DNA from: Tachypleus tridentatus
Lineage: Eukaryota > Arthropoda > Merostomata > Xiphosura > Limulidae
Assembly (NCBI RefSeq): GCF_004210375.1
Contig: NC_134834.1
Span: 155,019,290-155,083,289, forward strand
DNA length: 64,000 nt
Direction of reading: 5' to 3'
The notes under the pieces were generated by a model. It did not search any database. It was not told where the DNA came from and saw nothing but the letters and a program-made list of their open reading frames with translations. Within the stretch, counting starts at the first letter, position 1; every line of letters starts with the position of its first letter. Shown here piece after piece: positions 1 through 64,000 of this stretch. Both the position numbers and the translations under genes were made by a program.

Positions 1-38
1 CGAACCCGCGACCCTCGCATTACGAGTCGCACGCCTTA
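1..38 (-). repeat. tRNA-Thr-derived SINE (family 1), fragment cut by the window edge
   Basis: The first 38 bases are the reverse complement of the tRNA-like head of SINE family 1 (B-box cgaaccc, then the anticodon region tacgagtcgc). The body, if any, is left of the window. Confidence 0.8.
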
Positions 39-341
39 GGAAACTATCACTTGATAATGGACAGTTACCGCACCGGTATGGTTCAATGTCAATAATGCAT
101 ATGTGAGGAATGCCTGTACATCCATTTTTATACTCGGGTCTGCCGAGCGAAAGGAGGCTGAGATGGATAATAAACTTCTAGATTTATAAATCTATATGTA
201 CTCGTAGAAAATAAACATGTGATTAATGTTTAGTGAAGAATCTACTTAAGTGAATAATTAATTCAAAAATAGAATAAAAACTTTTACATTAGGCAAGTTC
301 TGACTATTATTTACAAAGTTCAGATTCAGAGTGTAAACAAT

Positions 342-427
342 GGGCTATCTGTGCTCTGTCCATCACGGCTATGTAAACCCAATTTCTAGAGTTGTAAGTC
401 TGCAGACATACCGCTGTGCCACAGGGT
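342..427 (-). repeat. SINE family 2 fragment
   Basis: Reverse complement of the short tRNA-derived family: gctatctgtgctctgtcc (tail side), then ttgtaagtctgcagac (anticodon arm) and gctgtgccacaggg (head). Diverged, no clear target-site duplication. Bases 428-960 around it hold nothing I recognise. Confidence 0.65.
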
Positions 428-960
428 TAAAAAAACCCCCATAGATTTCATAGTTTTAGTGATGGTTTAATACAGATTAGTTACTGATTTGGTCACTAGA
501 GGTAAAGAGGGAATGTATCGGGTTTCCTCTCTCATTAAATTGGATATATATACGTCTCTGTGCCTTCGATCATTACTGGCATGGTTAGGACAATAAACAG
601 AAACACTTTATAGTCATGACTGGTAAAGTATTAATTTTACAATTGTATTTCTTTTTGAAATTCTGCCAATCATTTGCGATATTTTTATACACATTGTTTA
701 TACGTATTTTCAAGACAGACATGCTTATATTAAGTCACATTTTGTTTATTGTTTATTCATATAAAACAACCCAACTAAAATAGAAAAATACAATGTTATT
801 TAAATAATCAAGCCAATTGGACATGAATACTATTGTTATTAGGTTCTTTCAATGTTTATATTGTTATTGGCGTATTTCGGGGGATGAAAAAAACACCACC
901 AACAAAAAAATAAGGTCATAAGGTCAGTATTACTAAGATGGAATATAAGCACACTTAGCG

Positions 961-1148
961 CTGTCAAACTGAGAAATAAATGTTATATTAATTTAACATT
1001 AATATAACATACTAACATACATAAAATTTTACTATTTTATATGTTTTGATTTTATGGTGGGATATCTCCACATTTTATCAACCATCCTGTAATGTAAAAT
1101 GTTCCAGACATGCTTACGTTAATTAGAGTAATTAACTCTAATGTACCG
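961..1148. repeat. Diverged direct repeat, left copy
   Basis: Shares about 120 well-matched bases (tattttatatgttttgattt through catgcttacgttaattagag) with 3739-3848, plus a weaker upstream match beginning gtcaaact. The two copies flank a Tc1-like relic and a MITE. It may be an old tandem duplication or two copies of an unknown repeat. The left copy has an extra palindrome-like taattaactctaat near its end. Confidence 0.7.
980..1010. repeat. Perfect 13-bp inverted repeat
   Basis: atgttatattaat, a 5-base spacer (ttaac), then attaatataacat. Very AT-rich, so it may be trivial. It lies in the left direct-repeat copy and is absent from the right one. Confidence 0.7.
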
Positions 1149-1377
1149 TTGCAAATTACATATGTAATTTGTATAATCAGACAGGTTCTTTAAACATCAT
1201 GAACGATTTATTAGAACAGCAAACACTTTTATCAGACACCTGTAGAAAGATGTGTAATTCAGCATTTTACGTATCACAACAAAACCGTACTGAAACGTAT
1301 ATAAGGAAAGATACACCATCAAATTATCATAAGTAACGTCTGTAACTTTATATCAGTTTGTATTAAACATTAAGTAC

Positions 1378-2300
1378 TTGGTTGATCCTCCTTGTTCTTT
1401 AATAACCTCCAGAAGAGGACGTGGCATGCTGTCGATGAGGTTATTGATGCAATCCATCGTGATTTTGTTCTAATTTGTCGCTATAAGGTGCTGCAGTAGC
1501 TGGTTTGGTGTCGCGGTTAACAATTTTCCAGCTCAGTTTTGCTGAACAGTTATCAATGGGATGGCAATCTAGAGACTTTGCTAGCCATAGCAATCTTGTA
1601 ACGTTCTTCTACTCGAAATAATCGTATACAGTACGCGCACTGTGGGCACTGGAATTGCCATCCTGAGTCAAAGAGTTATTGCAAAAATTTGCTCTAGCAT
1701 ATAGCAGAAATATCGTCTCCATCTAATGCCTATAGGAGGAGCCATTGAAGTTTCTAAAGAGGATATGGATAGCAGTTTTCCACCATAATAAAAATAGTTG
1801 CCCCAACATGTACTGCACCATCTCCTCTGTGATCTCTGTGGGATAGACATTCTTTCCTTATCTGTTCTCCAAGCGAACGATGAACAAGAATCTTATCATC
1901 AGCTTTAACAAGCTGAAAACAGGATTCACCTGAAAATGTTACATGTCGCCACTATCCTAAATGTAAGTTGGCATCCTGTCTTGCCTAAATAACATGGTGA
2001 CGACGGTGAATTCTGGATAATATTGGTTTGTAGATAACCCTTCTTGCAAAATAACCTTTTGCAGTTGTCTTCACTGCTCTTCTCGATACCTGATATGAAT
2101 GTGTTCATACAACTCCTGTCTTAAAGTGTTTCAAAACTTCCTTCGACCTTTATGTATTAACCTAGACAAATTCTGGCAGTAGTTTTTCAGCGTCTACCAG
2201 TCCTTTAGTCCGATGACGTTTCAGGAATCTGGATGCAGTGCACTTGGGATAGTCTACTGTTTTGGAAATCTCCATTTGCTTCTAACCATTTCTGGAAAGT
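1378..2300 (-). pseudogene. Decayed Tc1-like transposase
   Basis: On the minus strand, pieces in different frames match a Tc1 transposase in order. These are SRFLKRHRTKGLVDAE (DNA-binding region), FSGESCFQLVKADDKILVHR (around the first catalytic Asp), DGNSSAHSARTVYDYFE with LLWLAKSLDCHPID (second Asp/DPNPIE region), and the C-terminus DSMPRPLLEVIKEQGGSTKY. Frameshifts and stops break it throughout, and key catalytic residues are substituted (DESRF to GESCF, SPDLNPIE to SLDCHPID). I could not find its terminal repeats. Bases 2301-2909 are featureless. Confidence 0.75.
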
Positions 2301-2909
2301 CGAAAAATTTACGCTCTATAACTTCTGGTACATGGCTTTACATGAAGCACAGAGAAATTATCTGAAGCAAGCGTTCATCTATTTCGAAAAATAATACATC
2401 AAAACAGGTGTGTATCTGTATTTTTGACTAACAAATTCTCGAAAGAACTTATGTGGATCTGAATAACAACTCGTACGTGTTGTCCAATCATATGCTACCT
2501 TCTCTGTTACTACTCGGGTATTTACTCAATAATTACTCCATGTATGTAGACAATATCTTCAATATAGAACAATATTGGCCAAGACTGTACGTAGCAATAG
2601 AGTATCTACACACTAGCATAGACGGTTTCTGCATAAATAGCCATAAACTCCTGTAAAAATGTAGCTATGGATAAAACGAGACAATGACTTTCTGTATAAA
2701 ATCATTAAATGAATCTCATAAACGACTTGTTAACTTTCATAAACCTCTCATCGTACAACACAAGGGTGCAACTGCTAGCTGTTTCTTAATTTATTTTATA
2801 TCAGTAACACATCTCTCAACATTTAAAAGATTCAAGGTACTGTATAGTTAAGTGAATTTTTAAGACTACTATTTATTTGTAAATGAGTCAACAAAGAAGA
2901 TTAAACGTA

Positions 2910-3317
2910 TTAGGTTGAGGAATAATTCGTGAGCATTTTTAAAAATTTCATTCAAGCATTACATGCAAGACTATACAATACTTCAATGCATGAACACATT
3001 ACACCCAAAACATTTATTATGATACTTTATTTCATGTAATACCTAGGTATATAGTATGCATTGTTTTAAACGAAATTGCAAGAAATTAAATGCGAAAAGC
3101 AGATGGTGTCGAAAATGCTCGATTTTGTCCACTTGACATTCCATTTAATGAGCTGAAAATGAAAGCAAAAATTAAAGACAAATGAAAATCAAACACACCA
3201 TCTATTAGAGCAAAAAAATTATCTACCAAATGACATGAAATATTTTGCGAAAGCGTTTCATTTATGAATATATTTTTTTAACTTGAAAAAACGCTCACGA
3301 ATTATTCCTCAACCCAA
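2910..3317. mobile_element. 408-bp mariner-type MITE
   Basis: Ends in inverted repeats of about 30 bp: left ttaggttgaggaataattcg, right the complement with one or two changes (cgctcacgaattattcctca). It is flanked by TA on both sides (2908-2909 and 3318-3319), as for Tc1/mariner insertion. No coding capacity. Internal sequence is A-rich. Confidence 0.85.
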
Positions 3318-3693
3318 TACAATACAATAAAATATCATCTGAACTTCGTAGTTAAATGTCATTTGTGAACTGCAACAACATTTGTAAGCATTACAAGTGT
3401 TGAGAACCAGTTTGGGTAAAACTTTACTAAAACTTGTGATTCAAAGCTGGTTTTCATGACCTGCAACTGTTAATGAACTAATATTTCGATCAGTAAAAAC
3501 CAGCATTTATTTAGTGTAGAAAGGTTTTTCCCTTTTAATACATTATGATTACTTAATAAAAATGTTTGTATCTTAGGTGATAAAGAACAGTAAGTTAGCA
3601 ATTACAGTTCAAGTCTTGGTCTTCAGCAGACCCATTCAGTGATAGTAAAATCAAATATGCTAAAAACAGGTATGAAACACTATCACATGGTTC

Positions 3694-3850
3694 AGTGTCA
3701 AACTAAAGTTATATTACTGTTTACTTTTTAACCAAATACTATTTTATATGTTTTGATTTTATGGTGGGATGACTCCACATTTTATCAACCATCCTGAAAT
3801 GTAAAAATCTTCCAGACATGCTTACGTTAATTAGAGTAATAATGTACCGT
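3694..3850. repeat. Diverged direct repeat, right copy
   Basis: Partner of 961-1148; see there. The two copies begin about 2.7 kb apart. Between the MITE end (3318) and this copy, and from 3851 to 4051, I see only unremarkable AT-rich sequence. Confidence 0.7.
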
Positions 3851-4065
3851 GTTTAATAGTTATTTCTTTTATCTTGGATATGTCATTATGAATTTAATAT
3901 CTGAGATTGCAAGAGTGCATTTTTTTTTTTCACTTTTGACATTGACATAATACTTTTCACTGCATTATTATATTCAGTTAACGAAATTGGTCCACCTATA
4001 TTAAAATGAAACAGTTGCAAATAGCTTCTCAGTACTCAGTATTCGGTTGATCTATCACAATAGAA

Positions 4066-4342
4066 GGCCCGGCATGGCCAAGCGCGTTAAGGCGTGCGAC
4101 TCGTAATCTGAGGGTCGCGGGTTCGCATCCGCGTCGCGCCAAACATGCTCGCCCTCCCAGCCGTGGGGGCGTTATAATGTTACGGTCAATCCTACTATTC
4201 GTTTGTAAAAGAGTAGCTCAAGAGTTGGGGTGGGTGGTGATGACTAGCTGCCTTCCCTCTAGTCTTACACTGCTAAATTAGGGGCGGCAAGCACAGATAG
4301 CTCTCGAGTAGCTTTGTGCGAAATTCCAAAAAAACAAACAAA
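4066..4342 (+). repeat. SINE family 1, full length with TSD
   Basis: tRNA-like head (A-box tggccaagcgcgttaagg, B-box gggttcgcatcc, anticodon loop actcgtaatc like tRNA-Thr-CGT), a body with ctgccttccctctagtctta, and a tail cagatagctctcgagtag with gctttgtgcgaaattcc and A-rich end. The 14-bp target-site duplication ctatcacaatagaa is perfect (4052-4065 and 4343-4356), so this is a fairly recent insertion. It lies just upstream of RhoGEF exon 1. Confidence 0.92.
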
Positions 4343-4434
4343 CTATCACAATAGAACACTTTCTTTACACTGATCAGCCGTTTAAACTTTTAATATTTCG
4401 ATGTGTGGTTATTATAAAAGATTTCTTCTTATAG

Positions 4435-4532
4435 GGATATTTTCAGCACATATTGTCTGCTAGAGATGAAATAAACAAGGAAACATTAACAGAACTCTCT
4501 GGAAATATCGAAGATATTTACAAGTTCAACAG
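4435..4532 (+). CDS. PLEKHG: RhoGEF window exon 1 (DH domain)
   Basis: Acceptor cttcttatag precedes GGA and donor gtgagt follows. Encodes [12 protein letters not shown] through [10 protein letters not shown], the DH segment around the conserved GNIxxIYxFN motif. It ends in phase 2 (AG), completed to Ser by exon 2. It opens in mid-domain, so an upstream exon is required. A SINE insertion ends only 92 bases upstream of this exon. Confidence 0.9.
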
Positions 4533-7500
4533 GTGAGTGATGTAAATCTGTATTTATGTATTAACTAAGTTCTTGAAAAATTCTCCTCCAAAGGTGAAAC
4601 TTAAAGAATAGTATCATTGTAGGGATGGTTAAGGATGTTATATTAAATCGGTTTTGAATATGCAAATAAGCAAGTCCGGTGACAACCATTACATTTTGAT
4701 ATTGTATGACATTTCTTGTATGATATCATCATAAATTGATCACGTATTGAAGAATATGTAGAGGATGTTTCCTACGTAAAGTTTTCATATATTTAAATAA
4801 TAAATATGTGTTTAGACTTTCAATTTATAATTTCCAAAATAGACATATCCATTGTACTTAACAGCAATCGAAAACAAAAATATATGGGTCAACTTTGTGA
4901 TACCAAGATAACCCTGAAAGAGACCTGTAATAAGTTATATTCCAGTTGTGGTATATAAAGTGAGGTATCTCGTAAAAGGTGAGAATCTACGAAAATAAAA
5001 TGGTCAGTTGCAAAAGCTGTCCATTTGCTTCAATTATTAATAACAGCATGCAATACAATCAAGAAACATTTCCTTTTGTAAAAACTACAAATGTTTTACA
5101 AGTTGTTTCTACGAAATACCCAGGAAAGTAAGACTGACTGTATTCATGAATGGTATTTAGGTGAAGAAAACTGCAGTACCTTGATAACTGTGACAAATCT
5201 CATACCATTTTTTTACGGGTTAATGGGTGAGAAAAATGCTCAAATCTTGCACATGTCATGGTGCAAAACCTTTTCGAAGGGATTCATGACCAATACTGCT
5301 GGGGTAAGTTAGGGATCAGGGAAGTGGATATAAAGGTCAAGGTGAATTCTGATTACCCTTTATACCACACAGCAATACCAACTTTAAAGTGAAGCAAAGT
5401 CAACAAGGTGTGAGTTCACTAAGATAAGGCTTCTAATGACACCTCCCATTCAACCGTTGCTGCGTGCCTCAAGCAGCTGAAGAAAGTAACAAACCAAAAA
5501 CATGACCTTTTGTTTTTATCATGTTGCTAATGAATTGTAGCCTATTAGCAACCCATTATTGACTAAAATCAGTTGCATTGTTATAATGTGTGAACATAAA
5601 TATTTCCTATATTTATAATGTATAGATATTCTCAGTTTTATAATTATGACAATTTGTTATCATACATAATGGCAGTAAACTGTTATAAATGAGAGATTTA
5701 GAACACAATATCAGTCTAGGAAGACATACACTGCTGATTACAGCTTAATAGTTATTAAATAACTCAAAACCCTTTTTTTTTCTTTTTTTATACGTTATTA
5801 CCCACCCAAGACCAAAGATTTATAAATGGAAGTATAGCAACATTTTAGTTTAGCTTGTCAAAATGTACAAATTAAGACTGAGCTTGATGACTTTTACAGA
5901 AACTTGTTACAGTATAGATTGAAGTGTCTGAAAACACTTTGTAGTGATAAACATCAAACAGATGATGTAAGAACTAGTTTTAAAGGTAACATGGTAGCTG
6001 TAACATTATTTTTGCAGAAATCAATTAACTCTGAGTATAAATACCTACTAACTAAAGTCTGCAGCTGAGACAAGTCTATGCTAAAATCAGGAGCTCAATT
6101 CTCTATGTTGACCAAGCAGATAGTCCAATGTAGCTTTGCTGTAAGAAAACACACAAACACAAAATAAAAATATCTTGTTTACTTATGAGACCAAAAATAT
6201 ATAAAAACATATCTAAAATTATGAAAATAGCTTTTGTAACAATGCCAGCTCTACATTTAATTGAAACTAGTCCCCTCTTTGATTGTAAAAGTGAGCAGTT
6301 TTCATAAAGTTGCATAGTCTTCTAAAGTTATTTTTGCTTGGTTTGGATTTATAGTCCTTTAATCATTCTTAATAACCTAAATATTTTAGATTCTTTTACT
6401 CAGCAAATTAATTGGCAATTCATTTTTGTAAATTTCTTTTCCATACCAAAACATGAACGTTAACAGAGAGAAATGACACTGAGAATTATTCTGTACTTTG
6501 ATTCATAACTTCTGCTGCAGCATACCATTTTTGCTCTGTTTACAAATCATTAGTGCTCTTTGGAAGAGTAAAACAAATGCACTGAATAGTTCTCATGTGG
6601 TGGTGGAACTTAAGTGATTTGTTTGGTTTTAATGCATAGCCATTTATTCACCAATAATAACTACTAAAATTTGTGTTTTTGGTAAAGAAAAAAAAATTCC
6701 TAAATAATAATCACTTGATCTGCTGAAAATAGATAATTTATTCTTATGGTATGTTACAGGTTATACAAGTACTTAAAGTACTTTATTATTAGAAGTGAAT
6801 GAGGGATTATATATCAAATCAAACAAACTGCTCACATTCTGCTGTTATATGAGGTATTCTTTATTTATTTATCTTCCTCTTCCAAGCAATACTGGTCAGA
6901 TATGAAAGGCCTCGTATGGCCAGGTGGTTAGAGTGTTTGGCTCGTAATCTGGGGGTCATGGGTTCTAATCCCCGTCACACCTAACATGCTCGCGATTTCA
7001 GCAGTGGGGACATTATAATGTGATGTTCAATCTAACTATTTGTTTGTGAAAGACTAGCCCAAGAGTTGGCAATGGATAGTGATGACTAGCTGCCTTCCCT
7101 CTAGTCTTAGACTGTTAAATTATGGACAACTAGCCCTCATGTAGCTTATGGCAAAATTCAAAAACAACCAAACAGTCAGATGTGAATTCAGCAAAACTAG
7201 TTTTTTGCTTTGGGAATAACGACTACAGAACAGAGTAGGTGTCTTTGTTATATTTTTCTCATTGCCATTCAAGCTTTGGCATGGAATAGAAATTCACTGA
7301 TAAATATGTCTAAGTTAGGTGAAGTTACAACTCTTCTTGGATGATAAAGGTGGCTAGTTTTCATAAAGTTACAAACTGTATAGTTAGTTCAAGCTACATC
7401 TTAGGATGATTAAAATGAATTGAAATAACAATAACTTATAAAGGTACCAAGTTAACAGTATTTGTGGCTCTTAGGACCAATGAGAGAGCACAAGAGGGCC

Positions 7501-10500
7501 ATTTGGTTGGGTCTCAAGCTCAGAGGGGGCCTCAAGTCTAGATTATTATTATTATTATTGCATTTGCTAAGTATCATGACTTGTTAAATAATATTAATAA
7601 ATATATGTTGAAAAAAAATATTCAAATAATGTTTCTTCTCTTTTCTTTTTGGATAATGATTGTCTTCTTTTATTTTCATGTGTCATCATTTTTTATTAGC
7701 CTGGGATTTCAAGAGATAGAAGTTGTCAGGGCATCTGAATCTCTGAGAAGATCTGGTGCCCATAATTTCAATATCTCATGAGATTCCACCAGCTTAGAAA
7801 AAGTTTGATTAGTCCTAAAATTAATCCTCAAATGTTTAATGTTAATTTTAAAAGAAATATCTAAAAACTGATTTAAATATTATAAAAATGAAGCTAACTA
7901 GCCATCAATATTCTTCAGATTGTTGGTGTGGCAATTCCTTTGTGACAGTAGTGGCAAACTTGTATATTATTGGCAAGTGATAACCAAAAACTAGCTAGGT
8001 TGATGATGGTGGGATTATTTTAATTGTAGGGTTAAAAATTGAGAGTGAAGTGGATCATATTTTATATTAGTTATTGTTTTTGTGTATTTATTTTTGAGAC
8101 TATAGTTTTGAATGGTGAAAAAGAGAGAGATAAGCTTGCTTGTGAATGTATTTTTTTCTCATGGATATTTATTTTATTGTTTACAGTGAATTTAAAAAAA
8201 ACAACAAGAAAGTATTGATTGAGCCTTTCAGAAAATTCTCAGTCACATAAATAAATATAATTAACAAACTAATAAGACATTTAAAATATTGAACAAGATG
8301 TATAGAGTGAAAAATTTTACAACAGTTTTACAAGGTAAAAAGCAACTCATATTAAGAACTATATTAGTTTTCTTTTTTAGAAACTAACAAATTTCTACAA
8401 AGACTGTTTTCTTCTTAGTGCTTTTCTTGAAGAGTTAGAAGCCTGTGGCTTAGATTCTGTGGCAGTAGCACAATGTTTTGTCAGAAACAGAGAAGGCTTT
8501 TCTATCTACACTCACTATTGTACAAATTATCCCAGGTGAGCTTATGTATAACAAGCTAACTAAAATGTAATGCTTCAGCTTAGGTAAGTTTATATTAATA
8601 TATAACAAATTAACTAAAATTTCTTGTTTGAGTTCAGGTAAGCTTATATCAGTTTATAATTTGTTTCATATGAATATGTATGCTGTGAGAATTTAAATAA
8701 AATAATGATTAGTGTTTTATATAAGTAATGCATATGCTACATTTGCTCCAAAAGAAGTATCCAAAAATCTCTTGAACACTATATATATATATTTTACTTT
8801 TCATATATTTACTTAATGTTTCAGAGGGCAAGTTGATAAATTATCTTAAAAGTAAGCTATGGAAAAAATGTAAGTAATATAAGTTAAAAGTAATATCTAA
8901 AGCTAATTCTGTTGATCTGTTGTGAAGTGAGCAAGAAACTTTTAGATGTACTGAAAGTATTTTTCTTATAGGTCAGTAGAAGTGTTAACTAAACTTATGC
9001 AGAACTCTAAAACAGCTGAAATTTTCAGGGTAAGGTGTCTAGTTATGTGGCTTTTTTTTATAATGAGTTTGTGTATGCAAAGTTATTTATTAAGCAGTAT
9101 TTTTAGTATTATATGCTAGTATTATAAATCATTAGTTATAAAAGTTGGATATTTCTGTTTAACATTTTAGTTTTTACAGTGTTTACATTTGTTAATCTAC
9201 TGAGAAGTATGGAAACTACTTAATCCTATAAATGAGCCACATGAACATAATTCATTAAAACACTTGTACAATAGGTCAAGTTTTATTAAAGTCTGCTAAG
9301 ATTTTATTTGTCCAACTCAATAAATTATCTAAATCCTTTTGTAAATCAGCAGCATCCTCTTCACAGCTAGCAACACCCAAAACCTTAATATTATCTGCAA
9401 ATTTAAATAATTTATTGACTATTTCTTCATTTATGTCATTGGTGTAAATCAAAATGATTATGGCTCACATATCCAAACTTTAATTTCCTTCAAAACCCTT
9501 ATGGAAATATTATCTGTTCCAGCAGCCTTATTGTTTTTAAACTTCCCAGTGTTTTAACCAGCTCAGAATTAATGCAGTCATCTTGTTTGATATTGTTTCC
9601 ATTTATCAAGTATTCAAGATGTAGAATACTACTTAAATCTTTACTTTATCAAAAACTTAAAAAAGCAAAATTTAATAATTATCAGATATGAGACATCCTT
9701 TATCACCCCTCAAAGGTCTTACCCTCAATCTAACATTATGTTTACCCTTAATGTACATAAAGAAATCATTACTGTTAATTTTTACATTTTAGTCAACCTT
9801 TTTTTCGTACATTTTTTCTGATGTCCTAATTTCCTGATTCACCACCTTTTTTGATCTTCTATAATCTTCTAAATTTCCTGTCATTCCAGTCAATTTAAAT
9901 TGCATAAATTTGTGATGTTTTTTTCAAAATATTTATCTCTTAAACTCTTTGTAAGTCAACCTGTTTTCCTACTTGCAGTTACCATCTTCTTTCTGTAAGA
10001 TATATGCTTACCTTGAATATCTAAAAATTTATTTTTAAAAATATTCCTCATCTAATTATTGTTTCCAAGTAACTCAGCTGCCCAATCCACAAGAGATAAT
10101 TCTTTTTGTATCAATTCAAAATGTGTATCATTGAAATTTTAAACAAAAATATTATTATTATTTCTTATCTCCAAATGCAGCAAAACACTGAACCTAATAG
10201 AGTGATCATCACTTGTACCCAGTTGTTCTCCAGTTTCCACTGTATCGATCATTTCTATATTTGAAGTTAACAATCAGTATAAAATAGCGCTATTTCTAGC
10301 TGGTTCCTTTACTAATTGGTAGAGAAAGCCATCCTGAACAGTTTCTAAAAACCTTTCTCTCTCTTACTTTTCCTGTAGCATTTCCCAATCTATATGTCTG
10401 AAATTAAAATCACTTTTAATTATATGTTTATTAACAGTTGAAATCTTAATTTCATTGTAAAGTCTCTCACTAATTTCTTTAGTATCATTTGGTGGTCAAT

Positions 10501-13500
10501 AAGCCTATCTGCTTGTTCTTAATGTTTTTTTATTATTATTAATCTAATATGTTTTTGCAAATATACCATAATTTTATGAGATGAAAGTCGTATTACATTT
10601 TTGTCATATGTAAACTCTTTCAAAACTCTGTCAAAATTTATTCTATCTAAATATATTGTTTAAAATTGTTGTACCTTAAATTATTATAAAAACAGATGAA
10701 ATGATTTTAAAGAGAAGTAATACAATTTTAAATAACTTTCTGAGTTTGAAAATCAGATCTTAATATTGAGAAAAGTATTGCTTACACGTGCATTTTTAGA
10801 AAGTGTGTTTCAAATTTTATAGATTGTTAAACAAGTAAATGTCATATGTATGAGGTTATTAAATAGGCCAAAGTTTGAGGTTATGTATTATTAATATGTA
10901 GGTCTTTCCTTCGTTTCTGAAACAGCTTTAATTGCTTTGTATCTTGAAATATGTGAATGCATTGAGAGAAGTTTCTACATTACAGTAATTTGGGAGAAGA
11001 TCACCAAGATACTTGTTACTACATATGACACTTTTCAGTTTATGCCAACTGAAACTACAGTAAAAGCTCATTATTTTTCATGTAGTTTTTAGTTCAGATT
11101 GTGAATGTAAGTCATAATTTGGTAAGTGTAATTAGTTTTGCATAGACTTTTATAAACTATCTCCCTCTAGGAAAGACAACTTGTTCTGCACCATCGTTTG
11201 CCTCTGGGCTCATACTTATTAAAGCCAGTCCAAAGGATAACAAAGTATCAGCTATTGTTAACTGTAAGTGCAGTTTTCACAAAAATTATTGAATACACTT
11301 TGTAGTAGGTATCGATAAAATATGTTAGTAAACAAATAGTTTCAGCAAAAGTTATATGTGTAGATCAGTATCTCATCTGAGACTAGATTGGTTTAGTGGA
11401 ATTATTGTTCTTGTAACTAAACTGATTAAGTAGCATAGACTATAGTGGAATACTGTTCTTAGAACTAAACTAAATAAGTTTTATAGGCTTTAGTGGAATT
11501 ACTGTTCTTCTAACTAAACTAGTTATGTGGTATATACCTTTGTGAAATTACTGTTCTTGTAACTATGCTGGTTAATTGGTATAGACTTTAATGAAATTAC
11601 TGTACTTATAACTAAACTGGTCAGGTGGTATAAGCTTTATTGAAATTATTTTTTATATAACTAAATTGGTTAGGTGGTATAAGCTTTATTGAAATGATTT
11701 TTCATATAGCTAAACTGGTTAAGTGATATAGACTTTAGTGGAATTACTTTTCTTATAATTAAACTGGTTAAGTGGTATAAACTTTGATGGCATAGGCATT
11801 AGTGGAATTATTTGAATTTTATATTTTTTAAGTGTTAAGTTTCATTGATGATGATCATTGTTAAATGTGTTTTAAGTTATATGTATATTCATGTTTCTCA
11901 GGAGTTGTAATTTCAAGCTTTTCCAAGTGGACTAACACTGCTCCAAGAAATGTTGTGATATTTATTTCTTTGTCAATTATATTTAACTAAGTTTACTATA
12001 TGTATGAGAAAACAAAACAAAACTAGTTCTTCCTATACCTTTGAGTACAGTATTGAAGTTGTGAAACGTAATTTGTAAGTAGCAGTGTGGCGCCAGAGAA
12101 AGCATGAGTCATCCTTCTGAATATTCACAGGAATATTAATAGCTGAGATGTACATCACTAACCAGACTAAAATAGCTTGTTGTTGATAAAAGACATTGAA
12201 CCTTAACTTACATGCGTACAGAATAACTCTTCAGGCTTAATGCTGAAAGCTTATATACATCTGCAGGTGTGTTAAGTAAAAAGGATAAGTGGCTGTAAAA
12301 CATGACTGTAATTAAAAGTTTAAAAGCTAGAAGGATATAGTGTGATTAGTCACTGGCACTATTTATGATGTTAGTGTGGGTTATCACCAACTAATTCTGT
12401 CTGAAGTTTTCTATCACAGGTCATAAGGATGCTAGCAAGAAAAGAAGGTTGATTGTGCCATTAGTAAAGTTATGGTTTAGAACCTTGAATTTATATTTTA
12501 AAAAAACTTGTAGTAGTTAAAATCAAATCTCAATGGAAATGTTCAGAGTGCATCTTGTATTACTAACAGATAGTCAAAATAGTTTTTAACATTTCAACAA
12601 ACATAATATGAACTTTCTCCATTCTTAATGTTTAAGAATAAATTAAATTTTAAATTCTGGATAAGACTAGCTAAGTTTTTTATATAAGACAAACTTCATT
12701 AGAAGTTTCTGGCCAAAGGAATGAGGAATAGAACCTTTATAAAACTGAACAATGAAGTCAAGATAAAGATTTCTCCTTGGAATAATCTCTTGTTATTTAC
12801 TACAATATTTCTTATTCTTGTTTGTGTTGCCCATAATATAATTTCCAGAAAAGCATCATGTAACATATAAATTAATGATATAACTGAGTTGACTGAGTAT
12901 TTTTTTTTCTTTTAACCAGGTTAAATACTGCATATTACCTACACATCATTCAGACTGTTAGTTAATTGCCCTGAATATATTTTTTAACTTTGAATATTAG
13001 ATGTAAAAAGTCCACATTTGTGCTGCAAAAATTTGAAGTCAGACTTTGGAGGGGGTTGTATAGGATAGTTGTTTTTTGCATAAGAATGAAGCCAATTTGT
13101 CCTGTTTATGATTGAAATGTAAAACAAGTGTTTGCTGAAGAAGAATGAAGCCAGCCTATTATTTTTATGGGTGATCTGTAGGATAGTTGTTTGCTGCACA
13201 AGACTGAAGCTTATTTATTCTGTTTATGGTTGATCTGTCTGATTGTCATTTGCTGCAAAAGGATGCAACCAGTTTGTCCTGTTTATGAGTGATCTGTAGG
13301 ATAGCTGTTTGCTGCAAAAGGTTGAAGCCAGAATATGTTGTTTACGGGTTATGTGTAGAATAGTTCTTTGCTGGATTAGGATATATCCAGAATATCCTGT
13401 TTATAAATTTTAGTGCAATTTTTGTTGGAGAAGGATGAAACTAGGCTAACCTGTTTATGGGTGATATGTAGGATAATTGTTCACTGTAGAAGACTGAAGC

Positions 13501-16500
13501 AAGACTATTCTGTTTATGGTTGATCTGTAGGATAATTCTATGCTGCAGAAGAATGAAGCAAGTATTACCTGGTTATGGGCAATCTGTGGGACAGTTCTTT
13601 GCTGTACAAGTCTGAAGCCAGTTGATTCTGTTTATGAATGATCTGTAGGATAGTCTTTGGTGTACAAGATCAAAGCCAGAATATTCTGTTTGTAGGTTAT
13701 TTGTAGGATAGTTGTTTGCTGCAGAAGACTGAAGCCAGACTTATTATATTTATGGGTGATTTGTAGCAAATCTTTTGAGATAGTTACACGTCATTATTTT
13801 CTTTAGCTACATTCTTTCTGGATTTAAGGTTTGATATTTGATAATGGCAATTGGTCTTTAGTTTTAATTACATTAATTTTTGCTAATCCTTAATTATTGT
13901 TTTTACCAAAATGTTTTTTCCCCAGTGTAACACACACAAAGAACCCATTTATTGAGGTTGGTGGTCCACACTCCAACCTGTCCTTTTTAACAGATTAATC
14001 TTATTACTGGATGAGTATTACTGTTGGCTGGTATGATTAATGCATAAATTACCACATAGTGAAGTATAATGAGACTAAATCTAATGTATAAAACCTGAAC
14101 ATCAAGAAGACTATTTATTGACAACATAAAAAGATTAATAAGCATTGTGATAGTTGAAAACTTTAAGGTGTTGTGCTTGCAAATGATATAGATATTTTTA
14201 ATCAATGCAAACAAATCATCAGCTTTCAAACCTGATAACATACTTTTCTAGAACTTGGCAAAACATTTAGACGGGAATGGTGATTGCTATCCTGACATCA
14301 AGAATGCCATCTCTGTGATGACAGGTATAGTGTACTACATCAATGACATGAAAAGAAAACATGAAGATGCAGTTCGAGTTCAAGAGATTCAATCTCTTTT
14401 GTATGAATGGGAGGTAAGTTCATACTTCATTCAAAAAATACTACAGAATTAAGTTTCTAACTTCATGTGACAAAATAATAATAAATGGTTTCAGAATGAA
14501 CATGCTAGCCCATTTTATGGATAAAAGTGAGAAACATTTAGTGTTTATAAGAATAAATAAGTTGAGGGAATGAAATTTCATGTTAAAAAAAAGCTACAGA
14601 TTTGCTTTTATTTTATTAAAGTGAATAATATATTGTGAAATATATGAATAACAACAAACTTATTATTATTATCATGTGTATGTTCTACTGATGAATCTAA
14701 ATGTAAAATTACAGTGTTCCATTGTAACTTATAGAAACTTGATAATACTTAACATTTAGCAACATGATATTTTTTTCATAACCTGCTTAACATTCAGCTT
14801 ATTAGTAAAACTTCTTAATCAAAATGTTTTGGGGATCATTTGTTACTATCAAAGTTAGAGTTTCTAACATCAAATCTGTGTTAGTATTCCATTTCAGCTA
14901 TTGCTAAGCTTAAGATAGGTAGTATTATATTTCATTACAATATAGCTGGTCTTTTAGTAGGTTGTGTTGAGAAATATCAAGGAATTGGTACATGAGGGAT
15001 CTGGTCTGTGGTGGAAGGATTTAATATTAGTACAGGGACCTTTTGTCTCTTATACTTGTGTACATCTTTGTCTTAACACTTAGTTATACCAAGAAAAGTT
15101 CTCACTATATACATAACTAAGCTTAAGAGTTTCAATAACAAAGTGTTATAAAATTGTCTGTAATCAGTTTCTTAATTTGATTAAAAACATTTACTGTGAG
15201 CTAAGAGAAATTTCAATAAAGGTATAATTTATCAATGTCATAATCCAACAAATAGCTTCCCATGTTTTTGTACTTCTGAAATTACTTTAAATCTTCCAAT
15301 TCAATTGAATGCATTCCATATTTTTAAAGGAAGCTGGAATAAAGATAGCTGAAATATTTTTATAATGTAGCATATTTTAAACAGTAACTTCCTTGTTTTA
15401 AGTACTTTCAGATATCATTAATGTAACTTAAGTATAAATATACTCTGCATATATATTTAATGTGTGATTGCTGGTGAAAATGTTTCTGATGTAATTTTTA
15501 GTAATGCTTTATTTATCATTTTTGATTTGTTGCAGGTATACTGCATAGGTATGCAGTCTTTATATGTTGCTAATAATGTTTAATAATAGAATGCTTTATT
15601 AGAAACCATCAAATAATAGTTTAAAATAATTATATTTCTTTATTGTATTCTTTTGTTTTAGTAAATTTCTGTCTGAAATAAAGATTTTTTTTTGGGGCTG
15701 TGATCAAGGGTCAAGACTTGACTACATATGGAGAACTAGCTGCAGAAGGAATGTTTAGAATGTTTGGTGCTAAAGCACTACGTCATTTGATTCTTTTTGA
15801 TAAAATGCTGCTAATTGCAAAACAAAAAGAAGAAGGAAAACTAAGTTATAAAGATCACATAATGGTATGTATCTCATATTTTAGCTTAAACTTTTTAAAA
15901 TATTATTTTCAATCAGCACCACTTATTAAAAAATATACAAAACTGATGACAGTTTTGGGATGTTAAAAAATGTAATCCTTGTGAAACTAGAATTAATTGC
16001 ACAAAATACTTTCTTACCTATCTTGCAGTGTTCCAACCTTATGTTAATAGAAAGTATTCAGGGAGAACCACTGTGCTTCCATGTGGTTCCATTCAACAAT
16101 CCACGTGTCCAGTACACATTCCAGGTAATTTGTTTTGTAATCATATAGGAACTTGTTGTTATCCTTTCCTGTGATTTGTATGCCAGTTGTGTGTGTGTGT
16201 AGTTGTGAAGGTTTCTTCTGCTCAATTATAGAAATCTGAAAAACATGGGATTTTTGAAAATATATGTATTAATGTAGTAAAGAAAATAGTTTCTACTTCA
16301 AGGCTATTATTATATTAATTACATTAGTTGTAAGTATGCATTTAAAATCATCACTATAAAATAATAATGAATTTCATATAAATTAAGCCTTAAATTATTT
16401 TTATTTTAAAATTATATTGAAAATTTTCAGTCATAATCTTAAAGTAATAATGGAAATTGTCTGAGATGATAACACAAAAATGTTGGGAGTATCATATGTA

Positions 16501-19500
16501 TCAGACAAAATCCAAATGCAGGTGAAAAACTCTATTGTATAAGGGTGATTTTATTGTTATTCTTTTACTTCAGTAACTATCAGAAATTTTAAGGATGGAG
16601 GTTTGGAGGAACTTTCAGTAGAATTATTTTTAAAGTGTTCTTATTATTACTTTTAACATTAGAAAACTTTTAAGGGTAATTGCCTTCCCACAGCTGGCTA
16701 CAGACAGTAAAAGGCTGTAGAAGTGGAAACATTGTGGTTATACAAACTTAACTTTGCACCCTTATTTGATTTTCTATGACTGCTAACTAGTGTTTGATCT
16801 GCTTTTGGGTTTTGTTTGATACCAAATACTTTTGTGTACTATCACCACAGACTATTTCCATTATGACTTCAAGGTTACAACTGAAAAATTACAAAGGAAT
16901 TTTAAACTAACAATAAGGCTTAATTTATATTTATATATATATAGGAATCTCTCTGAGCTATCATGTAAAATTGTGGATTTTGTAAGTGCCAGTAATAACT
17001 GTACTTTTTGCTCTTTGTTACAAGTTACATTAACAGTAATGTAATGTACACATTTCATTAAATGTCTTTTCTAAAAAAGAAAAATGCTCAATGACAAAAT
17101 ATTCTTGAAAGTAGGAAAGGTGCTATTGCTGAATGTCTATTAACCAATAAAAAATATTTAGCTAATTGCACAAGTAAAGAAAGAAACTTACCTGTGTTGT
17201 ATCAAGGAACATGCAAATACTTTAGATTTGGCAGGACGTTCTTTCAGTCTTGGGCTTGGCATGGCCAGGTGGTTAAGGTGCTCAACTCATAAGCCAAGGG
17301 TTATGGGTTTGAATCCCCATCACACCAAATGTACTCGCCTTTCCAGCTGTGGGGCATTATAGTTTAACAATTAATCCCACTATTCATTGGTAAAAGAGTA
17401 ACCCAACAGCTGGCAATGGGTGGTGAGGATTAGCTATCTTTCTCTAGTCTTACACTGCTAAATTAGGAATGGTTAGCACAGAGATTTCTTGTGCATTTTT
17501 GCTAAGAAATTCAAAACAATCAAACAATCATCAGTTTCACTAGGAGAATGTGTACTGTGGAGGGAACACCTACATATTTATGGGAGCAGATTTTGGAAAA
17601 CATAAATGAAATTAATTAACACATATTCACTACTATTACATGCCACTATATGTTAAATAATAAGTCATATAACAGCACATTTTTGTGAAATATTCACGAG
17701 AAGGAAATTTTCCCAAATCTTTATTTTATTTAATTATTGGTATTATTATTATCATTAGTGTATGTTTGAGCTAATTATTATTATGCTTAACTTTAATTTA
17801 GGCCCGGCATGGCCAAGCTCGTTAAGGCGTGCGACTCATAATCTGAGGTTCGCGGGTTCGCATCCCTGTCGCGCCAATCATGCTCGGTCTTTTAGCCGTG
17901 GGGGCGTTATAACGTGATGGTCAATCCCACTATTCATTGGTAAAAGAGTAGCCCAAGAGTTGGTGGTGGGTGGTGATGACTAGCTGCCTTCCCTCTAGTC
18001 TTACACTGCTAAATTAGGGACGGCTAGCACAGATAGCCCTTGAGTATCTTTGTGCGAAATTCAAAAAACAAACAAACAAACTTTAATTTAATTTAATTTT
18101 AGTTTTTATTTGTATTTGTTATAGATATTTTAAATTCATTTTGGAATCTAAATGTAGAGGGGCTAAAATGGATGGGTCAGGACACCCTTTCCATGGTGTC
18201 AGGTCTGTCTTGTTTCCAGAAATTTTCATTATTTATTATGCTAGGTTTTTATTTTGGCAGTTTTCATCAGTATTTTCTTTCAGGCCAGTAACTTGGAACA
18301 AAAACGAGAGTGGTGTCTGGAACTAAAACGAGTAATCCTTGAAAATTATAATGCAGTAATTCCATCCAAAGCTCGGCAACTAGTAATGGCACTTGGCCAG
18401 AATAAAGAAGGTAGGGAATGGTAAAATTGTTAACTTGCAGTTCTGTCATTGTAATGGTGCTTTTATGTTCCCATTTGTTTTTGCTTTCCCCAAAGCAGAA
18501 AAATGACAAACTGTTATAAAGTGCATTTATATACTTACATGTTTTATTTCTCCTCACTGTGAGATAGGCTAACAATGATAAAGAAAGATATATGTAGCTG
18601 TGAAGTGTTTTGAAGAGAAAACTGGAATAGCACATTGTAGCATCCATGCAAGAATGTAGTGTTTACAAGTTGGTCTTGGGCACTTTGTTGTATTTCAGGA
18701 TCCCATGTTTGTTTCAGTTAGTTTTAGAGATTGTTTGTGGTAACATATTCGAAACTTAACTGTATTGAAGTCTCACTTACGTGCTGAGTAATTGGTATAG
18801 ATACTTTATAGGAAATATTATGAGCATAATTACATGCATGTTTATCTTGCTCTGTATACATCGGAAGGCCACATTGTCAAATAGTGTCAAAATATATTTG
18901 TTTCTTTTATATATGTGTAGTCTTAAAATTTACTTTGTTATGTTGCATTTGATATTATTTCTTCTGAATGGTTTAGACTCTCTTCTGAGTGAGAAAACTA
19001 GTTCCAAGCGTCTTCATTTGGCACCAGAATATCTGGAAAAACGAAATCAAGAAAGAAGGAAATCTGAAACCAGTTTGAATAAAACTTTCAAATTAAAGAA
19101 AGGTAATCTTTTCATAATTTATTATTCTCTCTTTTGATTTTATATAAATTAATAGTCACAACATTTTATTTGTTCAAAATTACAATAGCACTGTATGATG
19201 TAGTTTGCATATGTGGAATGACAAGAATATGTGGATTGTTTTTAGTCTAATATAATGGATTGTAAATATTAAATATAATAACATTCCAGTGTAATATTTA
19301 TTCTCAGCCGTACAATTTAACTTAATTGATTTTACTTAGAGTTATTAACATTTATCTGTTTAATAATTGTTTTTTGTTTTTTATATTTTTAGGAAACAAG
19401 AAGGTAAGAGTACCTGAAAAGATTATTTTCACACCAATAGTAGCAAGTATGTGTTTGGTAATACAGATTTTCCTTTTTTTCTTACCAGCAAAGCAAGATT

Positions 19501-22500
19501 TCTTTGGCAACACTTTTTAAACAAACTATAAAATCCAAACTGTATTAAAAATATACTTTTATCCGTTTCACGTTTCCATACATCATATAATACTTTAGTT
19601 TGAAATCCTAGTTAACATTTGGTTGTATCAGTGACCCAAAGATGTCACCCCTGATGCCTCATTTACAGTGTGAAAAAATGTATATCATGTAAATATTAGG
19701 CATTTATAAGGTCGTTTTAGAGATTCATATTAGTGTCCTAAGTATGATAGTTCTACAGTATAGTTTTGTTATTCACAGCCAACATTATTGCAGTGTGTAA
19801 GACAAGAGAGAAGGCAATATGATATCAGAAGGAAACAAGCCTTGCTCACAATCCTATCCAATTCATGTTTAGTGAGGGTCATCCGGGACCTGATCAACCC
19901 CTGCTCTCTCATTTCTTTGTATATCACTAAACATACACAGATGTCATTATATGAAAGGGTTAATTGGGAACATCTGAATTTGAAATAATAATGTGCATGT
20001 ATTAAAAATATGATTCATGTGCATGTCTGTTTCTTAGTTTTTTGAGAGAGGATAAAAAACTACTCATTACTATAAAATTTCAGCTGGTTAACATAAATAT
20101 TGAATAACATTTATTGTCATTAACTAGTGATATTTTATTAAATTATTGTATTTTTCCCACCCCAGTTAATTTCTAACGATGTATAAAGAGTTATTATTGC
20201 AGGTTCTACTTTCAACAAGATAAAAATAAACATAAGTGATGCACTAAAAGGTTTCTTAACATAACACTTAAAGAACAACCAGGGACTGTTCCAAACTTCT
20301 TAAAAGTATAGTGGAATGCAATTTTTAATATTTTTTGTGTTTGAAAATTTTCCATATACATTTAACATTTATTAAAAAGATGAAATAATTACTTTTCAGA
20401 AAAGGTATTCATTGAACTACATAACATAATCTTTTGAGTATTAATATTTTATGATAAAAATCATGCTAACTGCAGATGTTTGTTATTTTCATATTAATCG
20501 TTTCTTTTACCATTGAAGATTCAAAATGAGAGGCATGTAAAAATAGTATTTCACATCTATCTTTTGTCTCCCACAACTCACTAGCTGATAGGCTTTTCAT
20601 TTAATGTCAGAATATATCAGTTTTATCGAATGATGAGATAATAAGTGGCTCAGTTTTAGGTCTGAAGTTTTACAACACTAAAACTCAAGTTTTGATACCT
20701 GTAGTGGGCACAGAACAGATAGCTTATTGTGTAGCTTTGTAGTTAATAACAAACAAAAAAGAAAAAGCGTCTCTGAAATGCTATTTATATGTATGTGTGT
20801 GGTCTGATACTTTCAAAGTTATGGTTTAAATGTTCACATTTGGCAAAATTTTAGAAATAAACAAGACTAATATAAGTAACAAAAATCACTTTAACTACAG
20901 ATAATTTGTTTTCCCATACACTTTTCATTTTGTCTATTACAGTATCAAAATCAGAGGCATGTAAATCATGACTTTTAAAATAACATTTTGTCAGTCAATC
21001 TCCTTCCTTTTTTTTTTACACAAAACTTCACCTGGTAAATTGATAAAACTACTCCCACAGTGAGTATTCCTCTTCCTCAGGTCTCTTGTTCCCAGATGCC
21101 TTCTTAAAGAGATGGGAGGCTTGTCTCTGCTTTCATGAATTCAGGTTGTTGTCCTTCTAAATCCATCTCTTAGTAATTTTGGATTTTTTTCAGGATAGTT
21201 CATAGATGCTTCATTATGATACATATATCCAACTCTGCATTCATCTCCTTTATCAATCATCAGGATGCTTTATTTCATTTTCCTGGTTTTCTTCCCTCAA
21301 TGTGGATTCCTGTATGTGGTGAGGAACCTAAACATCCACTCATGTGTTTGCTATCTGTGGTGACCCGTGAAGGGGAGGAGAGGATCCTTGTGGTTGAGAG
21401 GTCCAACCCTAATACACCACTTTGGCCTTGAATTCCTGTAGATCAGAGGTTCTTAACCTTTTTCAGTGTTTGCACCCCTTTCAAATCAGTAATCATTTCT
21501 CGCACCCCCTGGAAACTTAAATATAAAAAAAGCTAAAAATATAAAGCATACTCTTATGTAATAATATAGATTTGCTTTAATTATTCATGGGCATCCTCGC
21601 ACCCCTTGGGAATCATCTTCGCACCCCCTAGGAGTGCGGGCACCCCTGGTTAAGAACCACTGCTGTAGATGGACAGCTTTGGGGTGGCTCCCCCTAGGGT
21701 CAATCAGCTGGCCCACTTGGGCTAGTGTCAACTAAGTACCAGTGTTGGATGTTCTCAACAGGTGTTGTGGACACTGTATCTGATGTTGATGTTTGGGTAT
21801 AGTCCTTACGAAACCCTAGTGTTGCTGCAGTGTCCTTGTTTGACATGCAAAACCATCATATGTTCAAGTCCTCAGTTGCTGGAATCCTCTTCCAACAACA
21901 AAGACCTGCCCAGTTGACCCAGTGCAGGATCCATGAAGATTGACAGACCTCCCTCGAATAAAGACAATAAAGAAAAAAGATGTGGCCCTAAACAGAAGGG
22001 CTCTTCACCCAATTTGCCTACACATAAATAAAAATGGCCATCTTGATACAATGGAACTCTCTAGGTTTACGTTCTAATCTGGATGACATCAAAGCACTGA
22101 TTGCTTCCTACCATCCTCTATGTCTTTCCTTAGAAGAAACATTTCTAAACCCTGCCAATACAGTCACCTTTCAGCAGTTTTCTTTGTACAGAAATGACAG
22201 GCTGTGTGATTGATAAGTGCATAGAGGGGTGGCACTCTTGGTTGATCAGCATGTGCCCACCCTCTCTTTGCCACTCGAGACACCCTTGTAGGGCAGTAGC
22301 CATCCGTGTTTCCTTGGGTTGTACCATCACTCTTTGTTTTCTCTACCTGTCACCTGGAGAGACATATGATCAATCAGACCTTGATGCTCTCATTGAACAG
22401 TTGCTGTCTCCCTTTTTTAATCCTAAGGGACTTTAATGGACATCATCCCCTCTAGGGAAGTGCTGATTTTGATAGGAAGGGTCGCTCCTTAGAGTGTATG

Positions 22501-25500
22501 CTTTCTGATCACAATCTATCTCTTTTCAGTAGTGGTTCTTATACTTAGTTTTATGCACCTAGTCTGTTCTTCACTGCTAATGGTCTCTCAGTTTGCTCCC
22601 CTTCACTATTCTTCCACTTTTCATGGAGGATTGACAATAACCTATGAGGCAGTGATCATTTTCCTATAATTTTGAGAGAGACTGGTTGTGGTCGATGCCA
22701 CCTGACCCATGTGCCCTGGTGGAAGTTGGAGCAAGCAAACTGACCCTCTTTCGCTGCTCTCGCAGAACTTGATCCTGCCATCATCTGTAAGCAATCAATA
22801 GATGACTGTGTGGCAGCAGTAACTGACTGTATTATACAAGCAGCTGCTCAATGTATTCCTAAAACTCAACACATTTTCCATGATATCCTCGTCTGTGGTG
22901 GAATCCTGTCTACCACATGGCACAGAAGGCTCAAAAACAGGCCTGGGATACATTTTGTATGTATCCCACACTCTTGCACCACATCACTTTCCAACAGGCC
23001 TGTGCACATGATCAGTGGGTAAGATAACAAAGCCAGAAGGACTCTTGGATTAAGTTCACAACCAGTATATCTTCTACCACCATTTCCAAAGTCATATGAG
23101 ACAAGATTCAAAAGGTCAGTGGGCAGTATAATTCTATCCCCTTCTTGATCTTCCACTCTGATGGCCAGGAAATAGCTGATACCTGGAGCATCGTCGATAC
23201 TCTAGGTGAAAGCTTTTGCCAGGTATGTAGCACTTCTTTTTCTTCCTCTACCTTCTTAGCCATTAAGACTTGGGCAGAGCGATCATCACTTTCCTTTTGA
23301 GCTGATTCTCTCTATAACTGTAATCGTCCCTTTACACTGGTGGAATTCAAACTGGCCTTCATCAGTCTGCAGATACATTAGTCAGATCTGATGATGTACA
23401 CTCTTAAATGCTATGACATCTATCTCCTGCTTCTCTTGCTATTCTTCTGATTGTTTTTAACCAGATTTGGCAAGAGAATGTTTTTCCTGATGTCTGGCAC
23501 CAGGCTATTGTCCTACCTTTCTCTAAGCCTGGGAAGGATCCCAAGTTTCCTTCAAACTACTGTCCAATTACTTTTACAAGCTGTCTCTGTAAGACCTTAG
23601 AGAGGATTGTTAATGCTCATCTTGTTTGGTTCCTCGAATAAAACAACCTTTTCTTGTCCTCCCAGCGTGGGTTCCGACAACAGAGTTCCATGATGGACCA
23701 CCTGATTCGATTTGAAACATCAGTCAGAGAAGCTGTTTTGAAATAACAACATCTTATATCAATGTTCATTGACACTGAGAAGGCTTATGATACAACAGGG
23801 AGGCATGGCATTTTGTAAGAACTCCATTTATTTGGATTATATGGCCATTTGCCAATTTTTATTAAAAATTTTTAATGGACAGGCAATTCCAAGTTTGTGT
23901 GGGTTTGACACTTTCCTGTTCTTTTCTACAGGAACTTGGATCCCCTCAGGACTGTGTTTTGAGTGTCACGCTTTTCAGTATAGAGATTAATGCCATCACT
24001 GAACAACTTTCTCTTACTGTTGCAAACAGGCTCTGTGTCAAAAACTTTCACATTTCATGTCAGTCATCAAACATGAGGTATATTGAGTCCTCAGTTGTTT
24101 ATTAAAGTGGACCACAGCAAAGAGCTTTAACTTCTCTCTCTCTAAAACTGTTTGCATGCACTTTTGCCACCAATGGGGTTTTCACCCTGATCCTGAACTC
24201 TGTATTGGTGAAGTTGTGTTACCAATGGTCCCTGAGACAAAGTTCTTGGGGTTTATCTTTGACCGTAAGCTGGCCTTTATACTACACATCAAGCACCTAT
24301 GGGTCAAATGTACAAGAGCACTGAACATCATCCGTGTCCTCTCTTCCACTGCTTGGGGAGTGGATCGATGTTCTATGCTAAAGATATATCGTGCTCTTAT
24401 TTGATCGAAACTAGACTATGGATCACTGGTCTATAGCTCTGCCAGGACCTTGCCTTAAAGATGCTGGACCCCGTTCATCATCAGGGACTTCAGCTCTGCA
24501 CCGGGGCTTTCCTCACTTTTCCAATTCAGAGCTTATACACAAGAGTCTCATGAACCTTCTTTGCACCTCTGCTGTTTGCAACTGTCTTTACTCTATGCTT
24601 CAAAACTTCATTCCTTACCAAAGCATCCCACCTGGGGTTATGTTCCCTTCCTCAGTGGGCCATACGTTTTCAGAACAGAAGATCTGCCATTGCTCCTTTT
24701 AGCCTTCATATCCAGGCACAGTTGGATGAATTGGGTCTGCCCTTGAAGAGCATTGCTGTATCCACTGGTCAGCTCATGTCACCATGGCTTATGACAGTCC
24801 CCAAATCTGACCTATCTTTAAGTCATCTGAGAAAAGCAGACACTCCTGATTGGAAATACTGTCTGTTATTTGTTGAACATCCTTCAAACCATCGTTCCTT
24901 TCTTATTTATACAGATGGTTCAAAATCAGGTGACTCTGCAGGCTCTGCCATGGTTTGTTATGGTTCTGTGGTTTTGCACAGAATCCCCTCTACAGCTTCT
25001 ATGTCCACTGCTGAACTGTATGCCATTTCTCTTGCCCTGGGTCACATAGAAGCTAAGCAGTACTCAAATTGCACTATTTATACTGACTCATTCAGTTCTC
25101 TGTTGGCTCTGGAATTGGTTCACGTTAGTTCACATCCTATTCTCACTCATATTCAAAACCAACTGGTCCATTTCTCTTGAACATCTACTTCTATCCAGTA
25201 TATCTGGATACCAGGCCATGTTGGTATTCGTGGGAACAAGCTCACCGACACCACAGCTAAATCTGTGTGCTCCAGCACTATCATTGCTCTGCCTGTTCCA
25301 TACGTGAGCTATAGTCATGTATTCAAGGCTCAGCTCTGTATCAGTTGGCAGTCGACTTGGAGCGAGCAATGTGAAAACAAGCTTTTCCAAATAAGACCCT
25401 CTATTGGACTTTGGCCACCTTGCTTCCATAAGGATCAGAAAAAGAAAGCTGTTCTAACTTGACTTTGCATTGGTCACAGTTTTTTAACATACTGTTTTAT

Positions 25501-28500
25501 TTTACATAGGACTGATACACCAATGTGTTGACTGTGTAACTCTCAGGTCGCAATAAACCACATTTTACTGTATTGCCATTGTTAAAACTCTCTACAACGG
25601 CACCATTTTAAACATGTTCTGTCCCAAAGTTTATCTATGACGTTAGACAGTGTTATTGGTGATGGTGACACTGCTGACTTTAGAAATGTTTTTAGTTTTT
25701 TAAAGGCCATTAATCTTTTCAATGCTATTTAAGTTTTTTTTAATTTATACATTAGATCTTTTTTAATGTGATTCCATTTTAAGAATCAAAGTACACCTAG
25801 TTTGATTTGAAATTAGAAAATGGTTGTTATGTCAAATAACTCAAAACCAGGACTGGAAAGACCAACTTCAAGTGACTAATGCTGCTATTTGAGCTACCCA
25901 TTATTCATCCTGGCAAGTTTTAATAATTAAAATTTTGCTACAAGTCTTTTAAAACTTGTATTACATTACTTTCCGTAATTGGCCATGACATCAATAACTC
26001 AAAACCAGGACTGGAAAGGCCAACTTCAGGTGACTAACGGTGGTTATTGAACTTACCAGTTAGTCTTCCTGGTGAGTTATGGTAATTAAAATTATGCTAC
26101 AGAAAGTCCTTTACAACTTGTATTACTGTAGTTTCTCTCTCACTGCTGTAGACTAGATATAAAAATTTGATTTAATGCTATTTATGTTTTTAATTCAAAA
26201 ATTAAACTTTGTCTTGTTTTATCTTAATTTACTTTTATGAATTTTACTAATTTTACCTTAATTTTAACTTTTTTACTGGATGTTTGATGCAGATAGCCTA
26301 GTTGTTTTGTGCCATGAAACATCAAACCAACCAACCTGATTTCCACATTATCGACTTCCTTTTTTGGGGACCAGTTTTATACAAGAACATTCATTCTGAG
26401 TATCCTAAGTCTTGTCATGAATCATCTCTTGAGACCAACCAAGACCCTATCTGCAGATTGGACTCTTGTCCCTCTGGTGTTCAAATAACTTCTTAATGTT
26501 TTTACCACTCTTCTCAGTGTTTTACTTTCCCTTTTGTGGTCCCCCGTTCTTCCTCCTTCAACCTAAGCTGGGAATACATTCCATCAAGATTGATCATTTT
26601 ATTTTTACATGCTTGTCTTCCTACTCATCTTCTCTCCCATATCTTCCCTCATTCTCTATGTTGAGACTTCCTGATAATTATCTATTGACTGGGTTAGCCA
26701 TGATTTCCTCTGTTGCATCTTTTCCTGTTCTATTCTCTTCCTCTACCTTGGTCTCTCTACCTACTCCTACAACCTAATTCCTACCCCTCTCATATGTGGG
26801 GTTTGTCCAATTCCTTGTGAAGTGTTCTAGCATATTTACATGTAGTCTTCCATCTTTCTTGTTTAATGCATTCTTCCTCTCTCCTTGTCTAACCACAATG
26901 AGGGTACACATTAAATAGTTAGTCTCTGCCTAGCATTTTATTCCATTTCCTTCCTTCTATTCCACATTTTTTTTATTTTTTTTTGGCTATGTGATCGAGG
27001 TTTACCAGTTTTGGTTGGTTACTAGGCAACTCCATCTAATAATTTAGGGTTTTATTGTTATTGTAATATATTCTCCTCTCCTGTTCTTTCTATTCTTTTT
27101 GCATCCTTTGCCCTTCTTGACATGCAAGACTTCCTGATTGGGAAGTGCCCTTACCTTTCCTCTACTTAACTTTTAGTCTCTTGTTCCTTGTATCATTTTT
27201 CACATAGCACCCTACTTTCAGTTGCTTTTTGAGATATGATGTGTATGCCATTGCTATTTACCATATTTTTTCCTTCCATTTTCTATATTATTCTTGTTCT
27301 GTTTTGAAATATTTTTTCTGTCCCATCCATGTAATTCATTGTTTTTTGACCTTCCCTTACCTCCAGTCCTAGTTGAATAAACCAAGACTGGACTGCCCTT
27401 CAAACTAGGGTTTTTGTCACCAATTACACTCTTATAGTGTTGCATTTCTTTGGATTCTCCAATGCATTGTCCTTCTCTCTTCCAATTAAGTTCATAAGTC
27501 CTTACTACTTACCAGTTCCTAATAGCTGGGGCGGTAGACCATGGAGGCTTCCTTCTAATTGTGACTTATTGCATTCAATTGAGAGAAAGGCAGTGGTTTT
27601 CTGTTGGTGTATATGGTGAGTATCCTCTTCCTACTGAAGGCAAATATCAAGTAGGAGTACTGGATTCACATGAGGTGACCATTGGCTGACTTATCCCATT
27701 CTGGATGTCAGTTCCTGGGCAGTCTGGTGTTGGATCATATTAGGACCAACCAACATTAGTCTTCACATATGTGGCTGGTAGGGATCTTCCTCCCTCTTCT
27801 AAACAGACAAAAAGTTACCAACTACACATGGGTTTGGACTGATACTGACCCATCATGTTTGCATTCCTATTCTCTTCCTATTTTACTTAAATATTGGGTT
27901 TCTAGGTATTCTTGGTCTACATACATGCCCTAACTAGATTAATTAGTGGAATGGAATTTGTTTTCCATTCTTCTTCCTGGTCTTGAGGTAAAGACAGTTG
28001 GGATTCTCCTCCTATTGCAGACCAGAAGACAAACACCTGGATTTGGACTGAAGATGACCCACTAAATACAACCTGATGCACCCTAGCCACTCTACACCAT
28101 TTAGCATGTACAATTACAAATTGAAAGAGGGTGTTTTTCCACCCAGTTTAGTGACACATAATTCTAGTGGATAAAGAGTATACCTGGTAAAAGTGGATTA
28201 TGGTCTCCCAAGAATGTGACCACCCCATACGTCAGGGCATCATATTCCATAGGCATTCTTTGGGTTCTTTCTAAAAAATGTTCATCTCTGTAACTTTTGC
28301 ACAAACAGGAGTGGACTCAATATAGGAAAATGTATTTCTGATAGATACTTACCCCTCTCACACTTCCCACCCATCCAGAACACTTTTAGAGTGTTCTTTT
28401 ACTTAATCTCGAAGTTATGATATTACTCTACAGTATAGAGGGGGTCAGCTGCTCTATCAGGGTGTGTCACACTTCTGTTGGTGGAGGGTTATCACATGCT

Positions 28501-31500
28501 CATTTGCATGGTACAGTGCAGCTATATCATGTGTAATCATGTAAAGATAAGTAAAAGCATCAAGGCTAGTGGCAAGCAAAAATTGTGCATAAATAGGGCA
28601 GCACAAGTTGATAAAAGCTATTATATGAGAGAAGCAAAATTTTCAGTGTAGTATAGTGTTAACTTTTGTGAAATTTGTTTTGCCTTTTCAGTGTAAACAT
28701 CCTTTGGTTTCCTTTTAGTTTGTTTTAATTATGATTTAAAGCTACAATGCCAATAAATAACTAAAACAACTTTTTTGAACTGGTGAATTTTCACAACAAG
28801 CATGAATTTTCAACTGATGGTTATTACTACTACATTGCAAACACTGCCTTTACTTTGTCTGTGATCACTGAAAGCTCATTGATTGTTGAAGATTGTCATA
28901 ATTCATTGTATATTTGGGGTTTTTGAAGCTTTGCTTGCTTTTATCTCTCTGTTTCTGTAGTTCATTCTCCTCTTTTTGAACCAGACCACAAGGACAACTT
29001 TGATCAGCTCTTTCCATTTCTTGGGTTTGCACCAAGTTTTTCATTATTTGTTCAGGGCAATGTTTCTTCTCTAAATCTTTTTTGTAGATTTGATTTCTCA
29101 GATTTGTTCTTTACTATATGACTATCATGTTGAGGATTATTTGGTTTTCCTCCTGCTCTAGACCACTTTAGTTCACACTCTGAAATTCCTCATCCTTTTT
29201 TTTAATCCAGGATTTCTTCACCATGTCTTATGGCTGTTCTCCTTTTCTGTTCTTCAATTCTCATTTCCTGGAGTTTCTTCCATCAGCTTGAAAACCTGAC
29301 TCCCATACTACAGTAATACTTTCTAGTGATCAGTCTTCTCATCTTTGCCCTTTCCTTAACCATCTCCTTCATCACCTATTTTCTCTTCATCTTCTATCTG
29401 AAACCTAAAGTGTGATCCCATTTTTTTTTCTGGAGATTTATCATCACTCCTTTTAAATAATTTAGCCTGGATTTCACCTTGTGTTTTGTCCTCAAATAGA
29501 TTTTTTCCCTTTTTATTGGAACCTTCTGAAACTTGATGCTCTTCTCTCATTACTATTAATCTTTTCCTTTTTTACTTTTTTCTTGCCCAATTTCTTCATT
29601 CAGAAATATTTAGGGGTGTTTCTAATGCCCTGAAGATTGAGACTGAAGCTTCTTGACATTCGTTCTCTCTTTTCTCCTTGGATTTTTGTTTCTTACTTCC
29701 CTGTGAGGCCACTCCTGTTTTTAGATCCTGTGAAACCTCCACCTTTTTCTCTTTTCCAGTGTCTCCTCTCGCTATCTCTCTCACCATCTCATTGGGTTGA
29801 ATGTTGCATATCCCATCAATGACTTTCTCCCTTTGTATGCAACTGGGTTATACTACATAGAGGTATATCTGTTTCTGTTTATAGACCTTTGAACACCTTT
29901 TGAGGTGAACCATTGGGTTCTTCAGGTTCTTATTAATGACTTTTCACTTGTCTTTTTTGTCCTCTTTTTCCTGTTTCTTCTCCTCCTACTTCCAATTCTC
30001 TGTGTTCTGAAACAACTGTATCATATCTCTTGGACCCGAGAGCCATTAGGAGGGTCCTTTTCCCCTCTGCAGTGTTTTATTCTAATTTTTTGTAATTCCC
30101 CAAAACACCAGAGCCTGGCATAGACTTTTCTTCTCCATTGGTTCTATCTACATAGACTATGGATGACCAAAGTTGACATCTCAGATGCCTTTTTACATAT
30201 TCTGATTGCCCCACCTTACTATTGTATCCTTTATTCCTTTTATCAAACAATGTGTACCAGTGTCAAGCTCTCCCCTTCTTCATTGCTTTGGCTCTTTATG
30301 TCTTTAACTGAATCATGGGAATGTTTGTTCACCCCATCCACAGTTACAGACTTCATTTCCATTATTACATGAACAACTGGCTACTTCTCACCTTTTCACA
30401 GCCATTTCATTTCTCATCTGTGTTGGCTCGTTAAGTTTTCCAAGTCATTCCTTACTCTAACTCAGTACTTAACCAACCATAAAGTCTTTTTAAATTTTTG
30501 ACTAGGTCGAGATCAGCCTGCTCCCATTCATCTGCAGGACATAGGATGTTGTGAACTCTTTCTTGCCTCTCATATACTTCTTGCAAAAGAGATTCATATT
30601 TTTGGAGGGAGGATTCTTACATCTCTAAAGCATCTTGTCCCTCTAGGCCAGGTTCACATACAGCAATGGAAAATCACTTGCAGTTCCTGTCTTTGTTTGT
30701 CATACTGCTTGCTGCCTTATATTCTGGAGAACATGTTTTGGTGGCTAGATCATACAAATACTACAGTCAACATCCAACTGCAACTGCTATATTCATTCCC
30801 ATCTCTTTTTTAATTCAGTTCTTATGGGTTGGAGCATATGTCTGGATGATTTTCAATACCTTGGATGTTTGGTCTTTTGTGGAGCTTACCTTCCACATAT
30901 TCTGAGAGTCTTGGTTATCTATCAGACACTTTTCTATTTTTTACTTCATCAATCCAAAAATTCTACAGTCATTTCCCATATAAGTCATCAAGGTGGGAGA
31001 CACTTCAGACACCTTTGCTTCTGCACATATCATGGCATTAATTTGTGATACTCCTTATTGGGTTCTTTTGTTAACACAGTTTTAGCTGATTCATTCTTAT
31101 TTACTTTTTCTTCACTGACTGGCATTCAGGGCAAATTTTCCTCAACCTCCAACTCAGTCACTTTTTTCCTACCTCATACATCTATACCTACTACACAGGG
31201 TTGTTGTCACTTCATCTTCAAGTGTGGAATTAGTCTGGCTGGTCCTTTGTTTGCCTGTCAGATTTCTCTGACCATGTAACCTTTCTGTTATCTTGTTGGT
31301 GTTACTCTTCTACTCTTTCATTCTATCAGTGAAAGTTATCTATATTTCACTACCAGTCCACCTAACATCAGGATACCCTCCTATTGTGCACATTTTGGCC
31401 TTATTTGCCTAGTTATTTGACCAATGTTTGTTGGTTTCTATCATCACCCAATATCAGACAGCCTTTCATGACCACCCTTTGAATTTTCTTTCCACTGGGG

Positions 31501-34500
31501 TTCTTTCTCCCATTCTTTCCATTTTTTTCTGGTCTCTTCTAATTAATAATTCCCCTCACCCACTTTCTTTACCCAAATGGAACTTCAATGCGATTCTTTA
31601 CGTTATTACCTGAGCATTGTTGAAACCCTTGCACACTTGCTTTTTACACCATCTCTCTCTTTCTCTTTAAAGCTGTATGACTTTTGAAACCATCCAGGCT
31701 GCAATGTAGTCCAAACTTAACACTTTCATCTTCCATCATGTCCACCATCTGGCAGCTTTATTTTTCTCAGAATATTTCCTCCTTCCAGTTGTCATTCTCC
31801 AGCCTAATTACTGTCTTTAACAGAGATCTCTTTTATATCATTACTTGCTTATAATGACTCTCATTAACTTCTTGGAACTCACATGGTGGCCAGTGTTGCC
31901 TCGCAAGGTATACCTGCTTCCCTAAATCTGCATCAAGTAAAGGGTAACATAAAACATTAAACCCATCCATCCTGCTTCCTAAAGCTTCCACTGTTAAAAT
32001 GGGGTTTTATGTGAGACCACAAGTGACTGTATTTTTCATGGAACATCATGAAAAAACTAGAACCAAGGTTTGCCCACTTATCTAGCTCACACTTGCTGGC
32101 TTGCCATTACACTTTGTTCAGTAAAAGTATTTTGTAGTAGTGGAGTCCAGTTAAGTCCAGGTGTCTCCTCGACATCTTCCCAGAATAAATTCCTTTGCTT
32201 TTGGTTGTTGAGTAGAGCATGTGAGACCCTTGCCACCACCAGTTCATAGCTACTTGGGTGGTTAACTTATAGAGTTTTTTATTGGTTGTGCAATTCCTCA
32301 TGAGAGAGCCCAAGTGAGCTGTACAGTGCAGTGGGAAGTTGAGCAGTGGTGTCCATGTCAGTGTAGTGCATGTCATTCCCTAATATGTAAAATGCCAGTT
32401 TCCTGGTGGTTTGGTCATCAAAATTAGGCAATTTATTCCTCTCATGTGGCAGCAAGAATAATTCCTCTTGCTGTGTGGAAAGTAAATTGTACAAGAGAAT
32501 GCACACCAAACCATATAGTTTCATCATTGCTCTAGCAAGGTGACATCTCATGCCCAACCAACTTGTGTGGAAATGCTTGGTCTATTATGTCTTTTTACAC
32601 CCATCCATGCAACATGTGCCCTTATTTTACCTTCCTCCTGATATACTCCATCCAGGTGAAGAGTATACTCTGCATGAAATGTTTACAGTCTCCTACAAAT
32701 TTACTTCTTTAGTAAGCTCCCAGTATAGAGTGTCATTCTTTGAGTTTCCCCTTCATTTGCATTTTGTGAAGGGAACTTGTCTAGTTTGCCATAACTGCAC
32801 CAGCCCCTCTGCCAGATCATGTGAGGTTCTAGCTACTGCATTTTTAAAGACAGATCTATCATTTCAGAAGTTAACATTTTATTTAACTAAAAATGTATTT
32901 TTAATGGATACTTACCTCTCTGCATCATCTTTCCACCCTTCTTCCCCATTACTGGTGCACATTGTTCTTGCCTTGTAAGAATGAAGTTAGTTACAAGTTC
33001 TAGTGCTTGTGGTGATCAGTTGCACATAAAGGATGTGTTGCCCTCCTTTTAGCCAAGGGCTGTTGTCACATAACAATTACATCATGCATTAATGCAGTTC
33101 AGTTTATAATATGTCTCAGGTGGGAAACAGCTCAAGGCTAGTGGCATATGCAAAATCAAGAATGCAGACATGCAAAGCATAGCTGCTGTGTGCAGAGAGG
33201 TATCTATCATAACTATTCTTTCAGCTAAGGAAAATGTTTACTCAAAGGAATCATAATTATTATGCAAGCCACACCATTTTAAGCATTGAATAATATTGGA
33301 AAATAAGACAGAAAAAAAAAACATTTTTTCATTCTAATACAACAATTCATCCTCAACTGCACCTAGGTAAGGCCTTCACTTAATGACGTTTTTACATTTA
33401 AGCCTTGTAATTACACTGACCTGCAGAAGGAACTACATACTGAAGATCCCTGAACCTCAGCAAATAACTGATGATATCACACATTAGATAAACTTTCCTG
33501 AAGGACCACATTATACATTTTAGGCCAACAAATGCACAGTTTTATCAGCAACCTAATGAATGCCTCAGCATAGAGACTCAGGTGAAATTCATACCTCTAC
33601 ATGCAGATGCACTCAGTCCTAAAAACCTTTAAATCCAGAACTTCTACCGACATAGACTAAGATTAAGAGGTACACTTTAAAAATATGAAATATGTGGATA
33701 TAGTTATGTTATGTAATTAGTATGCATTATTTTTGATGATGTCTTGAATATATTTTATTGAAAATGTTTATATCAAGGAAAAGTACTTAACACTTTATAT
33801 CCTCTGTGATTTGTCTTTCTGAACTTAATGAGAAAGCACTTCTAAATTTCATGATGCTTGCTTCTAGTCTCAAGTTGAGAAGCGTAGAAAATCTCATAGT
33901 GCCAGTCATGATGTCGCATCATTTCTCTCAGTTTCTTCTAATCCTGATCATGAACGACGAGCTAGTTTTGATGATAGCTGTAGTCAGATAGGCAGAGCCA
34001 CATTGGAATCCAAAGATTTGAGTGAAAACAATGTGAGTTTAAAACCTTTTAAGGGTAAGGTGTAGGAGCTTTATAGGTGCACTTACTTATCTTTGAGTTC
34101 CATTTTTAGTTCAACAAGATGAATATTTAACCTTTATTTTTCCAACTTTTATAACACTGAGCAACTATTTTTACCATCACTGCAATTGATCAGTTATATT
34201 CTTAATATTTTGACATATTCAAATGTTCACAAAATTCTGTGCCAAAGCCAAACTTTTAATATAAAATCCAATGGCAAACTAAGACAACAGTTTTAATAAC
34301 TCTAAAGGTCAATTTTAATTTTAAAAAAGTGAAATTTTAGAGGTAGGTTATTAATCAATAAGATTTAACTTCAACCTTTATCAGCTATTCTGTTTTAACC
34401 AAATAACTTCTGTTTGGATTCGTTAGCATTTATATTGTATAATGATTCTAATTTTCTTTAATTTGGTCTGTCTGTCAATCAGATTAGCTCATCTTGTTTG

Positions 34501-37402
34501 ATTTTAATGAACAACATTAATACTTCTTGGTTTAACATTTGAGAACATTACTTTTATCTCTCAGATAACCACAACCATTAGTGTAGAGCCTGAATGTCTT
34601 CCTACCAGCAAGGAGTCCTTGTCTTTCCTTCCAACATCTTTGAACAAACAGAATGGAAGTTATAATGGTAAAATGGCTAATAATACTTTATCATCAAATG
34701 TTCCTAAACCACCAGATCAGAAAGCAAGAGAAAGGCCCCAATGGAAGGCATGGAACAGTCTGCCAGGAGAGACAACAGATACTGAGGTGGAAGATAACTA
34801 TGAGAGAATTGACCTTAGTCGAATTCTTCAGCTTTGTCCCCCACCAAGACCAGCCAGAACTGAGGAGGAAATTCTTGAAGACCTAGCAGGAGAATATGTT
34901 ACTTTTGTCTTTGCTCACAGATATGCTTGCAGAGACCTAGCCAATAGAAATGAGGAATGGAGCATGGTACCAGAAATACTTGAGAATAGTGGAAGCTCAT
35001 ATGATAAGCTCAAAAATCAGTCTCCTGTGGAAATGATAAACTGTTGTACAAGTGAATCTATGCCAGCAAATGAAGTAAGCATTCTACAACAAGAATTCAG
35101 TCATCAGAAAAACAAAAAAGTTGGCAATTATGATAATCTGTTTGACCTGTGGAATAAACTGGGGACTGTTAATATGAATATAGAAAACAGTGGAGAAACT
35201 AGTAGTTCCTCAAGTGAATCATCATTCAAACAGAGCACATCAGTTCGGAGAGTTCATTCCTTCACTGAAATAGTCAAAACTAAAGATGTCCCTCTTCACA
35301 ACTCTCTTTCATTTAAACAGCCATGTAAAGACCAACTTGGTTTACCTCCTAAACCCACAATAAAACCACAAGCTCAAACTACTGAAGAGATTGATTTGTT
35401 TTCTGTTCCTCCACCACCTGTATTAATTTCTAAAGACAACTCTAGTCAAATTCCACCAACTGTGTGGTTGAAGAAACAGCAACGTCACCAACCAGAATTT
35501 TCAAGTACTTCATTGCTCCCTAGTTTTCAGTTTATCCAGGACTACAGTTCAGAGTGTTCAAATGGTTATCAAAGAGACAAGAAAGATAAAATGAGTGTTG
35601 AATCAAATCAAAATGATTTCATTGATCAGAAACCATTTGCTGTTGCTTCAGAAAAACCATTAGAAGAAACCTTGATAGATGACTTAGAGCGTTATATAGC
35701 TTCTTCTTCCCAAACTAAACAGACTTCCAAATTTCCAGTTAATTCTGAAGATAATTTGGTAACCTGTGCTGCAACATCTGCACCTAGCATGGATAATATA
35801 TCTATTCATCCTGAATACAAGGTTTACAGGCAGCCAGGTTCTAGGTATGCCACTTTAAGAACTGTAATTTCTAATGTAAGTTCTAAGATTTCTGTCTTAA
35901 AGGCCACTTTTGGTTCTCCCATGATTGACCAAACAGATAATACATCCATGATGTTGGAAAACGGTGCTTCTTTGGACAGGTCAGTGAACAGAGAGGAAAA
36001 TCCTTCAAATCAATCATGTATTAAAACTGACAAAGATTTCGCCCCAAAAGTTCCTAAAGCCCGCTTTGCTAGTTCTCTTGCCAGAGCTTACTCTATAATG
36101 AGGAAACAGCGACTTCAGAAGGAAGGGGAACCAACAGAAATTTCAAAAATTTTAAACACTTCTATCACAAAGAAAGACTCTGTCAATATCCATAAAGCAG
36201 GAAACTCTGCCATTGGTGCTCGTATGGCTGGCCTGCATGATTCAGAATATTGTGTTCCAAGTTCTTTATTTCTATGTCAGCAGCTAAGATCAGACAGAGA
36301 GGAGGAGGTTTGCCCAGATAGTGTACTATCTGATTCTTCAAACACCACATCATCAAGTGATGTGGACAAGACTTTTTTAAAAATTAACTTGGATGATAAT
36401 TTCAAGGTTCATGTTTCACAAAGAAGTAAGAAGGAGGAGAAAGTATTTGCACAAAATTGTGAATGCTCTGAAGACAACATTTATGAGAGATCTTTTGAGG
36501 CTATTGAAGGTATTGCCATGATGGAAGACTTCTTCCGAGATTCTGCAATTTATAGTGATCCAGAAAGTGAGGATTTAAGCACTGTTGAATCTTCACCAGG
36601 AAATTATGGAATATCAGATAGTCATAGAACTTTAAAACAGGAACAAAATCATGAAAGAGAAGATAATGAAACAAACTCTTATAGTCCAGAAACATATTTA
36701 AGTAAAGACAATACTAATAACAGTAAGGCAGTTAAAAATAAAACAGACTTTTATCACCAAAAATTATATACAACTCAGCATTTTATCAAGGACAATGAAG
36801 ACAAAAACTGTGGTTATTCACCAAATAACTTAGAAAACATAAAAGTTTTTGAACCTTATCCTGTTGAAGTCTTATTCACACGTCCTGTTAAAGGTTCAAT
36901 TATTGAAAAGTTAAAGAATATTGGAGTTAAAGATCTGACACCACCAACAGTAAATGAATTAGAGATTATTCAGAAGAGACAAACAGAGAATGATAAAATG
37001 AAAGACGATTTAACATTACTGCCAAGTTGTGGTTTAAAAACCATTCAGCAAAGACAAATAGAGGATGTTGAGCTTCAGAAAGAGTTACCACCACCAGCAG
37101 ATGTTTTGGAAACCACTCAGCAGAAACAGAAAGAGAGTTCAAAGCTTCAGAAAGAGTTAATGTCACCATTACTAGATGGATTAAAAACAATTAAACAGAG
37201 ACAAATAGAGTTATTAAATTGGTGTACTCAGAAAGGTACTGAAGACTGTAAAGATGATGAGATCAGCTCAGTTACAGAAATAGAGGGTGATATGCCAGCC
37301 ACTGCAACAAGCTCTTTAGAAGTATCTGATTCTCCACCACTACCTGCAAAAGGCTGGGTTAAGCATATTGTCAACAAGTTTCAAAATGAAAATCAAACTT
37401 GA
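4435..37402 (+). CDS. PLEKHG: PLEKHG-family RhoGEF (DH-PH), 5' end outside the window
   Basis: Exons: 4435-4532, 8419-8535, 8972-9029, 11171-11263, 14252-14413, 15709-15864, 16029-16124, 18284-18410, 18977-19102, 19393-19403, 33868-34032, 34565-37402. Joined, they keep one frame of 1348 codons to TGA at 37400. Residues 1-160 are the C-terminal part of a Dbl-homology domain ([47 protein letters not shown]). Residues 177-275 are the PH domain. The rest is a low-complexity Ser/Asn/Glu-rich tail. By family knowledge such proteins load GTP onto Rho-type GTPases (RhoA, Rac, Cdc42) and control actin. The order DH, short linker beginning [10 protein letters not shown], then PH with YGEL is characteristic of PLEKHG1/2/3. 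Which paralogue this is cannot be decided here. The exons encoding the N-terminal DH helices and the start codon must lie left of the window; I found none in 1-4434. The tail shows no domain I recognise. Other Dbl-family members are less likely because of the close match across the DH-PH junction. Confidence 0.9.
6070..6161 (+). repeat. SINE family 2 (3'-type b), partial
   Basis: acaagtctatgctaaaatca, then gcagatagtccaatgtagct and ttgctgtaagaaaacacac. Matches the family-2 anticodon/T arm and its tail; the head is lost or diverged. Confidence 0.7.
6907..7174 (+). repeat. SINE family 1, full length, older
   Basis: Head begins aggcctcgtatggccaggtg; B-box gggttctaatcc. Imperfect TSD gtcagatatgaa / gtcagatgtgaa. 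Mutations at several CpG sites indicate greater age than the copy at 4066. Confidence 0.9.
8419..8535 (+). CDS. PLEKHG: RhoGEF window exon 2 (DH domain)
   Basis: Acceptor ttttcttcttag, donor gtgagc. Encodes 38 full codons of the central DH helices, including [18 protein letters not shown] and CTNYP, which fit the PLEKHG pattern ECFVxxxxxFxIYTxYCTNYPR. Phase 1 completes the codon left by exon 1. It ends in phase 2. Confidence 0.92.
8972..9029 (+). CDS. PLEKHG: RhoGEF window exon 3 (DH domain)
   Basis: A 58-nt exon with acceptor tttttcttatag and donor gtaagg. Encodes [20 protein letters not shown], matching the family segment SVAVLTECMRNKxxAxFFRERQ. It ends in phase 0. Confidence 0.9.
9285..10540 (-). 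mobile_element. CR1-like LINE fragment (copy A)
   Basis: Minus strand. Near 9290-9420 it reads [20 protein letters not shown], the RT active-site region with the second Asp of FADD changed to Asn. Farther on it matches the region between endonuclease and RT of the copy at 39755-42720. It is broken by many stops and indels and lacks the 3' end. It lies between RhoGEF exons 3 and 4. Confidence 0.75.
11171..11263 (+). CDS. PLEKHG: RhoGEF window exon 4 (DH domain core)
   Basis: Acceptor ctccctctag, donor gtaagt; 31 codons, phase 0 at both ends. Contains [20 protein letters not shown], the most conserved helix of the DH fold, which contacts the GTPase. This is the strongest single piece of evidence for a RhoGEF. 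Confidence 0.95.
11385..11815. repeat. Minisatellite, about 50-bp unit, 8 copies
   Basis: Degenerate tandem copies of agtggaattactgttcttgt followed by aactaaactggttaagtggt and ataga(c/g)ttt. Period is about 48-50 bases. Lies in the intron after RhoGEF exon 4. Sequence from 11816 to 13050 shows nothing else. Confidence 0.85.
13052..13775. repeat. Minisatellite, about 59-bp unit, 12 copies
   Basis: Copies of ggatagttgtttgctgcaga, agactgaagccagactattc and tgtttatgggtgatctgtag, with 10-25 percent divergence by eye. Same intron as the 50-bp minisatellite but unrelated sequence. Confidence 0.88.
14252..14413 (+). CDS. PLEKHG: RhoGEF window exon 5 (end of DH, linker)
   Basis: Acceptor acttttctag, donor gtaagt; 54 codons. 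Encodes the last DH helix ([20 protein letters not shown]) and the linker [10 protein letters not shown] that leads into PH. MKRKHE plus EIQSLL is diagnostic of the PLEKHG1-3 group. Confidence 0.93.
14414..15708. other. RhoGEF intron, no feature seen
   Basis: AT-rich intron between exons 5 and 6 with no repeat or open frame that I recognise. Confidence 0.5.
15709..15864 (+). CDS. PLEKHG: RhoGEF window exon 6 (PH domain, first half)
   Basis: Acceptor tgtgatcaag is poor in pyrimidines near the junction, though a T run lies about 15 bases upstream. Phase 0 and homology fix the start at [16 protein letters not shown]. Donor gtatgt. The exon covers the first PH strands, including the [14 protein letters not shown] strands. 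Confidence 0.9.
16029..16124 (+). CDS. PLEKHG: RhoGEF window exon 7 (PH domain, middle)
   Basis: Acceptor atcttgcag, donor gtaatt; 32 codons beginning [20 protein letters not shown]. Matches the PH strands CGNLMLVEVIxxEPLxFxVF of the family. Confidence 0.9.
16125..17251. other. RhoGEF intron part, no feature seen
   Basis: First part of the intron between exons 7 and 8. Only AT-rich sequence and a short GT tract near 16190 were noted before the SINEs begin. Confidence 0.5.
17252..17528 (+). repeat. SINE family 1, old copy
   Basis: Head gggcttggcatggccaggtg; anticodon arm changed to ctcaactcataagcc; body and tail diverged (gtgcatttttgctaagaaat). No clear TSD. Confidence 0.85.
17801..18080 (+). 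repeat. SINE family 1, full length with TSD
   Basis: Very close to the copy at 4066, sharing the unusual ggttcgcatcc B-box, so the two form one subfamily. TSD actttaattta at 17790-17800 and 18080-18090. The tail is (aaac)n. Confidence 0.92.
18284..18410 (+). CDS. PLEKHG: RhoGEF window exon 8 (PH C-terminal helix)
   Basis: Acceptor ttttctttcag, donor gtaggg. Encodes [20 protein letters not shown] and on to [17 protein letters not shown]. This is the closing PH alpha-helix with its invariant Trp, followed by the IPxKARQ element typical of PLEKHG proteins. It ends in phase 1. Confidence 0.9.
18977..19102 (+). CDS. PLEKHG: RhoGEF window exon 9 (post-PH)
   Basis: Acceptor tctgaatggtttag, donor gtaatc. 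Encodes [17 protein letters not shown] and then NKTFKLKK. The APEYLxKRxxxRRKS stretch follows the PH domain in PLEKHG proteins. It ends in phase 1. Confidence 0.85.
19393..19403 (+). CDS. PLEKHG: RhoGEF window exon 10, 11-nt microexon
   Basis: Eleven bases, gaaacaagaag, lie between a strong pyrimidine-rich acceptor (ttttatatttttag) and a good donor (gtaaga). They convert the phase-1 end of exon 9 to the phase-0 start of exon 11 and encode GNKK. Splicing exon 9 straight to exon 11 would give TGA after four bases of exon 11's wrong frame, so this or another phase-correcting exon is needed. It is a prediction without transcript support. Confidence 0.65.
19404..20640. other. Start of the 14.5-kb RhoGEF intron, no feature seen
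   Basis: AT-rich. A 66-codon open frame at 19788-19988 has no recognisable product. Segments near 20520 and 20945 share caaaatnagaggcatgtaaa and flanking pyrimidine runs, a weak local duplication. Confidence 0.4.
20641..20760 (+). repeat. SINE family 2 (3'-type a)
   Basis: gtggctcagttttaggtctg, then ttttacaacactaaaactca, gtgggcacagaacagatagc and ttattgtgtagctttgtag. tRNA-derived head with loop ttacaac and the shared 3' motif. Confidence 0.75.
21444..21662. mobile_element. 219-bp hAT MITE
   Basis: Ends cagaggttcttaacc and ggttaagaaccactg are 15-bp terminal inverted repeats with one mismatch, typical of hAT (Charlie-like) elements. The 8-bp target-site duplication ctgtagat (21436-21443 and 21663-21670) is perfect. 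It is non-coding and inserted in the 5' part of the LINE. Confidence 0.92.
25825..26140 (+). repeat. Tandem duplication in the LINE 3' UTR
   Basis: Two copies of a unit of about 158 bp starting near aataactcaaaaccaggact. The second LINE copy (60325-63370) has one such unit at about 63045-63200. Confidence 0.8.
26340..33250 (+). mobile_element. DIRS-like (tyrosine-recombinase) retroelement region, decayed
   Basis: Between about 29900 and 30420 broken frames read [32 protein letters not shown] and YYMNNWLL, which fit the DIRS/Ngaro reverse transcriptase pattern (VDLxDAYLHVPI ... HYLDDWLL). Near 31570-31690, [10 protein letters not shown] and [16 protein letters not shown] resemble the start of DIRS tyrosine recombinases. 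Segments near 28320-28590 and 32885-33150 share aaaatgtatttnt, gatacttacc and caaggctagtggca, as expected of DIRS end sequences. That suggests the element spans about 28300-33240, with 26340-28300 a second related piece. The + strand is strongly pyrimidine-rich. No intact open frame remains; small frames here are debris. The RT call is firmer than the recombinase call. Confidence 0.6.
32895..33212. repeat. Imperfect inverted repeat at the right end of the DIRS-like element
   Basis: gatacttacctctctgca (about 32909) is nearly complementary to tgcagagaggtatctatc (about 33193). DIRS elements carry inverted rather than direct termini, so this supports that assignment. Bases 33250-33867 after it hold nothing I recognise before exon 11. 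Confidence 0.55.
33868..34032 (+). CDS. PLEKHG: RhoGEF window exon 11 (tail)
   Basis: Acceptor gcttgcttctag, donor gtgagt; 55 codons, phase 0. Begins [20 protein letters not shown] and is Ser-rich and basic, with RRKS and RRAS sites that look like basophilic kinase targets. It is separated from exon 10 by a 14.5 kb intron full of retroelements. Confidence 0.8.
34565..37402 (+). CDS. PLEKHG: RhoGEF terminal exon 12 (945-residue disordered tail)
   Basis: Acceptor ttatctctcag at 34564 opens phase 0, and the frame stays open for 945 codons to TGA at 37400-37402. The encoded tail is rich in Ser, Asn, Glu, Lys and Gln. It has proline patches ([12 protein letters not shown] near its start, VPPPPVL in the middle, SPPLPAKGW near the end) that could bind SH3 or WW domains. 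Residues about 1201-1286 of the joined product are four related units of about 25 residues ([10 protein letters not shown] type). No catalytic domain is visible. Long, poorly conserved C-terminal tails are usual in PLEKHG1-3, but I cannot align this one with a vertebrate member by eye. Confidence 0.9.
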   Translation: MTTTISVEPECLPTSKESLSFLPTSLNKQNGSYNGKMANNTLSSNVPKPPDQKARERPQWKAWNSLPGETTDTEVEDNYERIDLSRILQLCPPPRPARTEEEILEDLAGEYVTFVFAHRYACRDLANRNEEWSMVPEILENSGSSYDKLKNQSPVEMINCCTSESMPANEVSILQQEFSHQKNKKVGNYDNLFDLWNKLGTVNMNIENSGETSSSSSESSFKQSTSVRRVHSFTEIVKTKDVPLHNSLSFKQPCKDQLGLPPKPTIKPQAQTTEEIDLFSVPPPPVLISKDNSSQIPPTVWLKKQQRHQPEFSSTSLLPSFQFIQDYSSECSNGYQRDKKDKMSVESNQNDFIDQKPFAVASEKPLEETLIDDLERYIASSSQTKQTSKFPVNSEDNLVTCAATSAPSMDNISIHPEYKVYRQPGSRYATLRTVISNVSSKISVLKATFGSPMIDQTDNTSMMLENGASLDRSVNREENPSNQSCIKTDKDFAPKVPKARFASSLARAYSIMRKQRLQKEGEPTEISKILNTSITKKDSVNIHKAGNSAIGARMAGLHDSEYCVPSSLFLCQQLRSDREEEVCPDSVLSDSSNTTSSSDVDKTFLKINLDDNFKVHVSQRSKKEEKVFAQNCECSEDNIYERSFEAIEGIAMMEDFFRDSAIYSDPESEDLSTVESSPGNYGISDSHRTLKQEQNHEREDNETNSYSPETYLSKDNTNNSKAVKNKTDFYHQKLYTTQHFIKDNEDKNCGYSPNNLENIKVFEPYPVEVLFTRPVKGSIIEKLKNIGVKDLTPPTVNELEIIQKRQTENDKMKDDLTLLPSCGLKTIQQRQIEDVELQKELPPPADVLETTQQKQKESSKLQKELMSPLLDGLKTIKQRQIELLNWCTQKGTEDCKDDEISSVTEIEGDMPATATSSLEVSDSPPLPAKGWVKHIVNKFQNENQT
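36956..37212 (+). repeat. In-frame tandem repeat in the RhoGEF tail
   Basis: Four degenerate copies of a unit of about 75-78 bases encode (L/E)[21 protein letters not shown] heptad-like peptides. The cores are [30 protein letters not shown] and [10 protein letters not shown]. The period keeps the reading frame, which points to duplication within coding sequence. A short coiled coil is possible. Confidence 0.8.
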
Positions 37403-37412
37403 TCAGTGGTTT

Positions 37413-37830
37413 AATAAAACATAACCATTATTATGTATAATAATACATAATCTTTGTACAGAAATGTTTGTCTTAAGATTATGATGTATGTGTCCCAACA
37501 TTGGAATTATAAAGAGTGCCAAACAACATGTAAAAACAACCCAAACCTTTATAGAAAATGTGATTTTATAAGAGCATTACTTGATATATTTTTACAGCGT
37601 GCACATAATGATGCTTCTAGGTATTCCTTATTGCATTTGTAGATTGTAAGAGTGTGAACTGTTTATCAGAATATTCAGAAGAAATAAGACATAATTAGGA
37701 AGGCTTGGCTTGCTGTTGAAAGTCCAATTGTTGTTATATAAATATTATGTAAATCAATATAGACTAAACACATCAGGTGAAACTAAAGTTTGTGATGCTT
37801 CATATGTACCTTTTAATTTTGGAAAATAAA
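37413..37830 (+). terminator. RhoGEF 3' UTR with candidate poly(A) signals
   Basis: AATAAA occurs at 37413-37418, very close to the stop, and again at 37825-37830 in a more usual context. The second would give a 3' UTR of about 450 bases. Which is used cannot be told from genomic sequence. Confidence 0.4.
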
Positions 37831-37849
37831 GCTTGTAATTAAAGGAAAT

Positions 37850-39750
37850 TTGAAATGTAAAAGACAAAGTTTTAAACCAAAGAATTTCAGTTTGTTTATA
37901 GATATCTTTGGATAGAATCAGTATTTAACAAACTGTTTTATCAAGTAGCAATGCGACCATTGGTAAGTTTTAGCTTTACAAAAATGGAAAACTATCTATT
38001 AAAAGTAAATATTAATGTAATAAGCATGCTTTCTTCTAGTCAAGGATTGAAGAGACTTAAATGTTTTTGTCGTTTTAAATTTTTTAATACTTGGATATAA
38101 TTGTGTGCCTGTTTGAGAAAGCATTGATTTATAGCATTGGTATTATAAAAATATATTCAGTAAAATCAGTTGCATCTAAATATTATTTTTAATTATGATA
38201 ATACCTTCATATTATAACTCTGTAGCTGAATTATTCTTAGTTTCTTAATCCATATAATTCCCTTTTAAAAATGCATCACAAAAGGAATTAGTAACTATTT
38301 GTTCAAGACTAATATACTGTTCATTATTGAACTGTAAATTGAATGTCATTAAATACTGTATGTTTAAAAAGAAAAGCAACTATTATTTTCACAAAAGTTA
38401 ATGTAACAAAAGTAGTTATGAGCCTGCTATAGCCATTATAACAAGGACAGCAAATATAGATATATTCTTGAGGCTGCTTTAGCCATCATTAACAACAAAA
38501 CAAACTCCTATTTCCCAGAAATTTACTATTAATGAGATAGTAGGTTATTTTGATACATTTTTCTCTACTTGTAAATAGCCTGAAGTTTTAGTAATGAAGA
38601 CAACTGTTGTTTTCCCAAAATTTATGAAATGGGATTATTTCTGAACAGTAGACAAATAATGGTTTGTATTTTGTAAGGAATTTATATAAAATTAATGGAA
38701 CAATAAGAAATATGAAAGACATGTTTTTAAATTACTACTATAGCTGTAAACTACAATATTAGGGGAGGAATAATTTTGGTTCAATGCATTTACAATATTT
38801 TGTACTCCATACAGATAAAAATCTTTGAAAATATTTATGTTAACATCTGAGAATTGTCTTACTTGAAATACTGCTGAAATACCAATACTTCTGGAATTAT
38901 ACATCATTTTAAAATATTTTATTATGAAAGGAGTTGGTGTGAAATTTGTAAATAGCCTGAAGTTTTAGTAATAAGGGAAATAAACAATTGCTATATTATA
39001 ATGAAAAGTCATTGTGTTAAATATGGAAAATATATTTTGTAGTAACAATTTTGCAATAAACAGCAGAATTTTTTAATTCTGTAATTGCTGTTTTTAAAAG
39101 CCTACCTGTTGATATCCTAAAGAAGAAACTTTTTTGCAAAGATAGCTGTATTGTGTCTGCAGCAAACATTCCTTGTTTGAACTTCAATTAATCCCCAAAT
39201 TCAGTAATTACTACTAATAACATATAAATAGGTATTTTATTTTGAAGAGATACTCACATAATTATAGAATATATGTAAAATATTTGAAACTATTAATGAG
39301 ATAGTAGGTTATTTTAATACAATGTTTTTTTCTCTAGTACTGAGATGGAACATCATCACTAAAACATTCACAACACAAATACATTCAAATTACATAAACA
39401 TTCAATCAAATAATCTTATTTAAGATGGTACTAACTCTGTGTGATTTGTTTTTATTATTTTACATATATAACTTAAAACAAATATAATGGTGCTGTATAT
39501 ATTTTATTTATGTTAAGGTTACTTATTTGATTCTTAATATTTCCAGAATTTTTCTTTGTTGGGGTTTTTCTTTACATACAATTTTTTTAATTTCTTACTG
39601 AAATTAATTTTGTGTTTTTTTTTAATTACATGTTTGATTCTTTTTGTTTTTTGTGTACCTCAAAGAAGCTTTTATTTGAGAGAAATATATAGGAAAATAA
39701 TGACTAGATACAATGAACATGAAAAACTAAAAGAGTCAATCATATAACAT
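37850..39750. other. Intergenic, no gene seen
   Basis: AT-rich. A phrase (tgtaaatagcctgaagtttt) occurs at about 38570 and 38948, and attaatgagatagtaggtta at about 38528 and 39292, indicating small local duplications. Confidence 0.5.
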
Positions 39751-39805
39751 AATGTTTTGGGGCAAGAAGGTGCCTGTTGGTCCATTTTGGCTATCCCATG
39801 CTCTA

Positions 39806-39932
39806 GCCCTCCAGTGGTACAGTGGTATGTCTGTAATTTTACAGTGCTAGAAACTGGATTTTGATCCCCTGGTGGGCAGAGCACAGATAGCTTATTGTGT
39901 AGCTTTGTGCTTAACTCCAAACAAATCAAACA
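39806..39932 (+). repeat. SINE family 2 (3'-type a), nested in the LINE
   Basis: ccagtggtacagtggtatgt, loop ttttacagtgct, gggcagagcacagatagctt and attgtgtagctttgtgctta, then an A-rich end. Same subtype as 20641-20760. Confidence 0.82.
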
Positions 39933-41585
39933 TACGAACCCATCCTTTAAACTGAACTAAAACTATTAAATATGCCAGCCTGTATCATTCATATAGCTAT
40001 CAAGCTTTCTCTTACACTCACTTAAATTTACTGCCTCCACAACATCTGAAGGCAACCTATTCCAGATGCCAACAACCCTCTTAAAAAAATAAAACTGTCT
40101 TAGCTGAAGATGACTTCTACCTTGCAAAAAAATTGTATTTGTGCCCCTAATTTTAATATTCTTATTGTTAAGTATGAAAACACTATCAGTTATCTTTACA
40201 ATTTTAAACACCTCAATCACATTCCCTCTAAGTCTTCTTTTCTCAAGAGAAAACAATTTGAAATATCTTAATATTTCTTCATATTACAACCCCTCCATTT
40301 CAGGCACCATTCTAGTAACCCTTCTCTGAGTCCTATCAACAATTCAATGTTCTTCCTAAGGTAAGGAGCCCAAAGCTGAACACAGTACTCCAAATGTGGC
40401 CTAATCAGTGACTTATACAATGAAATTATAATGTCTTTAGACTTGCATTTAACATTTCTGTAGGTACAACCTAAAATCCTATTTGTTCTAACACTCGCAA
40501 CAGCACACTGCTTGGATGACTTAATAGATGAACAACCATTACACCAAGATCCCTTCTTTCATAACAATGTTAAAGTTATTCCCATCCAAATTATACTCAT
40601 AATACAAATTATGATAACCAACATGCATTATCATGCATTTATTATAATTAAAACGTGTGTCACTTATTTATTATGCTTACTAACTCATAAAGCAGCAGCA
40701 TTCTTTCACAGCTTGCAAAACACAAGACATTAATACTGTTATCAAATTAAAGTAATTTATTGAACTTTCTTTTAAATTCCTTCATCTATGTCATTTAAGT
40801 AAATAAAAAAGAGCAACGGTTTAAGACTGAGCCCTGAGGTATCCCTTTGTGATATTAATCTAGTTTCACTGAACTTCACTTATAATAACTCTTTGCTTTC
40901 TCTTATTTAGCCACTCTTTTATTCAATTAAGTAATTCATCCTCCACATCTAGTAGAGATATTTTTTTACAAGCCTTTTATGTGGCACCTTGTAAAATGCT
41001 TTCTGAAAATCTAGATACATCAATCTGCACTCTTACCTCAATCAACACAAGATTTTTAAGGCTAGATTTTCCCTTAATGAGACCATTTTAATTATTCAGT
41101 AAAATTTTAAACTTTGTTAAATGACTTTGCAAGGCATATTTTTATTTCACTTTCCAATATTTTTCACGTAACTGATATAAGAATAATAGGCCTATAATTA
41201 TTGGGACAATATTTATTACTCCACATGAAAAGAGAAGTGACATTATCTAACTTACAATCCTTTGTCACCTGCCCACTGTTTAAGGACTTACATACTCAAT
41301 CCTTAACCTCCTTCAAAACCCAAGAGCGTTATCTTTCTTGAAACTTCTTTATTTTTTCTTAACAAGCTCACAATTAATGTAGTTGTCGCGTTCAACTTTT
41401 TTCCTCATCGGTCAACTGTTCAAGATGAGGAATACTGCTTAAATCTTCATTATTAAAAACTTAAGAAAAAGCAGAGTTTAATATCTCAGCCATTTCATAA
41501 TCATCAGATACCAACCTTCCTTTATCATCCCTCAAGAGCCTTACTCCCTTTATCATCCTGTTTAAGACTAATGTATGTAAATAAG

Positions 41586-41815
41586 TTGGTCAGGTGATTA
41601 AAGGATCGCGAGTTCGAATTCCCATCCCATCAAACATACTCGACCTGTTAACCATAGGGACATTATAATGTTACGGTCAATCCCACTATTCGATGGTAAA
41701 CGTGTTGTTGATGGGTGGTTATTACCAGCTGCCTTCACTATAGTCTTTCACTGTTAAATTACGTAAGGTTAACGCAGCTAACCCTCGTGTAGTTTTGCAC
41801 GAAATTTCAAAAATA
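41586..41815 (+). repeat. SINE family 1, internally deleted
   Basis: The head keeps gttggtcaggtgattaa and gagttcgaattcc, but the anticodon arm is missing. Body and tail diverged. It interrupts LINE copy B, whose sequence resumes at about 41816 (by comparison with copy A). Confidence 0.8.
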
Positions 41816-41870
41816 ATTAAAGGAACTCTTACTATTAATATTTACATTTACAGCCAACCTTTTCTCATAC

Positions 41871-42133
41871 AGGCCTGGCATGGCTAGGTGGTTAAGGCAT
41901 TCGACTCGTATTCTGAGGGTCGCGAGTTCGAATCCAAATCCCACTAAACATGCTCGCCCTTTCAGCCGTGGGGGCATTAAAATGTTACGGTCAATTCCAC
42001 TATTCGTTGGTAAAAGAGTGGCCCAAGAGTTGGTGGTGGGTGATGATAACTAAATGCCTTCTCTCTTACACTGTTAAATTAGGGAGGGCTAGCGCAATAG
42101 CTCTCGTGTAGCTTTGCGTGAAATTCAAAACAA
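41871..42133 (+). repeat. SINE family 1 with TSD, nested in the LINE
   Basis: Head aggcctggcatggctaggtg, B-box gagttcgaatcc; TSD ttttctcatac at 41860-41870 and 42134-42144, perfect. Confidence 0.92.
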
Positions 42134-42720
42134 TTTTCTCATACATCCTTTTTGATGTACTAATTTCCTGTTTATCTAACTTCCTTAATCTTCTGTATTC
42201 TTCTAAATCTCCCTTCATACCAGTCAATTTAAATTTCTTAAATTTATGATTCTGTTCTTTAATTTTCTCTCATACTTTTCGTGAGACAGTCTAATTTTTC
42301 ACTTACAGCCACCATTTTCTTTCTATAAGGAGTGTTTTGTTTTGGATATTTAAAACTTTATAATTAAAAATTTTGCATAGTCGATCAGCGTCTCCACATA
42401 ATTCAGCTGACCAGTTTACAATATATATAATTATTGTCGCATTCTTTAAAAATTTGGCTTTATCAAAATTAGGAATCAAAATATAATTATTCCTCATCTC
42501 CATATGCAGCAAAACATTGAACCTAACAAACTAAATAAAGCAATGATCACTCGCATACAGATAATTTCCATCCTCTTAACAATTTCTACATTCGATGTTA
42601 ATGATAAATCTAAAATAAAATTGTTTCCAGTTTATTCTTTGACCAACAGGTGAAAAAAAAAACTCATTTTAAACAGTTTCCAAAATGATTAAAAGACAAC
42701 ACCAAATGTCTTTCAAACAA

Positions 42721-43559
42721 AATTAAAATATTGCGTATAGAGAAAAAAACCCAAGCAAAAGAAAAAGTTTGGAAGCATTAAGAATCAAGTAAATATAACC
42801 TAACAAGAATAAATTATCAGGACATCGTTATATTTGTGTAAGTTATATATATATATGTATGTATAAGCGAAATTGTGTATTTGTTTGTCTGCTATCTCTT
42901 TGCACAGTATTTGACCAGTCACCACCATAATTGGCATGGTGACTCCTACGTTCCCCAAAAAGAATATGAAGGGGCAAAGTTTCCACAAAAAAGTAATTTG
43001 CCTTTTAACTCAAATTATTGTCATCGTGTCACTACATCGCTTTCCGGCCTTTTGGCTGAGAGTGAAGTGCGAAGTGTCACACACCCTTTCGGTAATACTC
43101 AACACTATATACTGTCGCTTGGCAATAAAGCTATTACCATACTGCCTTCCTTTAAGCCAACGATGTTGATTATGTTGAACGCGTAATATATATGTTAATT
43201 TGTAGCTTATATTTTTATTTTCTTTGATTTTAATAACTTCGGTAATAAACAAGTGAACGGTTTAGTTCTGAAACTTGTTAAGTTAGTGTTAGGTTTCCAG
43301 TTAATCAATGAAACAACTATATTATTATTCCAGAAAAATGTGGTAACTTACTTAAGGATGCAGAAGAGTTAAAGGAAAAGTTGTGTTTTTTTTTTTTTTA
43401 ATATTTATTTAAAATTAGATTCTTGCACCTGGAAATGATACTATTCATGACATAAATTATTAATTATTGCAAATGATTCCAGGACAGGAATTTACCTACA
43501 ACTTAATTATCAGTGTTCCAGTTACTGTTCATGCTGTAAGTTACCTAACTGAAACCCTA
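42721..43559. other. Intergenic, one U2-like segment
   Basis: Apart from the U2-like match at 43035-43071, this holds AT-rich sequence and a short TA tract near 42845. A 103-codon open frame at 42875-43186 overlaps it and has no product I can name. Confidence 0.45.
43035..43071 (+). pseudogene. U2 snRNA 5'-end-like fragment
   Basis: Begins atcgctttccggcctttt and continues ggctgagagtgaagtg. The U2 snRNA 5' end is atcgcttctcggccttttgg followed by ctaagatcaagtg. After about 37 bases the match stops, before the branch-point recognition and Sm regions, so it cannot be a working U2 gene. It could be a truncated retrocopy or chance. The exact 13-base core cggccttttggct argues against chance. Confidence 0.5.
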
Positions 43560-43838
43560 AATTGGCCAAGCGTATTAAGGTGTTCGACTCGTAATCTGAG
43601 GGTCGCAGGTTCGAATCCCGGTTGTACCAAACATGCCCGCCTTTTCAGTCTTGGGGGCGTTATAATGTGACGGTCAATCCCACTATTCTTTGGTAAAAGA
43701 GTAGCCCAAGAGTTGGTGGTGGGTGTTGATGACTAGCTGCCTTCCCTCTAGTCTTACACTGCTAAATTAGGGACGGCTAGCGCAGATAGCCCTCGAGTAG
43801 CTTTGCGCGAAATTAAAAAAACAACAACAAAAAAAACC
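43560..43838 (+). repeat. SINE family 1, slightly 5'-truncated
   Basis: Starts aaattggccaagcgtattaa; B-box aggttcgaatcccgg. Body close to consensus. Short flanking match cctaaa on both sides. Confidence 0.9.
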
Positions 43839-44021
43839 TAAAGACACCGCTATCTCGAAAAATCAAAGGTTTAGATTTTTCTAAAAAAGGATCTGAGGGG
43901 TGCATGGTCTTGGTTGAAATTAAGTCGTAACGTTGGATATATTTTATAATATAAAAATACATCTAGAAAAGCCCAAAAGTTTAATCTCATTAGCAATCTT
44001 TGCTAAGTTACTAATGCCCCT

Positions 44022-44139
44022 GCCCCCCGCTAGTACAACGGTAAATCTATGGACTTACAACGCTAAAGTCAGGAGTTCGATTTCCCTCGGTGGGCTCATC
44101 AGATAGCCCGATGTGGCTTTCCTAAAAGAAAACACACAC
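44022..44139 (+). repeat. SINE family 2 (3'-type b) with TSD
   Basis: gctagtacaacggtaaatct, loop cttacaacg (like tRNA-Val-TAC), ggagttcgatttccctcggt, agatagcccgatgtggcttt and an aaaacacacac end. TSD actaatgcccct at 44010-44021 and 44140-44151, perfect. This defines the family's full length as about 118 bp. Confidence 0.92.
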
Positions 44140-44502
44140 ACTAATGCCCCTATCCATATCATAATGAAAGTTTAGGCCTCATTTGGAATATTGTATACAG
44201 CTCTGGTCTCATAATTTATAAAAGGATTCAGAGAGAAGGATGAGAGAACTGGTTACTAGTATAATCTTGGACGTGGATGATTTGTGTGTTGGTGATAGGT
44301 TAAGATCTGCTAATAATTATTCTTTCCAGAAAATAATAGTCAGTAATTATCTTAACACGGTTTAGAAGTTTTTGGCGAGATATATAAAACCTCCAATATA
44401 TGTAAAATATATATTAAGCGATAGTCTGAAGATTATAAGACAAGAAGACACAAGATTAAGATTTGGAGAAGTCAATCTGGGATTGACTAGGATCTAGTTA
44501 AA

Positions 44503-44763
44503 TATGTTTGTTTTTTGTTAATTTTGCGCAAACTACACAAGGTTTATATGCATTAGCCGTCCGTAATTTAGCAGTGTAAGACTAGCAGTAAAGCAGTTAG
44601 TCATCACTACCCATCGCCAACTCTTGAGCAACTATTTTATCAACAAAGAGTAGGATTGATCGTGATATTATAACGTACCCACAGGTGATATGGCGAGTAC
44701 AGTATGGTGTGGCGGGGATTCTAACTCGCGACCCTCAGATTATCACATAGCTATGTCGGGTCT
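44503..44763 (-). repeat. SINE family 1, old copy
   Basis: Reverse orientation: gtttgttttttgttaatttt (tail) to accctcagattatcacatag (anticodon arm). Several CpG decays. Weak flanking match agttaaa. Confidence 0.87.
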
Positions 44764-44833
44764 AATTCAGTTAAAAGTTATTATTCTATTAAGCTGATTG
44801 ACTTGCGAAATTCATTATTGTCAGCAGTAGTGA

Positions 44834-44951
44834 TGTGTGTTTGTGTTTGGTTTACAGCAAAGCCATATTGAGCTATCTGCTGTGTTCACTGTGGGAAATC
44901 GAATTCCGAATTTTAGAGTTGCAAGTACGTACACTTACTACTGTCTCACTA
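44834..44951 (-). repeat. SINE family 2 (3'-type b)
   Basis: Reverse orientation: tgtgtttgtgtttggtttac, then agcaaagccatattgagcta and gttgcaagtacgtac. Approximate TSD cagtagtgatg / cagtagtttatg. Confidence 0.82.
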
Positions 44952-45027
44952 AGAAACAGTAGTTTATGACAATCAATAATTTCCTGAAGAATACATGGCA
45001 GATTTAATATGTGAAAATATTACATAT

Positions 45028-45294
45028 TTTTTTTAATCTCGCGCAAAGCTACTCGAGGGCTATCTGCGCTAGCCGTCCTTAATTTAGCAGTGTAAGACTA
45101 GAGGGAAGGCAGCTAGTCATCACCACTCATCGCCAACTCTTGGGCTACTCTTTTACCAAAGAATAGTGGGATTGACCGTGACTTTATAACACCCCCGACT
45201 GGGAGGGCAAGCGTGTTTGGTGCGACCGGGATTCGAACCCGCGACCCTCGGATTACGAGTCGAATACCTTAACACGCTTGGTCATGCCGGGCCC
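45028..45294 (-). repeat. SINE family 1, young copy
   Basis: Reverse orientation, near consensus: ctcgcgcaaagctactcgag at the tail end and cttggtcatgccgggc at the head. It lies 540 bases upstream of the EHD start codon. Bases 45295-45833 contain no other feature apart from a short GT repeat near 45749. Confidence 0.92.
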
Positions 45295-45833
45295 CCGTAC
45301 TTGTTTATATGTTATGTTAATATAAATAAGTAAGAAGCAAAGGTTCAAAAATTGATTTCAGAGGTGTTCCACTAGCAACAAGAACCCCTAATAACAACTT
45401 TTTGCTTTTTCTTATTCAACTACAAAACAAAACACTTAAACCAGTTTTTCTCCAACCCTTACGGTACGAATTTTTTTTAGCTAATTGTACCGGTGGCCTA
45501 ACAATACCATGGCAATGGTGAGGTTTCGTCCAAGTTCGGACTCATTTTAATCACCTACTCTTAAGACTTAATGAAGAGAAATTTCACGAGACAAACAAAA
45601 ATTGCTAGCAATGTTTTATTTCAAACTATTTTCAACAAAAGCATACCAAGAAAATATTTTTACTCTACATTGGTTTAGTAACTTGTAACATATTCGTCAG
45701 GGAACGCTGTTTCGAAAATCATACGTCATCAAGAGCTTTAAAGTTTGGGTGTGTGTGTGTGAGGTAAGAATATTGTCACGTTCTTAAAAGTTAAGTTCTA
45801 TTAAAAGTTTAGAACATTGGAGGAAGTTTTAAA

Positions 45834-46748
45834 ATGTTTTCGTGGCTACATAAAAACGACGACCGTTTAAAACAGCCAGACATTTTCGAAAGTGTTGTCG
45901 AAGGCTTGAAGAAGGTATACAAGACTAAAGTTTTACCATTAGAGGAAACTTACCTTTTTCACGATTTTCATTCACCGCTTCTTGATGAACCTGATTTCGA
46001 TGCTAAGCCGATGGTATTACTAGTCGGGCAGTATTCTACTGGAAAAACCACATTTATTAGATACTTACTGGAAAAGGACTTTCCAGGTATACGTATTGGC
46101 CCAGAACCTACCACAGACAGGTTTATTGCAGTTATGTATGGGGAACAAGAAGGTATTATTCCTGGAAATGCATTAGTAGTAGACCCTAAAAAACAGTTCA
46201 GACCACTTTCAAAATTTGGAAATGCCTTCTTGAATCGATTCCAGTGTTCAATGTTGAAGTCTGATGTTTTGAAAAGTATGACAATTATTGATACTCCTGG
46301 TATTTTGTCTGGAGAGAAACAACGAGTTGATAGAGGTTATGACTTTACAGGTGTTTTAGAATGGTTTGCTGAAAGGGTTGATAGAATTATTCTTTTATTT
46401 GATGCTCATAAATTAGATATTTCTGATGAATTTCGAAGAAGCATTGAAGCTTTGAGGGGACATGATGATAAAATAAGAATTGTGTTAAACAAAGCCGATA
46501 TGATAGATCATCAGCAGCTTATGAGAGTTTATGGTGCTTTAATGTGGTCTTTAGGAAAAGTTTTACAAACTCCAGAAGTTGCAAGAGTTTACATTGGATC
46601 GTTTTGGGACCAGCCATTAAAGTATGATGTCAACAGAAAATTGTTTGAAGCAGAAGAACAAGATCTTTTTCAAGACATCCAAAATTTACCGAGAAATGCA
46701 GCTCTTAGGAAATTAAATGATTTAATTAAAAGAGCTCGACTTGCTAAG
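45834..46748 (+). CDS. EHD1: EHD exon 1 (G domain)
   Basis: Encodes [10 protein letters not shown] to KRARLAK, then donor gtaagt, phase 0. The entire nucleotide-binding domain is in one exon. Reading through the donor adds 38 unrelated residues before a stop at 46863, so the unspliced open frame is not the protein. About 100 bases of 5' flank (from the GT-rich tract near 45749) contain no obvious TATA box or CpG island. Confidence 0.96.
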
Positions 46749-49700
46749 GTAAGTTTTAAAGATGATAAAGTGAAAATATGTAAACATTGGAAGATGTGTG
46801 ATAAGGAATGGGAGTACTTACACAAAGTTTTTTCAGAATTTGATTTTGATTTGATAATTGTATGAGGAAATGTTTCAATTTTCGTCCAGGATCTCAAAAT
46901 AAAACAGCTACTTCTTTTTGTGATTTACACTGTTATGGTTCATTACAATTTAAATCATGATTACAGATTAGACAACAACAAAATACTGTTTAGTTCTTCA
47001 GAGCTATTCCTGCACACTTGTTGTCTTTAAGGAATAGCATTTTATAAGAAATTGATTCCCCTTTTAAGCTCTTGTAAGTGCTGGTCACGAACTCTTCCGC
47101 AATAAACTTACTTCATAATCCTGTTACATAATAAATTAAATATAAGGAATTTTATTTAAAAATAGTCCCAAAACTTTCCCACATTAATTTCAATCCTGCT
47201 ATTGGAATAATAGCTTTTAAACTTTTCTTTAAAGCTGATGGACTTTTTTTTAAAACTATTATTGAACATTCTGTGCTTTAAGTATTTTTCCAATTTTAAC
47301 ACTTTCTTAACTATCTTATGAATTGGTTTATTCTCAGTTTCCCATGCTTCTTTGCCACTGTACAAGTTTAGTTTAAAGTAATACATTTCTTCAGAGCTTG
47401 TATGAACATTCCACCTAGCTTACTTAAGTGGAGCCCATCTGTAGCATATAATCTTGAAAACTTCTCCCAAGCTCAACTGTCCCACCATTTGCTCTAAGCA
47501 TATTTCTTATAATTTTTCATTTAAGATATGGGCCTTACTAGAATAATTTTTCCCTTTATTTAGTCCAAGCAAATATTCTTGAAAAGACCACACATACATT
47601 TGTATGTTCAAACCTCCTGAATGGAGTACCTTATGATGTTTTAGAAGATCTTCTGATTTATAATTTTCAATATCATTCATTCCTGCTAGCATTTCCAAAA
47701 GAGAATGCCTATTAGTACCAGTGACTAAATTGTTAATGTGCCTTGTAATGTCCTCTACTTTAGCATTTGAGAAGTAAAGACTAGCCCTGAATTTTCTAAT
47801 GTTCTTCTCTGCAGGTAACCTTACAGCACATTTATTGAGAGTTCACTCACTGTATACATTATTCCTGTAAGTCAAAGGCTTAGTTTTATTAAATTAATAA
47901 ATTAGTACCAGAATATTAAGTGAATGTTCCCCCTAGTGTAGTGGTTGATCAGCCTGTTAAGCCATTCAAGCAATGTGTTGTTGCTAGTAGTAAGCACAAA
48001 CAATTTTGCCAGTTAGGCAAACTGAACAATTATTGTTTGGGAACACATGCTATGCCTTTTAATCTACTTCTGAATTTTCTTATCATATTGGGGCCATATT
48101 CACTGAATTCTGCCAGGAGCTCCAGAATGACTAAGCCCACCCATGGTTGTAAGGCAAATTGGATTTTAGGTTGTATTTAAAGAAAAATTGAATATAAGGC
48201 TTAGAAGGTATAATTTTATTGTGTAGGCTATTGGTTACATCAAATTTGTAGTATCCTGTTCAGTCTCAGACTTCTTATTTTAACTTCCCAATCTCCAGTT
48301 AAGAGAGTTTTATTTTCTTGATGGCTTGATAGTGTGTGGAATGAGAAGCTACTGGCAATAATGGAAGACAGTACTTTACAGGAGTTTAGAGGGAATTTAT
48401 GATTTTGTAAATAATTGTGTTAAGGATCATGGGTTGAAGAACTCAAAATTATAAACTGCATCACTGCTATGAGAATTTGGAATTTTGTGCCATTATGAAG
48501 AAAGAGCATTTCCTTTCAAATTGTTCAAAATGTACCAGTTTCAAGAAATATTAAAAAATGCCCTTTCCTTTTCACTTAGTACCACAAAATAAACCTGGTA
48601 CTGGGAGAGTTGTTTATTAATAAATGAGGCAGTGAAAACATTATTGAAGTTGATAAGATGAAGGAATGAGACATCTTTGTTTTGAATTTGAAGAGTAGTA
48701 GGATGAAAGGTTATAAATTTAGAATTTGGAACATTCAGGCACACTTTCAGTCAATGCAGTTTCCAATATTTTTGTAAATGCTTGCAACAAACTGTCACAA
48801 AAAGTGGTGAAGGCTGCAACTTTACAGAAGCTCAAGAAAAGCATTGTTGAATATTTGGGAGATCAATGTCAGATTTGGTGATTTGTTTTGGTGTGTGGAG
48901 GTAGGTTGGAAGACAAGCTACTTGATGCCCTGTAATTTATGAACTCTAAATTATGTATAAGAAAAAGGTGACAGTAGATATTTATAGTTATTACAGGAGT
49001 GGTATTAACATGCTGAGAAAGTTTGTAGTTACCTATGGTAAGACTGAAGGGACAGATTTAATTTTCTCTGGAGGGCAGCAAAAATTAGGGGAGCTCGATT
49101 TTAATGCTTCAAAGTATTAAGGATTTAGATGATGTTACTGTAGATTCTGTGTCTTGTTGATAGAATGAAAAATTTGGAATAAAGCATTGATGTTACAGTT
49201 AAATGCATTGTAGATTTAAACTTTATAAATCTACATGTGGACTTGTAATATCATAAAATTTGTTGAAATTATAAGCTTATGAAATTTATTATCTGATGTA
49301 TTTGTGCAGTTTGAATTATTATAAAAGGGCAACAGTTATGGTGGAAAAAAAAAGATGACCTCAGTAGGTTAATGCACTCATGTTGAACTCAGAAATATAC
49401 CAGTAGGACAATGAATATTGTAATAAGTGATAAAATACATATAAATACACCAGCAAAAGAGACAAACACAAAAGTTCTTAATGTTTTAATAACCACTGGC
49501 TGCCATTTTCAAAAGACTGAGCAATTTTATGAACTTGTTTGCTGGTATATTTACATGTATCGTATCAACTATGGTTGTGAGTTTTACCTTAACAAACTTA
49601 AAACTATATGAAACTTGTATGTAAAAACAGCTGGTTAGGGTTGAGAAATTTTTTTATGTGGAGGAGCAAACAATGTTTCGACCTTCTTCAGTCATCATCA

Positions 49701-52700
49701 GGTTCACAAAGAAAGAAAGAAGTAACTGACCAATAGCTGACCACATGTTTGAAGGCAGTCGTGTAACTGAGTGTAGGAATTTAGAGAGCATGCTTAGATG
49801 TTTGATTATATTTATTAATATAGGTATAAAGGTGTTCCTTTGTATTGGTGTATTTTGGGCTTGAGTTATTGTATAAGTAAGGCTTTAATTTTGCATTTGT
49901 TTATGTTTGTTTCTTTATTTAGTATTTGAGTGTTTTCTATGGTTATGTTGTGTTTATTTGATTTGCAGTGTTTGAAAAACATAGACCTTAGTTTTGTGCC
50001 TGGTTTTTGAATAAATTTGGTATTAACTGGAATGTCATATTTTGTTACTAATTTTTGCCAAATGTTGGTTATTTTACACATTAAATATTTGCATTATAAC
50101 TTTTGATACAGCAAATGTGTTATCACAAAATTTGGTAGACCTTTAGTAAATGTTACAAGTATTTTGTTTACAAAAAATCAGATTTTTAATGATATTTTTA
50201 CTAAAGATTTGTTTGTGAAAATAGTCTGTTTTGTTACTACTCTGAGAGCAAATTGATTTCATGTTATGATTAAAAAAACTATTTTTCATCCCAAGTATTA
50301 TTTGCATTATCTCTGAAACATTCTAAATACATTTTGAATGTTTGTTTTCAGTAAGACTTTATATTTTTTCTTATTTTCTATACTCTAACTTTGTGGGGTG
50401 TTTTACTTGAAGAATCTTATAACTATCACAAAAAAAATTGAGAAATAAATATAAATTATGAATTTTCATACTAGAATGACTAAATATTGTAATGCAAAAA
50501 TACAAATGTTAATTCTAAGTAGCTTAAACCTCATAATGCTATATATAACATATATATTCATTATTTTTTGATATTGACCTTCCAGCCATGCCAAGCTAAC
50601 ATTACATAACTTTGATGTGGTGCATGTGCACTTGTGTATCCAGTAATATAACAATGCTCTATAGGCTTTGCTGTCTTGGCTGTATTTTAATGTACTAATA
50701 TTTTGTAGCATAAAATCACATTTCAGTTTTATATATATATATTACTATTTTTTAATAAATTATTAAACATGTATTTCTTAAAATATAGAACAATAAATCA
50801 AGAAGCAAAGCAAACAATTATCTCTTCCTGCTGTAATTCCTGTACTTGGTTGTTGTTGTTGGACATAGGTTGCTAAGCCTTTTAAAATTTCACACATGGA
50901 GGATATCAAACAGAATTTTTTTTAAGGTTTTTTATATGTATATAAAGTTGAATAACCAGATAATTATAAATAACTGCACTGGTACCATCAAATTCCACTA
51001 ATTTATTAAGTTTTGTAACTAAGATTTATTTAGATTTTAAAAAATATGAAACTTTGAGCAGACTAAAGACACAACCTAACTTCTTGAAAACTTGGATCAA
51101 AAGAATGTGGTAGTGTTTTTCAAAGATTAAAATGGTTGGGAAAACCACTCTGGGAACATTCTAAGCTGTTGATTGGTTATTCATGTTTTATAGTGTAGTA
51201 AGAGAAAATAAGGGATTGTTTCAAAATATGGAAAGAGTTGAACAAACAAGGCCATCATGTTTGATTCAGTACATAAGCCACATCTCAGCAAATTAAAATA
51301 ATATGAGGTTCTTATTTTGTATTTTGCTTTGTTAATATTAGTAATTTGAGTTCCTAATTTGCACAAAATTATAGACTTAGTATTTTGATATCACAAACCT
51401 AATTTTAAACAGTGCTATATTCAACATACCACATGACTCACTAAAAAACCTATATTTAAATGTGTTCTTTTAATATTTACTTTTAAAGTAAGAAATGAAC
51501 TCTTATGTAATATTAAAGTTTATATTATAATACTTGGTTCCAAACTTATTGACATAAATTCATAAAATAGTAGTCCAATAAAATATTGAATGCAAGTCAA
51601 CAAATGTGATGACATGGCCTTTGAACCCTGACACATTTTGAAAGGGTTAACAAAGTGTTACTTTTCTAACAGAATAATTAGTATAACATAACATTTAATA
51701 ACAATGAGGGATCTGTTGGTCCATCTAGTCTGTCTCACCTTTATTATTCAAGTATTTCTTAAGCTTTCCCTTAAATTTACTGCTTTTGTAACATGTGAAG
51801 ACAACAAATAAAAATAAAGCTTTTTTAGCTGAAAGTGACTCCTACCTTGCTATAATTTGTGTCTGTGTGTCAGTACATCTAGTACCATTCTCATCATTAA
51901 GCACAAAGAAAGATGATGGATCAATATTATCAATTCCCTTAACAATCTTGAATATCTCAATGATATCTCCTGTAATTCTTCTTTTTAATTCTAGTAGCCC
52001 TCATGAACCTTTACAACAATTCAGTATCCTTCCTAAGGTAAGGAGTCCAGGACTAAACATAAAATATTTCAAAACATACTTATTTTCTCTCACACTACAG
52101 TTATTATTCAGCTACTAGTTTTTTTTTTTTGTTTACCCATCTCAAGACTGGTCTGAAATGTTCTTGCTTGCTCCAGTCTGTTATTCCCTGCTTAATTTCC
52201 CTTGTCAGTATCTGTTAAGCAGCTCTCCACCTACCCCAGTGCCCTTCTATCCTGGTACAGTATGCAAGCACTTAATTCAAATAATATTATCACCTTTTCT
52301 TGACCAAGTCTTTGCTAATGGGTTTCTCTGTACTACAACCATTAGAAATACTTTGAGGTTTCTTTGTGCTACCTAGTTGATTTTCATTAAAATGTTTTTT
52401 TCTATTGGACAAGTTCTGATATACAGCAGAAATTCCCAGATTATTATTTCTGACACAAAAGCAAATCAGATCTCTCCTATCCCACCTCTGGTACTAAGAA
52501 TCACTCAACAATTAGGGAAGGAGTTGCTCTCAGTTGAGATTGTCAATATCTGTGTTTGTAGTGAGATGGAAACATATAGTTGTTCTACCAGGGGGCTATG
52601 AAGGCTGCATTTGAAGGCAATTCTGTACATTCTGGAGCTTAACATTAATCATTTTTATATCAAACTGTGTAATCATCAAATTTGTTAAGAAATGTATTGC

Positions 52701-54854
52701 AAAATTGTGACAATGTTGATAACCAGGTTATTTATTGAGTTGTCAATCATTTAATAGTGTATTCATTCACTTAAATATGCATAGTGTGTGTAATAGAAGT
52801 GGCAATATTGTCTCATAAGATTTTTATCACAATGATAATTTTTCATTGTGTACAATGGTGGTGTATGTTTACTCCCAGTTTGATCTGAATAGTATTTCTC
52901 ATGTATGTGTTTCTATTGGATATTTCTTTTCATTAATTCAAGTAATTAAAAAAAACACACAAAACTGTTCAATAAAAATCTACTTTAGTTTGGTACTTGA
53001 TAAAGGGCAGGCTTATATATAGAAGCACTTGCACAGATTCAGTATACCAAGTTTGTTATCAACAATTCAGTGTTCCAAACAGGCCTAGTAATCAACACTG
53101 TACATGTAGAACAACTCGACAAGTGACTGCAGATCATATTTCTTGACCATATGTGCATTAAGATCCACTTTTGCATATGTGGGAGGGGGAAATACTGTTC
53201 CAGTAGTTTTTTTTTGTTTGTACTCAGTGGTGTCTGACTTTTTTTCATACACAAATATATGCATTTTCCTGTGTACCTATGTAAAAAAATTTATAGTAAG
53301 TTTTATATAAAAGGATAATCAATCGAGATCATATTTATAGCTATTATTATTTTTGGTTTGAAAGAAGGGGATTGGTTTTGAGGAAGAATTAGGTATCAAT
53401 TGGAGAGGGTATCAGGAATTGGTTTTGGAAAGGAGTATAGAAATTACTATCAGGAAGGAATATTAAAGATCAGTTTTACAGAAAGTTTGTAAGGATTTGT
53501 CATCAGTATTAGTATAGCTATACTACTTGTAAGAGTCTATGCAGTGTATATTGTTTATGTTTTAGGTGTACTTTATATCTTCTCAGTTAAAATTTACCCA
53601 TAAAGTTGACATTTTTAAAAACCTCTTGTCATATATAGACTTGGCAGAACTGAATAAGGTAAATTGGAGACTATACATGTTAAACATTTTATAACCTTAA
53701 TTAGTTTCACCAAGTATATCACAAAACAAGAGATGACAAGCTTCAGACAATAGTTTTTCCTGTTATTCTTTAATTAGTAACATTTAGTGGACCCTGATGC
53801 GAGACATAAGACCATAGAATTCCTAGTATAATGTCAAATAAACTGCACTGAAGAAAGATGTCTCGTATGTGCAAGAACATTTTTCTGATGTTTGCATATA
53901 TGTTCCCTTCAAAAAGTTATGCTATTGTGTGAATAAATTAAAATATATTCTATATTTTCTTCAACTTGTAGTCTAACATTGAACTAATATCTTTGTAATT
54001 GCTGTTTTAACTTTTTTTGAAAAGTTACTCTAATTATTTTACTCATTGAGTTATTACATAATTGTAATTAGATATGTACATTACTGTTTTTTATTTTGAA
54101 CTTATTAGTTTTTTGTTGCTCCAGAAAAACATAATGTTTTTTTTTTCTCGCGTAGGTACATGCCAACATAATTGGTATCATCCGCAGAGAAATGCCTTCT
54201 GTCTTTGGCAAGGACAGTAAAAAGAAAGAACTAATTAAAAACTTGAGTAACATTTATACAGAAATCCAACGAGAGCATCAGATTCCTCCAGGGGATTTTC
54301 CTGATCTAAAAGACATGCAGGAAAAATTACTTCATCACGATTTCACTAAGTTTCATCAGATTAAGCCAAAATTGCTAGAAACAGTGGATAAAATGTTAGC
54401 TGAAGACATTGCTAGGTTAATGAGTATGATTCCTCATGAGCAACTTTTAAACACCAAAGATAATAATGTCACTGGAGGAGCTTTTGAAGGTGTGGCAGAG
54501 CAAAGTCCATTTGGTTATGGACGGGGTGAGGGTGTAGATGCTGGCTCTTTAGAACCAGACTGGATTGTTTCAAAGGAAAGATTTAAGTATGATGAAGTGT
54601 TTGATAGTTTGAATCCTGTGGATGGAAAGATATCCGGAGCAAGTGCCAAGGCAGAAATGGTTAAATCTAAACTTCCCAACACTGTGCTAGGGAAGATCTG
54701 GAAACTGTCTGACCTAGATAAGGATGGAATGTTAGATTCAGACGAGTTTGCATTAGCTATGCATTTGATAGGTGTAAAACTTCAGGGTCATGACCTTCCA
54801 ACAGAACTGCCTAAGCATCTCATTCCTCCTGCCAAACGAGGTTTTGTAGCTTGA
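45834..54854 (+). CDS. EHD1: EHD-family endocytic recycling ATPase, complete
   Basis: Two coding exons, 45834-46748 (305 codons) and 54156-54854 (232 codons plus TGA), give 537 residues; human EHD1 has 534. Order: EHD N-terminal segment (1-55); dynamin-like G domain with P-loop GQYSTGKT (65-72), DTPG (153-156) and NKAD (219-222); helical membrane-binding region to about 440; C-terminal EH domain (about 446-537) with one EF-hand-like loop [12 protein letters not shown] and the helix GKIWKLSD. Family knowledge: EHD proteins bind ATP despite the GTPase-like fold, form rings on tubular membranes and drive exit of cargo from recycling endosomes; the EH domain binds NPF peptides. Fly Past1 and worm RME-1 are the invertebrate equivalents. 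All key residues look intact. The choice among EHD1, 3 and 4 is not meaningful for an invertebrate; EHD1 is used as the nearest label. The ATG at 45834 matches the family start MFSW. Confidence 0.96.
47150..47880 (-). pseudogene. CR1-type LINE ORF1 with SGNH-esterase-like domain, decayed
   Basis: Minus strand pieces run [20 protein letters not shown], then [20 protein letters not shown], which resembles the block VGTNDIxxxxSEELLKxYK, and finally [19 protein letters not shown], which fits the closing DGLHLS block with its catalytic His. Such SGNH-hydrolase-like ORF1 proteins are known from CR1/L2 LINEs. It has at least one frameshift and several stops. It lies inside the EHD intron. Confidence 0.6.
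48290..48960 (+). mobile_element. CR1-like LINE 3' end, decayed
   Basis: Plus strand reads [20 protein letters not shown] and SIVEYLGD (48779-48880), which fits the ORF2 C-terminal motif xWNxLPxxVVxAxTxxxFKxxLD seen also in copy B. No clean boundaries. Opposite in orientation to the ORF1 relic next to it. Confidence 0.5.
48961..49620. other. EHD intron part, no feature seen
   Basis: AT-rich. A 66-codon open frame at 49411-49611 has no recognisable product. Confidence 0.4.
49640..50090 (-). mobile_element. Penelope-like retroelement fragment
   Basis: Minus strand: an open frame at 49866-50081 containing [17 protein letters not shown] and [17 protein letters not shown] resembles the segment preceding the GIY-YIG domain of Penelope-like elements (xNLRSLLxKxK). 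Downstream, the minus strand carries cctgatgatgactgaagaag followed by gtcgaaac, a layout common at the ends of these elements. No GIY-YIG domain is visible. Confidence 0.45.
50091..51690. other. EHD intron part, no feature seen
   Basis: AT-rich unique-looking sequence. Short TA and poly-T tracts only. Confidence 0.45.
51690..52100 (-). mobile_element. CR1-like LINE 3' fragment (copy C)
   Basis: Matches the 3' end of LINE copy B (complement of 39755-40400): gatctgttggtccatctagt, ttcccttaaatttactgctt and cttcctaaggtaaggagtcc have counterparts there. Heavily diverged, no open frame. Confidence 0.7.
52101..54155. other. End of EHD intron, no feature identified
   Basis: A GC-richer, pyrimidine-rich segment at 52130-52600 looks like old repeat, but I cannot assign it. 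The rest is AT-rich and ends in the exon 2 acceptor tract. Confidence 0.4.
54156..54854 (+). CDS. EHD1: EHD exon 2 (helical and EH domains)
   Basis: Acceptor ttttttctcgcgtag; opens [20 protein letters not shown], continuous with the RARLAK end of exon 1 as in known EHD proteins. Ends [13 protein letters not shown], then TGA. An open frame starting at the internal ATG at 54192 omits the first 12 residues and should not be taken as the start. Confidence 0.96.
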   Translation, partial: VHANIIGIIRREMPSVFGKDSKKKELIKNLSNIYTEIQREHQIPPGDFPDLKDMQEKLLHHDFTKFHQIKPKLLETVDKMLAEDIARLMSMIPHEQLLNTKDNNVTGGAFEGVAEQSPFGYGRGEGVDAGSLEPDWIVSKERFKYDEVFDSLNPVDGKISGASAKAEMVKSKLPNTVLGKIWKLSDLDKDGMLDSDEFALAMHLIGVKLQGHDLPTELPKHLIPPAKRGFVA

Positions 54855-55211
54855 TTTACATGGCGTAGATAGTTGGCCAAGCTTGTGCAATGCTGAACTT
54901 CTTTAGTGCCAGAAATGATTTATTTTGGGATCCAATATTATATGTAGTGTGGGGGTTATTGCACTATGATAATGTCATTTCAGGTTTTGTACATTGACTT
55001 TCATTCCAGATACCAAAGCATAGTATATCTGTTGTCTCTTAAACATAAACAATGTTGAATTATCAATCAAACAAGTACCTGCACATATTGTTTAGTTATA
55101 TTAAGGAGCTTCTAAGTTAATTTTTAAAATTTTAATTAATTATTATTCTTTATTCATCGAGCAGTACATCATTAAATGTAATTTAAGCCTAATTTTCATT
55201 GGAATGTACAG

Positions 55212-55217
55212 AATAAA
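55212..55217 (+). terminator. Candidate poly(A) signal of EHD
   Basis: AATAAA lies 358 bases after the EHD stop. A second occurs at 55870-55875. The region between the stop and these signals is AT-rich 3' UTR with no other feature seen. Confidence 0.4.
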
Positions 55218-55219
55218 AA

Positions 55220-56120
55220 CAAATAAGTACAGTGATATTGTGCAGTAAGGACATCTGTTTTAGTGTAAATTAAGATATGTTAATGTGTTACAGAAATGTA
55301 TGAACTTATTGTGTTTGGAACTCTAGCCATTACATTGATTACTAGATTACTGTTAATTTTTTTCCTTTTGTACTCTTATTTTTTTTTTTTTTTGTTGAGT
55401 TAATTAAATCCAACTTATAAAACTTTAATGAATGACTATTTGGAACAAAAGTATTAAATGTATTACAATTATCAATAAACCATCTTACATATTTGATCTT
55501 TGTAATTTTTGTTTCACACACTAGTTGACACACAAAAGGAAACTACTTAAATGCAAAAAAATGATACTTGTATACAACAAACAAAATTTCATGCAAGTCT
55601 ATAATTTAATAATTTATAAATAAGCAATGAGATCTGCCATCTGAACAAAGAAGAAATGATACATGGATAACTAGTTTATGAAAGATGGTTATATAGAATA
55701 AAATACAAGTAAAAATGGAATTGAAACTAAAAATATACAAGAACATGTATGAATCAGTCAAGTAGGTTCAGTAGGTTATTCTTTCTGCATATTCACTGCT
55801 GTTACCTTATTATTTTTCTACCTCAGAAGTTTGATTAGTGTAATTTTTTGTGTTTAGTGTTGTTGTGAAAATAAATGTCATACATGCTGACAGTGTTTTA
55901 AAGATGCATATATTATTACAACTAAAGTAAATGGTACACATACCATAGTTTTTGTAAGGCCATAAACATTTAAAAGCATTTGCACATCAAAATGTGTTTG
56001 TTACCTTCAGAAGTTAAAACTGACTGAAAACTGGTGTAAGTTAATTAGTTTTGTAATGTTTTAAACTTAAGAATTTTTTATTTTTGTTATAAATGTGTAT
56101 TTCTTATTTTGAATACATTT
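55220..56120. other. EHD 3' UTR or downstream DNA
   Basis: AT-rich with a long T tract (55379-55394). No gene seen. Confidence 0.4.
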
Positions 56121-56129
56121 ATATCAGTT

Positions 56130-56585
56130 TTGAAGGTTTGTGTTGAAGTTGGACCAAATATATACAGGTTTTTCTTGTGTGTGTTACAGTTGAACTAAAA
56201 TATGAAGGTTTTAATGTATTAATTCTGGGCTATATATACGAAAGTTTGAATGTTTTAAAGGTGAATTACTTGAGAGAGTTGATGTGTTGAGACTGAACTA
56301 CGTGTACATCAAATCTGATGTGTAAAGATTAAACTACATATGGCAGTTTTTATGTTAAGCTGAGCCACATGTATCACAGTTGCAGCTGAACAACATATTT
56401 GATTGTTTGATGCATTAAAACTGAAGTACATGTACAATTGTTTTAATTTGCTAAAGCTGAACTACTTTGGTATGACAGTTTTGAAGCTGAACTACATGAT
56501 TAACTGCTTGATGCATTAGAGCTTAACTACATCTATGACTGTTTTAATGAGTTAAGACTGAAGTACATGTCAGATTTGTTCTGCC
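56130..56585. repeat. Degenerate minisatellite, about 45-50-bp unit
   Basis: Repeated gctgaactacatgtatnac, tgttttgatgcattaaaact blocks, 9-10 copies of uneven length. One further unit (gctgaactatatgcatgaga gcttgatgcc) lies at 59220-59280, beyond the RTE-like LINE. Bases 56586-57175 hold no feature. Confidence 0.75.
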
Positions 56586-57179
56586 AAGATGATTTCATGT
56601 GTATGTATATATATATGTATTTTTTTCCCCCAAGCACTATATATTCACAACAGAAAATTCAGAATTTTTTTCATTACGATATAAATTCTAATAAATACAA
56701 AATGGTTCCTTAAATAAATAAAGGTTGAAGTATAGAATGTATACATGTGTTTGAGTTTACAATTTTCATAAATAAAACTTTGATGGCAGTGTTGATTTTA
56801 TCACTACAAGCAAATAAAACTCTAAAAGAATTTAGTAGAAATATGAAGATCTTTTTATAGCTGTTATTAAACATTTCACCAACATTAAATTGTGGCTGGA
56901 AATATCAATGAAAATAATTATAAATTCAATACTGAAAGATTTTATAGAGAGTTTTGAAAACATTAGTTACTAGTTGGAAGTGCAACAGGGTGTGATAAAT
57001 GTAGTTGAAGAAATATTTTTTAAAAATAGAGAAATATGATTGGTAAAACATTATATGATGACTTGTTTATGAATGTTATTCTAAACAACATAGACTTTTA
57101 ATAGGTATATAAATATGAATTGTTAGGCAGGTAAAATAACTTTATATTGACATTAATATTAGGCCTACACTGCATTATT

Positions 57180-58915
57180 TGTCTTCTTCTTCATGTGTCA
57201 AATCTGCGGCAGACATCAACGACCATGGCATGCCAGACTTCTCTGTTGTCAATCCTCCTTATCAACTCGATGTTGCTCGTTGAGTTCTTGGTGACATAGT
57301 TATTGAGGTTGTCGATATATTTAGTTCTTTGACACCCTCTGCTTTTCCTCCCTTCTATTTTTCCACATAGCATCTGTTTCTCTATCCCATTCTTCCTACA
57401 GATGTGTCCTAGAAATTCCATTTGTCTCTTTCTTATAGTTTTCATGAGTGACCTTTTGTATCCTGCCAGTTCCATGACTTCCACATTTGTTTTTCTTTCA
57501 GTCCATGATATTTTTAGCATCCTTCTAAGGAACCACATTTCAGCAGCTTCTAATCTCTTCTCTGTATCTTTGTTCAGTGTCCAGCTCTCACAGCTATATA
57601 AGAGAACAGACCATACATATGATCTCAAGGTGTTAATTTTAGTGACATTTGTTATGTTCCTGTTTGTGAATATGGACTTCATTTTATTGAAAATATCCTT
57701 GGACATTGCAATTCTTTTCTTTATTTCTGTGTCACTCTTTGCATTTGATGTAATAGTATATCCAAGATATTTGAAGCTTTTGACTTGTTTTATTCTCACG
57801 TCCTTGCCGGTTATGCTACATGTGGGTGTAATTGATTGTTTTGAATAACCATGCACTCTGTTTTCTTTGCATTTAACTGCAAGCCTTTTTCTTCACTCTC
57901 GTCTACTGTTGTTGTGAGGAGAGTCTGTAGATTTCGTTCGGAGTCCGCAATGAGGACTGTGTCATCAGTGTAGCTCAAGTTGTTGATATTGCATCTGCCT
58001 ACTTTGACTCCCTGATGTTCATTGATGTTTCATAAGATTATTTCGCTGTATAAGTTAAAAAGATCTGGTGAAAATACACATCCCTGCCTCACCCCTCTTT
58101 CAATTGGTCTATATTCACTCAATTCATTTTCAATTTTGATAGCTGCCATTTGCTGCCAGTAAAGGTTTCTAAGGATTCTTAGATCTTTAGCATCGATGTT
58201 CAGGTCTGACAACATGTCGAATAGGTCACCATGTCTCACTTTGTCAAAGGCTTTAGAATAATCGATAAAACATAGATATAAATCCTTTTGTACTTCCAGT
58301 GATCTTTCCATGAGCATGTTTAGAGCGAAAATTGCATTTCTAGTGCCTTTATCGGCTATAAATCCAAACTGAGTATCAGAAATCTCTGGTCTTATCTTAT
58401 TCCTCATTCTAGACATGAGCACTCTTAAAAGAACCTTGGTAAGATGACTCATTAGACTAATTATCCTGTGCTGTTCACAGTCAGTTGTTCCGGGCTTTTT
58501 CGGCAATGCAATAAAGACTGATTTTTTAAAGTCTTCCAGTATTTCACCCGTGTCATAAATAGTGTTCAGTAGTTTTGTCACTTCCTGGATTCCCACTTCT
58601 TTTAGGGCTAATAAAAGTTCAATGGGTATGTTGTCTGGACCAGCTGCTTTGCCTTTATGTATCTTCTTCATTGCATGTTTCACTTCATCAGGCATAATTG
58701 GAAGGCCTTCTGTGTCTATTTCTGTGTGGGGTTGGGCTTCTGTTGTCGTTGTATAGTTCCCCAATGTATTCTGACTGTCTGTTAAGTATATCTTTTTTAT
58801 CCATCAAGATTTCTCCATTCTTAGATTTTAAGCATCCTGTTTTTGCTGATGGAGTCTTTCCTGTAACTTCACTAATTTTCTTATGCATATATGTGCTGTC
58901 TTTTACCTTTTATTT
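57180..58915 (-). mobile_element. RTE-like LINE, 5'-truncated, little damaged
   Basis: Minus strand. The open frame at 58030-58764 carries KGKAAGPDNIPIELL, the RT motif CFIDYSKAFDKVRHGDL and ERGVRQGCVFSPDLFNLYSE. After one in-frame stop (TGA) comes NLSYTDDTVLIADSE with the YTDD active site. A one-base frameshift near 57855 leads into the open frame 57191-57856 (KSFKYLGYTITSNAKSDTEI, YSCESWTLNKDTEKRLEAAE), the RT thumb and C-terminal region. A further frame change occurs near 58740-58760 leading to 58688-58888. No endonuclease domain remains. Only a few disabling changes suggest a recent insertion. It is closest to the RTE/RTEX-type LINEs that databases often label endonuclease-reverse transcriptase. 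Confidence 0.85.
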
Positions 58916-59219
58916 GTCTAAACCAAGTATTAGAAAAGTATACAATAATAGTATTCTAACCACATCATGTTTACCATGCCATCACATGTATCTCAGCCAA
59001 ATTCATTGGCTGGTTGGAACACAACAAAGTAATAGTAAAAAAGTAGTTTTGGGATTAAATCATTTTTATCTAGTCTCCTAGGAATTTTCAAAACTTAGAA
59101 GAGTGTGTAATAATAGTATTTGGTTTGGTTTGAAGATTTATTTCAACATATGTTTGTATGCCTTGCAATTAAAAATAGAAGATTCATGAACTATGTTTAT
59201 GAGAAATTTTATATTCTAT

Positions 59220-59280
59220 AGCTGAACTATATGCATGAGAGCTTGATGCCATAAGGATGTACTTCATGTATGATAGTAGT
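59220..59280. repeat. Stray unit of the 56130 minisatellite
   Basis: gctgaactatatgcatgaga followed by gcttgatgccataaggatgt, like units at 56400-56530. Confidence 0.5.
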
Positions 59281-59285
59281 GTTGA

Positions 59286-59368
59286 ATAGCTGTCTTCTCT
59301 TTGGTCTCCACTTTAAAGAGGGCAGTGAAAAAGCCCTAAAGTAACTTTGCACAAAATTCAACAAACAT
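59286..59368 (+). repeat. SINE family 1, 3' end only
   Basis: agctgtcttctctttggtct, gagggcagtgaaaaagccct and aactttgcacaaaattcaac correspond to the last part of family 1. Strongly diverged. Confidence 0.65.
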
Positions 59369-59765
59369 GTATGTGTTAATGTTGGATTTTATGGGTAAGA
59401 GTTTTGATGTGTCATAGCTAGAGTAACTGTGTGTAAACTTGCAAATTCTGAAGTTGTTTTTTAAGTCAAAAATCTAAGTCTTAAAAGTTTCTCTGAATAA
59501 TTTGAAATGTGAATATTGATATGATTGAAAATTTTGAAGTGACTTCATCTGATTTATTGAATTTTTTTTAAGTGGCAATTTAGGTGATGGAGAGACAATG
59601 AAACATCCACAATTAATGTGATTTTTATCACAAATTTTAGGATTATTTGTTTCATTGCTTTCATCATTACATTTTATGGTATTGTTGTAACCTGTTATTT
59701 TTTTTAGCAGATTATTTTAAAATATTTGGTTTAAATAATGCAAAGTCCAGTCCAAGTAACAGTAA

Positions 59766-59795
59766 CAGATTTATATATGTATATTTATAAATCTG
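59766..59795. repeat. 10-bp-arm inverted repeat
   Basis: cagatttata, 10-base spacer, tataaatctg, perfect arms. AT-rich, so significance is doubtful. The surrounding bases 59369-60189 hold no gene. Confidence 0.5.
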
Positions 59796-60189
59796 CAACT
59801 TGAATGAAATATCAGACCGGTGTTGATGGACCCAAAATCAGGATGGGATTTGTATGTTGCACATGCTCGAACATCCCTAATATCCACTTATTATTTCTTC
59901 ATTGATTTAAAATCATCCTGCAACAAAAACAGAAGTGACAAGTTCAACCCAGTAATAGCAATGAATACCAGAAATAAATGTACTTTTTGAATCATACTAG
60001 GATATTTTATGGCAAACAAATCTTTGTAATAAAAAAAAAAGAAAGAGAGAAGAAAAGACAATTTATATATATCAAAACATGACATAAACAAACGGTCACA
60101 AATATTTCTTTTCGTTTCTCCTCGATGACCACATTTGGGGATACATTATGCTTTCTCCATCGCAAGGTGCCTGATTGTATTGCACATTT

Positions 60190-60312
60190 GTCTTCTGTTT
60201 GGGAAGTGGTAAGTGTTCAGATTTGCAATGCTGAAACCAGAAGTTCGAATCCCTTGGTGGAAAAAACAAATAGTCTGATGTCATTTTGCTATAAGAAAAC
60301 ACATACACATTC
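60190..60312 (+). repeat. SINE family 2 (3'-type b)
   Basis: gggaagtggtaagtgttcag, loop tttgcaatgct, agaagttcgaatcccttggt and ttgctataagaaaacacat. It ends just before the second RNase-H LINE begins. Confidence 0.8.
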
Positions 60313-60324
60313 TGAAAACAAAAA

Positions 60325-63300
60325 TTTCATGACTCGACATTCCACTATATCCTCCTCCATGGTGGAATCCTGCCTGCCACATGGCATGGAAGGCTCAAAA
60401 AATGAACTTTGGATACTTTCTGTAGATATCCACACTCTCGAGCTGCATCACTTTCCAGCAGGCCCGTGCACACGCTCGATGGGTAAGACATCAAAGCCAG
60501 AAGGAATCTTGGATTAAGTTCACAACCAGTATATCCTCTACCACCAGTTCCAACGTCATTTGGGACAAGATTCAAAAGGTCAGTAGGCAATATCACTCTG
60601 TCCCCCTCTTGATCTTGCTCTTTGATGGCCAGGAAGTGGCTGATACCCAGAGCATTGCCGATACTCTAGATGAAAGCTTTTGCCAGGTATCTAGCACTTC
60701 TGCTTCTTCTTCCATCTTCTTTGCCATCAAAACTAGAGCAGATAATTGTCCCTTTACACTGGTGGAATTCAAACTGGCCCTTCATTGGTTTGGCAGTACA
60801 TCGTTGTACCTGATGATATACACTATGAGATGCTGCACCATCTGTCTCCTGCTTCTCTTGCTATCCTGCTGGTTGTTTTTAACATAATCTGGCAGGAGAA
60901 TATTTTTTCTTGATGCCTGGTACCAGGCTATTGTCCTGCCTTTCATCAAGCTTGGGAAGGATCCCAAGATTCCTTCAAACTACCGTCCAATTGCTTTTAC
61001 AAACTGTCTCTGTTAGACCTTAGACAGGATGGTTAATGCTGGTCTTGTTTGGTTCTTGGAATCAAACAACCTCCTCTCGCCCAACCAGTGTGGGTTCCGA
61101 CGACAGCACTCCAACATGGATCACCTGATTCAACTTGAAACGTCAATCAGAGAAGCCTTTCTCAAACGACAACATCTTGTATCAATATTCTTTTACATTG
61201 AGAAGGCTTATGATATAACTTGGAGGCATGGTATTTTGCGAGACTTCCATATATGTGTTACGTGGCCATTTGTCCATTTTTATTAAAAAGAAAGTAGATT
61301 CCGAGTTCTTGTGGGTTAGACAGCTTCCAGTTCTTTTCTACAGGAACTTGGAGTCCCTCACTGTGTTCTGAGTGTCACACTTTTCAGTATAAAAAGTAAT
61401 GCCATCACTGAACAACTCCCTCTCACTGTTGAAAACGGGCTGTATGTTGATGACTTTCACATCTCATGTCAGTCGTCGAACATGAGGTATATTGAGCAGC
61501 AGCTACAGACTGCCCTCAATTGTTTACTGAAGTGGACCACAGCAAACGGCTTTACCTTCGCTCGCTCTCTCTCTAAAACCGTTTGCACACTTTTGCCGCC
61601 AACGGGGTATTCACTCTGATACTGAATTTCGTATTGGTGAAGTTGTGCTGTCTGTGGTCTCAGTTCTTGGGGCTTATCTTTGACCATAAGCTAACCTTTA
61701 TAGCACACATCAAGCAGCTACGGGTCAAATGTACAAGAGCACTGAATATCCTCCGTGTCCTCTCTTCCATCACCTGGGGAGCAGATCGACATTCTGTGCT
61801 AAAGATATATCGTGCTCTTATTCGATCAAAACTCAACTATGGATCACTGGTTTATGGCTCTGCCAGACCATCAGCCTCAAAGATGCTGGACACCATTCAT
61901 CATCAAGGACTTCGGCTCTGTGCTGACTTTCTGCACTTCCCAAGTTCAGAACTTATACATAAGAGTCTCATGAACCTTCTTTGCACCTCTGCCATTTGCA
62001 GCTTCTTTACTGTATGCTTCAAAACTTCGTTCCTTACCTAAGCATCCCACCTGGGGTCATGTTTTCCTTCTTCGATGGGCCTTGCTTTGTCAGACCAGAC
62101 GATCTGCCATTGCTCCTTTTGACCTTCGTATACAAGCGTAGTTGGATGGATTGGGTCTGTCCTTGGATAACATTGCTCTATCCACTGGTCAGCCCATCCC
62201 ACCATGGCTTCTTACAGTCCCCAATTGTGACCTATCTTTAAGTCATCTGAGAAAAGTAGACACTCTTGATTGAAAATACTGTTTGCTATTTGCTTAACAT
62301 CTTTCGAACCATCCTTCCATTCCTATTTATACAGTTGGTTCGAAATCAGGTGTCTGTATGGGTTCTGCCGTGGTTCGGTGGTTGCACGTAGAATTACCTC
62401 TACAGCTTCTGTGTTCACTGCTGAACTGTATGCCATTTCTCTTGCCCTGGATCACATAGAAGCTAAGCAGTACTCAAACTGCACGATTTATACTGAATAG
62501 CTTAGTTCTCTATTGGCCCTGGAATCGCTTCACGTTAGTTCACACCCTGTTCTCGCCGATATTCAAAACCGACTGGCCCATTTCTCTTCAACATCTACTT
62601 CTATCCAGCTTTTCCAAATAAAATCTTATAATGTACTTTGACCGTCTTGCTTCCGTAAGGATCAGAAAGAGGAAGTTGTTTTAACTAGACTACGCATTCA
62701 TCACAGTTTTTAACTCATTGTTTTCTTTTATTTGGAACTGATGCACCAGTGTGTAGTTTGTGTAACACTCAGATCATAATAAGTCACATTTTACTTTATT
62801 GTCATCGTTACGATTCACAACGACGGCACCATTTTAAACATGTTCTGTCCCGAGGTTTGTCCATAATGTTAGACACTGTTATTGGTGATGGTGACACTGT
62901 TCACCATGGTAATGTTTTTAGTTTTTTAAAGGCCATTAATATTTTTAATGCCATTTAACTTTTTTAAATTTATACATTAAATATTTTTAATGTGGCTCCC
63001 TTTTAAAAATCACAGTTCATCTAGTTCGATTTGAAATTAGAAACTGGCCGTAACATTAAGTAACTCGAAACCAGGACTGGAAAGGCCAACTTCAGATGGC
63101 TGACAGTGGTTTTTGTACCTATTAGTCTTCCTTGCGAGTTATGATTATTACAGTCACGCTATAGAAAGTCGTTTACAACTTGAATTACTGTAGTTTTTCT
63201 CTTGACGTTGTAGACTAGATGAAAACATTGGTTTTATGCTGTTTATGTTTTTTAAACTTTGTTTTGTTTCACCTTAATTTCCTTTTATGAATTTTACTAA

Positions 63301-63370
63301 ACTGACCTTTCCTTTTTTACCGGACGTTTGATGCAGATAGCCTAGCTGCTTTGTGCCATATTAAAGCAAT
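60325..63370 (+). mobile_element. RNase-H-bearing LINE, 5'-truncated (copy 2)
   Basis: Homologous to 22870-26336 of copy 1 from ggtggaatcctgcctgccac onward; the endonuclease is missing. RT pieces: LVWFLESNNLLSPNQCGFRR, SIFFYIEKAYDITWRHG and an intact active-site match GLYVDDFHISCQ (about 61440). Thumb: LIFDHKLTFIAHIKQLRVKC. RNase H is damaged ([20 protein letters not shown] kept; the last Asp of IYTD reads Glu, then a stop). The tail gatgcagatagcctagctgc at 63330 matches copy 1. Many stops, so not active. Confidence 0.85.
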
Positions 63371-64000
63371 AAAAGTATAGTTCACAACAGTGTTATACAA
63401 ATAGCTTTTCAGAGAATCTTTTTCTGATAGTGTGGTCTTGAAAGTTCAAGACATCTGGTATTGACAGGAAGGCTACTTGGGCGGTGAATTGTGAGAGGCA
63501 AAGGTACCTCTGAAATACAATTTTTACACACTTATGATTTTGAATTCGCAATGAAAAAGTAAGTGGAATGTGAAAGAATAATGACAACTGCAGTTAATGT
63601 GATTTTCATTACAAATTTTAGGTATGATACTATCTAATACTTCATTATTAACGTTTAAACCATAACTTTTAAAGTACTGGACTGTTTATACAAGTAGTGT
63701 TTCAGCGGGTAACATCACTCTTATCTTAGATATTACTCTTAGATTTCAAATATAATGACTGCTTTTCAGATCAGCGACTTGGCATTTGCTGGCCCACTGG
63801 AATTGTGTGAGTGTATACATTTTAAAGTGTTTTTTTTATGAATGCTGCGAAAGGCAAATTACATTTTTTTTACCGTGTTATTGGTTTTGGGAACTACTGA
63901 TTTTGGTGTTAATTCTGTGTTCTTGGTTTTGGGAACTGCTGATTTTCTTTGGTGTTAATTTTTCTTTACTGGTTTTTGTTGTTTTGCGCACTGTTAGTTT
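63371..64000. other. No gene seen; short tandem repeat at the window end
   Basis: From 63881 to the end, a unit of 42-47 bases beginning ttggttttgggaactnctga is repeated about 2.7 times and runs off the window. The rest is featureless. Confidence 0.55.

Follow-up and report, generated by a model that had tools for sequence, protein, structure and literature searches.

The RNase-H LINE group of Tachypleus tridentatus shares a terminal hairpin with three tRNA-type SINEs, and it seems likely that the LINE enzyme copies these SINEs in trans. The proposed mechanism is target-primed reverse transcription. In the LINE's own RNA, the hairpin close to the 3' end would be recognised by the reverse transcriptase, which would then begin synthesis on a short terminal repeat. 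The SINE RNAs, which would be made by RNA polymerase III, would bear the same hairpin beside terminal repeats of their own and be copied by the same LINE enzyme. The observations behind this proposal are the hairpin module and its terminal position, changes on both sides of its stem, target-site duplications at some copies of SINE 1, 5' truncations, and the high copy number of that family.

Two copies of the LINE lie in the window, that is, the whole stretch of 64,000 nucleotides analysed (Table 1). They are 80.8% alike over 2352 aligned columns, and stop codons are abundant in both. When eight stop-free segments of the LINE were scanned against Pfam, RNase_H exceeded its cut-off in one segment and was weak in another. 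The match to PF00075 (27.4 bits, cut-off 25.8) lies downstream of the reverse transcriptase and therefore places the RNase H C-terminal to it, as in LINEs of the I superfamily. On these decayed copies, the matches to PF03372 (Exo_endo_phos, 15.5 bits) and PF00078 (RVT_1, 20.7 bits) fall below the cut-off. Between positions 25830 and 26135, copy A contains two tandem units of about 140-160 bp (GACTGGAAAGGCCAACTTCAGGTGACTAA...) that are 81% alike; copy B seemingly contains one.

Both window copies terminate in sequence of the type CAGATAGCC-loop-CTTTGTGC (at 26290 and 63334). The strings that the sequence-only reading had reported for the LINE, AGATAGCCTAGTTGTTTTGTGC at 26291 and AGATAGCCTAGCTGCTTTGTGC at 63335, are present, as are those for SINE 1 at 18031 and for SINE 2 at 39885. 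That reading had, however, ended the LINE at CTTTGTGCCAT, past which the element continues after the hairpin as ATAAAACAC(T/C)AAA(T/C)CAACC or CAATCAATC repeats. The terminal repeat of the LINE consists of CATAAAACAC(T/C)AAA(T/C)CAACC or CAATC repeats.

A genome-wide search for further LINE copies, which used an RNase-H segment of 208 residues from copy A as the query, gave 25,565 first-look candidates, 150 of which were scored and listed, and 20 were chosen by hand from high and low in the list. The hairpin (G)TTTGGCGCAGATAGCCTAGCTGCTTTGTGCCATAAAACACTAAATCAATC, with small differences, is terminal in 16 of these 20 copies; of the remaining four, one has SINE 2 at that place (L038) and three are without the hairpin in the stretch (L031, L033, L035). 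Across the 16 sampled copies, between about 0.9 and 1.8 kb separate the RNase-H segment from the tail. The genome contains 2,475 matches to a LINE-type pattern with CAACC at its end, some of them nested ends counted repeatedly, and the reversed control has none. Eight more places, L055-L058 and L067-L070, were selected with the hairpin motif and proved to be copies of the RNase-H LINE, several of them belonging to different subgroups. They have other loops and continue as CCATAAAAC, CCATTAAAC, CCAATAAAC or CTAATAAAC.

Where the sequence-only reading had recognised two SINE families with different tRNA heads and at least 17 copies, three families were found, and the copy number proved sound. 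With separate profiles for SINE 2 and SINE 3 and overlaps resolved, the window holds 18 copies or fragments, of which 11 belong to SINE 1, three to SINE 2 and four to SINE 3. A 200-kb sample of contig C1, counted in the same way, holds 50, 18 and 10, respectively. The tail strings of SINE 1 lie at 4295, 18031 and 43784 on the plus strand and at 45041 on the minus strand, and those of SINE 2 at 39885 and, in degraded form, at 20717 and around 331.

Table 1. Copies of the RNase-H LINE and of the three SINE families in the window, with their terminal hairpins and flanking duplications.
Feature	Position	Strand	Remarks
RNase-H LINE copy A, decayed	~22000..26330	+	RNase_H over Pfam cut-off, Exo_endo_phos weak
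LINE copy A, terminal hairpin and start of 3' tail	26282..26325	+	
RNase-H LINE copy B, decayed, 5' part missing	60340..63365	+	RVT_1 weak, below cut-off, 61017-61283
LINE copy B, terminal hairpin and start of 3' tail	63326..63369	+	
SINE 1, full copy	17801..18075	+	hairpin 18027-18055; flanking duplication AACTTTAATTTA
SINE 1, full copy	4066..4341	+	hairpin 4291-4319; duplication CTATCACAATAGAA
SINE 1	43563..43824	+	hairpin 43780-43808
SINE 1	45028..45293	-	hairpin 45041-45069
SINE 1	41872..42130	+	duplication TTTTCTCATACA
SINE 1, diverged	6908..7171	+	
SINE 1, diverged	17253..17527	+	
SINE 1, 5' incomplete	44505..44744	-	
SINE 1, 5' incomplete	41585..41816	+	
SINE 1, 3' fragment	59276..59367	+	
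SINE 1, 5' fragment, cut by window edge	1..44	-	
SINE 2	39803..39925	+	hairpin 39881-39910
SINE 2	20641..20756	+	
SINE 2, partial	334..425	-	
SINE 3	44022..44137	+	SINE-2-like head, tail CAGATAGCCCGATGTGGCTTT
SINE 3	44851..44949	-	
SINE 3, 3' part	6078..6153	+	
SINE 3, decayed	60195..60302	+	

The heads of the SINEs differ as had been claimed. SINE 1 is about 275 bp long, and with the score threshold lowered ARAGORN calls a tRNA-Thr(CGT) in its consensus of 32 copies. Taken singly, the copy at 17801-18075 does not match the Rfam tRNA model at E up to 1. SINE 2 and SINE 3 have a common head, different from that of SINE 1. In SINE 3 it forms a tRNA-like fold without an assigned type, in ARAGORN at the lowered threshold only. 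A B-box-like GGTTCGATTCCC is present in this family, and none of its copies in L011, L015 and L016 matches the Rfam tRNA model at E up to 1. Across the window, ARAGORN at its default called no tRNA and Rfam at the gathering score gave no match. Elsewhere, L016:1962-2033 and L016:9784-9855 are identical tRNA genes in one 10-kb stretch (68 bits each), with the anticodon TGT by alignment.

At the other end, SINE 1 and SINE 2 terminate in AATTCAAAACAAAC, and SINE 3 ends in AGCAGATAGCCCGATGTGGCTTTGCTATAAGAAAACACAC with the terminal repeat ATAAGAAAACACAC. Heads and tails of the SINEs are reshuffled. The tails of SINE 1 and SINE 2 are nearly one and their heads differ, while SINE 2 and SINE 3 share a head and differ in their tails.

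The insertion marks of SINE 1 include both duplications and truncations. An edge stretch of at least 10 bases is common to both sides in 6 of 32 copies, and in the remaining 26 the longest such stretch is shorter than 10 bases. Three of the six lie in the window (17808, 4073 and 41879) and have duplications of 12 to 14 bases. Among 39 sampled copies with a 3' end, 14 start between model positions 11 and 214. The exact tail pattern of SINE 1 has 91,306 matches in the genome and none in the reversed control, and this family alone has some 10^5 copies. Some copies are cut to about the hairpin (SINE 1 at L061, L062, L064, L072-L075 and L077, and likewise SINE 2 at L063). The insertions at L062, L072, L074 and L077 consist of little beyond the SINE 1 hairpin and an A/C-rich end, with apparent target-site duplications, by eye, around those at L062, L072 and L074. 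The idea that the hairpin acts as a stop for the enzyme, drawn from such copies, was rejected. The search patterns had forced the position, and the truncation points of the sampled copies look spread out.

LINE and SINEs have in common a hairpin module, about 27 nt long, that adjoins the terminal repeat of each family. Its consensus is (G)CRCA-GAT-AGC-C-loop-GCT-T-TGYGC, with 5'-(G)CRCA paired to TGYG(C)-3' and AGC to GCT, and with GAT opposite T between the two stems; the outer stem is shorter in SINE 3. The pairing was assessed in an alignment of 54 chosen sequences (18 LINE, 19 SINE 1, 8 SINE 2 and 9 SINE 3). These comprise all 18 LINE hairpins, 19 of 31 from SINE 1 and 17 of 20 of the SINE 2 or SINE 3 type (one from the unlabelled class), with the latter two families sorted by eye. 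The rows left out are mostly more diverged, and the other 63 unlabelled rows were unused. In this alignment, the named structure pairs 92.5% of cells, compared with a shuffle mean of 86.8% and with none of 500 shuffles reaching it, and sliding the partner by one to three columns lowers the pairing to at most 57.3%. RNAalifold returned a nearly identical hairpin. Both sides have changed in four of the eight stem pairs, two of them in a single sequence only, and 6 of 500 shuffles reach that number. Additional pair types are not unusually numerous (70 of 500 shuffles reach their count), and 14 of 53 rows do not form the outermost pair.

The third stem pair of SINE 1 was followed in larger sets. 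In 264 kb, made up of the window and 20 stretches of 10 kb at 9-Mb steps along contig C1, this pair is A-T in 9 copies, G-C in 14, A-C in 3 and G-A in 2 (Fisher 7e-5); the Fisher tests of this stem omit the G-A cells, which are 2 of 28 in this sample and 1 of 100 in the listed places. Among the 100 places listed of the 91,306, there are 64 A-T, 26 G-C, 5 A-C, 4 G-T and 1 G-A. The loop CTCGAGT (64 of the 100 listed) goes with 54 A-T, 8 G-C, 2 G-T and no A-C, and the loop ..GTGT (20 of the 100) with 1 A-T, 3 A-C, 2 G-T, 13 G-C and 1 G-A. Because the correlation is absent among the 20 copies with the loop ..GTGT (p 0.53), one double change that defines a subfamily may explain much of the covariation in SINE 1.

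By folding energy alone, the signal is clear in the LINE (mean z -2.61, with the tested pair in 14 of 18 folds) and weak in SINE 1 (z -0.76, 8 of 19), SINE 2 (z -1.59, 4 of 8) and SINE 3 (z -1.32, 6 of 9); a competing fold exists for the SINE 1 tail. The common 3' module noticed in the sequence-only reading is real. It is terminal in the LINE and the SINEs, can be folded as one hairpin and has changed on both sides at some pairs.

The SINEs terminate in the two sequence blocks of the LINE with other loops between them. A relaxed motif scan of the 264 kb gave 41 matches, of which about three look chance-like by eye, and none for the reversed motif. Genome-wide, AGATAGCCN{5,14}CTTTGTGC has 92,311 matches and none in the reversed control, with SINE-type loops in most of the 100 matches listed among them. 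The motif CAGATAGCC..GCTTTG, which was derived from the SINEs alone, is matched best at the very 3' end of either LINE copy in the window, with 15 of 15 letters in copy B and 14 of 15 in the other; the best of 100 mononucleotide shuffles of copy A scored 13.

Pairwise alignments gave a graded picture. With gapped alignment of the consensus ends (44-48 nt) and dinucleotide shuffles of the LINE end as the null, the LINE score was reached by 139 (SINE 1), 195 (SINE 2) and 233 (SINE 3) of 20,000 shuffles, and the alignment with SINE 3 extends over the first block only. Among the SINEs, the score was reached by none (SINE 1 and SINE 2), 2 (SINE 1 and SINE 3) and 5 (SINE 2 and SINE 3) of 20,000. In single copies, 1 to 4 of 2,000 shuffles reached the score of the LINE with SINE 1 (three pairs), 11 to 37 that of the LINE with SINE 2 (three pairs), and none that of SINE 1 with SINE 2. 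The SINE 3' ends therefore resemble the LINE 3' end above chance, and a common end is evident as a motif and, modestly, as a pairwise alignment. Since the shuffle tests are far stronger for pairs of SINEs, the SINE tails appear to form one group, with the LINE tail as a looser relative.

The common tail that the sequence-only reading had described holds for the two blocks. The tails of SINE 1 and SINE 2 also agree past the hairpin (AATTCAAAACAAAC), and the LINE does not take part in that agreement. Loops, 3' flanks and terminal repeats all differ between the LINE and the SINEs, and their similarity does not extend through the terminal repeat to the last bases. Hence the borrowing of the LINE tail as originally worded, which would predict identity through the 3' end, is not supported. 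The SINE tails agree with one another more closely than with the present-day LINE, so that they were probably derived directly from an older or unobserved LINE whose loop was SINE-like.

The same findings lend weight to the most serious alternative, that a different LINE with a SINE-type loop and a AATTCAAAACAAAC end, now absent, rare or unsampled, is the true partner of SINE 1 and SINE 2. The LINE of the window would then be its sister and would drive only itself, or perhaps SINE 3. This alternative is unlikely, although it accounts well for two SINE tails that are nearly one sequence and for a LINE that differs from them in loop, flank and terminal repeat. In addition, the end of SINE 3 (CTATAAGAAAACAC) is by eye nearer to the LINE end (CCATAAAACAC) than are those of SINE 1 and SINE 2, in a part that the alignment did not reach. 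Against it, no abundant non-SINE carrier of the tail was seen with the patterns used. A pattern for the tail of SINE 1 and SINE 2 that excludes the SINE bases upstream, and that by an arithmetic estimate passes roughly a third of unrelated upstreams, has 408 matches in the genome. In the 100 matches listed, the upstreams are mostly different, a few are repeated and none recurs more than about five times; one SINE 2 group occurs about five times within half a megabase. Six of these matches were read. Three are SINE 1 cut to about the hairpin (L061, L062, L064), two lie at SINE 1 copies (L065, L066) and one is the 3' end of SINE 2 only (L063).

Searches from the side of the LINE also argue against a different partner. 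A LINE-like upstream followed by AGCTTTG has 24 matches, 16 with a LINE-like loop of 4 nt and 8 with SINE-type loops. Eleven of the 24 were read, and 4 are LINE and 7 SINE 1; these seven are among the eight with SINE-type loops, and five of them are cut to about the hairpin. In the 264 kb, with unlabelled matches judged by eye, no LINE was seen with the tail of SINE 1 or SINE 2. An AGTAGC-loop subgroup of the LINE was considered as a closer donor and rejected, as the loop NAGTAGC with a LINE-type CAT flank has only 6 matches genome-wide, taken to be scattered mutants. One place, L055, resembles such a donor in that its GCACAGATAGCCCAGTAGCTTTGTGC is the SINE 1 hairpin without TCG.

The top Pfam matches to the reverse transcriptase were likewise rejected as the SINE partner. 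Six of the 150 listed RVT_1 matches were read for 3.5 kb downstream (L049 with 500 N), and none has the full motif on its sense strand there; the ends of these elements may lie farther away. L049 and L050 are two copies of one element with apparently the same inserted SINE and are therefore not independent. In five of the six high-scoring copies (L049-L052 and L054), the reverse transcriptase is followed by a related stretch, GTGAAAGTGG.TTTTC...GGG.ACTCC.GTTTCCCC. This stretch is absent from the RNase-H LINE of the window and marks another retroelement group.

Taken together, the pattern, sample and reverse transcriptase searches, whose sensitivity is incomplete, uncovered no LINE that resembles the SINE tails more than the RNase-H group does, and for this reason mobilisation by that group appears to be the best explanation. 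The closer LINE that would have overturned the original proposal was thus sought and did not appear. The role of the LINE as the engine of the SINEs, as first proposed, draws on the common module and on this search; given the much greater likeness among the SINE tails and the differences in loops, flanks and repeats, it is a conclusion that we infer.

What the LINE and the SINEs have in common is unusually little, namely the stem of the hairpin, the GAT side of its internal loop and the single C after AGC. Together with the modest similarity of the consensus ends, this could be read as convergence, in which the hairpin arose independently in the SINEs and in the LINE to suit the need of one enzyme, so that the function is common and the descent is not. 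Convergence is very improbable, because the 15 letters matched in LINE copy B include GAT and C, which pairing alone does not dictate. Chance likeness of short A+T-rich 3' ends, to which LINE-SINE consensus scores reached by about 1% of shuffles per pair might point, can practically be dismissed, as the motif is terminal in both LINE copies and in 16 of the 20 chosen ones and as the reversed patterns are silent against the thousands of forward matches of the LINE form and the far more numerous ones of the looser motif.

Based on the current evidence, the protein of the RNase-H LINE group would recognise the hairpin, and the hairpin of the SINEs would have descended from a LINE. As loop, flank and terminal repeat are not shared, either the enzyme reads the hairpin alone, or the donor LINE of the SINE tails lies outside the sample. 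A bolder proposal is that the RNase-H LINE enzyme reads the hairpin by its structure, irrespective of loop, flank or repeat, and that three SINE types exploit this, so that the genome maps the minimal signal. This is conceivable, and we put it forward only tentatively. If mobilisation by the RNase-H LINE group is correct, one LINE group powers the copying of three abundant SINE types in a 2.17-Gb genome; repeat fractions are given in PMC7815833. The three SINE tails would moreover show, as a series of natural mutants, what the reverse transcriptase of an RNase-H LINE has to see, with the stem kept and the loop and end free.

Six stretches of the LINE and SINE sequences gave no hit in literature searched by sequence, and a pattern scan of IMG/VR gave 0 matches. 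The general scheme is known. Published work describes recognition of the template's 3' end by LINEs from many groups and a corresponding tail on SINEs (Ohshima, 2013; PMC3747384). With its terminal hairpin, short repeat, target-site duplications and 5' truncations, the case described here appears to fit that scheme. Tails of I-type LINEs have been reported on SINEs before. The Gecko SINE of Aedes aegypti is listed with the I-type LINEs I-74_AAe and MosquI, and in the part of Table 1 considered here it is the only entry that names I-type LINEs as the source of the tail (PMC3747384). Gecko is likewise an arthropod case, a tRNA-derived SINE that by its table entry matches I-type LINEs at the 3' end. 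In contrast to Gecko, three SINE types are involved here, and only the hairpin is common, not the 3' end beyond it.

Several SINEs per LINE tail are also on record. According to the same table, Ped-1 and Ped-2 go with BovB, and SlmI, HpaI and OS-SINE1 with RSg-1 (PMC3747384). As here, different heads are joined to one LINE-type tail, but BovB and RSg-1 belong to other LINE groups, whereas the LINE in this case bears an RNase H. A parallel for the structure of the tail is provided by plants, where, according to the legends of figures 7 and 8, L1 and the monocot SINEs ZmSINE2 and ZmSINE3 have a common 3' hairpin with compensatory changes (PMC3747384). Like the module described here, that hairpin is carried by both LINE and SINE and has changed in a compensatory manner; it belongs, however, to the plant L1 group with (T)n tails and not to an animal RNase-H LINE.
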